In this document: positions 1 through 64,000 of the stretch, one piece after another
How positions within the stretch are numbered: the stretch's first letter is position 1
Layout: each line of letters begins with the position of its first letter
Source of the DNA: Branchiostoma lanceolatum
Taxonomy: Eukaryota; Chordata; Leptocardii; Amphioxiformes; Branchiostomatidae
NCBI RefSeq assembly: GCF_035083965.1
Contig: NC_089738.1
Location: 7,919,734 to 7,983,733 of the forward strand
Reading direction: 5' to 3'
DNA: 64,000 nt
Made by a program: the position numbers and the translations under genes
The notes under the pieces: generated by a model
The model's input: the letters and a program-made list of their open reading frames with translations, nothing else
Told to the model about the DNA's origin: nothing
Databases searched by the model: none

Positions 1-2124
1 TATTAGCATAATACATACATGTATTTCACCTGTCCTCCATCAGTGGGCTGCTGTATCCGTATACTGCAGTTTATTTAAATCCTGCTAGATGTCGCTCGTG
101 TACTGCAAGTAGAATTTGTTGATTCCGATGGTGTGTGTCTATCTGGGTCACAGGTTTACCAAAAGGTATCATATTTATCCATCACGATGTTTATAAGATG
201 ATATTACTTATATCATATTTTACGCACGTGAAATTCAGTATTGCGTTTCATCCAGAAGTGCCTGTCTATCTCCGAGGGGTGCGTCCGCTTCCGGGAATAG
301 CCAATCCCATCAAAACATGCGGGTATTACCCCTGGGCATTTTAGCGATCAAGGAAGTGGATATTTTGGTGCATTCCTCTTGTAAAAAACGAGTTCTAGTT
401 TGATATTTTGCAACCCCGAGACCACCAGAAGGTTGTCTACGTCTTGCTGAAGGTGTTGTTTGTCGAAGAATGTGGAGTAGAGGAGGGAGAAGGAGAGATT
501 CCGTACGAAGAAGCGAGTCGCCGAGAATTTTGACAGAACTGAACACTAGAAAACCTACTACCATTTTGTCGGAAGGTGCGACGAGTTTCCCCCCGGTTCT
601 GCTCATGTTCTAACCTCTGTGGTAAGTTTGCACGCTTATCAACCTTACTAAATATAGTAGCATGACTTCTAACTTGGTACACGGTGAGTGGGTTGTTTAT
701 TTTTGTTTCAATGGATCCCAAAATATCAGGGTGTTGGTTTGTGTGTGCCGGGGTCGGGCGCCATTTTGGAATAAACGCCCCTCCCCTTACCAGGACAAAA
801 CCTCTGTTCCTGTTCCCCTTAAGATAAAACAAAGAGTCACGACTCAACAGTTAAACTAAAGGCGTGGTCTAGAATATTTATACTTTATGTTGATGTACGA
901 TGTAGGGAGTTTTTAGGGATTGATCGAGAGAATCAGGGGGGGGGGCGGAAAAATTCCTGTGGCAATCCTTTGTTTGCCATATATGGAGAGGTTGGAATGC
1001 GGCAGGTTTTTACTTCCGGTTTGTGCACCTGACTGGGGGTGACCTCCACAGGGCTGCAATAACATAAGATCTTATTCGCCAATTAGGCTGTTCCGTCGGA
1101 ATCAATGTTAAAGTTCGCAACTTTATGACTGCGAATCCAATAAACAAACAGTTGTTCTGGAGACGTTTTGCTTTCTGTTGTAAGCACACATGTTCGCCAT
1201 GCAATGAAAAAGATGTCACCCAAATCCAATGATACAACGATATTTAGCGCATTTCAAACTGCAAGTAGCCACTGTCCGCATGAGGTCGCTGTTGTACCGC
1301 CAGCGCCTGACCGCAGCACTAATGACAAAAAGCGCACATGTCCGAACTATCGCTCGGATGACGAAACTTTCCTATCCTGTCAGTAATAAACATGCCTTCA
1401 TGTCAAATACTTTTTATCTCAGGTGGGGCTGATGAAAGGCAATTTATGATCCACTTAAACAACGCTTTTTGTGCCCAGTTATTATTCAGGCCGGAATCTT
1501 ATAGAATATATACTTGGAGTAATACAGGAACAAGAACATAAGGTCTCATTCACGAGTTTCTGCTTCCCATGTGAGTGATTGCGGTGATGTCACAGTCACG
1601 TAGTGGTAGGCCAATATCAGGTGGAATGCAAAGGATTAATTTGCATGTTAATTCATAATTTGATTGGCTAATTTCAATGTTAATTAGTAATGTAATCTGC
1701 TGACTACTAGGCTAGGCACCAGTCGCAGAATACCCCAAATGTAAACGAAAATAACTGTCGCTTGTACGTACTATTTCAGTATTTAACTACATTACCTCTA
1801 GTGGACGTGTTCTTAATGAACCTACAGGAAATATTGTGTATTGATGATATCATTCATTCTACGTTGAGTACATTACCTTTAATTGTGTAAAAAGATTGCC
1901 AACAACCATCCAGTCGTTTTCTATGGCAATTACAAACTGCAGTTAGTCTCCTGTGGGAAGCACTTTTCTGCTATTTCTCAGTGGTATGCAAATTTAAAGA
2001 AGAAGAAGAGGAAGTCATCCTCTTTCAAGGTGAAGTGTAATGCCTTTTTCTATTGGCTGATTATGTTGCTTGCCATACCTGCATATGTAATCTTGGCAGG
2101 GTTTTGAAATTCAATTTCAAGAAG

Positions 2125-2555
2125 TTCATGAGGCGGAAATTTATGATATTGCCGGGCGAAGCCATGATCATGTAAAGAAACGCTACGCAAAAAAAAACAC
2201 CCTCCCTTCTTCAATCACATAGTTTAATTGTCCTCGAGCTAGAGCCTTGGCATTAAAAGTTGTCAAAGAACCTGCCTCAATTCTGCTAAATTTCTACTCA
2301 AAAGGACCTTGAGCCTACATTTTCACATGTTTGTGGGGTTTCATCCGTCGGAAATCTGGAACTTTGCCGGGCGAAGCGATATAAATGCTAGACAGAAAAC
2401 ACGACCCCCTCCCAAACTCATGTATTTTTGCAAGACCATGTTGGCATCGTCCAAATTAGGGCCATCAGGCATGACCGCAAAAATTCTGCTATATTTCTAC
2501 CTACGTAGCTACAAGGACCTGAGCCTGAAATATGAACTTTTTGGGGGGACTTTTT
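2125..2555. repeat. Diverged tandem duplication, about 210-bp unit
   Basis: Two consecutive copies share the landmarks 'TTGCCGGGCGAAGC', 'CCTC(T)CCC', 'AATTCTGCTA(A/T)ATTTCTAC' and 'AAGGACCT(T)GAGCCT'. The copies have drifted well apart, so this is an old duplication. No gene is associated with it. Confidence 0.6.
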
Positions 2556-3623
2556 CTCGACTTGGGCTAAAATTATCCGGGGAAACTACAGTACAAGAAC
2601 AACTTAGTACAAGCGCACGGTGTAAACATATACGATGCTCTGTATCAGTGTAGCTCACATTCAGCAGCCTGTCAGGAACTTTGGAAAATGAACAGAAATT
2701 TACAATTTTACCGGCCGATATCGAGTCCAAGTGTCCATAACAATAATGTATAATCTTGCATATATATCGGCGAATTTCACTGAGGAAAAATGACCCAACG
2801 CTGCTTTCTATTGGGACTCATTGTTTAGCACTGAGCTCATAGATTTCTTACCGCTCGGCAGTAGCAAATCATGTGCGCTCGTGACAGATTAAAAATGTAA
2901 CCGTAGTTCGGAAAGTGGTCTATTCAATTTTGCCATGAGCTGCTGATATCAAAACACTATCTTCTACAGCATAAACTGCATGAAGCAAACTTGAGCTGAG
3001 TGACACAGATATTAAGAATACCTCGGCTATGTTGTTACAGTGTATTATGTCAGGTCACAGTCATGTAAGTTGAGGAGAACCATATATAGCAAACAGACGT
3101 GAACTTTCGAGGCCTCGGGGGCTGGGGCCGACCTCGGTATGGCTGTAGACTGCCACCGAGGGATGAGTAAACGGCTATCAATTGTCGCCGATCTGTGGCG
3201 TCTGACATTGTTGTGGGATCTCGGCTGCCCCAGGTCTGGTACCGACGAACCACTTGATATGAAGACCTTAAAATAAAACTGTCCGAGCTTCTGCCAACGC
3301 TACGCACACACGGGCTTGGACGCGGCTACACCATGGCAGACAGAGTTGTGTCGCGATGATTTTCTCGTTGTACACGGAAACAGATCACGACAATGTTGCT
3401 GGACAACGTCGTGAGTCTACGGAGATCCCTGGTCGGGGTCACCAGTAGGGTAATTGCGGGGTTGTCTGTTTTATGTCGTCAGTTGAAGTTGCAGGTTCGA
3501 CAGAAAGCGAGCACGGTTGAGGCTACTGCTGGCAGTCATGTGATGCAGCATGTAGGTCCATCTCAAGGATTTGTTTTCCTCAATTTCATTTATGTTTTCA
3601 TTTCATAATGATATTATGAATCT

Positions 3624-3990
3624 TCCATACAAATGTTTCTGTACAAATGGAATTTTAAAACAAATTGATTTTCGCTAGTTCCAAGCCTTAGGCAATATTT
3701 TCTACATAGAAAGAAATACAACCTACGAACATAGTGGCAGAAGACAAGTATTCTGTCTGTGGTTCAAAGATGATAGTTTTATTTTGTTAGATGTTTTGTT
3801 AGATGCATACAAGTGTTTCTGTGCAAACAAAATTTTAAAACATGCTGATTTGGGATACATGTAGTTGAAACTTAAAAGCCTCAGGCAAAACTTCCTAAAT
3901 AGAAAGAAATACAAGCTATAAACATAATGGCAGACGTATTTTGTCTGTGGTTCAAAGATTATTGTTTTATTCTGTTGGATATTTTGTTTT
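3624..3990. repeat. Tandem duplication, about 185-bp unit
   Basis: The segment starting near 3624 recurs from about 3808. Shared landmarks are 'CAAGTGTTTCTGTGC', 'AATTTTAAAACA', 'AGAAAGAAATACAA' and 'TGTCTGTGGTTCAAAGAT'. The DNA is AT-rich and non-coding, and lies upstream of PIX. Confidence 0.65.
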
Positions 3991-5071
3991 TCCTTTTTAA
4001 CAATGCTGTTAACCATAGTGTATGGAACAAAATTTTGTTTTTGGTACTGTTCTTCAAATGTTAAATGTTTGAATTAAAGATGACATCATCTTTATGGTAT
4101 GCAAAAAGATGATTCAGTTTGTCATATTCTTTGTTCTAGCCAAAGTATATTATAGACAGTAAATGTACATCTCTAGCATGAAATATGAACCACGTAGTAT
4201 CTATTTCGTAAAGCATATGTTTTGATAAAACATATTTTGGGTGTCCATGTCTTTAAATAGACCCCCTAACTCCAGGATATGTTTGTATAAAAGACAGGTG
4301 GAGGGTATAGTGTCCTGTTAATAAGGCCATGGAAATCTCTTGTCTGTCATTTTCCAATCTTAACCTTCTGGGTGCTAAGGTAGTCTTTTGCACCAAGTTT
4401 GCATGAGTTGTGGGGTTAAACAGCAGAGGGAAGGTTGTGTATGACATTGTCATAAGAGAGGAACAAGGAAGGAAGTTTTGGAAGAGTTGTTGTCTGAAAA
4501 TTTCAGTGTGTTTTTTTAAATGTTTGACGATTCATCTAACACAGTATTGTATTCATTTATAAAATAAAAGAATACAATGCTGTCTTAGATGAACCTAAAT
4601 TATATTGTTACAATTTCAAATGTATTCTACAATTTCCAGGTTGCAGTTAGGTTTCATGAGTTCAGCTTCAACTAGAGGCCTTTTCATTGATCGTGTTTGT
4701 TTGAACCTTTGTCAGAAGGTTATATTTTCGGTTTCGCTACGGTGGAGTGTAAACAACATATCTCAAGAAGCTGTTGATGGATATTCATGGTTTTTGGTAG
4801 GTGGGCCGGTATTAGGGAGACAAAGGTCAAGTTCAGGAATGGGCCATCTGGTGGATTCCTACATTACTGCAGCGGACATTTTATTTAGATATTTGTAAAT
4901 CATTGTATTCTGTGGGGACGTTATCTCTGGTTGAAAGATAATTGATGAATCGTCACTATGAACCAAGGAAAAGGACACCACTCAGTACAAAGCCAGAGTC
5001 TTGAATTATTTATTCCCCTACTGACTGACATTAATGGCGTCGTTAATGGGAACGTTTTATTTTTTCAGACG

Positions 5072-5872
5072 ATGGCGGACGGAAGACAGATGATCGTGAA
5101 GGCGAGGTACGCCTTTCAGGGGACGGACGAGGATGAACTGTCCTTCAAGAAAGGCGACATCATTACCATAACACAGGTCAGTTCTCTTCTATATATATAA
5201 GATAAGCTTGTATCAAGAAGTTTAATGAACAGGGATGGTATTGACTAAACCATAGCCAGAAATTCTATTTTTGTATGTCTTCTGGGCTTTAAAAGAACAT
5301 GAAGTTATAACATTGTGGACCCCCTAGCATTGTTCTTTTGAACTGCTGGTGTGTTTTTGTTGGAGAGTCCATAAACAGTTGCTGTTATTCAATAAGGGGT
5401 CATCATTACTGTTACTGTACACAAGTCAGTTGTTAAAATTGTTATGAATTAAAGAGCACTGCTCATCAAATTTTCAGCCATTTCTACAGCCTTCTTCAGG
5501 TCTTAAGAATTTAACATTGCTCCTTTTTCAAGACCTTTCCTTAGACTTGCTTTAGAAAGAAATGAATGAACAAAGGACTTACGACAATACAGAACTTGTA
5601 TTTCATCCTTCTCCAGGAAAATTGACTTTCATATGTGACATGTAAATTGAAACCGGCAGTTGGTATCATAACTAAGAACATGTCACACATAAGATTTCCC
5701 TCTAGCATATAGCAGGTTGTTTTTGTTTGTTAAAAATCAAGTGCTAAAAGTGTTGTATGTTTTTTTTCTCCCCAGGTTGTTGAAGGTGGATGGTGGGAAG
5801 GTGTACTGAACGGACGTGTGGGCTGGTTCCCAAGTAACTATGTGAAGGAGGTCAAAAATGTCCCAGGGGTTG
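5072..5872 (+). CDS. ARHGEF7: PIX exons 1-2: SH3 domain
   Basis: The two exons (5072-5176 and 5776-5872) encode a complete SH3 fold. Visible motifs are the ALYDY-like ARYAFQ, the acidic DEDELSF with FKKGDII, the tryptophan pair GGWWEG, and GWFPSNYV. In PIX proteins this SH3 binds the non-canonical proline motif of PAK kinases; the binding residues (paired W, P and Y) are all present. The first exon follows a TTTTTCAG acceptor, so the 5' untranslated leader is spliced on. The junction between the exons is phase 0, and the second exon ends in phase 1. Confidence 0.93.
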
Positions 5873-8800
5873 GTAAGTACACAACTTTAGTAACATGTTC
5901 AAATTCTTCAGACAAGTACATTGAAAATTGGCATCATTTGCATAATTTATGATGAAATGTAAACTTGATATTCTGCCAAAGAAAAGGACTTTCACACATA
6001 CAATAGTGTAAATGCAGAAATGTTCGCGGGGGTTTTACGTTCGCGATTTTCGTGGTGAACACTTTACACGGCGAACTTAGAACCACCGCGAGAAGCCGTT
6101 CCATTGTCTGACTGTAGTGTTACTATTGTTTCAAACGCAAACTCAAAACCACTGCAAACTCTCCATTTTCTCCCTACTGTGAAATTTAATCCCCACAAAC
6201 ATTTGTGTATTTACAGTATATATAATTTTTGTAGAAAAGACCATCATTAAAATAAGCTGTGCTAATTACAGCTTTATTTGTATCATCAATGAGACAAGAT
6301 AAAACAAGTAATCTACAAAGGCTCAAAATATTTCATGGGGGTATGAGGTCTTCGAACTCTTTTTTTCTGTCCTACTACAATTTACCATCATTGGTACTTA
6401 TTTGTATTGAAGCTCCAATGTGATGTTTTTACTATGAATTATTTATTTGGCAATATGGTTGTTAAGTATGTCATCAATATCCATCTATACGTCATTAATC
6501 GACCCATACGCTTTCTCACATATCAGTATTCTATTCAGTCCTCAAAATTGTAGTCTTCCTTTTCTGGTTAGGCCATGCTGACTTGATTATATGGGACTTG
6601 ATTATCCTATTACGCACATCAAGTTTTGTCCATCTCCAAAAAAAGTTTTTCCGACCATACTGTATATCTTACAAAGAAGCTGCAAAATGAGTAAACATTT
6701 GCCAGGGCTAGAAATAGTGGATGCATGTGCACTTTTGAACAGCCAAAATTGGAGCAGTGCACCTAATTTTTGACTGTGGGTGCACCAGTGCACCTAGATA
6801 TGTTTGCATGCTATATGGTAAAGGTACTATTGTACTTTTGAACACTAGTATACAGAATATTCTTGAAATGTAGCTATCAGAAAAAGTGATATAACCTTCC
6901 GTTGTACTATATTTGATGCTATGTGTTTGAAATTTTGAAGTTAGCTATAGAATTACAGATTAAAGTTCTTAAGGGAGGCAGTAGCGTTAAACTTTGTAAT
7001 GATATTTTGCTGACTTTCAATTTTATTTCATGTGGCGCACCCAAAATTCTTTCTGTGCACCTTTTTTTGGGTTGGTTGCACCAATGCACCTATTTCCAAA
7101 AATAAATTTTGAGCCCTGCATGCTGTTCGGTGAAGAAAAAAATTGCAGAACAGATACTAATGTCACACAATGCCTCTTTTCCTATTGTAAAAAGTACTGA
7201 TTTTGTTGTAAACTTACTCCTTAAAACATTGTATTTCTTGCCTTAAATTGCCTAAATTCTGTCCTTTCTTTTATTGTGTGAATGGAGCTAGATCTAGACC
7301 TGTCACTAGTATAGTGTAGATAGTATACTACTGTTAAACATCTTTTCCTTATGAACTTTTAATACTTAGCTAGGGTAGCCCTTTAAAACTTAGCAGTACT
7401 GTACCTACTTTACAACATTAACCTCCTTTTCCTGCTCTCTCCTTCCCTCTCTCTTTCCTCCTCGCTGCCATGACGACAGTCCCCCACCACGGAGACGTCA
7501 GGATACGCTCTGGGGACCAACAGAAACTTAGTAAGGCTCCGCCCGCCTTCCCAGCATGCTTTGTACTCTGCATGTTCCAACACACAAAGACTATTGTTTT
7601 TGTTATAAAAAATGATCTTCATAGACCCTAAATTTCATGAACTTAATATGATGAAGAAAATATTATTAGTTTGTGCTCTTATATGTTGCTCAGTCAGCGC
7701 CTTTCAGGTAAATTGATTATTAGGACAAATACTAAGATGAAGGATAAAATTTTAATTCAATCTATATTTAACAGGATTACAATATGAAAATATCAGTGAT
7801 AAAAGATCTGAAATGTCTGATATTGTCATATTGTGATGCAGTATATGTATATAGATTGAATTAAAATTCTATTCTTCAATTTCCTGAATGACAATATTCA
7901 CAAACGTACTCAATAAGATGGATACAAATTTGTGAAAGAAATTGGTGAAGAGTATTCCTTTTTCGTGTGTCTTTTACCTAAAAGATGGGAGGTGCAACAA
8001 CAATTTTACTTTCAGTCAGTATGTCAGGACAAGGTTTTGAAGGGTTAAAGGTTAGAGAAAGTAATGAAAAAAGAATTTTTACCTTATACTTTCAGACTTA
8101 AGGGCATGTACATGTTGGCACCAAGTTGGCACAAACATTTACATGTACCTACTTTTACATGGCATCATGTAACACAAGAGTTTGTGTTGGTATGGAGTTA
8201 AGTAACATTAAGTAACATATGTGAGATTAGAAGGTTGATAATGGCATACCTTTAGACGCTTAACATTCTATTACAGCTACAAGTACAGTATTAAATCTGC
8301 ATTCTTCTACTCTTTGCCTGTCAATAAGGAATTTCTTGTCATATTTCATACATTGTTCCAACACATATTTGCACATTTTCCTCTGGCTTTTCTGTTTATA
8401 CACTATAGATAAGGGGCACACAAATAAATTAGCAAAGGAAAATACATATTTTACATTTTTTGTGAAGGTAACTGGCGAGAAGAAATTTGAAGGATTGTAA
8501 ATTTCTTCTTTGTCTCCAGTTGATGTTGGACCACTGTCCCCCACACCAAAGAGCCCCCCAGCAGGTAGCGGGAGAACTGCAGAGCAGATCACCGTGCCAG
8601 CCAAGACTGCAGAGAGTGCCAGGATGTACCACAACTTGGTAAGTTTGGCTTCAACTACAGCATGTCTTTGGCAGACAGGAATATTAAGATTTTTCCACTA
8701 CAAAATTAAAAAAAAAAAACCTTTTCCATGCTTTTTCACAATTGGAAAAAGGGGCCCCACTGGGTAGTTAACAGGCTTTTTTCTTGCACTATTGGACGTT

Positions 8801-11800
8801 GGACATCCTGCGGCTACCGGGCTATTTTTGGGCATGGCCAGACCCCTGAATTTTGTAAACTTAGAGTTAAAATCAGCCTGGGACCTGGTAACAAATAGAC
8901 GCTGTAAGCTAATTGTGGGGGCACCGAGAGGTATTCCCTGGTCTCCAGCAATCTACAGGAACAAATTTGTCACAAAGATCCCAAAATGAACAAATAATTG
9001 TGCCAGTGTAGATTGATTTTTAAGGGAGAGATTTGTAAAACATTTGAATCTTAACGAACGCTGTCTTGTTTCTTACAGGTCCTACAGAACATCCTGGAGA
9101 CAGAGAAGGCTCACACTGATGAGATGCACACTTTCCTGGTCACATACTTAAAACCACTACAGAACGCTGGAATGTAAGTTGTTCATTCAATAGAAAAACA
9201 TCTCCCCTTGTCAGAAATACTTGTTTTACCTCAACCAAATTATATGAAAAACTCTCATGATAAATGTTGAACTTCCAGCTGTTGACTGTAAATCTCAGTC
9301 ATATCCAAACTTCTGTAACTCTTGTTTCTTTCACTGTAACTTAATGTTCACGGTTTTCACAGTCACTTCTGTACCGTGAACTTATCATCATCGTGAAAAA
9401 ACCTACACCTTTCGCCCCCCTCCTCATCTCTCCACTACATTTAGTTTAATATGATACCTACTACTCCTCATCCTTCCCCAAAAGATCACCGACTTTTTTG
9501 TGCATTTGCCGCCACCGTGAAGTTAAAGTTCACTGAAAAAGTCAATTTTCCTTACACCGTGAACTTTTGCTACCATGAAGATAAAGTGAATTACAGTACT
9601 TAACCTTTGAAAGACTAAGTTGTGTTGTCTGTTCTGTGTTCCCCAGCCTGTCGAACCCTGAGTGCATGATGCTGTGTGGTAACCTGGAGGATGTAGTATT
9701 TAACCATTGTAAGACTAAGTTGTCTGTTCTGTATTTCCCAGCCTGTCGAACCCTGAGTGCATGATGCTGTGTGGTAACCTGGAGGACGTAGTCAACATGC
9801 AGCAGGCCCTGCTTAAAAACCTGGAGGACTGTGCAAAGTAAGACACTTTATTCTGTAAAGTATCAAGCATTAATGGGGGTTAAGATTTGGGTGTATTAGA
9901 GCATTGTAAAAAGGTAAAGCAGTCATCCTCAATGGAGGTGAAGCATGATGCCTTTTAAAGTAGCTTAAGTGGTAAGTGCAATGCGTTTTAGGCCAAGCAC
10001 ACCGGGTCAACCCTACTCTTCTTGATAAGTTGGTTGGGTTCTTTTACGTGCAGAGGTTTGACGCTTGAGGCTAACGCCTGAAGCTCCCTCATACACGGGG
10101 CCGCCGACTTTACGTCACCATCTAAAATGACAAATGCATTCCCTTACAACATTTCCGAGCTGGGGACAACCCTAGAATCGAACTCTGGCCCACAAATCCA
10201 TGGAACTTGATCTAGATGGCCAAGCAGCAGGGTTGCATTACTGCTTGCACCACAGGGTCATGCACATTAGAGCATTACACTGTATGACAGATTGTTATTT
10301 CAATGAATACATTTTCCAGACATTCTTTCTGACCTCCTTTGATTTTGAATGGATGTTTGTGATTTATATCTGTGTCAATCATAAAAAAACAGTGTTTCTT
10401 GTTACAAATGGTTTCCTCAAAGATATGGTGATCATTCTGTTGTGCACATGAGGACTGATGTATTGTTGTCTGTGTGTACCCCCCTCCCCCTCCAGGCTTC
10501 CCGGTCCACAGCAGAGAGTAGGAGGGTGTTTCCTGAAGGTGGCAGGCCAGATGAGGGCGTTGTACCAGGGCTACTGCGCCAACCACCCCAAGGCTGTGTC
10601 TGTATTAGCGAAAAACAAGTCAGTACAACTGTTACTATCTAGACCCAATCCTACTGTTGCTGAGACCATTATGTGTTTACCAATTTCTGATTGTAATGTA
10701 TCCAGGCCGGCCTAAGTTGTACTGGTGTACATGTATATTCATGTCCATGTATCTTGAAAAGATTTGCATTTTCTACCAAAAGATAAGAACTAGAAATTAC
10801 CTTTTTTCGTCTGATATTGCAGCGAGGAACTGTCGTGAATAGATTTTTGAACAAGAGCACATCTTAGAAACATAATTACCGATCATTAAAGATGGAGGTA
10901 TAGTTTTTGGCCTGTGTGTCTGTGTGTGTGTCTGTCTGTGTTTTTTTCCGGATTTTGTAGTCAGCATAACTCAAGAACCTCTTGATGGATTATGATGATA
11001 TTTGGTATGTGGTTAGGTCTTTTGAAGACAATAGTCAAGATCAATTTTGGGCCCCCTGGTATGTGCCCTTGTTGACTTTGTGCATGATATAAAGAAGTTT
11101 TGTTTTTGTCAAAACTTAAGTGATGTTTTTCTGATGTTGTAGTGAGGAACTGAACAGATTCATGGAGAGTCAGGGTGCGCCCAGCCCCGGTCTGATGACA
11201 CTGACCACTGGCCTGAGTCAGCCCTTCCGCCGACTGGACAAGTACCCCACGCTCCTCAAGGAACTGGACAGACACCTCGAGGTACGTCTTGACCGTCTTA
11301 AGATTTCTGTGTAGAATCTTAGTTTTACATGAAACATGCTAAAGGTAAGGTAAAGCAATGGAACGTCAGACTGAGGACGAAGCATAACGCTTTTTGGTTA
11401 GCTAGTAGTGCAATGCGGCTTTGCTACGGCTGGCGTTTTCAACAAAGCACTGGGTCACCCCTACTCTTCTCAATAAGTGTGTTGGGTTCTTTTCCATGCA
11501 GAGGTTTTACTCTTGAGAAAATTACTGCAGTCAAATTACAAGTGACCACCTGTACATAAAGACCACATGTCCAATGTGACCACTTTTTGGTGGTCCTGAT
11601 GTAGAGGAGGTCACTTGTACAGGTTTGACTGTAATGATTTTCTACAAGTCATCTATAGGCTGCTCAGGGTTAAGACATTAACTTGCCCCTTGACTTGGTC
11701 CAATTTTTCCCGTTGACACAAGCATTAAGAATCCTGTCCATAGTGACTGCCTGTCCACATAGACCAGATTTTATCGGGTCCCTGAGTGGTCTTCTTAGGC

Positions 11801-14800
11801 AAGTTTGACTGTACTGTCAAGTACTGTCAAGTAAGAACATCAAAGATAAAGATTGATGTTTTCACCCTAACAGAATAGAAATTATCAAGGTCTGTACAAA
11901 CTTAATCTAGTAACTGAACCTACATGTAAGTATCATTTGCAATGGTTTGTTTTGTCTCAAGGCCAAAAAACATATTAGAGTGGTACCATAAAGGACCAAG
12001 GACAGGTAATCTGAAAATGATGTCCTTCGCAGTTGTAAGAATACGACGTTGTACCGGTATGATTGTGAAAAAAGATCACACCCTTGTGTAGTTAGCCCTC
12101 TCTCTGCTGCCTAACACCACAGTCAATAGGAATGTAGTGCCAGGAGGTTCCCTTAGCTTGCTGAGGGTTAAACATTGAGCAGATGTTACCTGGGTAATTA
12201 TGTGCCCTACAGGTGTGATGTTTACTCTTGGTCAGTCTGATGTTTAATCTCTAGCAACCTGTAGAGCTGTTTACATTGGGGCATGTCAAAAGTTATTTTC
12301 AGCTTCAAAACAAAATTTATTTATTTCGTAGGTCAAATGTCCATGTATATCATGACGATTTTATCTGCCTGTAGCTTTTTGAATAGATTTCTAAACTGTG
12401 TAAAAGTCAAATGATCTTTAGTAGCATTTAGCAGACAGTCAAGACAACAATCTGAATACAGCTAGTTCACATAACATTGATGTAAAAATACTCGCAATTA
12501 GTGTTTCAAATTTCCCATACATGTATGTATGTATGACACCTACCACCATATGATAGTCCTTTAACTGCACTGTTTTCCCCACAAAGTCTTTGTTAGAATT
12601 TTGTCCTTATTATTGACAAGAAGGGATCTAAGGAACTCTGATACCCACATTGTCTCAGGAGTTGGTTCATGGAAAACAATTAGAATAAGCAACAAACAAT
12701 CACTATTGAACAAACAAGTGTTGTTGACCGAGAGAACCTGCACTTTTGAAACGACCCCTTCCTGAGAGGATGCTGGTCAATGAAAGTTCAAAAGGTCCAG
12801 AACATGTGGTTTGAAGTGAACTGACCGGGAAGGGTAGCGGTGCTCTGGGCAGGCGGCGCGAATGTTGTGTTGTCGCTGTCAGAAGTGGCCGCATCGTAGA
12901 AGGAACATGTCAGATATTTGGGATGTGTCCATCAGCATTGAAGTAAGGAAGAAGGATTCTTTCTTTCGCTGTCTTTTTTTGAATCTTATGATGCAAGCAA
13001 CTGGTTTTCAAAATTTGTGATTACACATCTTTTTCAAAGATGTTTAGTTTGTAGCCCTTCAAAGATTTCGTGTATTTTGAGCAACTTTTTACAGATGTAC
13101 CCATATTTTGAATAGTAAGTTCTAGTTGCTCATGTTGTTGCTTAGAGCAAAGAATGCTTTCAATATTTGCTCAACTGGTTTGGTTTAAAGTTGTGTTTCG
13201 AAAGGTTATGTAGTTGGTTTTAAAAAATTCCAGATTGAATTATGAATGCTACAATGCCAGAGATTTTACAATCATTATGATGCTTTACGGATTGCACCAA
13301 ACAAAAGAGTATGAAAAAGCTGATATGCTTTATAAAAGCTTTATATCATACACAATACACAGGTATGTGTCATTTGAACATCGCGTTCACAACAATGTCT
13401 GACCTGGACATTGGAATGTCTTGAGGTCTTCCACGAAGAATTTGACAAGTAACGGTAGTCATTGTTTAATGTTTACCAGAACCTCTTGCAAACAGATACT
13501 ATAAAAGAATTTGTAGCCCGTCTTTTTTTAAATGATAACTCATTTTTGTTTATCTCAAGGCTTTTAAGAAGGGTTAACAAGAACTTTTTGAACCCTTTTG
13601 AGTTGTTTGAATAGTCTTATCTGATTGTGTACAATCATGGCCAACGCACCCAAGGTTGGTTCTTGAAAAATCTAGGTCAGGGGACATAGTACAAACACCT
13701 GTCAACGTCTCTCTTTAGGCCTAGGAAAAGAATTCTGTGTTTCTGGTTATCCCACTGACACCTAGCCTTTTTTTTGCTCAACTGCTGGTAAGGGCCATAA
13801 AATCTTTGATCTGACATCTGAGTTATAAAAACAGTACTGTATTGAACCATGTTCCAACATCGGAGTTCTTGTCAGCGCATTTGAGCGTAGGAGGCCTATG
13901 CTGTGAAATCTGGAAAAAAGAATTGAAAGAGAATCGCCACCTACCGACCCTACGTTTTTCAGAACGTTTCTGTAATCAGAAACACAACTTTAATTTTCCT
14001 AGGCATTAGCAGTGTGCTAGCCAATTTCGTGGGATAAACTTCTGTACTCAGGGACCAGGGTTCGAATCCCAGAAGCTGGATAACTTCTAACTTTACATTT
14101 CTGATGTCCTGGTGATGTTGGGGGACATTAACTTTACCCACATCATGAATAGACAAAGGTTCAAACAAGCAATCATCAGTAAGGCTTCCTTTTCATTAGA
14201 CGACAATCGCTGAAGGGCTGTGGAGCAACCAAAGTTTGACTCTTGTGACCGTTAATTTTTTATAATTGTTGGAATATTATGATGCTCAATACAAAATTGT
14301 GATTTAAAAGACAACAAAAACCCACAAAATGTAGAGAAATTGGTTCTTTGTCTATGAAATTTGTTTAGCAATCTGTCAAATATTTGGTCGCTGATTGGTC
14401 ACTCAGTGCTTGCATCCTCTAGAGGAAAGGTGGCGTAAAAAGCTATAAATGTAAAATAAAGGCATAGAAATGCAACGATTTGACTACTACTAGTAATTAT
14501 CATCCACTGTCCTATTGATTGAACTGCTAATTTTGATTGACAGTCAGGATCAGTCTGTTCAGTCCTACTTATGGTAATACACTTGTTGTATTTGGCTTCC
14601 AATACATATGTAAATTTGTTGACACTTTGGAGGGAAGGCAACAATCTATCTGTAATGTTTCCTGTGGAGAAGTCCTATTGTTAAAAGTAATTATTGTGTT
14701 TCTCTGTTTTACAGGAGGGCCATCCTGACAGATATGATGTACAACAGGCCATACCGGTCTACAAGAATATTGCGGTAAGTTTACAGAAATGTTGTTGTTG

Positions 14801-17800
14801 TTGTTTACCTTGTTGTGTCTAGTGGCACACAGGTTGGCAGGTTCTCTTGCTGTTTCTGTTGTAGGGTATATTTTTACAGGAGGGGTTAAGGTCTAATGGT
14901 AAACATGGTTGAGGTAAATAATTGGGACCTCCATTTTACGTTTTAAACAGGGACATTTCTAAGTGTACAGTATTGCCCATACCAAACCTGTAAGATTTTT
15001 TTATAGATTTCTTACTACTAGAAAACAAGAAATTCTTATGAAACAAGCCTTGGGATTGAGATGCTCAAACCTAAGATGTTGAAAAATATAGAAATTTTTT
15101 TTAATGAGTGCATGGACAAAAGTGTTAGAAAAGACAGCATCCAATAAAAAGGACAAAGAACAGCCAATGCTCTTACAAGCATATACCAGATTTGTCCAGC
15201 AACTTATTGGGTTTGCCTCTGTTAAAAGATCGCATAATAAAAATTATGAGAACTTTAGTACCTGTATCTATATTTAGTAAACATAGTTTTGAAAAAGTAT
15301 GGCAATGCTTGCTCATAATTATCATCTAAAACTTTTTAATCACTGTGCTGAATAGTCCTGTGACATCTGCTTTGACACTTAAAAGGCCCCTGTCACAATG
15401 CAGTCTTGTATTGAAACTAGAAAGCCCTAAAAAAACTATGACCATTCTTTTGTAGAGTCCAATTCCACTATGATTCACTCCAATGGTATGATACAACTAA
15501 AGTAAACTGTACACAATAGATTCTACCCCCACCAAATTCAATGTGACAAGCCATACAAATGAAGAGTTTTAATAACCTGAGAAATATCCAGATGTTGCAA
15601 TGCTAAATCAACCTCAAAGCTTTAAGTGTTAACAATCTACAGGTATGTAATAATGGTATGAATAACATCACAATATATATACACACAGGTGTAAAGAACA
15701 AATGTGCCCCTCCCTTTTCTCCCACCATATGTTACAAAAACACATGTCAGTTCTAGAGGAGGGGACTTTGACCCAAAAGTCACAGTTGGCAAAGCAAAAG
15801 GAGCATCTTTAGCATTGCAAAAGTCGCTCGGTTTTAAGTACAGTACAAGGAAAATGTCTTCAGACAATGTTGAGGAGAATGGGAATGGAGAAGATGAAAT
15901 CAAGGTAATAATAGTATTGTGTGTGTCAACTTTATAAAGCTCACATTGCGTATAGATAGTACAACATATGTGTATGTGCTTACAGGAGTATCCGTAAAAT
16001 GGAAACAGTGAAATAGTAACTTGTTTTTGCGAAAAGTTGATTTCGAATCCTTTACCATACAGTAATCTAATCTAAGTCCAATATGACTTTGTTTAGAAAG
16101 GGTGATAATTTGTTCTTTCCTTTTCAAAGAATTCATGTCTGAACAACTGGATCTGATTTTGGAATCAAAATGTATTAAAATCAAGATGAATATGTATTAA
16201 AATCAAAATGTATCAAAACCAAAATGTATTAAAACCAAAATCATATCCAGTTGCTTGAGTATCAGTTACTGCTTTTTGGCATATCTTATTTCCTGGATGT
16301 CTAACCTTCATTGATAAAGGAAAAGAAAATTTTAAATTGTTTAACAGTACACCTTTGTAATACTGCTGTGATTGTGTTTTCCAGAACGAGTGTTTGGAGA
16401 CGAGAAAGCAGAAAGAGATTGAGTTTGAGATCATGAACAGTGAAATCAAGGGGTGGGAGGGCGAGGAGATCTCCCAACTGGGCGAGGTCATCCTCATGTC
16501 CATGGTAACCGTGCACACTGGGGATGAGGTAAGGCTTGTTTATATTCTGTTGTCTTTTTACCAGGGCTGTCCCCAGCTGTAATTTTTTGCCATCCCACTT
16601 AATTTATTGGATCCCATGTTGTTGATTTTCAATGAATAATTCCTTTCATTTTTGGCTGACGAAAATACAGTTTTTTTGGACGGACACGGTAAAAAAAATT
16701 TCCGTCCCAATAAGCAAATTTCCGTCTAGGGATGGATGGAGGGATGGGTACTGTAGACAGGCCTGCTTTTGATCTGGTGACATGTAACTCCCATAGGGTG
16801 TGACTGTCTGAGTATTGCTTTTCATGAAGACCCTTGGGATATACAATAATAGAAGTGATATGTATATATACACACGAAATGAGTGTTGGAAAAAAATGTC
16901 ATCCTTCATGATTATTGGCTTTACCTTTGACAGGACTTGTCTTTTGGGGATCAGGCCTAGGGCTGTCTCTAGGACCCATCCCTCTGTCCAAGGATGGAAA
17001 TTTGCTTGTTGTGACGGATAGAAATGTCACCCTCTCAGTAAAATAGATCTGAACTTGACGACATGAAATTGATGAAAAAGTATTTTTGTAAGCTTAAAAT
17101 GACAGCTTTGACAGGTAAAAATTAGTAACAAATTGGGCTCCAAAGCAATGAAAGGGACAGAAAAAATTTTAAAGCTGGAGACAGCGTAGCCTGTATTTAC
17201 ACAAGCTCTAGGCCGGAGGTTATATGGAGGCCCGGACAGCCTGACGTCCGCTCGGCTTACGGCTACATTACATCAAGCTCTAGGGTATGGCGGTTATAGG
17301 ACCGGCTGGCCGTAGGAGCGCGATTCGTCAGGCTAGAGACAGCGCTGTTGGAGATAAAAAAAATGTTGTCCCTCTCCCATTGCAGAGAACATTTGGCACC
17401 ACTGCATGCACTTATTTTGTTGTGTCATGCTTGTATGGCTTTGTTTACAACTTACAAGACAAAGAACAAAAGGACAACAACAACAAAAGGATTGACCACA
17501 CCCACAACTTCCCTTTTCATTCCATGCTTTCAAATGTAAAAGTTCTGTTTGTTAGTTAATTAATTAGATTGTCCTAAGTCTTATTTGAAAAGGGAGTTGA
17601 CAGTGATTGACAGGTAGATGGCTGATATGATAGCAAAGTCACTGAACCAGAAATTACTGTTTCTGCCCTGAGGAGGGGAAAACAACACTTTATTATGACT
17701 TTGGAGAGTCATTGTTCTTTGCCCATGCTTAGTCATAGTTGATATTCGTGGAAAGTTTGGAAACTATTGTTGAACGCTTGGTCATAATTCTTCGCAGAGA

Positions 17801-20800
17801 TGTGTTACTGTTTTAAACGGTAAGTCACATTCAAGAATACAATGATTACACTAAATTTTCAGTCTAAACAGTAAGGTGTTTTGAATCACATGCCCCCCTC
17901 CCTCCGGGCTATCTTTTTGTTTTGCAAAGAAACTAAAGCATGTTTTGTTCAGGGTTTTCAGTCAAAAATCGTTGCCATTGTGTGAAACCGGAACAGTTGG
18001 TTCATTTTGAACATGACAAATCATGTCTTTGTCAAGAGAGATCCATGCTACCCCTGTAACAAAGACTGTAACATTTCTAGATCTTGAGTTATGAAAGAAT
18101 GTTCGTGTCTTGAAAAGCTGATAAAGCCTCATGTTTGAGAGGGTCAGTACATACATCCTACATGTTCCGTTGCTTTCAGAAGAAGCCAGATCGTTCTACA
18201 ATTCAGGAAAGAAAATTAACATTTTTAGGTTTTATTATGTTTTTAAGAATCAGAATGCCTGTTTTCAACAGATAAAATTTGTGCCCATATTTATGAAGAA
18301 ACTTTAACATGTAGAAGAGCTTGTATGTACTGTAAAATGCATTTAAGTGCGCAGTGATTTACTTTCACGGTAGGGAGCAAATTGAGTTTTTGTTTTAGTC
18401 AGGAACATAATGATTTTTTGTTAGTCAGGAAGGGTTTGGTGGGTATGTACATGTACATGTATTACCAGGAAATTTTACAATTCATTGTATTGTTGTTTTC
18501 AGGACAGAAAGGAGCGTTACTTCCTTCTGTTCCCGGGAGTCTTGCTGATGTTATCTATCAGCCCTCGCATGAGTGGATTCATATATGAGGTAGGAACAAT
18601 GCTGTTACACTGGTATATGTATTTTATAGAACTTATTGTACTGTGTACCTAAACTTGTGTTCAAGTCCGGATTTAGATCCGGAGGTTCAGCTTCAGGTCC
18701 GGACTTATAAGTCCAGACCTGAAGCCATGGCATATGTGTGCTAAAATTTTTTTTTTTCCTGTTAAATGTAAAATTACATATTGGCATGTATTTTACATGC
18801 AATCTGAAAACTATACATGCGAAATTTATACATAAAAGTCGATCAGTAGTAAACACGAAAGTTCCGTTATAAACACAAAAACAGCAATGTTTTGATATTT
18901 TCACGATCTAAGGAAGGTTTAAGATGGTTTTAAACAAAAAGTTTTTTCAAGTCCGGACTTGTTTCCAGACGTTTGGGTTTTTTGGACTTGAACCTAAATG
19001 TTATACGTCCAGTCCGGATCAGGTCCGGGGTTTAGGTACGCAGCATTATATAGAACACAACCTGGTATATGCCATATCACCCAAGGTACCAGCTCGCCTG
19101 CGTGTCGGCCATTGGGCGATCTGACCCGTGGGAGGGCTGTGACAGAGGGTGATGCGGAATACACTTTGTTGTATAACATACCGTATTTCTTCTAATAAAG
19201 GACGCACCCCCGATTTGCCCTTCACCGCGACCCCAATCACGCCAGGTGAGATAGTTGACAGAAAAACCTTAATAAAGTGCGCACCCCCGATCTGCCGCCG
19301 GCCGCTCGGAGCGCGTCTCCAAGATGTGGCCACGCCCTGGTATTCGGCACGCTATGAAGTCCTGGTGTTTTCTTTATCGTTAATTTTTCAATGAATTTTC
19401 GGGAAAACATTACCATTATTTGGGGTCAACATAGCTTTACCCTCTACTCCGCTCAAATTTTGAGTAAAAAGTTTTGAAGTTTATCGTCACGCTGGGAACC
19501 TCGCGCCAGGATATCTGACAAACTTCCTTGATATTGAAGGACCAGACGACGATCCGCTTGATTTCTACCGGGATAGTCAAAGACAAACGTGTAAAACGCA
19601 TTTTGAGATAAAATAAAAGTTCGTCTCTCGGCATTTATCCCGTAAAATACAGCGTTGCATTGACAAATTATTTCATTTCGCCGATCGCCCGCCGCCATAT
19701 TGTTCAAATCCTGCTGCCCCAAGATGCATTTCGCGTCTTACGTAATCCTCATCACATGATCGCATTACGCGTCTCTGATTGGTTACTGCTGCAGCTAAAG
19801 GCGGGAATTTTGCCGACGCAGTGCATCATGGGGCAGCGAAACCGCGATTTAAATTTTTTCTTTGTCTGAAATGTTACACTTGAAAACGCAATAAAAACGC
19901 GGTTTTATCGACTACATAGCAACATTATAGCACAGAAAATGCAAAACCAAAAGATGTTTTCGGGAAAGCATACATTTATTTGCGGATTTATGGTGGCTTT
20001 TGCGTAATTTTAGCGATCAATGAACCCAGAAGTGTGCCGAAAGGGGCGTGGGTTTTCGCGTTTTATCCGTCAAAACAAAAACAAAACTGTCGCTAAAGTG
20101 AACTCTCGAACATTTCAGATCCCATCGATTACATTTTTGATCAAAATATTCACAGATACGCCGTATTTGCAGCCATGTGGGTGGTTAGGAAATTACTGAC
20201 GCCGCAAGCGGCGTGGGGTACGAAATTATGGCCGGCCCGACACACTGAAATAGTCGCGCGGGTTGAAAACACCCAGCGTTATTAGGTGTCTCATAATTTA
20301 ATATTTATCACTAAATCGATTATTTTTATATCTAACATACTTTTTCAAAAATATACGTATGATGTAGCATCGTTATCTTGTAAACATAAGAACATGAATA
20401 AGAACAGAACATGGATAGATTATCGTTGCTGGTCGGCGACGCGACGGGGCCAGCCTGCTGGGGTAACGCTGACTTCCTGACTTATTTCGCGCCTTTTCTC
20501 GAGAGAAAACCTAAATAAAGTGCGCACCCCGACTTTGGCTTTGACCTGAAGCCTCATCTTGAAGGTTGAAATTTCAAAAAAGTGCGTCCTTTATTAGAAG
20601 AAATACGGTAAGAGGTTTTACTGAGCAACCTCTGTTACACCCACAAACTCTAGTCTGAACTTAAACTTGACATCTTAATGGATAGTTGCATGTACATGTA
20701 ACTTGGTACATGTAAAAGGAGACAGTAGGTCAACAAAAAACTTTTAAGGCCATTCTGGGCTTCGCACACTAAAGACAGAAAGTAGAAGTGTATTTGACAG

Positions 20801-23800
20801 GTATAAATGTGTATGACCCTAATTGATGAGTTTTAAGTGTCAACTTGTACACTTTTGGTTGGTGGTAATCAAGTTTTGATAGGTTTTACAGGCTTTTAAC
20901 TGATTATAAATACACTGATTGGTATCTGGTAGACATAATCAGATTAAGTTCAAATTAAAGCCTTTGTGCGAAGCTTTCAATGGTTGACTTGCCTGTCCAT
21001 GGCATTGAACATGATGTTATTCAAATCCACAACTCTGAACAGACCCATACAGAGTCATACTATTGTCTTGCTTGCTTAAAGTGCACTTAGACTTGACTGC
21101 AAACCAGTTATGTGTAACATTGTCAAGAAAAATAACACACATAGTAAACATACGTTGGATTGGAACATTTCCAGGCATATGGCCTAGGGCACTTGATGTG
21201 TTTGTATATTATTGACAGAACCGGTATGTGTGTTCATCGTTTTTATTACATATAACGTCATACTCATACCTCTTTGTCAGTGTATTTAGTTCAAAGAGAT
21301 AGAAATAAATGGAAATTCTTTCAATATTTTTATATGCAAATATAGGATAATTTCTTTAATTGAAAGAACAATTAAAAAAAAAATTGTACCCACTGTTAAT
21401 GAAACATCCATGAATGATATTACTGTAACTCAACTTATCTTCATGGTAGCAAAATTCATGGTGTAAGGAAAATGGACATTTTCACTGAAGTTTTAACTTC
21501 ATGGTGGCAGCAAGTGGTTTACAGAACTGATGTGTGAAGGAATCATACCTTTATGTATAGATAATAACAGCAGTTTTTTTGATGGTGATGATAAGTTCAC
21601 GGTACAGAGATGACTGTGAAAACAGTGAACATTAAGTTACAGTAAAAGAAACAAGAGTTACAGTAGAATGATGATGTATAGGTAGATGATGCCTACACTT
21701 CCTTGTTTGAGAAGGAAGTGTATGAGACTATTCCAATGTGTCAGTCATAAAGGCAAAGTATACAACAGCCATATTTGGTAGTGCTATGATTGTCCAATGG
21801 GCACCTCAGTGTCTGATTCAATCATTGTACTACTGGATACTGTAAGAGAAGGGTGCTGTTTTGTCATGAAAGGGAAGAAAAGATCAGTATGTATACTTTT
21901 GAATTTTACCTTTTTAAGTGTACTGTAAAAGTGTTTATTGTAACCATCTTATGTTTAACATTGTAGCTTCATTCATGTTTAATGAAGCATGTTATTGGGT
22001 ATATCCGTGACATACTTTTTAGCATTTGCATAACACTGACAACCTTTAAGAGAGCTCTGAAAACATATGTTATTGTAACAGCCCCCCTCCCCTTATATGG
22101 TTTGTCCAATAAAAATACACCTTCTTTCATCGCCGTAACAACATTAGAATTCCAAAGCCAATAAAGCGTTTGAAAACTTAGTTGTACGTCGGTGTTCCAT
22201 TGTTCTCAAGGTCACCAGAGGTCGTTGAACACGTCAAACCCGGCGTGTTGATAAGCCATGTCATTTGAAACCCTCCCAGCCAGAATCGCTTGTTTTGTGT
22301 GGGACTGTTTGGTTGTTTGTTTGCATTGTACGGGGATATTCGGACTTGTAGTACGGCAAAGGAAGCTGCTGTTGTTAGCGCCTTGTTTACCGCAGACAGG
22401 TACAAGCAGGATGTAACGTGTAACGGTCGCGTTTGTTGTAGTACTACCACTTCCTCACGCTTTCGGGTAAACCACGGTACTTTGTCATAGGTTGATCAAT
22501 GATTGGTCACTTCCTAAATCGCAGTCTTGACTACAGTGTTAAGAAAATCGTACAGTGAACATGTTAGTACGATGGTTATATCTCTGACAGGTGCCCTATG
22601 GCTGGATTTCCTAATCCTGTCGTGTTCTATTAATTATTTACCACCACCCCTATTTGTGTCTGGACCTGGCATGTTGGCACAAACCCAAGGTATTTGAAAC
22701 CAGACACTGCTAACCGAAGGTGAACATGAACATACGGGCAGTTCTGACTTCGTATGTCCTGCCATTGTTCCTTGCCTTATGTTTGCTACAGTGTGTAGTA
22801 GCTACAAGTTAATATTGCTGAGAAAGTATTTTTGTTGCCATGTTTGTAAACATATAGTATAGATGTGAAAAGACACTTATTGGCATGCCCCAAATTTTGT
22901 TTGTTTTTGCGTGCCAGAAATCATAGTTAGACACACCAGAAGGTCTTTTTAATCTGGAGAGATTTTGGAAAGGTATTTTGGTCTGAGTCTTGACTAATTT
23001 TTTTCTCCTATCTTTTATAGGGAAAGCTTGCCTTGTCTGGCTTGAACATTATCAGATTAGAAGACGTAGACAACATAAAGAATGCTTTTGAGATTTCAGG
23101 TGAGTTTTGTGTTCTGTAAATCCTTTTACAATCACTTGTGTAATGCTGAGAGAATGTGATACTACATGTATATAGAGTACAATGTGGGGGCTATGGGATT
23201 GTGGGTTTCAGTTAATGCATTGTTACAGCTCACAAATGTGCAAAAATATTTATGGCACACATAGCTCATGATCAAGCTGGAATTTTGTGTACATAATGTT
23301 GGTCAAAGTTCATGTACAATGTACGTATGATTGGAAATTATTAACCCACATGTTCATGCAAGTTTAAATATTCCCTTTGGTTTAAAGCTGTTTATGCAAA
23401 TGGGAAATTATCCAGGGCTGATACTTGTACTGTTTTACTTCTGTTTCCAATTTTTCGTAGTTGCTAGCAATCTTGTGTACAAACTTTGTGTACTATTCAA
23501 GACTGTTTCTTTGAATCTTAGCATGAAAGTTCATCTGTGTTGGTACATGAAACTATTGAACTTTACAACACTGACATTGAAGATTGGGACTTACCCAAAT
23601 TCTGCTTCCGGGATGTGACGTAAGAGACATGTGACTACAGCAATGGGTCATGTAAGTGCCAGATAACCTGTGTCGCCCCCCCTCTTTGCATTTGCAACCC
23701 GTTGCTAAAGTCATGTGTTTCCGACATCATGTCCCGGAAGCAGCAGTAGACAGAGTCCTAATCTTCACAGTGTTGGTATAATTGTAAAGTTCAATACTGT

Positions 23801-26800
23801 GAAACCATTTGATACAGCAGTTGTTAAATTCTAGCAGTTGGGGGAAAGGGAGTAGTTCACTGCATTTATTTATTTATCTCAAATGTTAGCAATCAAATGT
23901 TTGCGATGATGACATTTTAGCAGATGACTAGTGACCGTTAAAGTAGCTGTTAACAAATCAAGAATTATAGTTACTGTAGTTAGTCATACTTTTTTTTTAC
24001 TTTCTTTGCAGGGAGTTTGATAGAGAGAATAGTGGTGACGACAAACTCGACGCGCGAGCAGGCAGAATGGGCGACTCTTCTGCAGCAACAGACAAAGATT
24101 TCCCCCGTCACGCCCGTGACAAGTAAACCGCCCCCCGTACCCGCCAGCAGCAGAACACCCACATCTACACTACAGAGACATCAAGTCCCACCTGCAATCA
24201 AGGTTGGTGAAACTCTGGTGTGATGCCACCCTAAGCTTCCAAACTTCTGTGAGATACCGCATTCTCTATCAATGTGGTGAAACACAAATTTTGACATATC
24301 AAATATTGTTACCAAAACAATGATTCAGTTTCCTATGAATATTTTTGTCCCACCTGCAATCAAGGTTGGTAAGAGTGTGAAACTCTGGTGTGATGCCATC
24401 CTAAGCTTCCAAACTTCTGTGAGATACCACATTCTTCATTAATGTTGTGAAACACAAATTATGACCTATCAAATGTTGTTACTAAAACTTTGGTTTATTT
24501 TCCTATGGATATTTTTGTACATATGGTTATGAGGACAACAACAATCATGTGATACATGACATGTAATATGATACTTCATCATGATTTTCTAACTTAATGT
24601 TTCTCTGTCTTTTTGACTGTCCATTTCCATTCCATTTCTCTTCTACTTTCCCGTCTTTGCTGTTTTCCTCAAAATTTGGTTACAGACCTGTGTGTTGTTT
24701 AACACTTTACAGGACACTGTTCTGTATATTTCTGAGACGTCAATGCCACCTTCAGGGAAGGTATGGGTCTCAAGACGTACTTCTCCCATCACTAATACAT
24801 CTCACGACATTTCATCTTCTTTGTCTATCATGAACTGTGTTTCTTGACACCGGCTTTCTTTTAAATTTGTGTCAGACCTCACAACATCCTACTGCTGTCT
24901 CTTCATACATTGTGAGTGATTTTCATTTTTGTGTATGTAATACATGACATTGTGTTTTATGTGTTGTGGTACCTGCAAAACTGCTTTTATTGCTTCCTAT
25001 TATAAATGCAAAGCCATGTTCATTCGAATATATGGATGACATCCTCTGGGAACCCCAAAACTGACGCGAGCGTGAAAAAAAAAGTTTGTCCCAAAAAAGT
25101 TTCCTTCATAATGAAATCTAAGTGGTCAGGAAGGTCAAACAAATGACTAAACACATCAATTTGACATTCTACGACATACATGTAAGTATCTGTTTTCTGA
25201 TTTTGTGCAATTTACAGCTTATATTTGCTCATTTTGTAATGTACGATTAACAGTCTGGTCTAAACTTTTTTTGGAAATGGACAAAAATTGATGTCATACA
25301 TGTAATCAAATCAACATGGCCTAATGGACAAAATATGATAGATTTTGACGCAATGGCTACTTGTTTTCCCTCACAGGTCCCGCCTGCCAAACAGCCCGAC
25401 GTGAGCCGGTTGAAGCCCACCTCCCCACCCCCTGCCAGCGTGAAGATGCAGAAACTGGAGCCGCCCCCCAGACACGGCCCCTGGACGCTCAGCTGCCTGA
25501 GACCCGCACCCCCTCTCAGACCCTCGGCTGCACTACTTATGAAGGAGGTAGGGGGAGCTTTTCACTGCAGGTCCATAAGTAGAGATGGACAGAAAAGATC
25601 TCACAGTGATTTACATTGAGAAAAATTTATCTGATACCATGTAATTTGAAAGGTTTAGAATGTAACATCCCACAGACCAGTATGTCCTCTGTGCCCCCCT
25701 CCCCACTATTCTCTGTCTGCCATTCTGCTGCTGTATTTTTTTTCCTGTCAATTCCATAATCATATTTGCCTGTGTTTGATCTTTTCTTTTCAAATGTGGA
25801 CACTTTTTTTTCTGCCATTTTCAATTTTTTTCTCGCATCTTGTCTGATCCCGACCCTCTGTTCCTCCTTCCCTCCTCTGTCTCACCAACACCACCACGTA
25901 CCGCCCCCCTCCCACCCCGGCGCGGCAGGCCCGTAACTCAGGAAACAAGACTTGGAGTGTAGGCTGCTTGCCACCTGACATGTTCAAGGGGCCAGCTGCT
26001 GCTCTGCTTGTAACTATCCTCCATTTTTCTGCTCTCGTTTGTCTGGACCTTTGTCACGTGCATGTCTCTCCTCTGTATCTGTGTTTCTAATGTCTGTGCA
26101 TGATGTGTCAACTATCCTCCATTTTTCTGCTCTCGTTTGTCTGGACCTTTGTCACATGCACGTCTCTCCTCTGTACCTGTGTTTCTAATGTCTGTGCACG
26201 ATGTGTCAGAACAAGATGGCCGCCCCCAGTGACCTCCAAGGTGACTCCAAGGTCATTTGAAAGACAACAGCAATGTCTGTTGTCATAAAACCTTTCCTTT
26301 AACATTACAGAAGAATTTGAAGTAATTTTAAACAAAATTTTGTGTGAGGATTTTTTGTCAAAGCAAAAAAGCAGTTACTGACAAGACCCTTTGGTACATG
26401 TACCTTGCACTGAAGTGTGGTCACTGGACGTCCCAATTGTTGTGTGTACATGTACATGTCTACCCCTCTCTCTCATTCCGCATGGATTCTTCCTTGCACA
26501 GGGATTCTAAGAATGATCTGTATTTGCCGTGTGCATATTTAAAATTCAATATGCATTTTGTATGTAGTTGATATTTTGCAATAAAACTCTACCATCAATC
26601 TTGTTGCATTTTCCATCCTTCCTAATGTATTTGTGCTTTCACTGATGTTATACACTGTGCTGATTCACACTTACCATACCTTCTAACTTCTACATGGTCT
26701 TTCCACTCTAGACAGCTAGTGGGCATTCTAAACAGGCATGTATATGTAATTTTGCTCTTGTCACATTTGCCATGGTTTCCTGTGCCATGTAGACGAATTC

Positions 26801-29800
26801 GCTGCTGTTTTCAGCTTTCCTCCTTTACATTCCCAGTTCATAATCCCTCCAAAATAACATGCTGTTATTGTAATATCAGGTTTGAGGACATTTTCTTATG
26901 ATATATATTGTTTATGTAGCGTTCTATCAACAGCATTTTAGATGTTATTTTAGAAAAAAGATAAAGAGAATAGTGTAATAGTTAATATGCTTTGATAAGT
27001 GGTCATAAGGGGATGTGAAAGGGGTTCAAACAGTTTGTGATCTTCTGTTTTTGTTCCTAACTCTTTGCCATGTTTCTATCTAAAGGACCCCAACAGGAGT
27101 CCCAGGACAGTTAGGAGATTGTTAACATCTTCCATGAGAAGAAAACAAGGTGATGTATTTCTTGTGAAGCATCCTTCCTATTTCACTTAAAGGCCAGTCA
27201 TACATTAAAGATTTTCTGAGTTGTTAGATAAAAGGGTTTTTGGAAATAACAATCTAAAGTGTGTTCACAAGAATGAGATTACTTATTAGTACTGATACAA
27301 AGAGTTATACAGGAAAGGAAAATGCTGAGTGTTGTTGTTTACCTTTTTCAATGTAGTGTCTAGTGACATACAGGTTGGCAAGTTTCCTTGCTGTTTCTAT
27401 AGCAGGGTTTATTTTTACAGGGAGGGGTTGCTAGCCCTTCCCCTATACTATTATGATAGATGGCATTTAAAAGTGTTTTTATCTTAATTGTGTGTTTCTG
27501 TACTTTTTTTGCAGACAGAGCAAGACTAGAAGAAGAGTACCCTCCTGTAAGACTAAGTGAGTGGGTTTGTACAAGTTGACGAAACCGTTTTCTCTCCCTG
27601 TTGTTTGTTGTTAACCCTAAGCTGTCTAGGGGTGCTGTAAGCACCAACATTGAAACTACATGTAGATACACCTGAAGTGTACTGATGGTGAAAGGATGTC
27701 CGATAGTAATACAACTCTATGTCTTGTTCCGTACCTTTTCTGTATCTATGTCATAACACTTAGTAGAAGAAATTTATGTCTGTAGGATATCATGTACTGA
27801 GAAGAAAAGAAAGTAGTATACTATGTGTCTTTCAGGTAGCGCACAGTTGGAGGAGGATGCAGCTGTACTGAGGGTGATCGAGGCTTACTGCACCAGCACC
27901 AGTAAGATGAGACAACAGAGCCTGCTGAGCACATCAAGCAGACAAGGTAATACTTGACTTTAAGTAGTGAGACAATGTTCTGCAGAAAGTATTGTACTGT
28001 TAGTGATGCTTTATGTGCTGCTGCAAGTTTACAAAAATGTATGTACATTTTGTGCTATCTAGTCTGGTTAAAGAAGAGCTGTTGGAACATCACAAGATCT
28101 GCTATTATTAGTTCCTAGGAAGCACAATCAAATAAGGAATTGCAATTGGCAAGAGGTCTATTGTGAAAGTTACTTCCCAATGGTAGTAGCTTTCACAATA
28201 GACCTCTTGCCAATTACGGCGGCCATTTTGAATTTCCTGGGACTGTGCACCAAAACGAGGCTGCAGTTGGTGTTCCCTACTTAAAGCCTGTGTTACAGTA
28301 AAGGCAGCAGCAACCAGCCTCGTTTTAGTGCACATCTCAAAATGGCCACCGTGATTGGCAAGTGGTCTATACCCTAAAAAGAGTTAAAGAAATATAGATC
28401 CCAAATGTTGTAAATATACAAACATTCCTACACAATTACTAGGACATGTACACTCACCCTACATTCACGTCTTTGACAAAGGATATCCCCCAAAGTGTCA
28501 CACATTCCAAATGCAAGACAACCCTCCCAATGCCCCTGCCATACAATCTGCTTCTTTTTGCTCAATGCGTACTAATGTTACATGTGACACCTGAAGGCAC
28601 ATCTTCTTTTACACTGTCTGTCTTGTCAAATCTGTTAACAGAGGTGTTAACATATCTTCAGACAAGGGGTATTGTCTTGAAGAACGTGGTATGTATTTAG
28701 AGACTACGTGTATGTTGAGACATGGGTGTAAGGGTATTATGATAGGGATATGTGTAGGGACGGAAGGTGGTTATTCAATCCAATAATCATCCAACGTGAC
28801 ACTGCTTTGCTTCTGCCCAAAACTCCTTGCTTCTATCATGCCAGCTGTTTATTTAATGTCTCTTTTTTCCTTTTCTTTCAAATTTTTGTCATTTTTATCT
28901 ACAATTGTCATTGTCACTGGTTAACAGAAGGAAGGTACTTATTGACATTATTTGAAACTATAACCTTTGGAATTAATGAATAAAACATTCCCTTCTTAAA
29001 AGCTAAACTTTCTTTTTGTTGTTTTCCAACATTTCTTCAAATCTTTGTACGGCATCAATAGAGACGGCTTTACTTTCTTAGGGTAAAGATTGTAAATTTC
29101 CTTTTAATTTTTGACAAATTGAAACTGAAAAATCTATAAAACATAATACATGAGATCTAACTTCAGAGTAGAAAATGATTTTTTTTTTGTTCATTTCAAA
29201 GTCATACCAGAGAAAAAAGTCGTAAATTGGTGGCTGATTTTGAACGTGGTTGATTTCTAGAGTTTTTGCATTCTTGGAGAGAAAATGCTATTTCTAGATT
29301 TCTTTTCTCTAGGAAAGTTTTCCCTTGAAAAAGAAGCAAAAGCAAGAAATTTGTCAGAAAGTCAAAGTTGGATGATCAGATTGGATAATAACTTTCATCT
29401 TCCTTCCCATGATGCAACAGAGCTGTACAAAGTTTCGCTGGAGCCAGCGGAGGCCAAGGACGCTTCTGGTAACCATAGCAACGGTAGCCATAGCAACGGT
29501 GGTGTACTGAGAAGACCGTCAGATGATTATGATTATGCCTTACTGCAGAAGAAGAGCTTGATGCACAAATGCTGTCCGAAATTCTAGGAAAAAGTGCCTG
29601 TCAGCATGTTGCTTCTCATGGACAGATTCTGAACAATGCAATCGGGCACTGTGTCAATGGACAACAGTAAATGTGTGGACCAAAACACTGCGTTGCTGAT
29701 TTGGAGACCGTACCAATTGGATTGAGGACTGAACTCATTCTTCAAGATCTGTATTACCTTGGAACATAATCAAGTTTGCATATTTTACAAACTTATGACC

Positions 29801-32800
29801 CGAATGCTGACAAGTGTTTCAGCTTGTATATTTCTATTGTGCTTTTACATGTTTATCTTTTGATAATCTTGTGTATTGATAACTGCCATGCTGCTTTTTA
29901 ATTGGATTTGAGATTTTGTAATGACGATAACAATACCGTGTGTAGTAATGGAACTAATTTGAATACAAAGCTGCTGTAAGTCTAAAATGCTTGACTTCAA
30001 CAGTCAGTGTAATATTTTCGGAACAACAATTGAGAGACACTTGCCTTTGTAGAATTATTTCGTAATATTTTGAGATTGTAACTCTTAAGTTATGTATATG
30101 CTGTGGTGGTGTGTAAATTGTAGAAAGTATATTTTGTCGAATTTTCAAGCATGATATACAGTATGTACAAAGATAGTTGAAGTTAACAGACTTAAGCCTT
30201 GTTTTAAACTTGGGTCATGTGCAATAACATAATCTTGTGGTATGCATACTCACAATTGAACTAGTTGTAGTCCATGTATGTACTGTTCCTACTGAATGCT
30301 TCTGCATTTTTTTGTTCTGATGATCAAAGTAGCTTATATTCTAAGCTCAGCTGACTTCCATACAGTAGTACACTTCTGTATAAAGTAAACCTTTGTCTAC
30401 ATTTACCTACATGTAGTTTCTTACTTCTCACATGCATGTCTAGTATGTTTTATAAACTTTGCTCAAGCTAGGAGATACCTTTAGCACACTGAAGTAACCA
30501 TTTGGCACCCCATTATCTATTGGTTACAGAGTTAGGCAGCAGGGAGAAGGTTAACAATTCTAAATACATGTACAAACTTATATGTAAGACAGTATGTCTG
30601 CTGATACAGGTGGTAGTTTTAAAACTATTTTTTTACTATACGTGCCCCTTTTAAAAAGGGACACAGATTTTGAGAGCTAGTAGTCACCGTCAGGTAGGAA
30701 TATCAGCTAGAAACTAAATACCTGAGACAATTTGGTATCATATCACATTTCTGTCATTTTCAAGAGCATTCCATGGGTTGTTCAACACATTTGGGTGAAA
30801 GCATAGAATTTATGTTTCATGAAATATACAGTAACTTCTTACTTGGTCGTAGTGAATGACGTTATGGTGAATGTGGTGTATGAAAATACTGTAGCCTTGA
30901 CTGACAAGAATGCTAGAAGTACATTGTACAACATATCATGTTGAACACTTAAAGTATTTGCAGAAGATGCAATAAATGTGCGTGAGGAAAGATATTCTGA
31001 AGTAAATCGCATTGTCAAAGATGGACAAAGAAGGCTGTAGTGAGGGAATTGGCCAGGGGAAGAATTCGCATCAAGAGTAATGAAAATTTTCACTGAGACA
31101 AGAAAATAAACGAAGAAGCATATTTATTACTTGGTACGAAAAGGATAATTAACACTGATAAGTTTGTTTAAACTCCTACCCCTACAAGTCTTCTTCCAAC
31201 ACAGTTTACTTCACAACATTCATCTCAAAAATAAAAATCGTTACGTACACCATATTACCTAATATTATGATTCAGATTTACTTACACTTTTGGTACTGTG
31301 CATGTAGTTGGTGATATGTGGTACAAGTTCACTTGGAAGTTACTGGTATATCAAAATAAGACTCTGTAACAGACAAGCATAACACATATCAAATGATACA
31401 TATCATTGTTATGTAATAAAAGACTTACAGCAGACATGAAAATTCATTATTATATTACATGCAAATAAAAACATCCAAACAAGGCACTGATGTATTCAAT
31501 GCAAAACATAGAATTAAGATTCCTAGCTGCATACCTTCATGAGGCTTATTATAAGAACTTGTTTCTTAAGTTATCGACAAGTTAAAGTCTGGGTCCTGTT
31601 TACTTCATGACCTTGGTACTTCTGTCCGCAGGACGTTTAGAACAGGCGCCGCAAGTCTTGGTTCCCGAGGAGGAGAAAATCATCGTGGAAGAGACGAAGA
31701 ATAACCAGACTGTGGTGCAGGAAAAGTCAGTCAACTTCCTTCTGTTATTAATGTATGATGTAGCATAAAAGTTCATGTAAGGTGGTAAATTATATATTAT
31801 ATGAAAAATTATACTATACTCCAACTCAAAGAATATGACTCACCATAATTTTTGACCAAATTTCTTTGGTCTTTGGCTATCTGACCCAAGTGTTGTATAC
31901 ACACGATTTTTCTGCATGTGTGATGTAAGCACAGGGTCAAAGTTCGTCAGAAGTCGGTACTCTCAACCGGCACGTGCGGTGTAATCACAATGTCTACAGC
32001 ACTTGGGTCAGATAGCTGAAGAAGTCAATTTCTCAAAAGTTAAAGTATCGTTTAATTTTTCATTATACTGTATCATGTGTGTCACAAGTTTTCTGTGATG
32101 AAAAATTTGGTCGTGGGGATCTTTTTCTTTGGAGGCAAATGCCAAGAAGATATCAGAAAATTTTTATGTTGGCATGATAGTTAGCTGTATTCCCTCAAGT
32201 TGTCTCTGAAGGGTCTGTTGTCTTGCAAAGTTGCAATTTTTGATATGAAATTAAGAAAATACAAATTTATGACAACTTTGTACTATACAGTTTTCATTCC
32301 ATGTTTATCAAAGATTTGAAACCTGAAAAGAATATTGAGTCTTCTTTTGAGAATGATTTTTGTGCAAATGAAAAATGCAGTTGTCCAAAAGGAAGGCGTT
32401 CACCGTAGATGATCTTAAACAAGACAAAAATGCCTTGCAAATTTGCTTTGCAGCCTTTTTTTCTTTGCCATTGTAAGTTTATAAACTAAGTTAAAAATTA
32501 CTATTACAAATATATCTGTCTTGTGCCCAAATTATTCTGTATTGATGCTACATTGGAAGGGATAATAGCTTCTACTCTTGGACAACTGTGTACTAGATAT
32601 GTGAATTGTAAAGTTCCTTTTCAGGTCCATTTCAGAAGTTCACTGTATCTTGAATAATTAGAAATTGCCTGGGAGGAAAAATGAAACAAAAGTAAACCCA
32701 AAGAGATACAGAAGGGACTGGTGAAATGGGCCTCGTTGAACTGTTTTCTAGTTGTTTGTTCACCCCCCATTTCAGAAGTTCATTATATCTTGAATAATTA

Positions 32801-35800
32801 GAAATTGTGTTCAGAGGAAAAGTGAAACAAATTTTAAAGCAATTCTGACTAGAAATAGAATGAACTTGTGAAGTGGTCCTTGTTGAAATATTTTCCATGT
32901 GTCTGTTCGCCCCCCTCCCCTCTCTCTCCCTCCCATGCCTTCTAGCCTGGATACCAGACCCTTCACACTAGGCTATAGATGAACTAGGGGAGACCACATC
33001 ATGTGCGATATAGAGTTGGCCCCCGGTCTCTCTTAGAACCCGATCTCTAATATCTATAGAGTGCGAAAGATTATAAGGGGTCGTGTGCTAACTGTGATGA
33101 CGGGGTAAATTTGCTGCCCCGGCCGAAGGATTAGCGACCGTGTCTGGTTGTCTGGTACCCAGGCTACATGCCTTCACCTCCCCACATTGTTTTCACTGCT
33201 CATCACCAGTTCTTGTTTCTCTGTGGATTGGTATGAAGTTGATAAGTTACTAGGTTACTGCCCAAACCAGTGCTGTTAGTTGGTTACCTAACTCAAGTTG
33301 CTAGCACCCAGGAATGAAGACTTGAAGGAATCTTTTGGCAAAACAAAATTCTCAAGGAGCCCTGCTTCAACTTCAAATTGTGATAGCCTTGTCTCAGAGC
33401 ATGCTAGAGAACTTGGAACAGAAGGATAAATTTTTAAGAATTTTTCAGAAGATTTATCAGAAAGTAGGTAATATTTATTAGGTAACATAATCACAACTAC
33501 TGTTAACAACAAGGAAAAAGATTAAAAACTACAGTCTTAGATTTATTATGGTGATTCTGGTGTGTTATTGAAAAACTTTCTCTTTGCTGTCACTTCTCTA
33601 AAAACATACAAAAATGCCCACTGTTAACCCCTTTTCACCCTTCCTACCTATCATGCCCCCCCTTGCTGTCTGTCTAGCTTCAGCTGAAGTATGGTGACTT
33701 TCAATGTTAAGGGTGTAGCCTGTAGACCCAGCCTCTTCCTCTGTAGTTATATAAACCAAGAACTAACAGATTTTCCCATTTGTTCCTCTGTTGACAGTCA
33801 TGCTAGCCTGTAGCAAGCATGTAGCCCAAGCTTGAGTGCCTTGTACATTCTTCTGTCAGGAAGAAAGACTGAGATAAAGATGTTTATAAAACTAGGTATA
33901 GATGCCTGCAGTTAACTAACTATGACAATATTTTCCTAGGCATAGACTTATGTAGCCTTAAATAGAGAAAATTAGGCAATATTAATCAAGTAACATAATC
34001 ACAACTACTGTTAACAACAAACGACTTTTAGTGGAAATTAGAGGCAAAATTATAACAGCTTTTACAGACTTTTTTTCTGTAGTCGTGTTTAATTGTTAAA
34101 TTCTCCCTTTATTTAGACATGTTTGTATGATCGCCAAGAAAGCAGGTTTCCTGTTTGCTGTGGCGCTATATATTCCAAAAGATATAAATTTAAAGTATTT
34201 AGATGTAACCAAGTAACAGCACAGTCCAGCCTTTTAATTATTCAGCATACCCTGAGTTGATCATCTCTATTTGTGTTCTGTTGGTGTACAGGAGCCTAGT
34301 TGACACTGTTTATCAGCTGAAAGATCAAGTCGAAGAATTATGCAAAGTAAGCTGCAAGTCTTTTTTTTGTTCCTTTTGTTTTTTGCAACCACTTCATACC
34401 CATGCACATCCTGCTCTCTTTGCACTGTTTTGTTCCCATGGCTTTTCTTGTTCTTGGCTTCCTTTGTTGTGAGGCTTACCCTTGTGAGGCAGTGGAGGCA
34501 GCATAGATGATCAGTTTGACACCTGGAAATTTTGTATTTTATCATTTACCAATTATACAGTATGAGTTTTGCAATGATGTTCTTATATGCTTTGTGAATT
34601 GGAAGACAGTGGCCATTAGCTGACACAGTTGAAAGTTTGTAATTGGCTGATTTGATTTAAGGTCTGTGATTGGCTGAATTGATTAAAGGTTTGTGATTGG
34701 CTGACTTAATTGAAGGTCAGCGATTGGCTTATAATATGAAAAGGTCTGTGATTGGCTGATTTGATTAAAGGTTTGTGATTGGTTGACTTAATTGAAGGTC
34801 AGCGATTGGCTTATAATATGAAAAGGTCTGTGATTGGCTGATGATACAGAAAGATCTGTGATTGGCCATGCATGGTTTGAGCCTTTCAGTGATTGGTGAA
34901 GAGCATGTGCCAGTCGCTCCTTGAAATGATTTTGTGTGTTACTATCAGATTGACATATCAACAAGACTACATAATTATGCAAATACAGTACCACCAGGTA
35001 TAACCTACAATTGGGATTAAGCAGAAATAGAATTATTGTATTATGATCTCACAGCAAGCCTTTAAACAAAGGAGGTAACAGCATTTTCTTTTACCTTCAT
35101 TTATCATGCTATTGTTTTCCTGTATTTCTATTGGGGCTGAGTTACAGTTTTGTCACAAAGCCCCAGTCATGCTGCAAAGTTGTTTGCAGGGCCAGCAGTG
35201 CCCCCTGTTGGTGTTGTCCTGCACTGCACCGAGCAGAATATATGTTCGTACCTTGTGTAACAAGTAACGTCTGTTCCTGAATCCCCTAACTCTTTATACT
35301 TCTTCCCCCTTTTTCATACTCACCACGTCTCTTACTTCTTACATGAGGTACATTTCAAACCATGTATGCATGTGAAAGCAAACGGATCCTAACAGAGAAG
35401 TTGTTTCTTTAGAAAATTAACCTCTTTACCCACCGCTTGTTTGCATCCTCGGATAGTCACCGTGGCAGGGAGCAGGGAAGGAAATTGCTCGGATGGCTCC
35501 CATTTTAGGGAAAAGTATGTGAAATGCTAACGGCCAGGTGAAGAAATGTACTTGTGTGCATGTGATAGTTGTGGCCAGTTCCGATATTGTCTCCTATAAG
35601 AAGGGAAAATCGAAGAAATGTTGAAAAGTTTCTTCTGACATATATCTGGAACAGCTGTAATTATTTCAGAACAGCTGTAATTATTTCAGTGTATTTTTTT
35701 GCGTTTCGGCGCATGCGCGCCGAAACGCTTTGTCCTGGCTTTTACCTTCAAGCAAGGACCAGGGAAGCTTGGTTCAACACTGTGTCGCACACAATAAGAC

Positions 35801-38741
35801 CTTATATGGCAATACGTTCTCAAATCCTTGTATAGCCGTTGCCTTATATGGCAAGAGAGCACGAAAAGCCAGGCACGCTAGATTTGCATGTGACACAGGA
35901 CGGCGACCGCATGTAACTGCTACAACTGTTCGGAAATATCATTGCATTGTGGTTTCGGACTTTGATATCCTGAAAAATGACCATATTACATCTATTCCAC
36001 AAGATTGCAGAAGAAAAAAAATGATTTCGTCAAGAAAACGAGCAAAAATCGGCATAAATGATACCATATAGTGAGTTTATAGCATTACGTCCAAAGGATG
36101 TAAATACGTACCGCAGCTTGGCCGATCTGGCAACGCGAAGCACTTCGGACCCAGAAGATCCGGGTTCGTGTCCGTGCATGAATTTTTTTTTTCTTTTTAG
36201 ATATTGAATATCAAAAATATATATTGATATTATATTAATCTATCAATATCATATTTATGAATATCATTTTTTTCATTAATAAATAAAGAAATATTTTATA
36301 TTTGTTATTTTTAAATATTCATTTAATATATACAAGGCCTTTGTCTTATGAACAGGACTTCATAGATTCCAAACCCGGCATTCGAATTTTTCTGTTCATT
36401 GTAATGGAAAATACCGTGCAGCGGCTCCTATGCGCGGTAAGATGATTCTTGCAAAACACTCGCCACTAAACTTCTATCCCCGATGTAAACAGAGGCTCTT
36501 GATGTTGTTTGCAAAACAGCGATTCTTTGTTACAGTAGCAAATGCTCCATTGTTCAGTATCGACTTCATTCAGACAACACGGACGTGGAAAGTGGCGCCC
36601 CTCGGCACAAAACTATGGGAATTTTCATGAATTTTAGCAAAATTACCCAGGAAAATAAGGAAGAAATGTTGTAAATGCGGAAACCAGAATAATACGGATG
36701 AGGTAGCTGTTGATTTGTTTGACATTTGGTAGTCATTTTAGATAGAACCTTAGCTGTTATGAACTTCTATTTCACTTAATTACCATAGTGCTGATGATTC
36801 AATGGTGCTTTTTCAAATTTTATGTTTTATTGCGTGCCATGTACATAATTACATTGATAGCTTTTATAATGAGCCTATTATACATTTTACAAATAAGCAC
36901 AAGTTGTAGGCCAAGACCAGCTTTTTCAAAAGCACTTAAGTTAAGTGACGTAACTTCAAAATTGCTTTCCCCAATCTGCCTTTCTCTATTAAAACAGTAC
37001 TCATTTCCCAAAATGACAATTTTTCTTATAGACTGAACAGCCCTTGAGTGACTTCCTCTGGCAGATTTTACTTCAAGTAAAGGGAAAAGACAATTCACAC
37101 TTATAAACGTAGCCGAAACGCCAGCTTTTTTTAAAAGCTCTTGTTTTGTATAAGGGTGTGATTTATGAGGGTGTATCATTTTGGCATGTGGCAATGAATA
37201 GAAATCTTTGTTACAATTTTCAAATTGGACAAAATTGACAAACACTTGCAAAACACCAGAGATGATCCCAATAGAATTAAGAAGTAATCCTTGGATTACA
37301 TTTTTTGTACAAGTATGACCACTTTGTCATCCAACATTTTGATTTTATTCCTGAGATTTAGATGTCAATCTTAAGATTTAAGTGGACACAAAATTTAAAC
37401 CTCTGTTAGGGAAAACAAACTGTCTGATTCTTACACAAGTAAGGAAATTGTTGAAAAGACACAACTTAAGTCTGGTTGAGATCTACATGTATCCCACAAG
37501 TTATCTCTTCACAAGGCCTGGAACAGTAAAGCATGTTGAAACAGCTTGGGACATATTGCTTTCACATAAATCATTGTTGTCTATGACTTCTCTAACTGTT
37601 GCTGACTAAATTAACTAGCTAACCCTTCTAACCTCTAAAACTTTTCACAAGTAAATTGTGATGATGGCTATGCTTGAAGATAATATAATATCAAAGTTTA
37701 GCATCAAAGTACTGATTTGGCTTGAAGTAGCAAACTTCTTCCATTTTCACAAAATAGATGTCGAAAGATTTACAATTGAATAAAGAAAGAAAGCTGCCTG
37801 TTTGGAGAAGACAAAATTTCCCATCAAAACAGTATTTCTTTATTGATATTTTTTACTTGTCATGACAAAACATTGTGTACATTGTTGTCTATTGTTTGGT
37901 ACAGTGTAGTCAACACAAATATTTTTGATTCAGAATCAAAGAACAAAACTAGTATGATAAAGTTTGTATACTCTTGTAGCATCGAACAACATCTAATTGA
38001 CCAAATTTTAGACAAATGATGGAATAATTTGCTTGATTATACAGATTTGCACAAACATAATTTGACATAGCATCAATCAGCTGTATTTTCATGTGATATA
38101 TTATTGTAAAAATGCATAACATTTTAACAGCTTGTAACTTGACCCTGCCTTCATCACACAATTCCCTCCTCAACCTGTGCTTGGGTATCATGAAGTGTAT
38201 TCTGTCTTTTCCTCATAAACTAAAGTGGAGAAAACCCATATGTGTTTTAACTACACTTTAACAGACAAGGTAACAAGATAGGCTAAACATTCTGTTGCTG
38301 TTGTTAAGATGTGCTGCACTGTCTGTGTCTTACTGCAGTTGTAATTTTTAAGGTGTACTTCTTTCGTAGCTGTCTACTGTTTTATCTAACAGCATGTGTT
38401 GTTTCATGTAGTCACATTCCATTATTTGCCAGTGTTCCCCATAGAAGCGCCTTGGGACCACAACTATTTTTTTGTTGCTCTTCCTAACAACTGATTTCTT
38501 TTGCCTTTTAAGGCTAAATGCTTGGATTGAATTTGGTGTTCCACAAGGCAGCAGCCTTGGGCCACAATTGTTTACATTTGTCACATCTGACTTTCCCTTA
38601 CTTCCCCAAACATTGCAGGAAACCAAAAGGCTTAACAAGGGTCTTGAGGAGGAGGTGATGGCGAGGAAGAGAATGGAGTCCATCATTCGCAAGTCCATCA
38701 AGAGTTTAGCGGAGACAAATTTTGACGAGACCAACTTGTGA
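5072..38741 (+). CDS. ARHGEF7: PIX/Cool family Rho guanine-nucleotide exchange factor, long form
   Basis: This protein activates Rac/Cdc42 and, in known family members, scaffolds PAK and GIT at adhesions and synapses. Coding exons that join in phase are 5072-5176, 5776-5872, 8520-8638, 9079-9173, 9742-9837, 10496-10618, 11143-11281, 14715-14774, 16385-16528, 18503-18589, 23021-23099, 24012-24202, 25377-25547, 27086-27149, 27515-27556, 27836-27946, 31632-31725, 34292-34346 and 38619-38741. Together they give 664 residues without optional exons. The order is SH3 (about 8-67), DH, PH, proline-rich linker, GIT-binding helix ([17 protein letters not shown]), an acidic [10 protein letters not shown] block, coiled coil, and a DETNL terminus. 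All introns are GT-AG. The ATG at 5072 matches the short beta-PIX start; an upstream CH-containing start is not excluded. It is probably the single pro-orthologue of vertebrate ARHGEF6 and ARHGEF7. Confidence 0.93.
6008..6222. mobile_element. MITE-like palindromic element, 'TTCGCG' family, copy 1
   Basis: The sequence has many self-complementary blocks (TTCGCGATTTTCG, GGTGAAC, GCGAACTT) and ends in ATTTACAGTAT. A closely similar copy lies at 61812-62015, sharing 'TAAATGCAGAAATGTTCGCG', 'TACTATTGTTTCAAACGC' and 'CTCCATTTTCTCCCTAC'. It has no coding capacity and lies inside a PIX intron. Confidence 0.75.
6703..7118. mobile_element. Short inverted-repeat element in a PIX intron
   Basis: It starts CAGGGCTAGAAAT and ends ATTTTGAGCCCTG, giving short terminal inverted repeats. 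The interior has inverted 'GTGCACC/GGTGCAC' blocks at both ends. No protein is encoded, so it is probably a non-autonomous DNA transposon. Confidence 0.5.
7480..7530 (+). CDS. ARHGEF7: Candidate optional PIX exon, 17 codons
   Basis: A long pyrimidine tract ends in a CAG acceptor at 7479, and 51 bases later there is a good GTAAGG donor. The segment is open in the only usable frame, enters and leaves in phase 1, and encodes [16 protein letters not shown] between the SH3 and the linker exon 8520-8638. Including or skipping it keeps the downstream frame. It is not recognisable from vertebrate PIX, so this call rests on splice signals and phase alone. Confidence 0.55.
7741..7880. repeat. Long hairpin (inverted repeat)
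   Basis: Arms ATTTTAATTCAATCTATAT at 7749-7767 and its reverse complement at 7849-7867, with further inner pairing (AATATCAG/CTGATATT). Probably a degenerate MITE. Confidence 0.65.
8520..14774 (+). CDS. ARHGEF7: PIX exons encoding the SH3-DH linker and DH (RhoGEF) domain
   Basis: Exons 8520-8638 (a Ser/Pro linker, [10 protein letters not shown]), 9079-9173, 9742-9837, 10496-10618, 11143-11281 and 14715-14774 together encode the DH catalytic helix bundle. Conserved blocks are [12 protein letters not shown] (CR1 start), [41 protein letters not shown] (CR3 core) and [16 protein letters not shown]. These closely follow vertebrate beta-PIX. The domain catalyses GDP release from Rac1/Cdc42. A partial copy of exon 9742-9837 lies just before it, at 9647-9708, and is described separately. 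Confidence 0.92.
9300..9602. mobile_element. MITE-like element, 'TTCACGGT' family, copy 1
   Basis: It begins near 'TGTAACTTAATGTTCACGG' and ends 'AGTGAATTACAGTA', with inverted internal blocks (CCGTGAAC, GTTCACTG). The inverted copy is at 21421-21660 in a later intron of the same gene. No coding capacity. Confidence 0.7.
9601..9795 (+). repeat. Tandem duplication of the 5' half of a DH exon with its acceptor
   Basis: Two units of about 95-100 bp follow each other. Both carry 'AAGACTAAGTTGT', a CCAG acceptor, and the same coding start CTGTCGAACCCTGAGTGC through AACCTGGAGGA. The second unit continues into the full exon (9742-9837). The first stops matching after GAGGATGTAGT and then meets an ATT/GTAAGA donor-like site at 9708. 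If used alone, the first copy would leave phase 1 instead of phase 2, so it cannot replace the exon without a frameshift. The near-identity of the shared part suggests a recent event. Confidence 0.85.
9915..10275 (-). mobile_element. tRNA-derived SINE-like repeat, copy 1
   Basis: Read on the minus strand, a B-box-like AGAGTTCGATTCTAGGG and an upstream A-box-like stretch suggest a pol III tRNA head. The body (CCAAGCACACCGGGTCAACC, ACTCTTCTTGATAAGT, GGTTGGGTTCTTTTACGTGC) recurs in shorter form at 11340-11520. Confidence 0.5.
11340..11520 (-). mobile_element. SINE-like repeat, copy 2 (truncated)
   Basis: It shares 'AGGTAAAGCA', 'CAAAGCACTGGGTCACCC', 'CTACTCTTCTCAATAAGT' and 'GTTGGGTTCTTTT' with the copy at 9915-10275, but the tRNA-like head is missing. 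It lies in the intron after the DH exon ending at 11281. Confidence 0.5.
11526..11818. mobile_element. Palindromic 'CAGTCAAA...TTTGACTG' element
   Basis: Starts ACTGCAGTCAAATTACAAGTG and has the inverse ACTTGTACAGGTTTGACTG near 11615-11634 and again TTTGACTGTAC near 11806. Inner blocks pair (GACCAC/GTGGTC). A composite non-autonomous repeat with no gene. Confidence 0.5.
11819..14714. other. Large PIX intron remainder
   Basis: No exon with paired splice sites and correct phase was found between 11282 and 14714. A tRNA-like B box (GGGTTCGAATCCC at about 14056) may be a SINE remnant. The rest is unremarkable AT-rich intron. Confidence 0.4.
14790..14895 (-). mobile_element. SINE family 2 fragment
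   Basis: Shares 'GTTTACCTTGTTGTGTCTAG', 'CACAGGTTGGCA', 'CTTGCTGTTTCTG' and 'TTTTTACAG(G)GAGGGGTT' with repeats at 27335-27450 and 41815-42095. Only the body is present, not the tRNA-like head. Confidence 0.5.
16385..24202 (+). CDS. ARHGEF7: PIX exons encoding the PH domain
   Basis: Exons 16385-16528, 18503-18589, 23021-23099 and 24012-24202. The first encodes the DH-PH connecting helix and start of the PH domain ([20 protein letters not shown], then [11 protein letters not shown]). The second has [20 protein letters not shown], the third [17 protein letters not shown] with AFEIS, and the fourth [16 protein letters not shown] with [12 protein letters not shown], the C-terminal PH helix with its invariant tryptophan. 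The last exon runs into a Pro-rich tail ([15 protein letters not shown]). PH domains of this family bind phosphoinositides and regulate the DH. Order and spacing match vertebrate beta-PIX without gaps. Confidence 0.92.
16566..17185. mobile_element. Inverted-repeat element in the intron after PIX exon 16385-16528
   Basis: The ends pair: GCTGTCCCCAGCTG...AATTTTTT at the start and AAAATTTTAAAGCTGGAG followed by ACAGC at the end. Internal arms pair too (16706-16750 with about 16974-17018: GGAAATTTGCTT and its complement). No transposase frame. Confidence 0.5.
18645..19039. mobile_element. MITE-like element rich in GTCCGGA
   Basis: Terminal inverted repeats GTACCTAAAC (18645-18654) and GTTTAGGTAC (19030-19039). 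Near the left end a 34-base hairpin (18691-18724) pairs CTTCAGGTCCGGACTTAT with its near-perfect complement. Many GTCCGGA/TCCGGAC blocks elsewhere. Non-coding. Confidence 0.65.
19045..19180. mobile_element. Palindromic MITE, 'GGGCGATC' family, copy 1
   Basis: Starts TATATAGAACACAACC and ends GTTGTATAACATA, with GC-rich inner arms (GGGCGATCTGACCCG, GGTACCAGC). A copy in the same family lies at 45468-45616 in the serpin gene. It directly abuts the TA-flanked element beginning at 19181. Confidence 0.65.
19181..20608. mobile_element. TA-flanked DNA transposon with perfect 27-bp terminal repeats, no transposase
   Basis: The left end starts CCGTATTTCTTCTAATAAAG and the right end is its exact reverse complement over 27 bases. 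TA lies immediately outside both ends (19179-19180 and 20609-20610), as for Tc1/mariner/pogo elements. Sub-terminal 'AATAAAGTGCGCACCCC' repeats occur near both ends. The 1.4-kb interior is unusually CpG-rich and holds a further palindrome at about 19710-19835 (CTGCCCCAAGATGCAT and its complement). No frame resembles a transposase, so it would need another element's enzyme. Confidence 0.8.
21421..21660. mobile_element. MITE-like element, 'TTCACGGT' family, inverted copy 2
   Basis: Reverse complement of the element at 9300-9602: it starts TACTGTAACTCAACTTATCTTC and ends ACATTAAGTTACAGTAA, with the same order of inner blocks. Its interior is shorter or diverged. Confidence 0.65.
23552..23800. 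mobile_element. Fold-back element with about 80-bp arms
   Basis: The left arm runs from ACTATTGAACTTTACAACAC through GAAGATT to CTTCCGGGATGTGACG. The right arm carries the complements GACATCATGTCCCGGAAG, AATCTTCACAGTGTTG and GTAAAGTTCAATA in reverse order. Imperfect but extended pairing. Non-coding. Confidence 0.65.
24185..24518 (+). repeat. Tandem duplication of a PIX exon end with its splice donor (about 163 bp)
   Basis: The last 20 bases or so of exon 24012-24202 (CCACCTGCAATCAAG), its GTTGGT donor and about 140 bases of intron are repeated immediately downstream, with the second donor (ATCAAG/GTTGGT) near 24366. The copies differ at scattered positions and by a short insertion after the second donor. 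Using the second donor would add intron sequence to the message. Confidence 0.8.
24713..24760 (+). CDS. ARHGEF7: Candidate optional PIX exon, 16 codons
   Basis: A pyrimidine-rich tract ending TTTACAG is followed by 48 open bases and an AAG/GTATGG donor. Both ends are phase 0, like the exons on either side, so it can be used or skipped freely. It would encode [16 protein letters not shown] in the linker after the PH domain. It has no recognised vertebrate counterpart and the call rests on splice sites and phase. Confidence 0.5.
24876..24911 (+). CDS. ARHGEF7: Candidate optional PIX micro-exon, 12 codons
   Basis: A TTTGTGTCAG acceptor and a GTGAGT donor frame 36 open bases encoding [12 protein letters not shown], phase 0 at both ends. 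Like its neighbour at 24713-24760 it lies in the serine/proline-rich linker between the PH domain and the GIT-binding segment, a place where vertebrate PIX genes also splice alternatively. The evidence is splice-site and phase only. Confidence 0.45.
25377..25547 (+). CDS. ARHGEF7: PIX exon with the conserved [15 protein letters not shown] block
   Basis: This 57-codon exon, phase 0 at both ends, has a TTTTCCCTCACAG acceptor and a GTAGGG donor. It contains [19 protein letters not shown], nearly identical to the vertebrate beta-PIX sequence just before the GIT-binding domain. The first half is proline-rich with possible SH3 ligands. A related candidate exon, also in phase, lies 381 bases downstream at 25929-26009. 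Confidence 0.92.
25929..26009 (+). CDS. ARHGEF7: Candidate alternative version of the SCLRP exon
   Basis: A strong pyrimidine tract (about 25850-25920) ends in GGCAG at 25928. The following 81 bases are open, phase 0 at both ends, and end in CTT/GTAACT. They encode [19 protein letters not shown] after a short basic start. This aligns with the neighbouring exon's [19 protein letters not shown]: the W, C-L, single prolines and AALL tail match. An old exon duplication that now offers two versions of the same protein segment is the simplest reading. Expression is unproven. Confidence 0.6.
26011..26208. repeat. Tandem duplication, 98-bp unit, just after the alternative PIX exon
   Basis: Two copies start with AACTATCCTCCATTTTTC, at about 26012 and 26110, and end at GATGTGTCA near 26108 and 26208. 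They differ at only a handful of positions. The duplication begins one or two bases inside the intron that follows exon 25929-26009, so it too starts at an exon-intron border. Confidence 0.85.
26210..26251 (+). CDS. ARHGEF7: Weak candidate optional PIX exon, 14 codons
   Basis: The stretch after a GTGTCAG acceptor is open for 42 bases, encodes [14 protein letters not shown], and ends TCCAAG/GTCATT with phase 0 at both ends. The donor is poor. The acceptor lies at the end of the 98-bp duplication. It is listed because the phase fits; it may be chance. Confidence 0.2.
27086..27946 (+). CDS. ARHGEF7: PIX exons: basic linker and GIT-binding segment
   Basis: Exon 27086-27149 ([17 protein letters not shown], the counterpart of the vertebrate SPKTMKKLLPKRK stretch), exon 27515-27556 ([13 protein letters not shown], a multiple of three and thus skippable) and exon 27836-27946. 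The last encodes [17 protein letters not shown], the helix that in vertebrate PIX docks onto GIT ArfGAP proteins, and is the most conserved part of the C-terminal half. The message then splits: it ends in the exon at 29313 or continues to 31632. Confidence 0.9.
27335..27455 (-). mobile_element. SINE family 2 fragment in a PIX intron
   Basis: Carries 'GTTTACCTTTTTCAATGTAG', 'CTTGCTGTTTCT', 'TTTTTACAGGGAGGGGTTGC' and 'TAGCCCTTCCCC', as in the fuller copy at 41815-42095. Confidence 0.55.
28140..28372. mobile_element. Double hairpin element
   Basis: A perfect 26-bp inverted pair (28144-28169 with 28190-28215, around AAGAGGTCTATTGTGAAAG) is followed by a second nested pair, GTGCACCAAAACGAGGCTG near 28246 and CAGCCTCGTTTTAGTGCAC near 28317. 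Its outer parts (GGCGGCCATTTTGA / TCAAAATGGCCACC and the GGTCTAT blocks) also match. No coding frame. Confidence 0.75.
29313..29587 (+). CDS. ARHGEF7: Alternative last exon of PIX (short isoform)
   Basis: A TTCTCTAG acceptor in the right phase opens a 91-codon exon ending at a TAG (29585-29587). Its product is Ser/Asn-rich, has two [10 protein letters not shown]-type repeats, an acidic DDYDYALL stretch, and ends in a Cys-containing basic tail ([12 protein letters not shown]). Vertebrate beta-PIX also has isoforms ending in an SDYDS segment and a Cys-rich tail without the coiled coil. Ending here would remove the coiled coil and PDZ ligand, giving 665 residues. A possible poly(A) signal is at 30971-30976. 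Confidence 0.75.
30971..30976 (+). terminator. Possible poly(A) signal for the short PIX isoform
   Basis: This AATAAA is about 1.4 kb beyond the stop codon at 29587 and upstream of the next coding exon at 31632. It is a plausible end for the short transcript, but single AATAAA matches occur by chance in AT-rich introns. Confidence 0.3.
31632..38741 (+). CDS. ARHGEF7: PIX C-terminal exons: acidic block, coiled coil and PDZ ligand
   Basis: Exon 31632-31725 encodes [18 protein letters not shown], almost the same as vertebrate beta-PIX. Exon 34292-34346 gives [18 protein letters not shown], the start of the coiled coil that makes PIX oligomers. Exon 38619-38741 gives the rest ([20 protein letters not shown]) and ends DETNL, the PDZ ligand used in vertebrates for Shank and Scribble. 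Heptad-like spacing is visible over about 60 residues. The last intron is more than 4 kb and contains a GATTGG minisatellite, a perfect hairpin and a tRNA-like relic. Confidence 0.92.
31876..32016. mobile_element. 141-bp MITE with perfect 17-bp terminal repeats
   Basis: GCTATCTGACCCAAGTG at 31876-31892 and its exact complement at 32000-32016. It lies about 150 bases after the PIX exon ending at 31725. The interior has no frame. Confidence 0.8.
32628..32905. repeat. Tandem duplication, about 140-bp unit, in a PIX intron
   Basis: CATTTCAGAAGTTCA, TATCTTGAATAATTAGAAATT and the closing 'TGTTCRCCCCCC' occur once in each unit. The copies share most but not all positions. Confidence 0.75.
32943..33166. 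mobile_element. MITE with TAGCCTGG...CCAGGCTA ends
   Basis: The left end TAGCCTGGATACCAGAC (32943-32959) pairs with GTCTGGTACCCAGGCTA (33150-33166) with one mismatch. The 224-bp interior is non-coding. Confidence 0.75.
34640..34880. repeat. GATTGGCTGA minisatellite
   Basis: At least seven imperfect repeats of about 35-45 bases built on 'GGTCTGTGATTGGCTGA' with TTTGATT/TTAATTGAAG spacers. A longer two-unit block (TTGAAGGTCAGCGATTGGCT plus TATAATATGAAAAGG) is itself duplicated. Each unit carries an inverted CCAAT motif. Lies in the last PIX intron. Confidence 0.8.
35701..35728. repeat. Perfect GC-rich hairpin
   Basis: GCGTTTCGGCGC and its exact complement GCGCCGAAACGC are separated by four bases. 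It directly follows a direct repeat of GAACAGCTGTAATTATTTCA and a run of T. The surrounding DNA is less AT-rich than the rest of the intron. Origin unknown. Confidence 0.8.
36113..36182 (+). pseudogene. tRNA-Arg(TCG)-like relic
   Basis: The order resembles a tRNA: an A-box-like TTGGCCGATCTGGCAACGCG, an anticodon-loop-like CTTCGGA, then a B-box CCGGGTTCGTGTCC, followed at once by a long T run that could terminate pol III. The acceptor and anticodon stems do not pair well, and the T-loop has an odd base, so it is a decayed tRNA or the head of a SINE. Confidence 0.4.
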
Positions 38742-38986
38742 CTTCTACAAAAAAAGAATACTTCAATCATGAAAATGGCAAGCCTGTCAAGTTATAGCGT
38801 TCAAACAGTCGACAAGACAATATCTACAGCCAGCTAATACAATTTCGGTTTTGGTAAATGGTTTTTGTTTGTTATAATGTAAGTGCAAGTAGATCTTGCA
38901 CATCTCCATGATCCTATAGCCATAGCCATCTGGGGAAGAAGTTACTCGCTGCTTCATTTTGTTTGGATGTGTACGAATGAGATTGC

Positions 38987-38992
38987 AATAAA
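38987..38992 (+). terminator. Possible poly(A) signal of long PIX mRNA
   Basis: AATAAA lies about 250 bases after the stop codon at 38741. Another AATAAA at 40201-40206 could serve a longer 3' untranslated region. Confidence 0.4.
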
Positions 38993-41814
38993 TACATATA
39001 CAGTTCTTGGTATGAATGTCAACAAAAATTGGTCCACTTTTCAGAAAAATTTGGTCCACTTTTTCAGGCCATGTCTACATTGTTTCGGCTTTCTTCAAAG
39101 CAAATGTTACTAGTCTAGCATCCTTAACTGGACCAATTATAGCCCACTTACAGACTCCACATTCTGAGTGAAAAGCTTTCCAACTTGACTTGTTTGTGGA
39201 CAAGGGAGATTTTATAAAGCCAGTGACATGTAACAATACTACATGTATGATAGCAGGAGTTAGAAAATTGTAAAGACACCAAACAAGTGTATCCCACAGA
39301 AAAAAAGATAGCCATTTAGGTGCATTTCTTGTCCTCACTCCTTTGGTAGCCATAACAATATGGGAAAGAACAAAAAAAAACATTATTGTCAATGGTCTTG
39401 CATAATATGCCAGATTTGAAACACAAAAATATACGGTTTTCTGGTCTTGGCATTTTGGGGAAGTTCATAAGGCTCAGACATTTTCATCTTTCATGTACTA
39501 GAAAGTCTGTTTATTCAATGCATCTGATGTTTGATGCAAAAAAAATGTATTGGCTGTTAATAGTGGCCACAGTAATTCTGGGTATTGGGGGAAAAACCCT
39601 GGGAAAAAGGAAAAACACAAGAAACAAATTGCTTTTGTAAAGTTCTTACGAGTTTTGAATGGGATAGCAGTTACTGTATCTCTTACTGGCTGTGTTCAGG
39701 GAATCGGGGTGTTTCCAACTGGAATCTTTAGTTTGTACATTACAATTTCTTTGGGTATGGAATATATACTTAAAGGGTTTGTATTATAATGTTATTTTCT
39801 GTCCTACTCTGTTCTAAATGTAAAATAAGTGGCGTTTTCTTAAATGCAGTTGTATGAAAGCACATACAATACGAGGTTGAGTTATATCATCGTTGCATTA
39901 TGAATTAGTTTTTTGTAATACAGCACTTAACTGTATATTCTGTATGTCAGAACATTATGGTAATAGCTTTGCTTTAATCATTACAAAATTCCATGCTGAA
40001 ATGTGTTATAAAAAGAAATTTTGTTTTAGGCATTAGGAAAGCATCCAACATCGCAAAAGTGAAGCATGGTACTAGTATGAATGTAAGACTTTATAGAGCT
40101 TTCTTCTGGGTATTGTCATGTTCATTCTTTAACTATATGTATAGTGTTTTTTTTCTTCTTGTTGTAAACTTGAATATGCATGAGGAAGGACATGAGGAAC
40201 AATAAAAGAAGCAGAAATCCCGTGTGTTTGCTGCATTGTCTATTACATTACTGGATACATGTACATGCACCCACACTCAATCATGACCCATGACCTCACT
40301 GGGCGTCATGACAGCCAGCCGCAGTGATTCATGCACCCACACTAAGAGAACAAAAAGTGCATAACATTAAGTTTTCCATCAAGTACCTGAGGTACCTAAA
40401 TAATTTTCACAGTACATGCAATGCAATTACCTTGTCATTGCGCAAGCTAGCACAATACACAAATAGGATTGGGCATATTGTTTCAACCAATGATGCTCAG
40501 TGATACATGTAGACGAGGAATTTTAGAGTATGAAACATATTTTTTTATTTTGTGTAGAAATTGCTATTACAGTAATATGCTTCACAAGTTTGCAACCACA
40601 ACCCTTTCTAACCCATAACAAATACAAAGTTTGAAACAAAATTGGCTCCTGCAGTTCCAAAAAAGCCGCTGGGGAGCCCAAACCTACACGACTTAGTCTC
40701 CCTCCCAAGAGCCATCACTCAAAAATAATGCCCATAGCATGCCCAGAACACGAGATATCAAATCCTTCCACTGTGGTACCACTAGGGGGCCCAAAATCGA
40801 ATCATTTCCAGGTCTCGTGAAGTCCTACCCACATACCAAATATCAAGGCATTCTCGAGATATCGTGGTCACACACACACGAACGCTGATGAAAACACTCG
40901 TTACTTGTTACTCGGCAAAGGTAACAAGTTTAGTCCAAACAGCTTCACTGTACCTAAGCAGGCTGAATGTCAGTTGGGTGTGTACTTGTATAGGGGGGTG
41001 GGGATAATATGCACTTAATTAGAAGAATGTAATACAACCAAATACACTAGTTCAAACAATGCAATAGTTATACTATAATTGTACTAGATCTTTAAAGATG
41101 ACGATACAAATCAGCTTTGAAGAACATTTATTCAATCTTGTGTAACTGAAACAGCTGAACTTAAAAACTGTGGCTGGCTAATAAGTATCAAAAAGGCAAG
41201 GGTGAACACTCAATATTTACATGAGTCAGTACTACATGTACATCATGTTTTAGATATATCAAATCTACTTCCATTTAAATTTCCTCATCCTGAACACCAC
41301 CAAGATATAATAGAATATACAAATTACCATTTCAATTAAACTTTGCTTCATTGTTACTTCAATGTCTCAGTGTAAACAAGGAATAATCTTATGTAAGCAA
41401 AGAGGGCATAACATGAATGCTGTTCCTACACCACACCATAACAATTATATATAATTATCAATCTGTCTATGACCCTAACTAAAAGCTAAGAAATAATATG
41501 ATATACATTTGTTAATTAGGCATTGATAAACAAGTTTGCATGTGTAAGCCACACTATTTATTAACACAATCATCATTGATAATTCTATCACATAATACAC
41601 CTGCAGGGACAGATATGATATTTACATTTTGAGTTATAAAATTATAGATTACTGTATTTACTCCAAAGTTATATGTCATATGTAGTTACCAAATTATCAT
41701 ATACATTTGTATGTCCTTCAAGGGCGTGTGGATTTCGTAGAACAAATGAACAATAAATTCATACCGTTCCCACAAGATCATTGTCTAAAACCAGAGGTAT
41801 AGTATGTTCGTCTG

Positions 41815-42095
41815 TTCGTTCAGACCCTTGAAGTGGCATATAGGTCAGAAAAATTCCTTGCTGTTTCTGTAGCCGGATATATTTTTACAGGGAAGGGTTG
41901 CTAGCCCATCCCCTTTAACATTCACTTCCATGAACAAGGGACCCCCATTTTATGTCCCTTCCGAAAAATAGGTGCAGCCCCAACCAAGATGCCCTTTCCA
42001 GGATTGAACTTGGTTCTCCCAGTTTTTGATACTAACTAATTGGAACCAGGAGTTTAGTTGTGAGGCTGCTACCATTTGAGCTAAGGGACATCCTG
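41815..42095 (-). mobile_element. tRNA-derived SINE, fullest copy of family 2
   Basis: On the minus strand it starts with a tRNA-like head: GGATGTCCCTTAGCTCAAAT then GGTAGC (A box) and, some 65 bases on, AAGTTCAATCCTGG (B box). The body then reads through GGGCTAGCAACCC, CCTGTAAAAATATAT and AACAGCAAGGAA. Other copies or fragments are at 14790, 27335 and 46085, all in the same orientation. Confidence 0.65.
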
Positions 42096-42584
42096 AAAGG
42101 TATAGTTCAGTGAAACTGTGATAGCAATTGGAGTAAATACAGTATTTGAGTGATAATGATATGGCCATGCTGAGAATATACTTAAGCTTATTTTTCAATC
42201 TGTACAATTCGCACACAAGACTTTTGTCACCACAAGGACATCAGACTATTTTCTAACAGAGCCAATGTAATGCAAGCATCAATATGCGTGTAGCTCCAAA
42301 AAAGATCAACACAAATTCAGTGCTGTCCACATTGCGTTCCATGTGCTGCTATGTTGATTTTAATTGAAGTTTGAAGCTGAAACTTGTGTAAGCAAACAAA
42401 CTGAAGTCTTAATACAAAACATCATTCATTGCAAAGACTGGTAATACAGTACAAAGTTGACATATGGCATTCCCAATTCTTGATTGGAATACGACATAAA
42501 AGAAAGTTATCTAAGTACATGTACAGTAATGTACTATAACTTGAGCGAGGAAAGGCTGTGTTGTTTGTTGGTTGTTGTTGTTGT

Positions 42585-43780
42585 TTACATCTGCCTGAGT
42601 TGTTGCAGCCTCTGCGACAGTTCGTCCTGTTGTTCGGAGGCCGTAGAGGGCGTACCGATGGTGCTGGTCTGGCCCTGCGGGAGTTCCATGTTCAACTCCA
42701 GCCCGGCTTCGTCTGCCACCTGGTGCATCAGATTGTCCACCTGATCGGTCGGGACGTTCAGAGTCGTGGTCCCGCTCATGGCGTCCTCCATCTGAGCCGA
42801 CTGCACGTCCAGATCTTCGAACTGCTTCTCGAACTTGTCCATGAGGCCAGTCACCTTTTCTAGGTTCATGGAACGCATGGCAGCGTCCATAGACTTGACC
42901 ACTCCGGCCATATCCTTGGTCACCTATAAACGAGAGGGAAAGACAACAGCTTCAAAACGATGTCGACAGCATATACCAAACATACAGCACACTGGAAAAA
43001 ACAAGTAGAGATTTGCAGGAATGAGAGAAGACCTCGGGGATAAAATGAAGGAAAAGATGTACAAGGCTTTTTTTAATTACTGTAATTACTGTAATTACTA
43101 ATGAGATTGAAGCAAGATTTGACAAGTAATACTTGGAGACAATTTCAAAACTTGAGTGAGCAGAGCACTAGATGACAACAAAAGTACGACAACTATATAT
43201 GCAAACAAACAATGGGATACAAAATGATTAACCTACGTACAGGTATATGAATAATTCAACATGTCGAGTTTAACCTATCACTTACACTACTTAGATCTAA
43301 ACATTCTTTGATATATTTACCTATTTTTACACAGTAAGGATTGTCTTCTTCCAGAATGTACTTGAACTTATCTATAGAATGGAATATATCAAATTCTGTT
43401 GAAGTACCAGTGAGTGAACGACACCCAAGAAGCACCAAGCAGACTACAGCACCTTGGGCCCATGTCTAGCGGAGAAATACACATAAAACACGGACAACAA
43501 ACAACAATAACAACAATACCTTCTTCATGGTAACCGCCGTCTGGACACGTTGAGCCACGGCGTCTATCCTAGAACTCATCCTGAGATAGTTCAGCGACTG
43601 GTTGTGCTGTCGGATGGAGTTCTCGGCGTGAATGCGGGCGCCTTCCATGTTGTTTTTCTGGATCGCCTTCTTCAGCTTGACTTTTTCCTCTTTCTCCATT
43701 TTGTCGCACTTCTTGGAGTTCCTCTGCAAGTCCTTGGCGGCAAACTTGAGGTTAAAGAGGTGTTTCTCCATGTTAGACAT
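42585..43780 (-). CDS. CHMP1B: Charged multivesicular body protein 1 (ESCRT-III)
   Basis: Two exons, 43780-43520 and 42923-42585, join in phase 0 with GT-AG ends and give 199 residues, exactly the length of vertebrate CHMP1B. It starts MSNMEKHLFNLKFAAKDLQR and has the basic N-terminal helices (SKKCDKMEKEEKVKLKKAIQ, ARIHAENSIRQ), then VTKDMAGVVKSMDAAMRSMN, and an acidic C-terminal half ending in the MIM1-type helix EQQDELSQRLQQLRQM. That terminal helix binds MIT domains of VPS4 and spastin. ESCRT-III proteins polymerise on membranes for vesicle budding and abscission. The start was chosen at MSNM; an upstream in-frame ATG (43807) would add nine residues that the family lacks. Confidence 0.96.
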
Positions 43781-43859
43781 CTTGGTGGCTGGTGTGTTGT
43801 GGTACAAGGTGTTTTAGAACGATGGGAGTGACCAGAAAGTCTGAATATTACAAACAGCC

Positions 43860-43960
43860 GATGACGAAGAAGTGACTCTGAATCATCCGGAAATTCTGGT
43901 GATGACGTCACGTTAGGGTGAAAGGTTGATCAGAGGGAAGAACACTTCCGGGTCAGGGGC
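43860..43960 (-). promoter_or_regulatory. Candidate CHMP1 promoter with CRE and ETS sites
   Basis: Upstream of the CHMP1 start lie a perfect cAMP-response palindrome TGACGTCA at 43903-43910, an ETS-type ACTTCCGG at 43944-43951, and a second CCGGAA near 43887. No TATA box. This fits a housekeeping promoter. Confidence 0.5.
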
Positions 43961-44896
43961 GCACCTGGCGGAATTAGTTAGATCTGCAGCAAATTGCTTT
44001 TACAAAACGTGATCTTTCTTTATCAGTTGCTGCAAACAAAAACTGTTCATTGCAACTTGTGCCATTTTTTTTCAAATATAACGGTTAGTACGGCTGTCAA
44101 AATGCTGACTTTGTGGGATATTAGCTGTTTTATTGTAGCTGAATATGATTTGGAGTCACAAAGCACATTCTTTTCAAGTATTGAAGTAAGGTGGTTTAAA
44201 CGTTCTTGCCTTATAAGTTATTCTCATGAGCGGGTGGCTGTCACTTCAATGCAACGTTTCACGGTTAAATCGAGCAAAGTTACTATTATAGGATCGAGGA
44301 AACCGTTTACGAAAGATATAAATGCAAATCCATAGGAAAGAAATGTGACAGATAGAACACTGCAGAACGGAAATGAATTAAGATACGCGTTGCCGTACTC
44401 AATACGAAACATCAGTGAATCATGCTTCAGCAAACTGCTTTAATGCCACATTTAATACAAACAACAGGCAACCAAGATCACTCACTCTCTCCCAACCAAG
44501 ATATATGTATTAAATATATTCATCTAGACCATGTCTAGAAAAACTCACTTATTATCTTCAATAAAAATGACTGACTTAACAGTATAGCTGTTGAAAGGGA
44601 AGCACAAGCTAAAGCGTTTTTAAAAAGACAAATGAATGGATGGGCCCCTAAAAGTTGGCCGCCGATAGTCTGGCACACAAAAAAGGCCGTTCGCAATTTT
44701 GTTTTTTCTAGCTTACCTCGCCAAAAAAAAGAATACGTTCATTTGAAAACACAAACGCCGAGACCAATTCTTTAATATCAAAGTTCATTCTACATTGACT
44801 TGTTGACTTCATAAACTAAAAGTTCGTCATCTGATAGTTATAAACACGTTACATACACGAGACTATTTCGTCGTCATATATGCATATCGTACTTCT
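43961..44896. other. Gap between CHMP1 and the serpin
   Basis: Nothing recognisable. The open frame at 43994-44335 (113 codons, plus strand) has no family resemblance and no splice context. The serpin 3' untranslated region probably occupies the right part. Confidence 0.4.
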
Positions 44897-47800
44897 CTAT
44901 AATTCGTCTTTTCTGGTAGTAGTCCCTTCTGGGCGAACAAGTCTACCCATGAATAAGATAGAGTTCGTGTCGTTGTCTTTGATAAAGAACAGGAAGGGAT
45001 GGTCCGCATCGAACTCGTGTGTAGGCCCTGACAGAACGATATCCCCCGCTGTCGCTGCCGCGGCTTCTGTACCCTCTTCATTGACGTCAACAAACGCCTT
45101 GTGGAGAAGGGCGTCCACGTGAAGACCACGTGATCCTATCACGTGAAGATCACGTGATCCCACCATGCCTGATAAGTCCGCTTATGTCATGCCTGGGCCT
45201 GATACGGGTGTTCCGGACCGTGTGATAACTATCCGGATCACATAGGGTTCGGGAGGGTTATCACACAGGCTTCCATAGAATATTTCGAACGCATTTCGAA
45301 CGCGTCGGTTGCGCGGCCGTCGGAAATTCGAATACCGGATTCGGAGATTGGAATCAATGTTGCTACAGTTTCTTGTTCGAGGACACAAAACTCCCTCAAC
45401 TTCTGGCGCATTCCGCATTGAAATGTGTGTTTTCTCGGGTGGGTATGGCCAAGGTATGACATAAATAAAATACAACACGTTGTATTCCGCATCACCCTCG
45501 GTCCCAGCCCTCCCGCGGGTCGGATCGCCCTCCGGCCTACGGCCGTCGGGCGATCCGACCCGCGGTCGGGCTGGTACCTCGGGTGATACGGAATACCCCG
45601 TGTTGTATTCTATATATCCGTGCCGAACAAGTCGGGCATCCCTATTTCTGACAACTTTTCACTTAGCCCAAAATCTTGTACAAGTTTGAACTTCGGCATG
45701 AGAATGCCAACGTATTCTTGAACCATAGAATTCTGCCACCTACGAAGTAATTCAGGAGTTAGAGATGTTTCAATGGCGTTGAGTCCGTCTATTTTGTCTG
45801 GTAAGACCACAACCATACTCAAGTGCTTGCCCTTGTATGGCAACTCCAAGATCTGGCATTTCACGTTCTCATCGCGGCCTAATTTGAACATCCCGTCTTG
45901 GTACATCATGGGAACTTGTATGTCTTCCTCAGGACTGACGTGGAAAGGACTGAGCATAGTGTCTGAGGTGTAGAATGGACTATCCCAACTCCCCTTGAAG
46001 TAGATGGCGTTGACGAGAACCAAGACGGTTTCTGGTGAAAGAAGTCCTGAAGAAATATATTATTATTCAGTATAGACATCAATCGTGCGTTCGTTCAAAC
46101 CCATGTAATGCCAACACCATAAGGTAGCAAGTTTCCTTGTATCATTTTCACTGGGAAGAGTTGCTAGCCTGAACATTTCTTGCGTCCCTTCCGAAAGACG
46201 GGTGGGACAGAGATGCCCTACCCAGGACTAAACCCTGGACTTGGAGGGTGTTAAGCACAAGGGACAGTATTGTTACTCTGAAAAGTGTTCAGCACCAGGG
46301 ACAGTGTTTTTAGTGTGGGAAGTGTTCAGCACCAGGGACAATGTTGTTAGTGTGGGAAGTGTTCAGCACCAGGGACAGTGTTGTTAGTGTGGGAAGTGTT
46401 CAGCACCAGGGACAGTGTTTTTAGTGTGGGAAGTGTTCAGCACCAGGGACAGTGTTGTTAGTGTGGGAAGTGTTCAGCACCAGGGACAGTGTTGTTATTG
46501 TGGGGAGTGTTCAGCACCAGAGACAGTGTTTTTAGTGTGGGAAGTGTTCAGCACCAGGGACAATGTTGTTAGTGTGGGAAGTGTTCAGCACCAGGGACAG
46601 TGTTGTTAGTGTGGGAAGTGTTCAGCACCAGGGACAATGTTGTTAGTGTGAGACGTGCTCAGCACCAAGGACAGAGTTGTTAGTGTGTAAAGTGTTCAGC
46701 ACCAGTGACATAATTATTAGTGATGACTGAGTGTGCTGAGTGCTGACTGCAATCATGTGTTTACGATTCATATTCTAAGAAATCGAAAAGTTATGATTTT
46801 GACACAGGCTCAACTTAGGCAGAGATATGTGTATCATAGTTTTCATATACACTTCCCTATATGCCGCAAATATAGCACAAAGGGCCTATCAAACAGCATA
46901 TGAAACTGAAATGTGACACATACCTGGCTCCATAATTTCTTGAATTCTGTTATCTGTTTGTTCCTCTACCCAGTTGTTGATAGTTTGCCGTGCGCCCTCG
47001 GTGTTTCCACTGAAGTCCACGGGAGCCAACTCTGCTCCGTAATTCCTGGACGTTTCGTCAAGAAACTTCTGTGCAAACTTAAAGGAGTTCTGACCGAAGA
47101 GCCTGTTGGCGGTCTTGAGTGTGTAGGGCCTGTCTGAGTGGTGTAGCTGGGTCAGAAGGTCGTGGAACCGTTCGTGGAAGTCCGTTTGGTTTAACTTGTT
47201 GAAGCGCAGCACGCGACTCATCTTGTTTTGGAATATAAAGCATAACGTTTAGGAGGTGAATCACACTTAAGCGGTCACTGCGCGTTACACTCACGCTTCC
47301 ACAAGTGTTAAGCCCCTGCCACACTTGTGCGTATATACAAGTCCGCATGAGTTGCGTATTTACATGTTTTTGGTTAAGGTTAAGTTTGCAGCCGACTAAG
47401 TGATTTCTTAGGTTCGATCACTTGGCTGCACAACGGTGGGTCAAAGTAGAAAACAACTTTCTCCCCGCAAACCGTGCATGTTAATGCGCAACTCACGCGC
47501 ACTTTAATATACGCACAAGTGTGACAGGGCCCTTACATTGGTACATATATGATATATATATATATATGCAAACACCAAATGATATGTTTATTACCTCGTA
47601 TTACCGCCACATATGCGACTCCCCCTACATGGGACTCAGTAAACTTTTTTTTTTCAAAATCTATATTGTTCTGTACAGGAAATACAGGCATACGATTACA
47701 ACTAGTGACATTGCAAACAATACTACGAATATGATCTCCAAGCAGATCCTACTTGGGGAAATGGATATTGTTTAGGCCCATGTAGTTTTCCACAACTTGT

Positions 47801-49185
47801 ATAGCACGTCGGCAGAACGTGAGTGTCTAAGGTCGTGTTAGCGTATCTAAGGTTAATATCTCGTATATACGTTTTATTTAGTTCTGTCCAAAGACATATC
47901 TTGTGCAACGACTGTTACTCCGATGCAATGTTGACCCACTAGAACAATTAAAGATTATAGATTCGGCAGCTATAACAGGTTGAGATAGCAGGCTAATTAC
48001 CATATACGCATTACCTTCTACGGCGTGCCGACGTGCTAACTTTTCTTGTATAGGTGTAGGCATGGGGTCACACTTTGTAACGCTCACCTGTTGTGCTGTA
48101 TCATTCCTTTAGCTCACCTGTTGTGCTGTATCATTCCTTCAGCTCACCTGTTGTGCTGTATCATTCCTTTAACTTACCTGATGTGCTAAACCTCCTTGAT
48201 TATTCCTTTAACTTACCTGATGTGCTGTATTATTCCTTTAACTTACCTGTTGTGCTGTATCATTCCTTCAGCTCACCTGAGCTCACCTGTTGTGCTGTAT
48301 CATTCCTTTAGCTCACCTGTTGTGCTGTATCATTCCTTTAGCTCACCTGTTGTGCTGTATCATTCCTTTAGCTCACCTGTTGTGCTGTATCATTCCTTTA
48401 GCTCACCTGTTGTGCTGTATCATTCCTTCAGCTCACCTGTTGTGCTGTATCATTCCTTTAACTAACCTGATGTGCTAAACCTCCTTGATTATTCCTTTAA
48501 CTTACCTGATGTGCTGTATTATTCCTTTAACTTACCTGTTGTGCTGTATCATTCCTTCAGCTCACCTGAGCTCACCTGTTGTGCTGTATCATTCCTTTAG
48601 CTCACCTGTTGTGCTGTATCATTCCTTTAGCTCACCTGTTGTGCTGTATCATTCCTTTAGCTCACCTGTTGTGCTGTATCATTCCTTTAGCTCACCTGTT
48701 GTGCTGTATCATTCCTTCAGCTCACCTGTTGTGCTGTATCATTCCTTTAACTTACCTGATGTGCTAAACCTCCTTGATTATTCCTTTAACTTACCTGATG
48801 TGCTGTATTATTCCTTTAACTTACCTGTTGTGCTGTATCATTCCTTCAGCTCACCTGAGCTCACCTGTTGTGCTGTATCATTCCTTTAGCTCACCTGTTG
48901 TGCTGTATCATTCCTTTAGCTCACCTGTTGTGCTGTATCATTCCTTTAGCTCACCTGTTGTGCCGTATCATTCCTTGCCCCCAGGTAAGTCATGGCCAGA
49001 CAGGTGGAGATACTGAAGGGCGAGAAGAAGATGTTCTCGGGATGATCCTTGTGGAGCGTCTTGTACAGCTCCAGGGCAAACTCGCTGTTGACGTCAGCCA
49101 ATGACGTAGGCTCTTGTGGGGCGGGGTTCTCTGCAGTTGCCATGGCAACGAGGAGTCCAATGAACAAGCAGTACGTACTCCGCAT
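44897..49185 (-). CDS. ER-retained serpin with C-terminal KDEL
   Basis: Exons are 49185-48955 (phase 0), 47221-46924, 46046 to about 45616, and about 45180-44897. The protein has a signal peptide ([13 protein letters not shown]), serpin landmarks ([58 protein letters not shown]), [19 protein letters not shown] and the closing [20 protein letters not shown], then ends KDEL. The hinge (G-T-E-A-A-A-A) is of the inhibitory type. By length against antitrypsin the scissile bond falls at or next to the Leu-Ser of GDIVLSGPT. Amphioxus is known to have a KDEL serpin that inhibits furin-like convertases; the loop here has no basic pair, so its target probably differs. The exon 3/4 junction is abnormal (see findings). 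Confidence 0.88.
45184..45468. mobile_element. MITE-like element at the serpin exon 3/4 junction
   Basis: Ends TATGTCATGCCTGGGCC (45184-45200) and GGCCAAGGTATGACATA (45452-45468) pair with two mismatches. The interior includes TCCGGACCGTGTGATAA and its partner GGTTATCACAC. It lies directly against the last serpin coding segment (about 45180). Confidence 0.65.
45469..45616. mobile_element. Palindromic MITE, 'GGGCGATC' family, copy 2
   Basis: The whole element folds back: ATACAACACGTTGTATTCCGC at one end, GGAATACCCCGTGTTGTAT at the other, and a centre GGGCGATCCGACCCGCGG with its complement. It matches the element at 19045-19180. Its edge falls at the last readable codon of serpin exon 3 (about 45616). 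Confidence 0.75.
46085..46260 (-). mobile_element. SINE family 2 fragment in serpin intron 2
   Basis: Matches 'GGTAGCAAGTTTCCTTG', 'GAGTTGCTAGCC', 'CGTCCCTTCCGAAAGACGGG' and 'GATGCCCTACCCAGGA' of the SINE at 41815-42095. The 37-bp minisatellite begins at its head end. Confidence 0.55.
46253..46715. repeat. 37-bp minisatellite in serpin intron 2
   Basis: About a dozen copies of GTGTTCAGCACCAGGGACAG followed by TGTT(G/T)TTAGTGTGGGAA. The array degenerates at both ends. The same unit (with GTGGAAA) makes up 54893-55890 in the UGT gene, in the same orientation on the plus strand though the two genes face opposite ways. Confidence 0.95.
46890..47221 (-). CDS. Serpin exon 2
   Basis: Exon 47221-46924, between an ACAAG acceptor and a CAG/GTATGT donor, encodes [20 protein letters not shown], the helix C-E region of serpins, then [17 protein letters not shown] and [19 protein letters not shown], which is the conserved helix F motif (N-x-W-V-x-x-x-T). 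It joins exon 1 in phase 0 and exon 3 in phase 1. Confidence 0.9.
48082..48985. repeat. 30-bp minisatellite built from the serpin exon-1 splice donor
   Basis: About 30 tandem copies of AGCTCACCTGTTGTGCTGTA plus TCATTCCTTT. Read in the serpin direction, each unit is the exon-1 end AATGATAC(A/G)GCACAACAG followed by GTGAGC. The true exon end is the outermost unit (donor at 48954/48955). A higher-order block of 289 bp recurs from about 48172, 48461 and 48750. Some units read CATCAG/GTAAGT. Confidence 0.97.
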
Positions 49186-49661
49186 GGTTTATTGGGGGGG
49201 CGCTGTTTAAAACGAACACGTGGTATATGTTTCGCAAGGTTTCATAACCGAGTATGTTACCAAAAAAGAACCAACATTCGTATTTCCGGACCTAAAACGA
49301 ACATATCGTACACGTTTTGTAACGTTTCATGACGAAATATGTCATCATATAAGACAGAAATATTCGTATTTCTGGACCTCAACATGAAAAATTACCGTAC
49401 AATTTTTACAATACGGCATTATAATCATTTATCGTATCATCCTGGTTGCGAAGACCAAAACTAAAATCCTCAAAAAAATATGTTTACCAAAAATATTATG
49501 CGTACCCTCAATCAAAGTACATGTACTCTCACTCTTTCACACTCACTATTTTCCTCACTAACCGCCGGACTAGTCGGGCTGGTACGGTAGAGAACGGTTT
49601 CCTCACTCCACCAGTTGTGTAACACAACAGACAAGGTATATGGCATACTAGTATTTGTATA
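49186..49661. other. Gap between the serpin start and a transposon
   Basis: Presumably the serpin promoter and leader. Two diverged copies of a stretch around 'GGACCTAAAACGAACA' / 'AAAACGAACACGTGG' with 'GTTTCATRACG' occur between 49210 and 49380. No other gene seen. Confidence 0.35.
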
Positions 49662-49663
49662 TA

Positions 49664-51335
49664 CAGCTACATGCAAAATTATTCAACCCCCCTTGCATTT
49701 CGGACATTTTGGCAAATTGAGGAACTTTACAGCTGCATAATGTTACTAAATCATATAAGTGATGAACAGATATGTTATTACAGTCTGATATTACAGCAAA
49801 AGTTAAGATTTTTTTCATAGTCCATCCAAAATAGCAACTTTCACACAAATAGTACGTTGCAAAATTATTCAACCCCCTATGAGGGTTTGTCTTTAGTACT
49901 TAGTGTAGCACCCCTATTTATCTAAAAGCTGAATTCACTTGATGTAGACGTGAACGATAGCTTGTCACAAGCTTCTGGCAGTGCTCTTTGGGAATTTCAG
50001 CTTATTTCTCGTAGGTAATGGTCTCCAGCTCAGCAATTTTCTGAGGTTTACGTGTCGCAACTGCTGTCTTCAGATCCAACCAAAAATTCTCAACTGGGTT
50101 AAAGTCTGGAGAGTGTTATGGGTACTCAAGAACCTTCCAGGTTCTTTTTCTGACCAAACATACGTGGATGTCGATGTGTGCTGGGGGTTATTGTCTTGCT
50201 GGAATGTCCAATGACGCCCCAGCTTCAACTTTTTAACGGAATTGGTAACCTTCCTGGCCAGAATATCCTAGTACTGGTTTTATTTCATGATGCCTTCATC
50301 ACGGTGGATATTCCCAGTGCCATTAGAAGCAAAACACCCCCAAAGAATCTCAGACCCATCACCATGCTTCACAGTAGGCAGGGTGTTCCTCTTTGCGTAT
50401 GCTTAGTCTTTCCTGTGCCAAACATACCTCTGACCCGGAGGACCAAAGAGGTCAAGTTTTTTTGTTTCGTCAGTCAATATAACAGTGTCCAAAAACTACT
50501 GTGGCATTAGTAGGTTGTTTTGAGCATGCTGGAGGCAACTTTTTTTGTCGCATGGCTTCAGCAATGGTGTGGGTCTTGGTTTTCTGGCATTGAGCCCTTC
50601 AGCATGAAGTGTGCGGCGCACTGTGTCCACTGAAACAACAGTTTGTCCTTCAGCCAAATTGATTTTCTGGACTTTTGCAGTAATCATATGGTTCTTGTCC
50701 ACCTGTCTTCTAAGAAATATCACCGTGGCTGCTGAAATTCTGGCCAAGAATGTCGCCAGGTCAGTTATGGAGTTGAAGCTGGGGAGTCATTGGACATTCC
50801 AGCAAGACAATAACCCCCAGCACACATCGACATCCACGTATGTTTGGGCAGAAAAAGAACCTGGAAGGTTCTTGAGTACCCATAACAGTCTCCAGACTTA
50901 AACTCAGTTCAAAATTTTGGATTGGATCTATTGAAAGCTGTTGCGGTACGTAAACCTCGGAAAATTGCTAGCCGGAGACCATTGCCCATGAGAAATGGGC
51001 CGAAATTCCCAAAGAGCACTGCCAGAAGCTTGTGACAAGCTATCGTTCACGTCTACATCAGGTGAATTCAGCTTTCAGATAAATAGGGGTGCTGCACTAA
51101 GTACTGAAGACAAACCCTCATAGGGGGTTGAATAATTTTGCAACGTACTATTTGTGTGAAAGTTGCTATTTTGGATGGACTATGAAAAAATCTTAACTTT
51201 TGCTGTAATATCAGACTGTAATAACATATCTGTTCATCACTTATATGATTTAGTAACATTATGCAGCTGTAAAGTTCCTCAATTTGCCAAAATGTCCAAA
51301 ATGCAAGGGGGGTTGAATAATTTTGCATGTAGCTG
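49664..51335. mobile_element. Tc1/mariner element with about 600-bp inverted arms
   Basis: The element starts CAGCTACATGCAAAATTATT and ends with the exact reverse complement, with TA on both outer sides (49662-49663 and 51336-51337). The inverted arms are far longer than usual: about 49664-50265 pairs with about 50735-51335, and each arm holds the same piece of transposase with the FQQDN(N)PQHT catalytic block. Only the centre (about 50270-50735) is unique. So the 5' end of the original element was replaced by an inverted copy of its 3' end. The arms have since diverged by point changes and small indels. Confidence 0.92.
49870..50747 (-). pseudogene. Decayed Tc1-type transposase
   Basis: Read from 50747 downwards, the centre gives a recognisable N-terminal part (TVRRTLHAEGLNARKPRPTP, LLKPCDKKSCLQHAQNNLL). 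Later come a YVWH block, a [11 protein letters not shown]-like block and a WTFQQDNNPQHT block. Stops and frame changes interrupt the frame between these, and the first DNA-binding helix is missing, so no active enzyme can be made. The arm 50740-51100 carries the matching second piece on the plus strand. Confidence 0.85.
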
Positions 51336-51337
51336 TA

Positions 51338-52556
51338 GTGGTGAACTGTTTGTTAGGTATACGTGTCGAAAAGATGTTGTACACGTGGCAGAACTTCGAT
51401 CTTGAGTTGATGCTGTCTATGGCCGGCCACGTTTAGTTCCGCTGGGATAGTAAGAAGTGGGTTTAGTAGTACGTGTCGAAACAACACTGGTTATAACTTC
51501 TAACGCACACGTGTCGTTTTGCAGCAGAGGGCACTTGAAGGGCGGTTACGTCTCTACTGTGATTCAAACATTTTTCGCCAGGCGTCGCTTTTAGAAGAAG
51601 AGCTGCTCTCTAGTCCAGTTCTGCGGCCTCACCTGCACTGTACGTTTCTAAGCGATACGTATAAACATCACCTACATGGTTACTTCTGCTTAGTTACAGG
51701 TTTGCGTAGCAAAACCTTTGTTGGAGCCGTTGGCATGTATGGTGGCCGCCATCTTGAATTGTGATGGCCGCCATCTTGAATTGTGACGTCGCAGGGCCGC
51801 CATACCATTTTATTGGGAGGGGTGTTTTGGGGGGTCGCTAGCGTTCTCTCTATTTTTAACAAATCGGCACACAACTATCACACATTCAACTCAAATGAAA
51901 ATTCAATACCAATTCATATCATACTTACTGAATACGTAGTTTACGTCATTTATAATTAGACTGGAGTAGCATTGATATTATTATGTAGCCTCTTCGTCAG
52001 GCCCCAAAGCCGGCAATATGACCTTTGCGCCTTTAGGGATCTTTTCACACGGTCCTTAATCTCAGCTAAACAAACAATATGATGGTGAAACAGTTCTGAC
52101 CAGAGTTTTGCACAAGATGAAATGCAAGACCTTTACAAGCGCAAACTTGGAAAGCTATTTTGGGTTTATTCGACACCCTTGTTGTGCTACAGGCAAACGG
52201 AGATAAAATCAAACCACCCAGAAGAAACTGGGATTAGACGTAAAAACGAACCAAAGCCGTATATCTGCTTGGAGATGGAACAATGGGAACACATGAAAAC
52301 GTCACACACGATTGCCGGCAGATCGTTGTGTACATAACCTGCTTACTCTGGCTGTCTATCTAGTCTCATGTTGGCCTCATGCAAACAACAGGTGCCTCAT
52401 TAAGTCCGCTGTGATTGGCCGAAACGTACGTAGTGTACAAGTAATTGCCAATCAGCACTCTGCTCGTTAACGTAATCCACAGCTTATTGCTTTGAGCTTC
52501 CATCACTTATACGAGCATTCGTCGAAGTCAGGAAAGTACCGAGCTTGCTTAGCGAC
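51338..52556. other. Upstream region of the UGT gene
   Basis: Mostly unremarkable. At 51739-51786 a 21-base unit GGCCGCCATCTTGAATTGTGA (YY1-like) is repeated twice. Just ahead of the gene, a CCAAT box (52446-52450 region, GCCAATCAGC) and a GTTAACGTAATC stretch reminiscent of HNF1 sites lie within 120 bases of the start codon. No TATA box seen. Confidence 0.35.
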
Positions 52557-55500
52557 ATGAGGGGTAAACTTCAGTGCTCGGTCATTCTGCTCGTAGTCCT
52601 ATGTCTTCTGACAAGCCACAGGAACAGTGCAGAGAATGTTCTGATGTTCCATATGCCAAGTTTCTACAGCCATTGGTTGATCTTTGCAGAAATCGGCCAA
52701 GCATTAGTGGACAAGGGTCATAGCATCACTGTAGTTCTTCCCAAAGATCTTGAAGAGACAAGACGGACAGAGAGGCCTGATTTTTCGTTTGAGAGCTTTC
52801 AAGACAACGGAACGGGGGCACGAATCAATGAACTTATAGAATACTACTTGTCAATGGCTGGGCAGGCGTCTCAATCTGTTTTCCATACCTTGGAAGCAGG
52901 TATCGATATGACCGGGACGATGACCAAACACTGTGACCTACTTCTGAGGGACAGTACCCTGGTGAGTCGCCTGAGGGCGCAACAGTACAGCGTAGCTATT
53001 ACTGACCCCCTCTACCCCTGTGGGGCTCTGATGGCAGCTCATATAGACGTCGGGCTTCCCAATATCGCCGTCATGCGTTATGATCTTTACTTTCAGGACG
53101 TCAAAGCTACGGGTGTACCCCTCCCCCTGTCCTACGTAGCGTCAGTCGAAACGGATTTTACCGATCAAATGACTTTTCTACAGAGACTTCAAAACGTTGG
53201 CCTTTACAGTATTACTCACGTAGCGAGACGCTGGATGGCGAGTAGCGTGTATGACGGTGTGGCCCGTGAGTTCCTTGGGGAGGGAGAGACTACACTGGGC
53301 GTTATGTCCCGTACGACGTTGTGGCTGTATCAAACCGACCTCGTGCTGGATTTCCCCCGCCCCACCATGCCCGACATGGTCCAGGTCGGCGGACTGAACG
53401 TCCGTGAGGCCGCGCCGCTTCCCGAGGTGAGTCCGTCGACCCTAGCTGGTCCGCTTCCCGAGGGTTGTTACACTGACTCGTTTGAAAGCGGACCAAAGCT
53501 GTACAAAGGCATACTTTGACTTTAACACAAATAACATATGTGATCTATGGCAGGTGAAGCATTAACAGACACCAATTATGCAAAAGAGGACCTAATTTGC
53601 ATAAGTGATGCGAAAGAGTCATAAATCATCTTAATGGTAAGTGATAGCATCAGGCATTTTCATGGAGGTATGAGGTTACCGAACTCTTGTTTCGCAAGAG
53701 GTATGTTCAACATGGAGTTGGGCATTTGCTACTGACTGACTGACTGAGTGAGTGAGTGAGAAAGTGACGTTAACGTTGATACAAGGCGTCATTTGACATT
53801 CTGATCCTCTTTTGGCTTGTGTTTGGCTAACTGCTTTATCCATCTAGGACCTGGAAGCGTTCATGCAGTCTTCCGGAGAGGACGGAGTGGCTGTTGTCAG
53901 TTTCGGGACGGTGGTGCAGAATATGTCACCGGAACAGCTAGAAGTCTTCACCACGGCCTTGGCCCGACTCCGACAGAAGGTGGTGTGGCGGTACGTGGGA
54001 GAGAAGCCGCCCGGTCTGGGCAACAACACCAAGCTGATGAAGTGGCTGCCTCAGAACGACCTGCTCGGTACGGCACGCATTCTAGATCGCGCACATTCGA
54101 TAGTGCACGGCTTCAATTCCATTACGACGAATCGATAAAGCAACAACAACAACAAAAGTCTGGATGCTATCCTATTCAGTTTACCTGGGCCCCCAAGCTT
54201 ACTCTCTTATATATTTAAAGAGGGCGCAAGTATGGGAGCCACTGTATACCAAATAGGATGACACCCAAGCTGCAAGAAAATGGCAACGAACCAGAAAATT
54301 AGAATCAACCAATCAAAAGGTTGCTTGCACATGACGTCACAGCCGCCACGTTGGTCGGCTAAACCTGGAAATGCTAGACCTATAAATTTGCACGTGTATG
54401 TGTTTTTTTTTACAGTTACGCGTCTGTCATTACACATTTACCTGTCAAATTTACCTTTTAGGTTTAACCATCCAGCATGGCGGACAATCCCTACGTCATA
54501 GTCACGTGAGCGCAAACAATCTATAAGCCAGCTTGTTTTTGAAAAGATATAATCCATGGAAGATCATTCAATATTGCGAATGTCTGTTCTGATAACATTC
54601 TTTCTGATTGGATCAATTTGACACAGGCCATCCGAAGACCAAAGTCTTTATAAACCATGCTGGTTATAACGGCGTGTGCGAGGCGCTGTACCATGGGGTG
54701 CCCATGGTTTGTCTGCCGCAGTTCGGGGACCATCCCGGTAACGCCGCCCAGGTGGTGGCCAGAGGGCTGGGGGTGAAGCTAGACATTGGTACGGTGACCA
54801 CGGACCAGCTGTACCAGGCCATTCTTCGTGTTCTCTACAACAACAGGTACTACTGGTTAGCATGGCAGCTCTGTGTTAAGATACCAGGTACATTTTTGTT
54901 AGTGTGGAAAGTGTTCAGCACTAAGAACAGTGTTGTTAGTGTGTAAAGTGTTCAGCACCAGGGACAACGCTGTTATTATGGAAAGTGTTCAGCACCAGGG
55001 ACAATGTTGTTAGTGTGGAAAGTGTTCAGCACCAGGGACAGTGTTGTTGGTGTGGAAAGTGTTCAGCACCAGGGACAGTGTTGGTAGTGTGGAAAGTGTT
55101 CAGCACCAAGGACAGTGTTGTTAGTGCGGAAAGTGTTCAGCACCAGGGACAGTGTTGTTGGTGTGGAAAGTGTTCAGCACCAGGGACAGTGTTGGTAGTG
55201 TGGAAAGTGTTCAGCACCAGGGACAGTGTTGGTAGTGTGGAAAGTGTTCAGCACCCGTGGCAGTGTTATTAGTGTGCAAAGTGTTCAGTACCAAGGACAG
55301 TGTTGTTAGTGTGGAAAGTGTTCAGCACCAGGGACAGTGTTGTTAGTTTTGGAAGTATTCAGCACCAGGTACAGTGTTGTTAGTGTGGAAAGTGTTGAGT
55401 ACCAGGGTCAGTTTTGTTGGCGTGGGAGTGTTGAGCACCAGGGACAGTGTTGTTAGTGTGGAATGTGATCAGCACCAAGGACAGTGTTGTTAGTGTGGGA

Positions 55501-56235
55501 CGTGTTCAGCACCAGGGACAGTGTTGTTAGTGTGGGACGTGTTCAGCACCAGGGACAGTGTTATTGGTGTGGAAAGTGTTCAGCACCAGGTACAGTGTTA
55601 TTGGTGTGGAAAGTGTTCAGCACCAGGGACAGTGTTGTTAGTGTGGAAAGAGTTCAGCACCAGGGACAGTGTTGTTAGTATGTAAAGTGTCCAGCACCAG
55701 GGACATAATTGTCAATTTGAGACATGTTCAGTATCAGGGACTGTTATATAAGTGTGGAAAGTGAACAGCACCAAGGACAGTGATGTTCGTATATAGTCCC
55801 AGGGACAGTAATGTTACTTTGTTAAGTGTTTAGCACCAGGGACATAATTGTTAGTGTGGAAAGTGTCCAGCACCAGGGACATAATCGTTAGTATGAGGGG
55901 TGTTCTGCTTTGAGTGTGGGTGCCTCTATACCTATGTTCTGCCTTTCCGCAGCTACCGGGAGACTGCAGCCCGCCTGTCCCGCCTGCACCGTGACCAGCC
56001 CCAGTCACCCATGGAGCGGGCCGTCTGGTGGATAGAACACGTCATCAAACATGGCCGACTGCCCCATCTCCGCGCACGCGCCGTGGAGCTGCCCTTCTAC
56101 CAGTACTACCTACTCGACGTGGTGGCGTTCCTATTGGCTGTCTGTACAGCTGTACTAGGGGCCGTGTGGTGCAGTTGTTCTTTCATGTGTAGAAAGTGTT
56201 GTTGTAAAAGTGACCGAAAGCTCAAGTCACAGTAG
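52557..56235 (+). CDS. UDP-glycosyltransferase (UGT family), ER membrane
   Basis: Four exons, 52557-53426, 53848-54067, 54627-54846 and 55953-56235, join in phase to give 530 residues, the normal UGT length. These enzymes move a sugar from a UDP-sugar to small lipophilic compounds in the ER lumen. Visible are a signal peptide (VILLVVLCLLTSH), the substrate-side catalytic His in FYSHWLIF (residue 39) and its partner Asp in ITDPLYPCG. The donor side has AVVSFGTVVQNM, WLPQNDLLGHPKTK, then INHAGYNGVCEALYHGVPMV and LPQFGDHPGNA. A single membrane helix (VVAFLLAVCTAVLGAVW) and a cytosolic tail ending KLKSQ (a KxKxx retrieval pattern) follow. The family's usual 'FGDQ' is FGDH here. The ATG at 52557 gives the signal peptide. 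Confidence 0.95.
53732..53761. repeat. (ACTG)n / (AGTG)n microsatellite
   Basis: Short run of ACTGACTGACTG followed by AGTGAGTGAGTG in UGT intron 1. Confidence 0.85.
54893..55890. repeat. 37-bp minisatellite in the last UGT intron
   Basis: About 25 copies of GTGTTCAGCACCAGGGACAG + TGTTGTTAGTGTGGAAA, diverging toward the right end (ACATAATTGTTAGT variants). It begins about 45 bases after exon 3 and ends about 60 bases before exon 4. Same family as the array at 46253-46715. Confidence 0.95.
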
Positions 56236-56253
56236 GTCTAGAAGGTTACGATA

Positions 56254-56259
56254 AATAAA
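56254..56259 (+). terminator. Poly(A) signal of UGT
   Basis: AATAAA 19 bases after the TAG stop at 56235, giving a very short 3' untranslated region. Confidence 0.65.
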
Positions 56260-56345
56260 CATTTCTCTGACTGTCACAAGCACACGATTTGTCTTTGAGA
56301 AAATGTCTGCTTTATTTTGCTAACTATCTCTGATGGGGCAGAAAC

Positions 56346-56442
56346 GAGGGAGACGGGGCTAGACAGAGAGAGGGGAAGGGAGAGAAAATGAGAGAGAAAG
56401 AGAAAGAGAGAGCGCGCTAGAGAGAGACAGAGAGAAAGGCGA
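56346..56442. repeat. GA-rich low-complexity tract
   Basis: Nearly pure purine run (AGAGAGA with GGGAAGGG) on the plus strand, between UGT and the C1q gene. Confidence 0.85.
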
Positions 56443-56934
56443 CAAGCGAAGAATCTAACTGAGCAAACAAGCTGAGTTTATGTAAACAAGCAAGCTTAAC
56501 ACGTGCATGTCATGTATATGTATGGTATGTTTACCGAGGGCTCGTATCCATTAATATCCACAAGATGACAATAAATGTATTAAGAGCACATTCCAATCTA
56601 TCGTAATCATTCACGATCTAAGATTTTAATTTTCATCCAGATATACGAGTGTAAAAACAGGTGGACACTAGACGTACGTAGTATATAACATTCTGAGACG
56701 GTGTTTTGACAAAAGCGTCCTGTCGGCACTACCAATAAAATTCTTCAATACGACGCTGACAAATAAAATCTTGAACTTTTTACAGTTTTGTGGCTGGTGG
56801 AATTTGTTTTTGAAAACTTGAGTCTCGATACAGGCGTAGAATTTAAGGTCAAGAACACAATTTAAGACGGGAATTACAATAAAGGCCATATGGGCCACTA
56901 GGGAAAACACTTTCATAAGGCTTTACTACATGTA

Positions 56935-57011
56935 ACCAATCAGTATATATATAACAAAGCAGTAGGCTGTGACTAGAGGAAATATTTCTTCATCACTTCT
57001 GCCTACGGAGG
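56935..57011 (+). promoter_or_regulatory. Candidate promoter and untranslated first exon of the C1q gene
   Basis: A CCAAT box (56936-56940) and a TATATATATA box (56944-56953) precede a likely start near 56975. The putative leader ends GGAGG/GTGAGT at 57011, and the matching acceptor TTCTACAG ends at 57877, eight bases before the C1q start codon. The chain TATA, leader, donor and acceptor is consistent but unproven. Confidence 0.5.
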
Positions 57012-57587
57012 GTGAGTTCAAAACTTCCCCGTTTTCATGTCTGGGTTTTCGTTCTTTGATGCTTTTCTTGTTAAGAATACATTCTAGTGAAGTTTAAGAA
57101 TGATAAACCTCCATAGTAAACATAACGTAACGCTACATCATATATTTAGCTCTGTTGTTTCTGTCTTCATTGTATCTTATTGTACTTAAATTTGTGCCGT
57201 ATCATTTTTTCACCTTCACTGTAATTACATAGAAGCACTACGCGTTATATTGATATTCAGTAGCTGTTTGTCTTGACTGGTTGGTGATCAGGATAACTTA
57301 TTCTTTCTTGGAGGTGTTAGAAAGAAAAGTGTTATAATATTCTGAAAGCTCTGAATTTACATAATGTTTAGTTTTTTTCTGAAGAAGTATATATTATACG
57401 GTTTCTGACCCGCCCAGATGTGTATACGCTGTCATAAGCCCCGTTCTTAATTATGACCACCGAATGAACTTTAGTGTTTCCAAAGTCACCTTCAACCAAT
57501 GGCTGCAGTGTGCACAACGTCAGCAACACTTCTTAGAAAGAATTTGAAGAAAAAAAGGTTTTAATCAATTTTGACTGCTAAACTAAG

Positions 57588-57816
57588 GTATCCCAGACTC
57601 CGAATAGGTCACTGCCTGGTAAAATGGTAGAAATTGGCCAAATAGACAGATAACCCGGCAGAGTTAACCGGCCTGGGAGTACAGTATAACCTTGGTTGCA
57701 TACCGTACTCCCAGACCGGCTATTAAACTCATCTGGCACGTTTTCTAGCTGTCTATTTAGGTCTATTCGGCCAATCTTCATTTTTATTTTTCAAACGACC
57801 TATGGAGTCTGGTAGG
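57588..57816. mobile_element. Palindromic MITE upstream of the C1q gene
   Basis: CCAGACTCCGAATAGGTC pairs with GTCTATTCGG and GGAGTCTGG near the right end. The centre folds again (CTGGGAGTACAGTATAACC... with GTACTCCCAGACCGG). It lies in the putative first intron of the C1q gene. Confidence 0.65.
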
Positions 57817-57885
57817 AAACTAGCCCAACATAAATACTAGTAACAGTTCTCCGTGCTGTTAACAGTTCCTTCTACAGATACAACA

Positions 57886-59472
57886 ATGGCCGTGTGGACG
57901 CTCGCAGTTCTTCTCACCGTTTTGCAAGGAAGGTCGTGGAGTTCTATAGGTTATAGATGGCTTTGAAATGAGCTTCCGGAGTAAAAAAGCATCATTAACA
58001 TGTGTAGCTACTTTGTTTCAAGGGTAGCGTTTACAGGAGTACACCGCAACAGTAGTCTCGCCAGATTAGCTATGCTTGCGATGGGGAGAACATTTGTCAC
58101 CATAGTATTTCATTTGCAGGGTTTCATTTCGGAGAGGAATGATAGCCATCCCCCTGACTGCTTCTCCTGGCCAACGTTTCCTCTTTTTGCCGAATTCTAC
58201 AATCCGTACCCCCGTAGGAACTAGTCAATCGCAATAGTGCGGCATCCTTGTGTGATCTGTGTACTTTGGATTTACAACCCCGGGTTCTGTAGTAGGCAAA
58301 AGAAAAACAAGTTTTTTTCTGAACTCGTTGATTTGTTAGGAATCACAGCATCCCAATATTGAATATCGTACATGTTGTTCACTAAAGGAATCTGTCCTCC
58401 CCTTTCCCAGTGACACCAGGGAACGTTGGCTGCCCCATGCCCACGATGGATCCCACACTACAAACATATTCCCGTGTAAGTTACAACTTTATGATTTTTC
58501 CTCGTGTGTCATTATCAGTCACTAGAAATCATGTCATTGTCATTGTAAAAGAAACACAACACTGCTAGTACTACTGGCCGTTGTAAGGCAATGTTCATTA
58601 TGGAATCACAGTATAAAAATATGAATGAGTTCAAAGTATGAGGTTCTTAAAAAAGGCAATGACTGTGCACTTACACTTTAATGGGACACGCTTTACCTTG
58701 ACCTTTCACCTGTTGCATCAAAATAGATGTTTTCATGATTTTCAGGTTGCCTTCACCCTGACCCGTTCCACCGGTCTGGGCCCGGTGTCTAGTACAGCTG
58801 ACCTGACCGTGACCTTTGACCATGTGCTGACTGACGTTGGCGGAAGCTTTCCTGACGTCACCAACCTCTCCGTCTTCAACTGTCAACATCCGGGTGTCTA
58901 TCTGTTTAGGTAGACTAGCTGGATCTTTTTTCCCGACTTCGTTTGTTTCTTTTCTTTTTTTCATCCTTTTTTCTATTTTTGTTTAAATTTCTGAATGTTT
59001 TTAACAAAACTAAATACGTTATTCATAGGAAATAAATGATGACATGAGTTGCGTGTGTATGAGCTAACGTTACCTTTTCTTGTATTTTTCAAGCTTCTCG
59101 GCACTGGCAAAGCTAGAAAACAATGCCTTTGTCAAGCTGATGAAAAATGGTGAATTTCAGGTAATCATAACAAGACAAATCTGATCATTTTCTGTGATAG
59201 ATATCAATAACAAATAATCACTTCCATGCTTGTGGTGTGTGGACATTTGTGGTGGGTAATTTAAGCTTTACACGACTTAAATATTTTTTCAGCTTGCCAT
59301 GTGGGCGCCCGGTATTCCCCGTAATTCTGGCAGCGGGTCAAACACAGCAGTGCTGGAGTTGGAGCAAGGTCACCGAGTCTGGCTGGCTATCGGGAGTCCT
59401 AACACATATGCCATACACAGTAACAGTAGCCGCTATATCAGCTTCACAGGGGTTCTGTTGTACTCCACCTAA
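57886..59472 (+). CDS. Secreted single-domain C1q protein
   Basis: Five exons, 57886-57949, 58411-58475, 58746-58909, 59094-59160 and 59293-59472, join in phase (1, 0, 2, 0) and give 179 residues. The signal peptide is MAVWTLAVLLTVLQGRSWSS. A short stretch with two close cysteines or prolines (NVGCPMPTMDP) leads into a globular C1q domain: VAFTLTRSTGLG, the TFDHVLTDVGGSF core, GVYLFSFSALAKL, VKLMKNGEFQ, AVLELEQGHRVWLAIG and the terminal SFTGVLLYST. No collagen repeat is present, so this is a ghC1q/cerebellin-type secreted protein, likely a trimer. Amphioxus has many such genes, some acting in immunity. AATAAA at 60027-60032 is a likely 3' end. Confidence 0.88.
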
Positions 59473-59548
59473 ATGGTGTTGTACAGTAGCCTGTAGTCTA
59501 GCCTTGTTTGCTTTGGTGCTCTCCCAACGATCGCTACTATATATACGG

Positions 59549-59732
59549 TAGTCTCTACCAGACTAACCGCGCCGGCTATAGGGAGAACATTTGCCGGGGG
59601 GCTTTGGCCATGGAGGGTTTCATTCGCAGGCTATTGGACCCTCTCTCCGTAGCCGACTCCCTTTATACATTTCACTTCATTTGGCCAATTTCTACTATTT
59701 CCTTAGCGATCCGCAAAGCCTGGTAGAGGCTA
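59549..59732. mobile_element. MITE just after the C1q stop codon
   Basis: Ends TAGTCTCTACCAGACT and AGCCTGGTAGAGGCTA pair imperfectly. A related copy lies within 58045-58220 in C1q intron 1 (shared GGGGAGAACATTTG, GGGTTTCATT), and half copies are at 62300-62410. Confidence 0.6.
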
Positions 59733-60026
59733 ACTATACGGCGATCCAAAGCTATCAAGGCTGGACTCCAGGCTAGTTATACCTGTCAGACTCCTACAAC
59801 TTATCCAAAGGCAGAATTTACTCAGTTATGACATAACTGATAGAGGAATGGACTCTGCTGCACCCCAGTTCATCTTCAGAATATCAAATATAACATGCTG
59901 AATCTGAACTAAAGACAAATTCTTATATAGCACAGCTAATTCTAAAAGTATGTATTGAGTATGTTATAGTTGGCCAAAAATTCAGTTTGTGTTACTTCCG
60001 AGTTGTACACAGTAATCTATGGCTGA

Positions 60027-60032
60027 AATAAA
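60027..60032 (+). terminator. Possible poly(A) signal of the C1q gene
   Basis: AATAAA about 555 bases after the stop codon at 59472. Confidence 0.35.
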
Positions 60033-62609
60033 AGTCAGAGTTCTGTTGACAGTGGTGATCATGATTACCAGTTCCGACAGCATTGGAAAGCTTCTAGTGG
60101 CATTGTTTGAAAACAGACATTGGAGGATATTGATTACACAACGATATACATGTACAACACACAGAATTTTCCAAAGATTTTATTAAAAATTCTAGGCAGG
60201 CATCAATCTAATATATGTTCAAACAACATGCAAGAAGGTATTTTGATACAATTCGTCAAAGGGAGACCACAAAATATAAGTGTTTTGCATTTAACACAAA
60301 TATTGAGCCTAAAGAAACTACATCTAAATTTCTTACATTGTTATGCGACCTCATTACCTTCGCGATAAAAGCTAATTTTTCGGTTCCGTTCGTTCTTGGG
60401 TGGTTGGTTGTGTTTGCAAACAGCATAACTGGAGCTTGTTAAAGTATCTGTATGGTATTCGGTGTGACATGCGGGCCAGCTGATGTAAGGGTCGGACTAT
60501 GTAGAAAATTGCTTTGACTATGTTCTTTGCAAATATTCAATACGGTCATGAACAACGTTAACAGCTCTAAATGCTTCTAACGTAACATAACCAATTTACG
60601 TCCGATTTATTCAAAACGTATTTATCTTAAAACCGCACGGACAGAGCCAAATGTTAAACCCATGGTCAGAAATATCAGCTCTTCTAAAAAGAAAATGCAT
60701 GGTCTGTAAGTTTTTCTCCGCCTATTTAACGCCGTGCGAACATGTATTTATACTTAGGTATATGATGAAGAATTGTGCTAGGGTACCCCATTATCGTCCA
60801 CCTCGGTCTTTTCCCTTCTAGCGCTATGCTTGAAAAACATAGACCAGAAAAAATGCACAGTAATTGTCAAAAGTAGTCTGCAGACAAATGATAGTAAAAT
60901 CACTATGTCTGTCCGGCCACTTGCTTAACGCGATGGAAAAAAAAAACAATGTTTATTTTATATTCCCCCCACATGCGCGGCACGTGGCGTTCACGTGGTA
61001 AACGCATGGCCATTATGTTTTGCTGTGCAAAAATTTAAAGAGATGGCTAAGGATCATACTTATGATTTTTTTTATTGCTCATGAGAACAGCCTTTGGCAT
61101 AATACACCGTGACATGTGGACATGAGCCAAACCGGACGTAAATAGGTTCTGCGCGTAAATAGGTCATGTTACGTTAAATTGAACAAAATCATTGTCTCAT
61201 GTCTGTATCAATTTTTCAGTGACAACTTGTGAACGGATGGATTTCATTCATCCTTTGATTAACGTTATAATTAATTAGTTATGTATCACTAAATGAATGG
61301 AAAAACAAGGTATCATGTAATAATAATATGGTAATCACACACATACAGTATCCGATTATGGTAGTTGCACACAGTCTAACATTAGATCGCGACAATACAT
61401 TTACATTCCGCGAACTACCCTAAGGCCACAATGACTTGACTTCATGGATAGCATCCTCACGCGCATCATGAATTCACACACGCAGGTTAATAACAAAATG
61501 AAAAGGAAAGTATGTCCCTTTGTAGACATGTTATGTCGCATCCTAGCAGGTTTGCTTCCAATTTTATTTATACGTAATTATTTGCTACTGATAAAATCTC
61601 ATTTTTCATAGTGAGCCAATGACTGAAATGTTGCAATTTGTATTTTTTTCGTCCTGATATTGCCATTGATTTGGGTGACATCTAAAATATTGAATTAATG
61701 TACTTGATTTGAATTTGTAGAAGTCTGTTACATAGTTTTTGTAGGTAGGACACTACAGTGTGTAGAAAAGTTGATTTTTTACACCGTCTTCTGGCCACAT
61801 ACCTCCAGAATACTATAAATGCAGAAATGTTCGCGGTGGTTTTATGTTCGCGATTTTCGCGGTGAACTCTTCAGCGCGAACTTAAAACAACCGTGAAACT
61901 TTTTGCCCACCTATGATATGACTGTGGCGCTACTATTGTTTCAAACGCGAACTTAAAGCCACCACGAACACTCCATTTTCTCCCTACCGCGAAATAAAAC
62001 CATGCATTTACAATACTATATTTTGTGACTCATTCATCCAAAATGTCAACATTTTTTGTCTGGCCCATCTTTTCCCCGCCCCCTCTCATCAGTTTCAAGT
62101 GTCTGGAGGATGCCATTCATGAAATCAAGTCATCATAGCAAACATGTACAAAATATTTGTACAAAAGTATTGCATATTCATTAAAAAGGTTGTAAAACAT
62201 TGTGCATGGTTCCGATGCTCCAAAGGCTTGTCACACAAAATAGATTAAACTTCTTAGACGAGCCAAAATAGCTAGACATCCAGGTAATAAGATAAGCCAA
62301 AAATCGATAATGGAGCTTCACTGTATAGAGGACTACTCTGTATGGCGGACTACCTCGGCCGATTTCTACTATTTTCCCAGCGACAGGACGGGGCCTGGTA
62401 GAGGCTAGAAAATAGTTACTCAAGCAACTAGTACTGGATAAAATGTTGAAACAGTCAGACGTTTTAGACAGCATCCGCTGTCTTTCGTCAGTCTATTTCA
62501 AAATCTTATCCAGTTGCTTTAATAATTATTTTGGCTTATCTTATTCCCTGGATGTATCACCTTAATCAACGCAATTTCTTAGACGGTAGTCCAGAATACA
62601 GACCACAGA
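60033..62609. other. Gene-free stretch with scattered repeats
   Basis: No recognisable exon on either strand. It contains a second 'TTCGCG' MITE (61812-62015) and partial 'CCTGGTAGAGGCTA' element sequence (62300-62410). Otherwise AT-rich. Confidence 0.45.
61812..62015. mobile_element. MITE-like palindromic element, 'TTCGCG' family, copy 2
   Basis: Closely matches 6008-6222 and is better preserved: ATACTATAAATGCAGAAATG at the left and ATGCATTTACAATACTAT at the right form terminal inverted repeats, with TTCGCGGTG/CACCACGAA inner pairs. Confidence 0.75.
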
Positions 62610-63010
62610 GACGAAATGCTTCTGGAAGATTCTAGAGAGCACATGCAGAGGATACAGCATCTGAAATGATCAAGTACGATATAGAGTCAAGCAAAACAAT
62701 GGTCAGTACGAAAGACCTAACCACAGTAAAGAAAAGAAAGCTGATCATGTGGTGCGGCCACATGTCACAGTATGCGCGGTCACCAAGACTAGCCGCCAAA
62801 ATAATCACGCAAGTTACAGCACAGAAAAGAAGAAAGAGGGATAGACAATGGAAAAGATGAGAGTATAATATGAGAGAATGGACAGGCATGGCACTAAGTG
62901 AAACACTAAGAACGGAAAACAAAGAAGAGTGGAGACAACTGGTTGTCAGATCGTCTGTAACCCAACGTTCAAATAGTCAGACTTCGGGTTAGATGAGATG
63001 ATGATGATTC
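62610..63010 (+). mobile_element. 3' tail of a non-LTR retrotransposon (LINE)
   Basis: The frame gives KKRKLIMWCGHMSQYARSPR, then a basic RRKRDRQWKR, a stop, and further on REWTGMALSETLRTENKEEW with RQLV. This is the usual C-terminal pattern after the reverse transcriptase domain of LINEs (L-x-W-x-G-H, arginine-rich, W...A...R..W). The element ends in a GATGAGATGATGATGAT tail. It is 5'-truncated and has an in-frame stop. Confidence 0.7.
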
Positions 63011-63114
63011 TAGCCGTGGCGACTGTTGCAGGGTTTACTTTTACTTGCTGCCTTGTATATAGCCCGTATATAGCAAGTAAGTAAAAGTAAGCCATGTAAC
63101 AGTCGCTACGGCTA
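63011..63114. mobile_element. 104-bp hairpin MITE inserted in the LINE tail
   Basis: TAGCCGTGGCGACTGTTGC pairs with the complement at the right end (CAGTCGCTACGGCTA), and TTTACTTTTACTTGCT pairs with AGCAAGTAAGTAAAAGTAA. ATGATG repeats flank both sides. Confidence 0.75.
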
Positions 63115-63189
63115 ATGATGAGTCCAACTTTGTGACCACGCATGGATAAATGAATCGCATGTATGGGATTGGAAACGTGACAAAACGGT

Positions 63190-64000
63190 TTACCACTTGA
63201 GGTTGGTATTGCTTGACTCTCCCAAATACATGGTCATGGGCACGGCTGCCGCGATACTAACGATGTACATGACAAGACAAAGCCTGTCCAGCACCTGAGC
63301 CAGCAGGGTGTAGTCGGACACCACCTCCTCGTTCCTAATGGCCTTGGTCAGCTCCTCTGTCTGGTTGTTAACCGCCCTGGTCAACTCCTTCACAATGGAG
63401 GTCAGCTTGCGAAGGCGGGAGGAACCGGTGGTCTCGTCCAGACCTGTTGGAGGCGGTTTGGGCTGCCCGGCCCTCACTTTGTCACCGCCGAAGACCGCCG
63501 CCATGTCATCGCCTTGAAAGGCGTAGTTGGTCATCTCGATGGCACTTGCACCCTTCACCTTCGTCAGGTCTCCCAACAGCATCATCCTGGATAACAAACA
63601 TAAACAAAATGATGTCAAAGCTTCTCACTTATGTCCATATGAATGCATAGTCATTTATTGAGTCTTACGTGGAGAGCTTAATTTTCAGATGATTTTATGT
63701 TGGATAAGATGAACTGAGAGAATGCTGGTGATTTTTTTATTAGAAGAATAAAGCAAAACTAATATGAAACTTTTTAGAAAAATATAATTTCAAAGAATCT
63801 GCAGATGAAGTGACGCATCAGACCATTGTGTGTTATAGTATACACAGATATCATGGAAGCCAAAAATGTCGAAACAAATAGTAGGTACTTTGAAATGTAG
63901 CGGAGGAAAATTATCTGAGCCAACGGGGGCAGGCTTCCCTCCCGGTCGTGAAGAATGATGATGCCCATGGTGAAGAAGAGGAACAACCCCATCAGACCCA
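63190..64000 (-). CDS. Cys-loop ligand-gated ion channel subunit (nicotinic/5-HT3-like), 3' part
   Basis: Two exons are visible: 64000 (running out of the window) to 63889, and 63586-63190, joined in phase 2. The first encodes most of membrane helix M3 (LMGLFLFFTMGIIILHDREG) and the following PPLAQIIFLRYIS, the short amphipathic stretch seen after M3 in nicotinic and 5-HT3 receptors. The second encodes a short M3-M4 loop with Pro-rich linker (GQPKPPPTGLDE), a long amphipathic MA helix (LRKLTSIVKELTRAVNNQTE) and the last helix M4 (LDRLCLVMYIVSIAAAVPMT), ending NLKW. The ligand-binding part, M1 and M2 lie beyond the window, so ion selectivity cannot be read. Confidence 0.8.

Follow-up and report, generated by a model that had tools for sequence, protein, structure and literature searches.

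The serpin gene and its interrupted third exon

The stretch of DNA analysed here (the window) comprises 64,000 nucleotides of Branchiostoma lanceolatum (NCBI RefSeq assembly GCF_035083965.1, contig NC_089738.1, positions 7,919,734 to 7,983,733 of the forward strand). It holds an ARHGEF7-like gene, a UGT gene, a CHMP1-like gene and a serpin gene, the last on the minus strand from 49185 to 44897. The coding part of serpin exon 1 (48955..49185) has 77 codons, runs from a signal peptide, judged by eye, to ...NDTAQQ, and matches positions 3-48 of the Pfam Serpin profile (2.8e-14). Its donor, CAG/GTGAGC (48949..48957, with 48954 as the first intron base), was located by site search and opens intron 1 (47222..48954), which is 1733 bp long and consists to one half of a tandem array. 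Exon 2 (46924..47221; 298 nt, not a multiple of three) takes up the profile at positions 49-145 (1.6e-25). Because the profile runs unbroken from 48 to 49 over intron 1, the junctions 48955/48954 and 47222/47221 are supported as the authentic ones. Exon 3 is present in two parts: an upstream part (45613..46046; profile 148-291, 2.7e-45) and a downstream part (44897..45181; profile 293-370, 4.1e-24), the latter an open frame that includes the reactive-loop region and ends in KDEL. Intron 1 also contains three poly(A) signals, at 47878, 47592 and 47508, all downstream of the array.

The introns of this gene are in phase 0 (at Q/M) and phase 1 (after ...IMEP). Counted by hand on alpha1-antitrypsin, and compared with the available text of PMC2746811 and PMC2556349, they lie at 75c (intron 1) and about 174a/176a only. 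This is the arrangement described there for lancelet L1 serpin genes, and the gene thus resembles that group. The KDEL C-terminus is likewise as in lancelet Spn-1, whose loop is given as NMMKR/S (PMC2556349, in the text available); in a comparison by eye, the loop of the present gene is not NMMKR/S. A further difference from the lancelet L1 serpin genes is the interruption of exon 3.

The interruption is a transposon-like insertion of 431 bp (45182..45612), composed of a hairpin element (an inverted repeat within insert positions 4-144, 84%) and a second element whose inverted ends, each 18 bp long, match at 16 of 18 positions. The frame does not run uninterrupted through the reactive loop: it stops at 45612, after 321 residues. 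Since the first codon of the insertion is an in-frame TAG, even regular splicing still gives a serpin lacking the reactive loop and KDEL. Past the insertion, the frame remains open for 94 residues, reactive loop and KDEL included, so that the insertion is probably young, and it may be polymorphic. Removal of the insertion as an intron looks unlikely: the GT nearest upstream of the stop, at 45628, is a poor donor by eye and lies within conserved coding sequence, and its use would therefore cost codons. A 71% diverged copy of the hairpin element is found at 19051-19174, between the ARHGEF7-like exons at 18500 and 23021. Separately, the coding part of exon 3 carries a short tandem duplication at about 45120-45165, seen in translation as GSRDLHV followed by IGSRGLHV.

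A minisatellite across the border of exon 1 and intron 1

The array is a border-spanning minisatellite, of the type termed a mirage, at 48082..48976 on the minus strand. Tandem Repeats Finder (TRF) reports it at 48082-48976 with a period of 30 (27.9 copies) and a period of 289 (3.1 copies), with 99% matches over about 0.9 kb. On the gene (minus) strand it contains 31 CAG/GT sites, namely the authentic donor at 48954 and 30 decoys downstream of it; by type they are 22 CAGGTGAGC, 8 CAGGTAAGT and 1 CAGGTTAGT. The motif CAGGTRAGY occurs 30 times on this strand of the array (the authentic site counted, GTTAGT excluded) as against twice on the plus strand and never on the minus strand in the rest of the window, which excludes chance. 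A first-pass annotation made from the letters alone had described a serpin donor amplified about 30 times in intron 1, with the authentic junction as the first unit, and both the donor count and the homology-supported junction bear this out.

That annotation had further stated that every 30-bp unit contains the end of exon 1 and a donor. We cut the units at CAG/GT, and the test of repeated splice signals is then the set of gaps, which are 10, 30 or 39 nt only, rather than the number of units. The donor-to-donor spacing is 30 nt in 24 of 30 cases, with three spacings of 10 nt and three of 39 nt, and the exact 18-nt exon end AATGATACAGCACAACAG is present in 21 of the 30 units. The authentic exon reads ACG where those 21 units read ACA, a synonymous difference. 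By eye, the substitutions among the units are of three types within the donor 9-mer and of three types in the 21 nt outside it, indicating that the donor part of the unit has not been sheltered.

The units recur in a higher-order pattern. Block 1 (48666..48954) spans 289 bp and ten donor-to-donor units in the order AAABCDEFCA, an order repeated three times along the array except that the middle block has G in place of F. Block 2 (48377..48665) is one base off blocks 1 and 3, having GTTAGT for GTAAGT, and block 3 (48088..48376) is identical to block 1 over all 289 bp. These three blocks with a single difference among them point to recent growth by blocks: either the last amplification took place recently and in whole ten-donor blocks, or the number of blocks is a matter of assembly. 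An assembler that over- or under-counted blocks would account for the identity of blocks 1 and 3, and a published mirage, that of BflGb6, appeared misassembled in a draft genome according to the available text of PMC3087553. Six unit types within a block differ in sequence, however, which gives at least one block the appearance of genuine sequence; we regard an assembly artefact as improbable. Near-identity of the 289-bp blocks would also suggest that the array is unstable in length between haplotypes.

Donor strength, reading frame and RNA folding

Scored with a donor weight matrix, the GTGAGC type shared by the authentic donor reaches 6.73, GTAAGT 8.53 and GTTAGT 3.83. For the duplex with the 5' end of U1, the three types give -11.1, -11.8 and -7.9 kcal/mol, in the same order. 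The eight GTAAGT decoys therefore outscore the authentic donor by both measures, as the first-pass annotation had proposed for some units, while the single GTTAGT decoy scores below it.

When the authentic donor is left unused, translation continues through the GTG AGC TAA of the first unit and ends at the in-frame TAA at 48946..48948 on the minus strand. This codon is common to all decoy products, and 30 of 30 end as ...NDTAQQVS followed by the stop, at 79 residues. The predicted encounter of read-through with a stop is thus confirmed. The accompanying claim that the frame is kept through the array does not stand: the first 10-nt unit already shifts the frame, and the decoy offsets are 0, 1 and 2 relative to the reading frame in 10 of 30 cases each. 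This shift has no consequence for the product, because the first unit's TAA is read first. Preservation of the frame as a design feature is thereby ruled out.

A stop shared by all decoys, 29 of which are at least as strong as the authentic donor, would accord with a scheme in which competition among donors diverted a copy-number-dependent share of transcripts into a stop-containing form that is then decayed, so setting serpin output. The use of downstream repeat units as donors in human IFI6 (PMC4526556, in the text available) would fit such a dosage device as well. The same uniformity also counts against it: all decoys give one product, and donor choice thus adds no variety. Furthermore, this gene copy encodes a truncated serpin whichever donor is used. 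Together with the published splicing data discussed below, these points lead us to judge it very unlikely that decoy competition sets the level of this serpin.

Folding that hides the decoys was ruled out, since all 20 shuffled versions of the array RNA are more strongly folded than the array itself. Openness, estimated from local pairing, is 0.002 at the authentic site, 0.031-0.178 at the GTAAGT decoys (8 of 8), 0.019 at the GTTAGT decoy and 0.000-0.007 at the 21 GTGAGC decoys. Recursive splice sites were set aside: AG/GT occurs, but none of the 20-nt stretches that precede the CAGs is rich in pyrimidines.

Other duplicated exon borders in the window

Exons of the ARHGEF7-like gene were mapped by tblastn with a human ARHGEF7 sequence, and a repeat search listed 20 of 25 families. 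Among the matches listed, two further mirages appear in this gene, both on the plus strand. On the acceptor side, copies at 9624-9697 and 9719-9792 (9624..9792; 96%) double the acceptor and the first part of its exon 95 bp apart, and read-through of the upstream copy hits a stop. On the donor side, copies at 24185-24217 and 24347-24379 (24185..24379; 88%) double the border 162 bp apart, and read-through of the first copy meets a TGA after GTT GGT GAA ACT CTG GTG. Candidate donors here are the GTs at 24203, 24207 or 24218, with 3, 5 and 2 mismatches in the duplication, which places 24203 and 24218 within the duplicated sequence; for the exon ending near 24203 the best-scoring donor is 24218, and 24204 was set by hand from the end of the protein match. 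A weak fourth match, at the ARHGEF7 acceptor 11143 and a site 320 bp upstream (5 mismatches in 24, short extent), was not counted.

A 24-bp sequence was taken as locally duplicated if it recurred within 1 kb with no more than 4 mismatches, and 62949 positions were scored. The 30 tested borders were placed by homology (ARHGEF7 24, serpin 4, UGT 2). The CHMP1-like gene, the remaining UGT borders, both borders of the ARHGEF7 match at 27056-27124 and the upstream borders of the matches at 4973 and 25428 did not enter the test. Some tested borders are one or two bases off, and four that were re-placed gave the same answer. Local duplications cover 3 of the 30 borders against 5.3% of the 62949 positions, a result whose chance at this rate is 0.21; taking the genic rate, 9.2%, as the baseline raises it to 0.53. 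The chance falls to 0.026 once the three large arrays leave the genic baseline (2.2%), and is 0.13 for 2 of 29 borders with the serpin array removed on both sides. There is thus no clear excess of local duplications at the exon borders tested in the window, and the border duplications may need no explanation beyond the frequency of local tandem duplication.

A 37-bp minisatellite family is shared by serpin intron 2 (46248-46710) and a UGT intron about 8 kb away (54883-55881), and by eye it spans no exon border. Its core 14-mer occurs 9 and 14 times, respectively, on the plus strand and 0 times on the minus strand; the family lies on the same genomic strand at both sites and hence in opposite gene orientations.

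Discussion

Amphioxus mirages have been published for Adh3, the globins BflGb6 and BflGb9, TnC and PGBD5 (PMC3087553, in the text available), and the link to amphioxus Adh drawn by the first-pass annotation was well founded. As in those genes, the serpin tandem repeat spans an exon-intron border of which the authentic one forms one unit, and many of its units carry splice signals, with 30 CAG/GT sites downstream of the authentic donor. The serpin array differs from the published mirages in its gene and in having 30 decoys in near-identical ten-donor blocks. A search of the literature on amphioxus or Branchiostoma minisatellites, mirages and serpin introns, which covered titles and abstract openings and lay mostly outside subscription journals, found no report of it. 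The array is a correct and striking sequence finding, and adds a large new case to a class of repeat that amphioxus was already known to carry.

We consider it likely that the array is such a mirage, grown neutrally, with the authentic donor dominant and the decoys tolerated rather than selected. It would have started as a tandem duplication of the border between serpin exon 1 and intron 1 and have expanded through unequal exchange, the most recent steps each adding a whole block of 289 bp and ten donors. The spliceosome would mostly pick the first, cap-proximal donor, probably because only there does a full exon with its enhancers lie upstream, and U1 would sit on the decoys only transiently. 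The U1 footprint is given as covering 23 exonic and 12 intronic nt (PMC6002489, in the text available); being longer than the 30-nt unit spacing, it would keep the units from all being occupied together. Leakage to the decoys would yield the one truncated reading frame, and nonsense-mediated decay should remove the message. In favour of this reading, the units open exactly at the homology-supported junction. Regular splicing is, moreover, what Adh3 data and globin RT-PCR suggest for the published mirages in the available part of PMC3087553. The interruption of the gene copy itself and the commonness of local tandem duplications in the window also count towards a tolerated array.

Several observations run against dominance of the authentic donor. 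Eight decoys outscore it, the array RNA is weakly folded, and the GTAAGT and GTTAGT decoys are more open than the authentic site. When two donors are comparable, the intron-proximal one is said to be favoured, by a mechanism described as not known (PMC6002489, in the text available), which would predict use of the last units of the array. By analogy, human IFI6 (6-16) may also count on this side: its minisatellite provides several splice donors, and two downstream units are used (PMC4526556, citing Turri 1995; in the text available). The serpin minisatellite resembles it in offering several candidate donors. Downstream units in IFI6 give isoforms, as far as that source goes, whereas in the serpin array none of the 30 decoys can give a longer open isoform, on account of the stop.

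The closest parallel in layout is the VNTR in intron 18 of human ABCA7, described in the available text of PMC5954066, with a 25-bp unit and the first GT of the array as the authentic exon-18 donor. In both cases the authentic donor is the first of the repeated donors and a decoy product has a premature stop; the serpin units differ in reaching into the exon too. The two arrays presumably arose independently; the ABCA7 VNTR lies in a C-rich region according to the same text, and population and RNA data exist for it. Retention of one unit there amounts to 2 +/- 1%, is unaffected by VNTR size, and leads to a frameshift and premature stop, so that decoy donors with stops, put forward by the first-pass annotation as what was new at this locus, have a precedent. 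The suggestion of that annotation that repeat number could tune output through donor choice finds no support: all decoys yield one truncated product, decoy use in ABCA7 is about 2% and independent of repeat number, mirage splicing is reported as undisturbed in the available text, and exon 3 is interrupted.

Copy number could also act by another route. ABCA7 alleles range from 298 to 10678 bp, and skipping of exon 19 rises and expression falls with VNTR length (PMC5954066, same text). By this analogy the array would act as a ladder of U1 sites 30 nt apart, changing in length ten donors at a time and little spliced at its decoys; longer arrays would slow removal of intron 1 or favour skipping of exon 2, altering the efficiency of intron-1 definition or exon-2 inclusion and giving allele-dependent serpin expression. 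Skipping of exon 2, at 298 nt, would shift the frame. Set against this, the serpin array, at about 0.9 kb, would rank among the shorter ABCA7 alleles. We think such an effect unlikely, with somewhat better prospects than an assembly artefact or a decoy-based dosage device. Among functional versions, one in which array length affects the splicing of intron 1 or exon 2 would be more plausible than tuning through decoys, a possible but less probable route. Proposals in which the array tunes an active serpin have to reckon with the interruption of exon 3, at least in this haplotype. We conclude that the array is most likely a tolerated accident and not a control switch.

Thirty-one near-equal donors in a row offer a natural test of how the spliceosome chooses. 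Were the choice among equal donors to fall on the intron-proximal one, the last unit would be used and the protein lost; according to the mirage reports, in the text available, it is the authentic border that is used. Alleles with different numbers of blocks, if they exist, would help to decide donor choice without engineering; the two haplotypes of the BflGb6 mirage have 6 and 3 units (PMC3087553, same text). The serpin array also illustrates that repeats can abound at exon borders with no function required of them.
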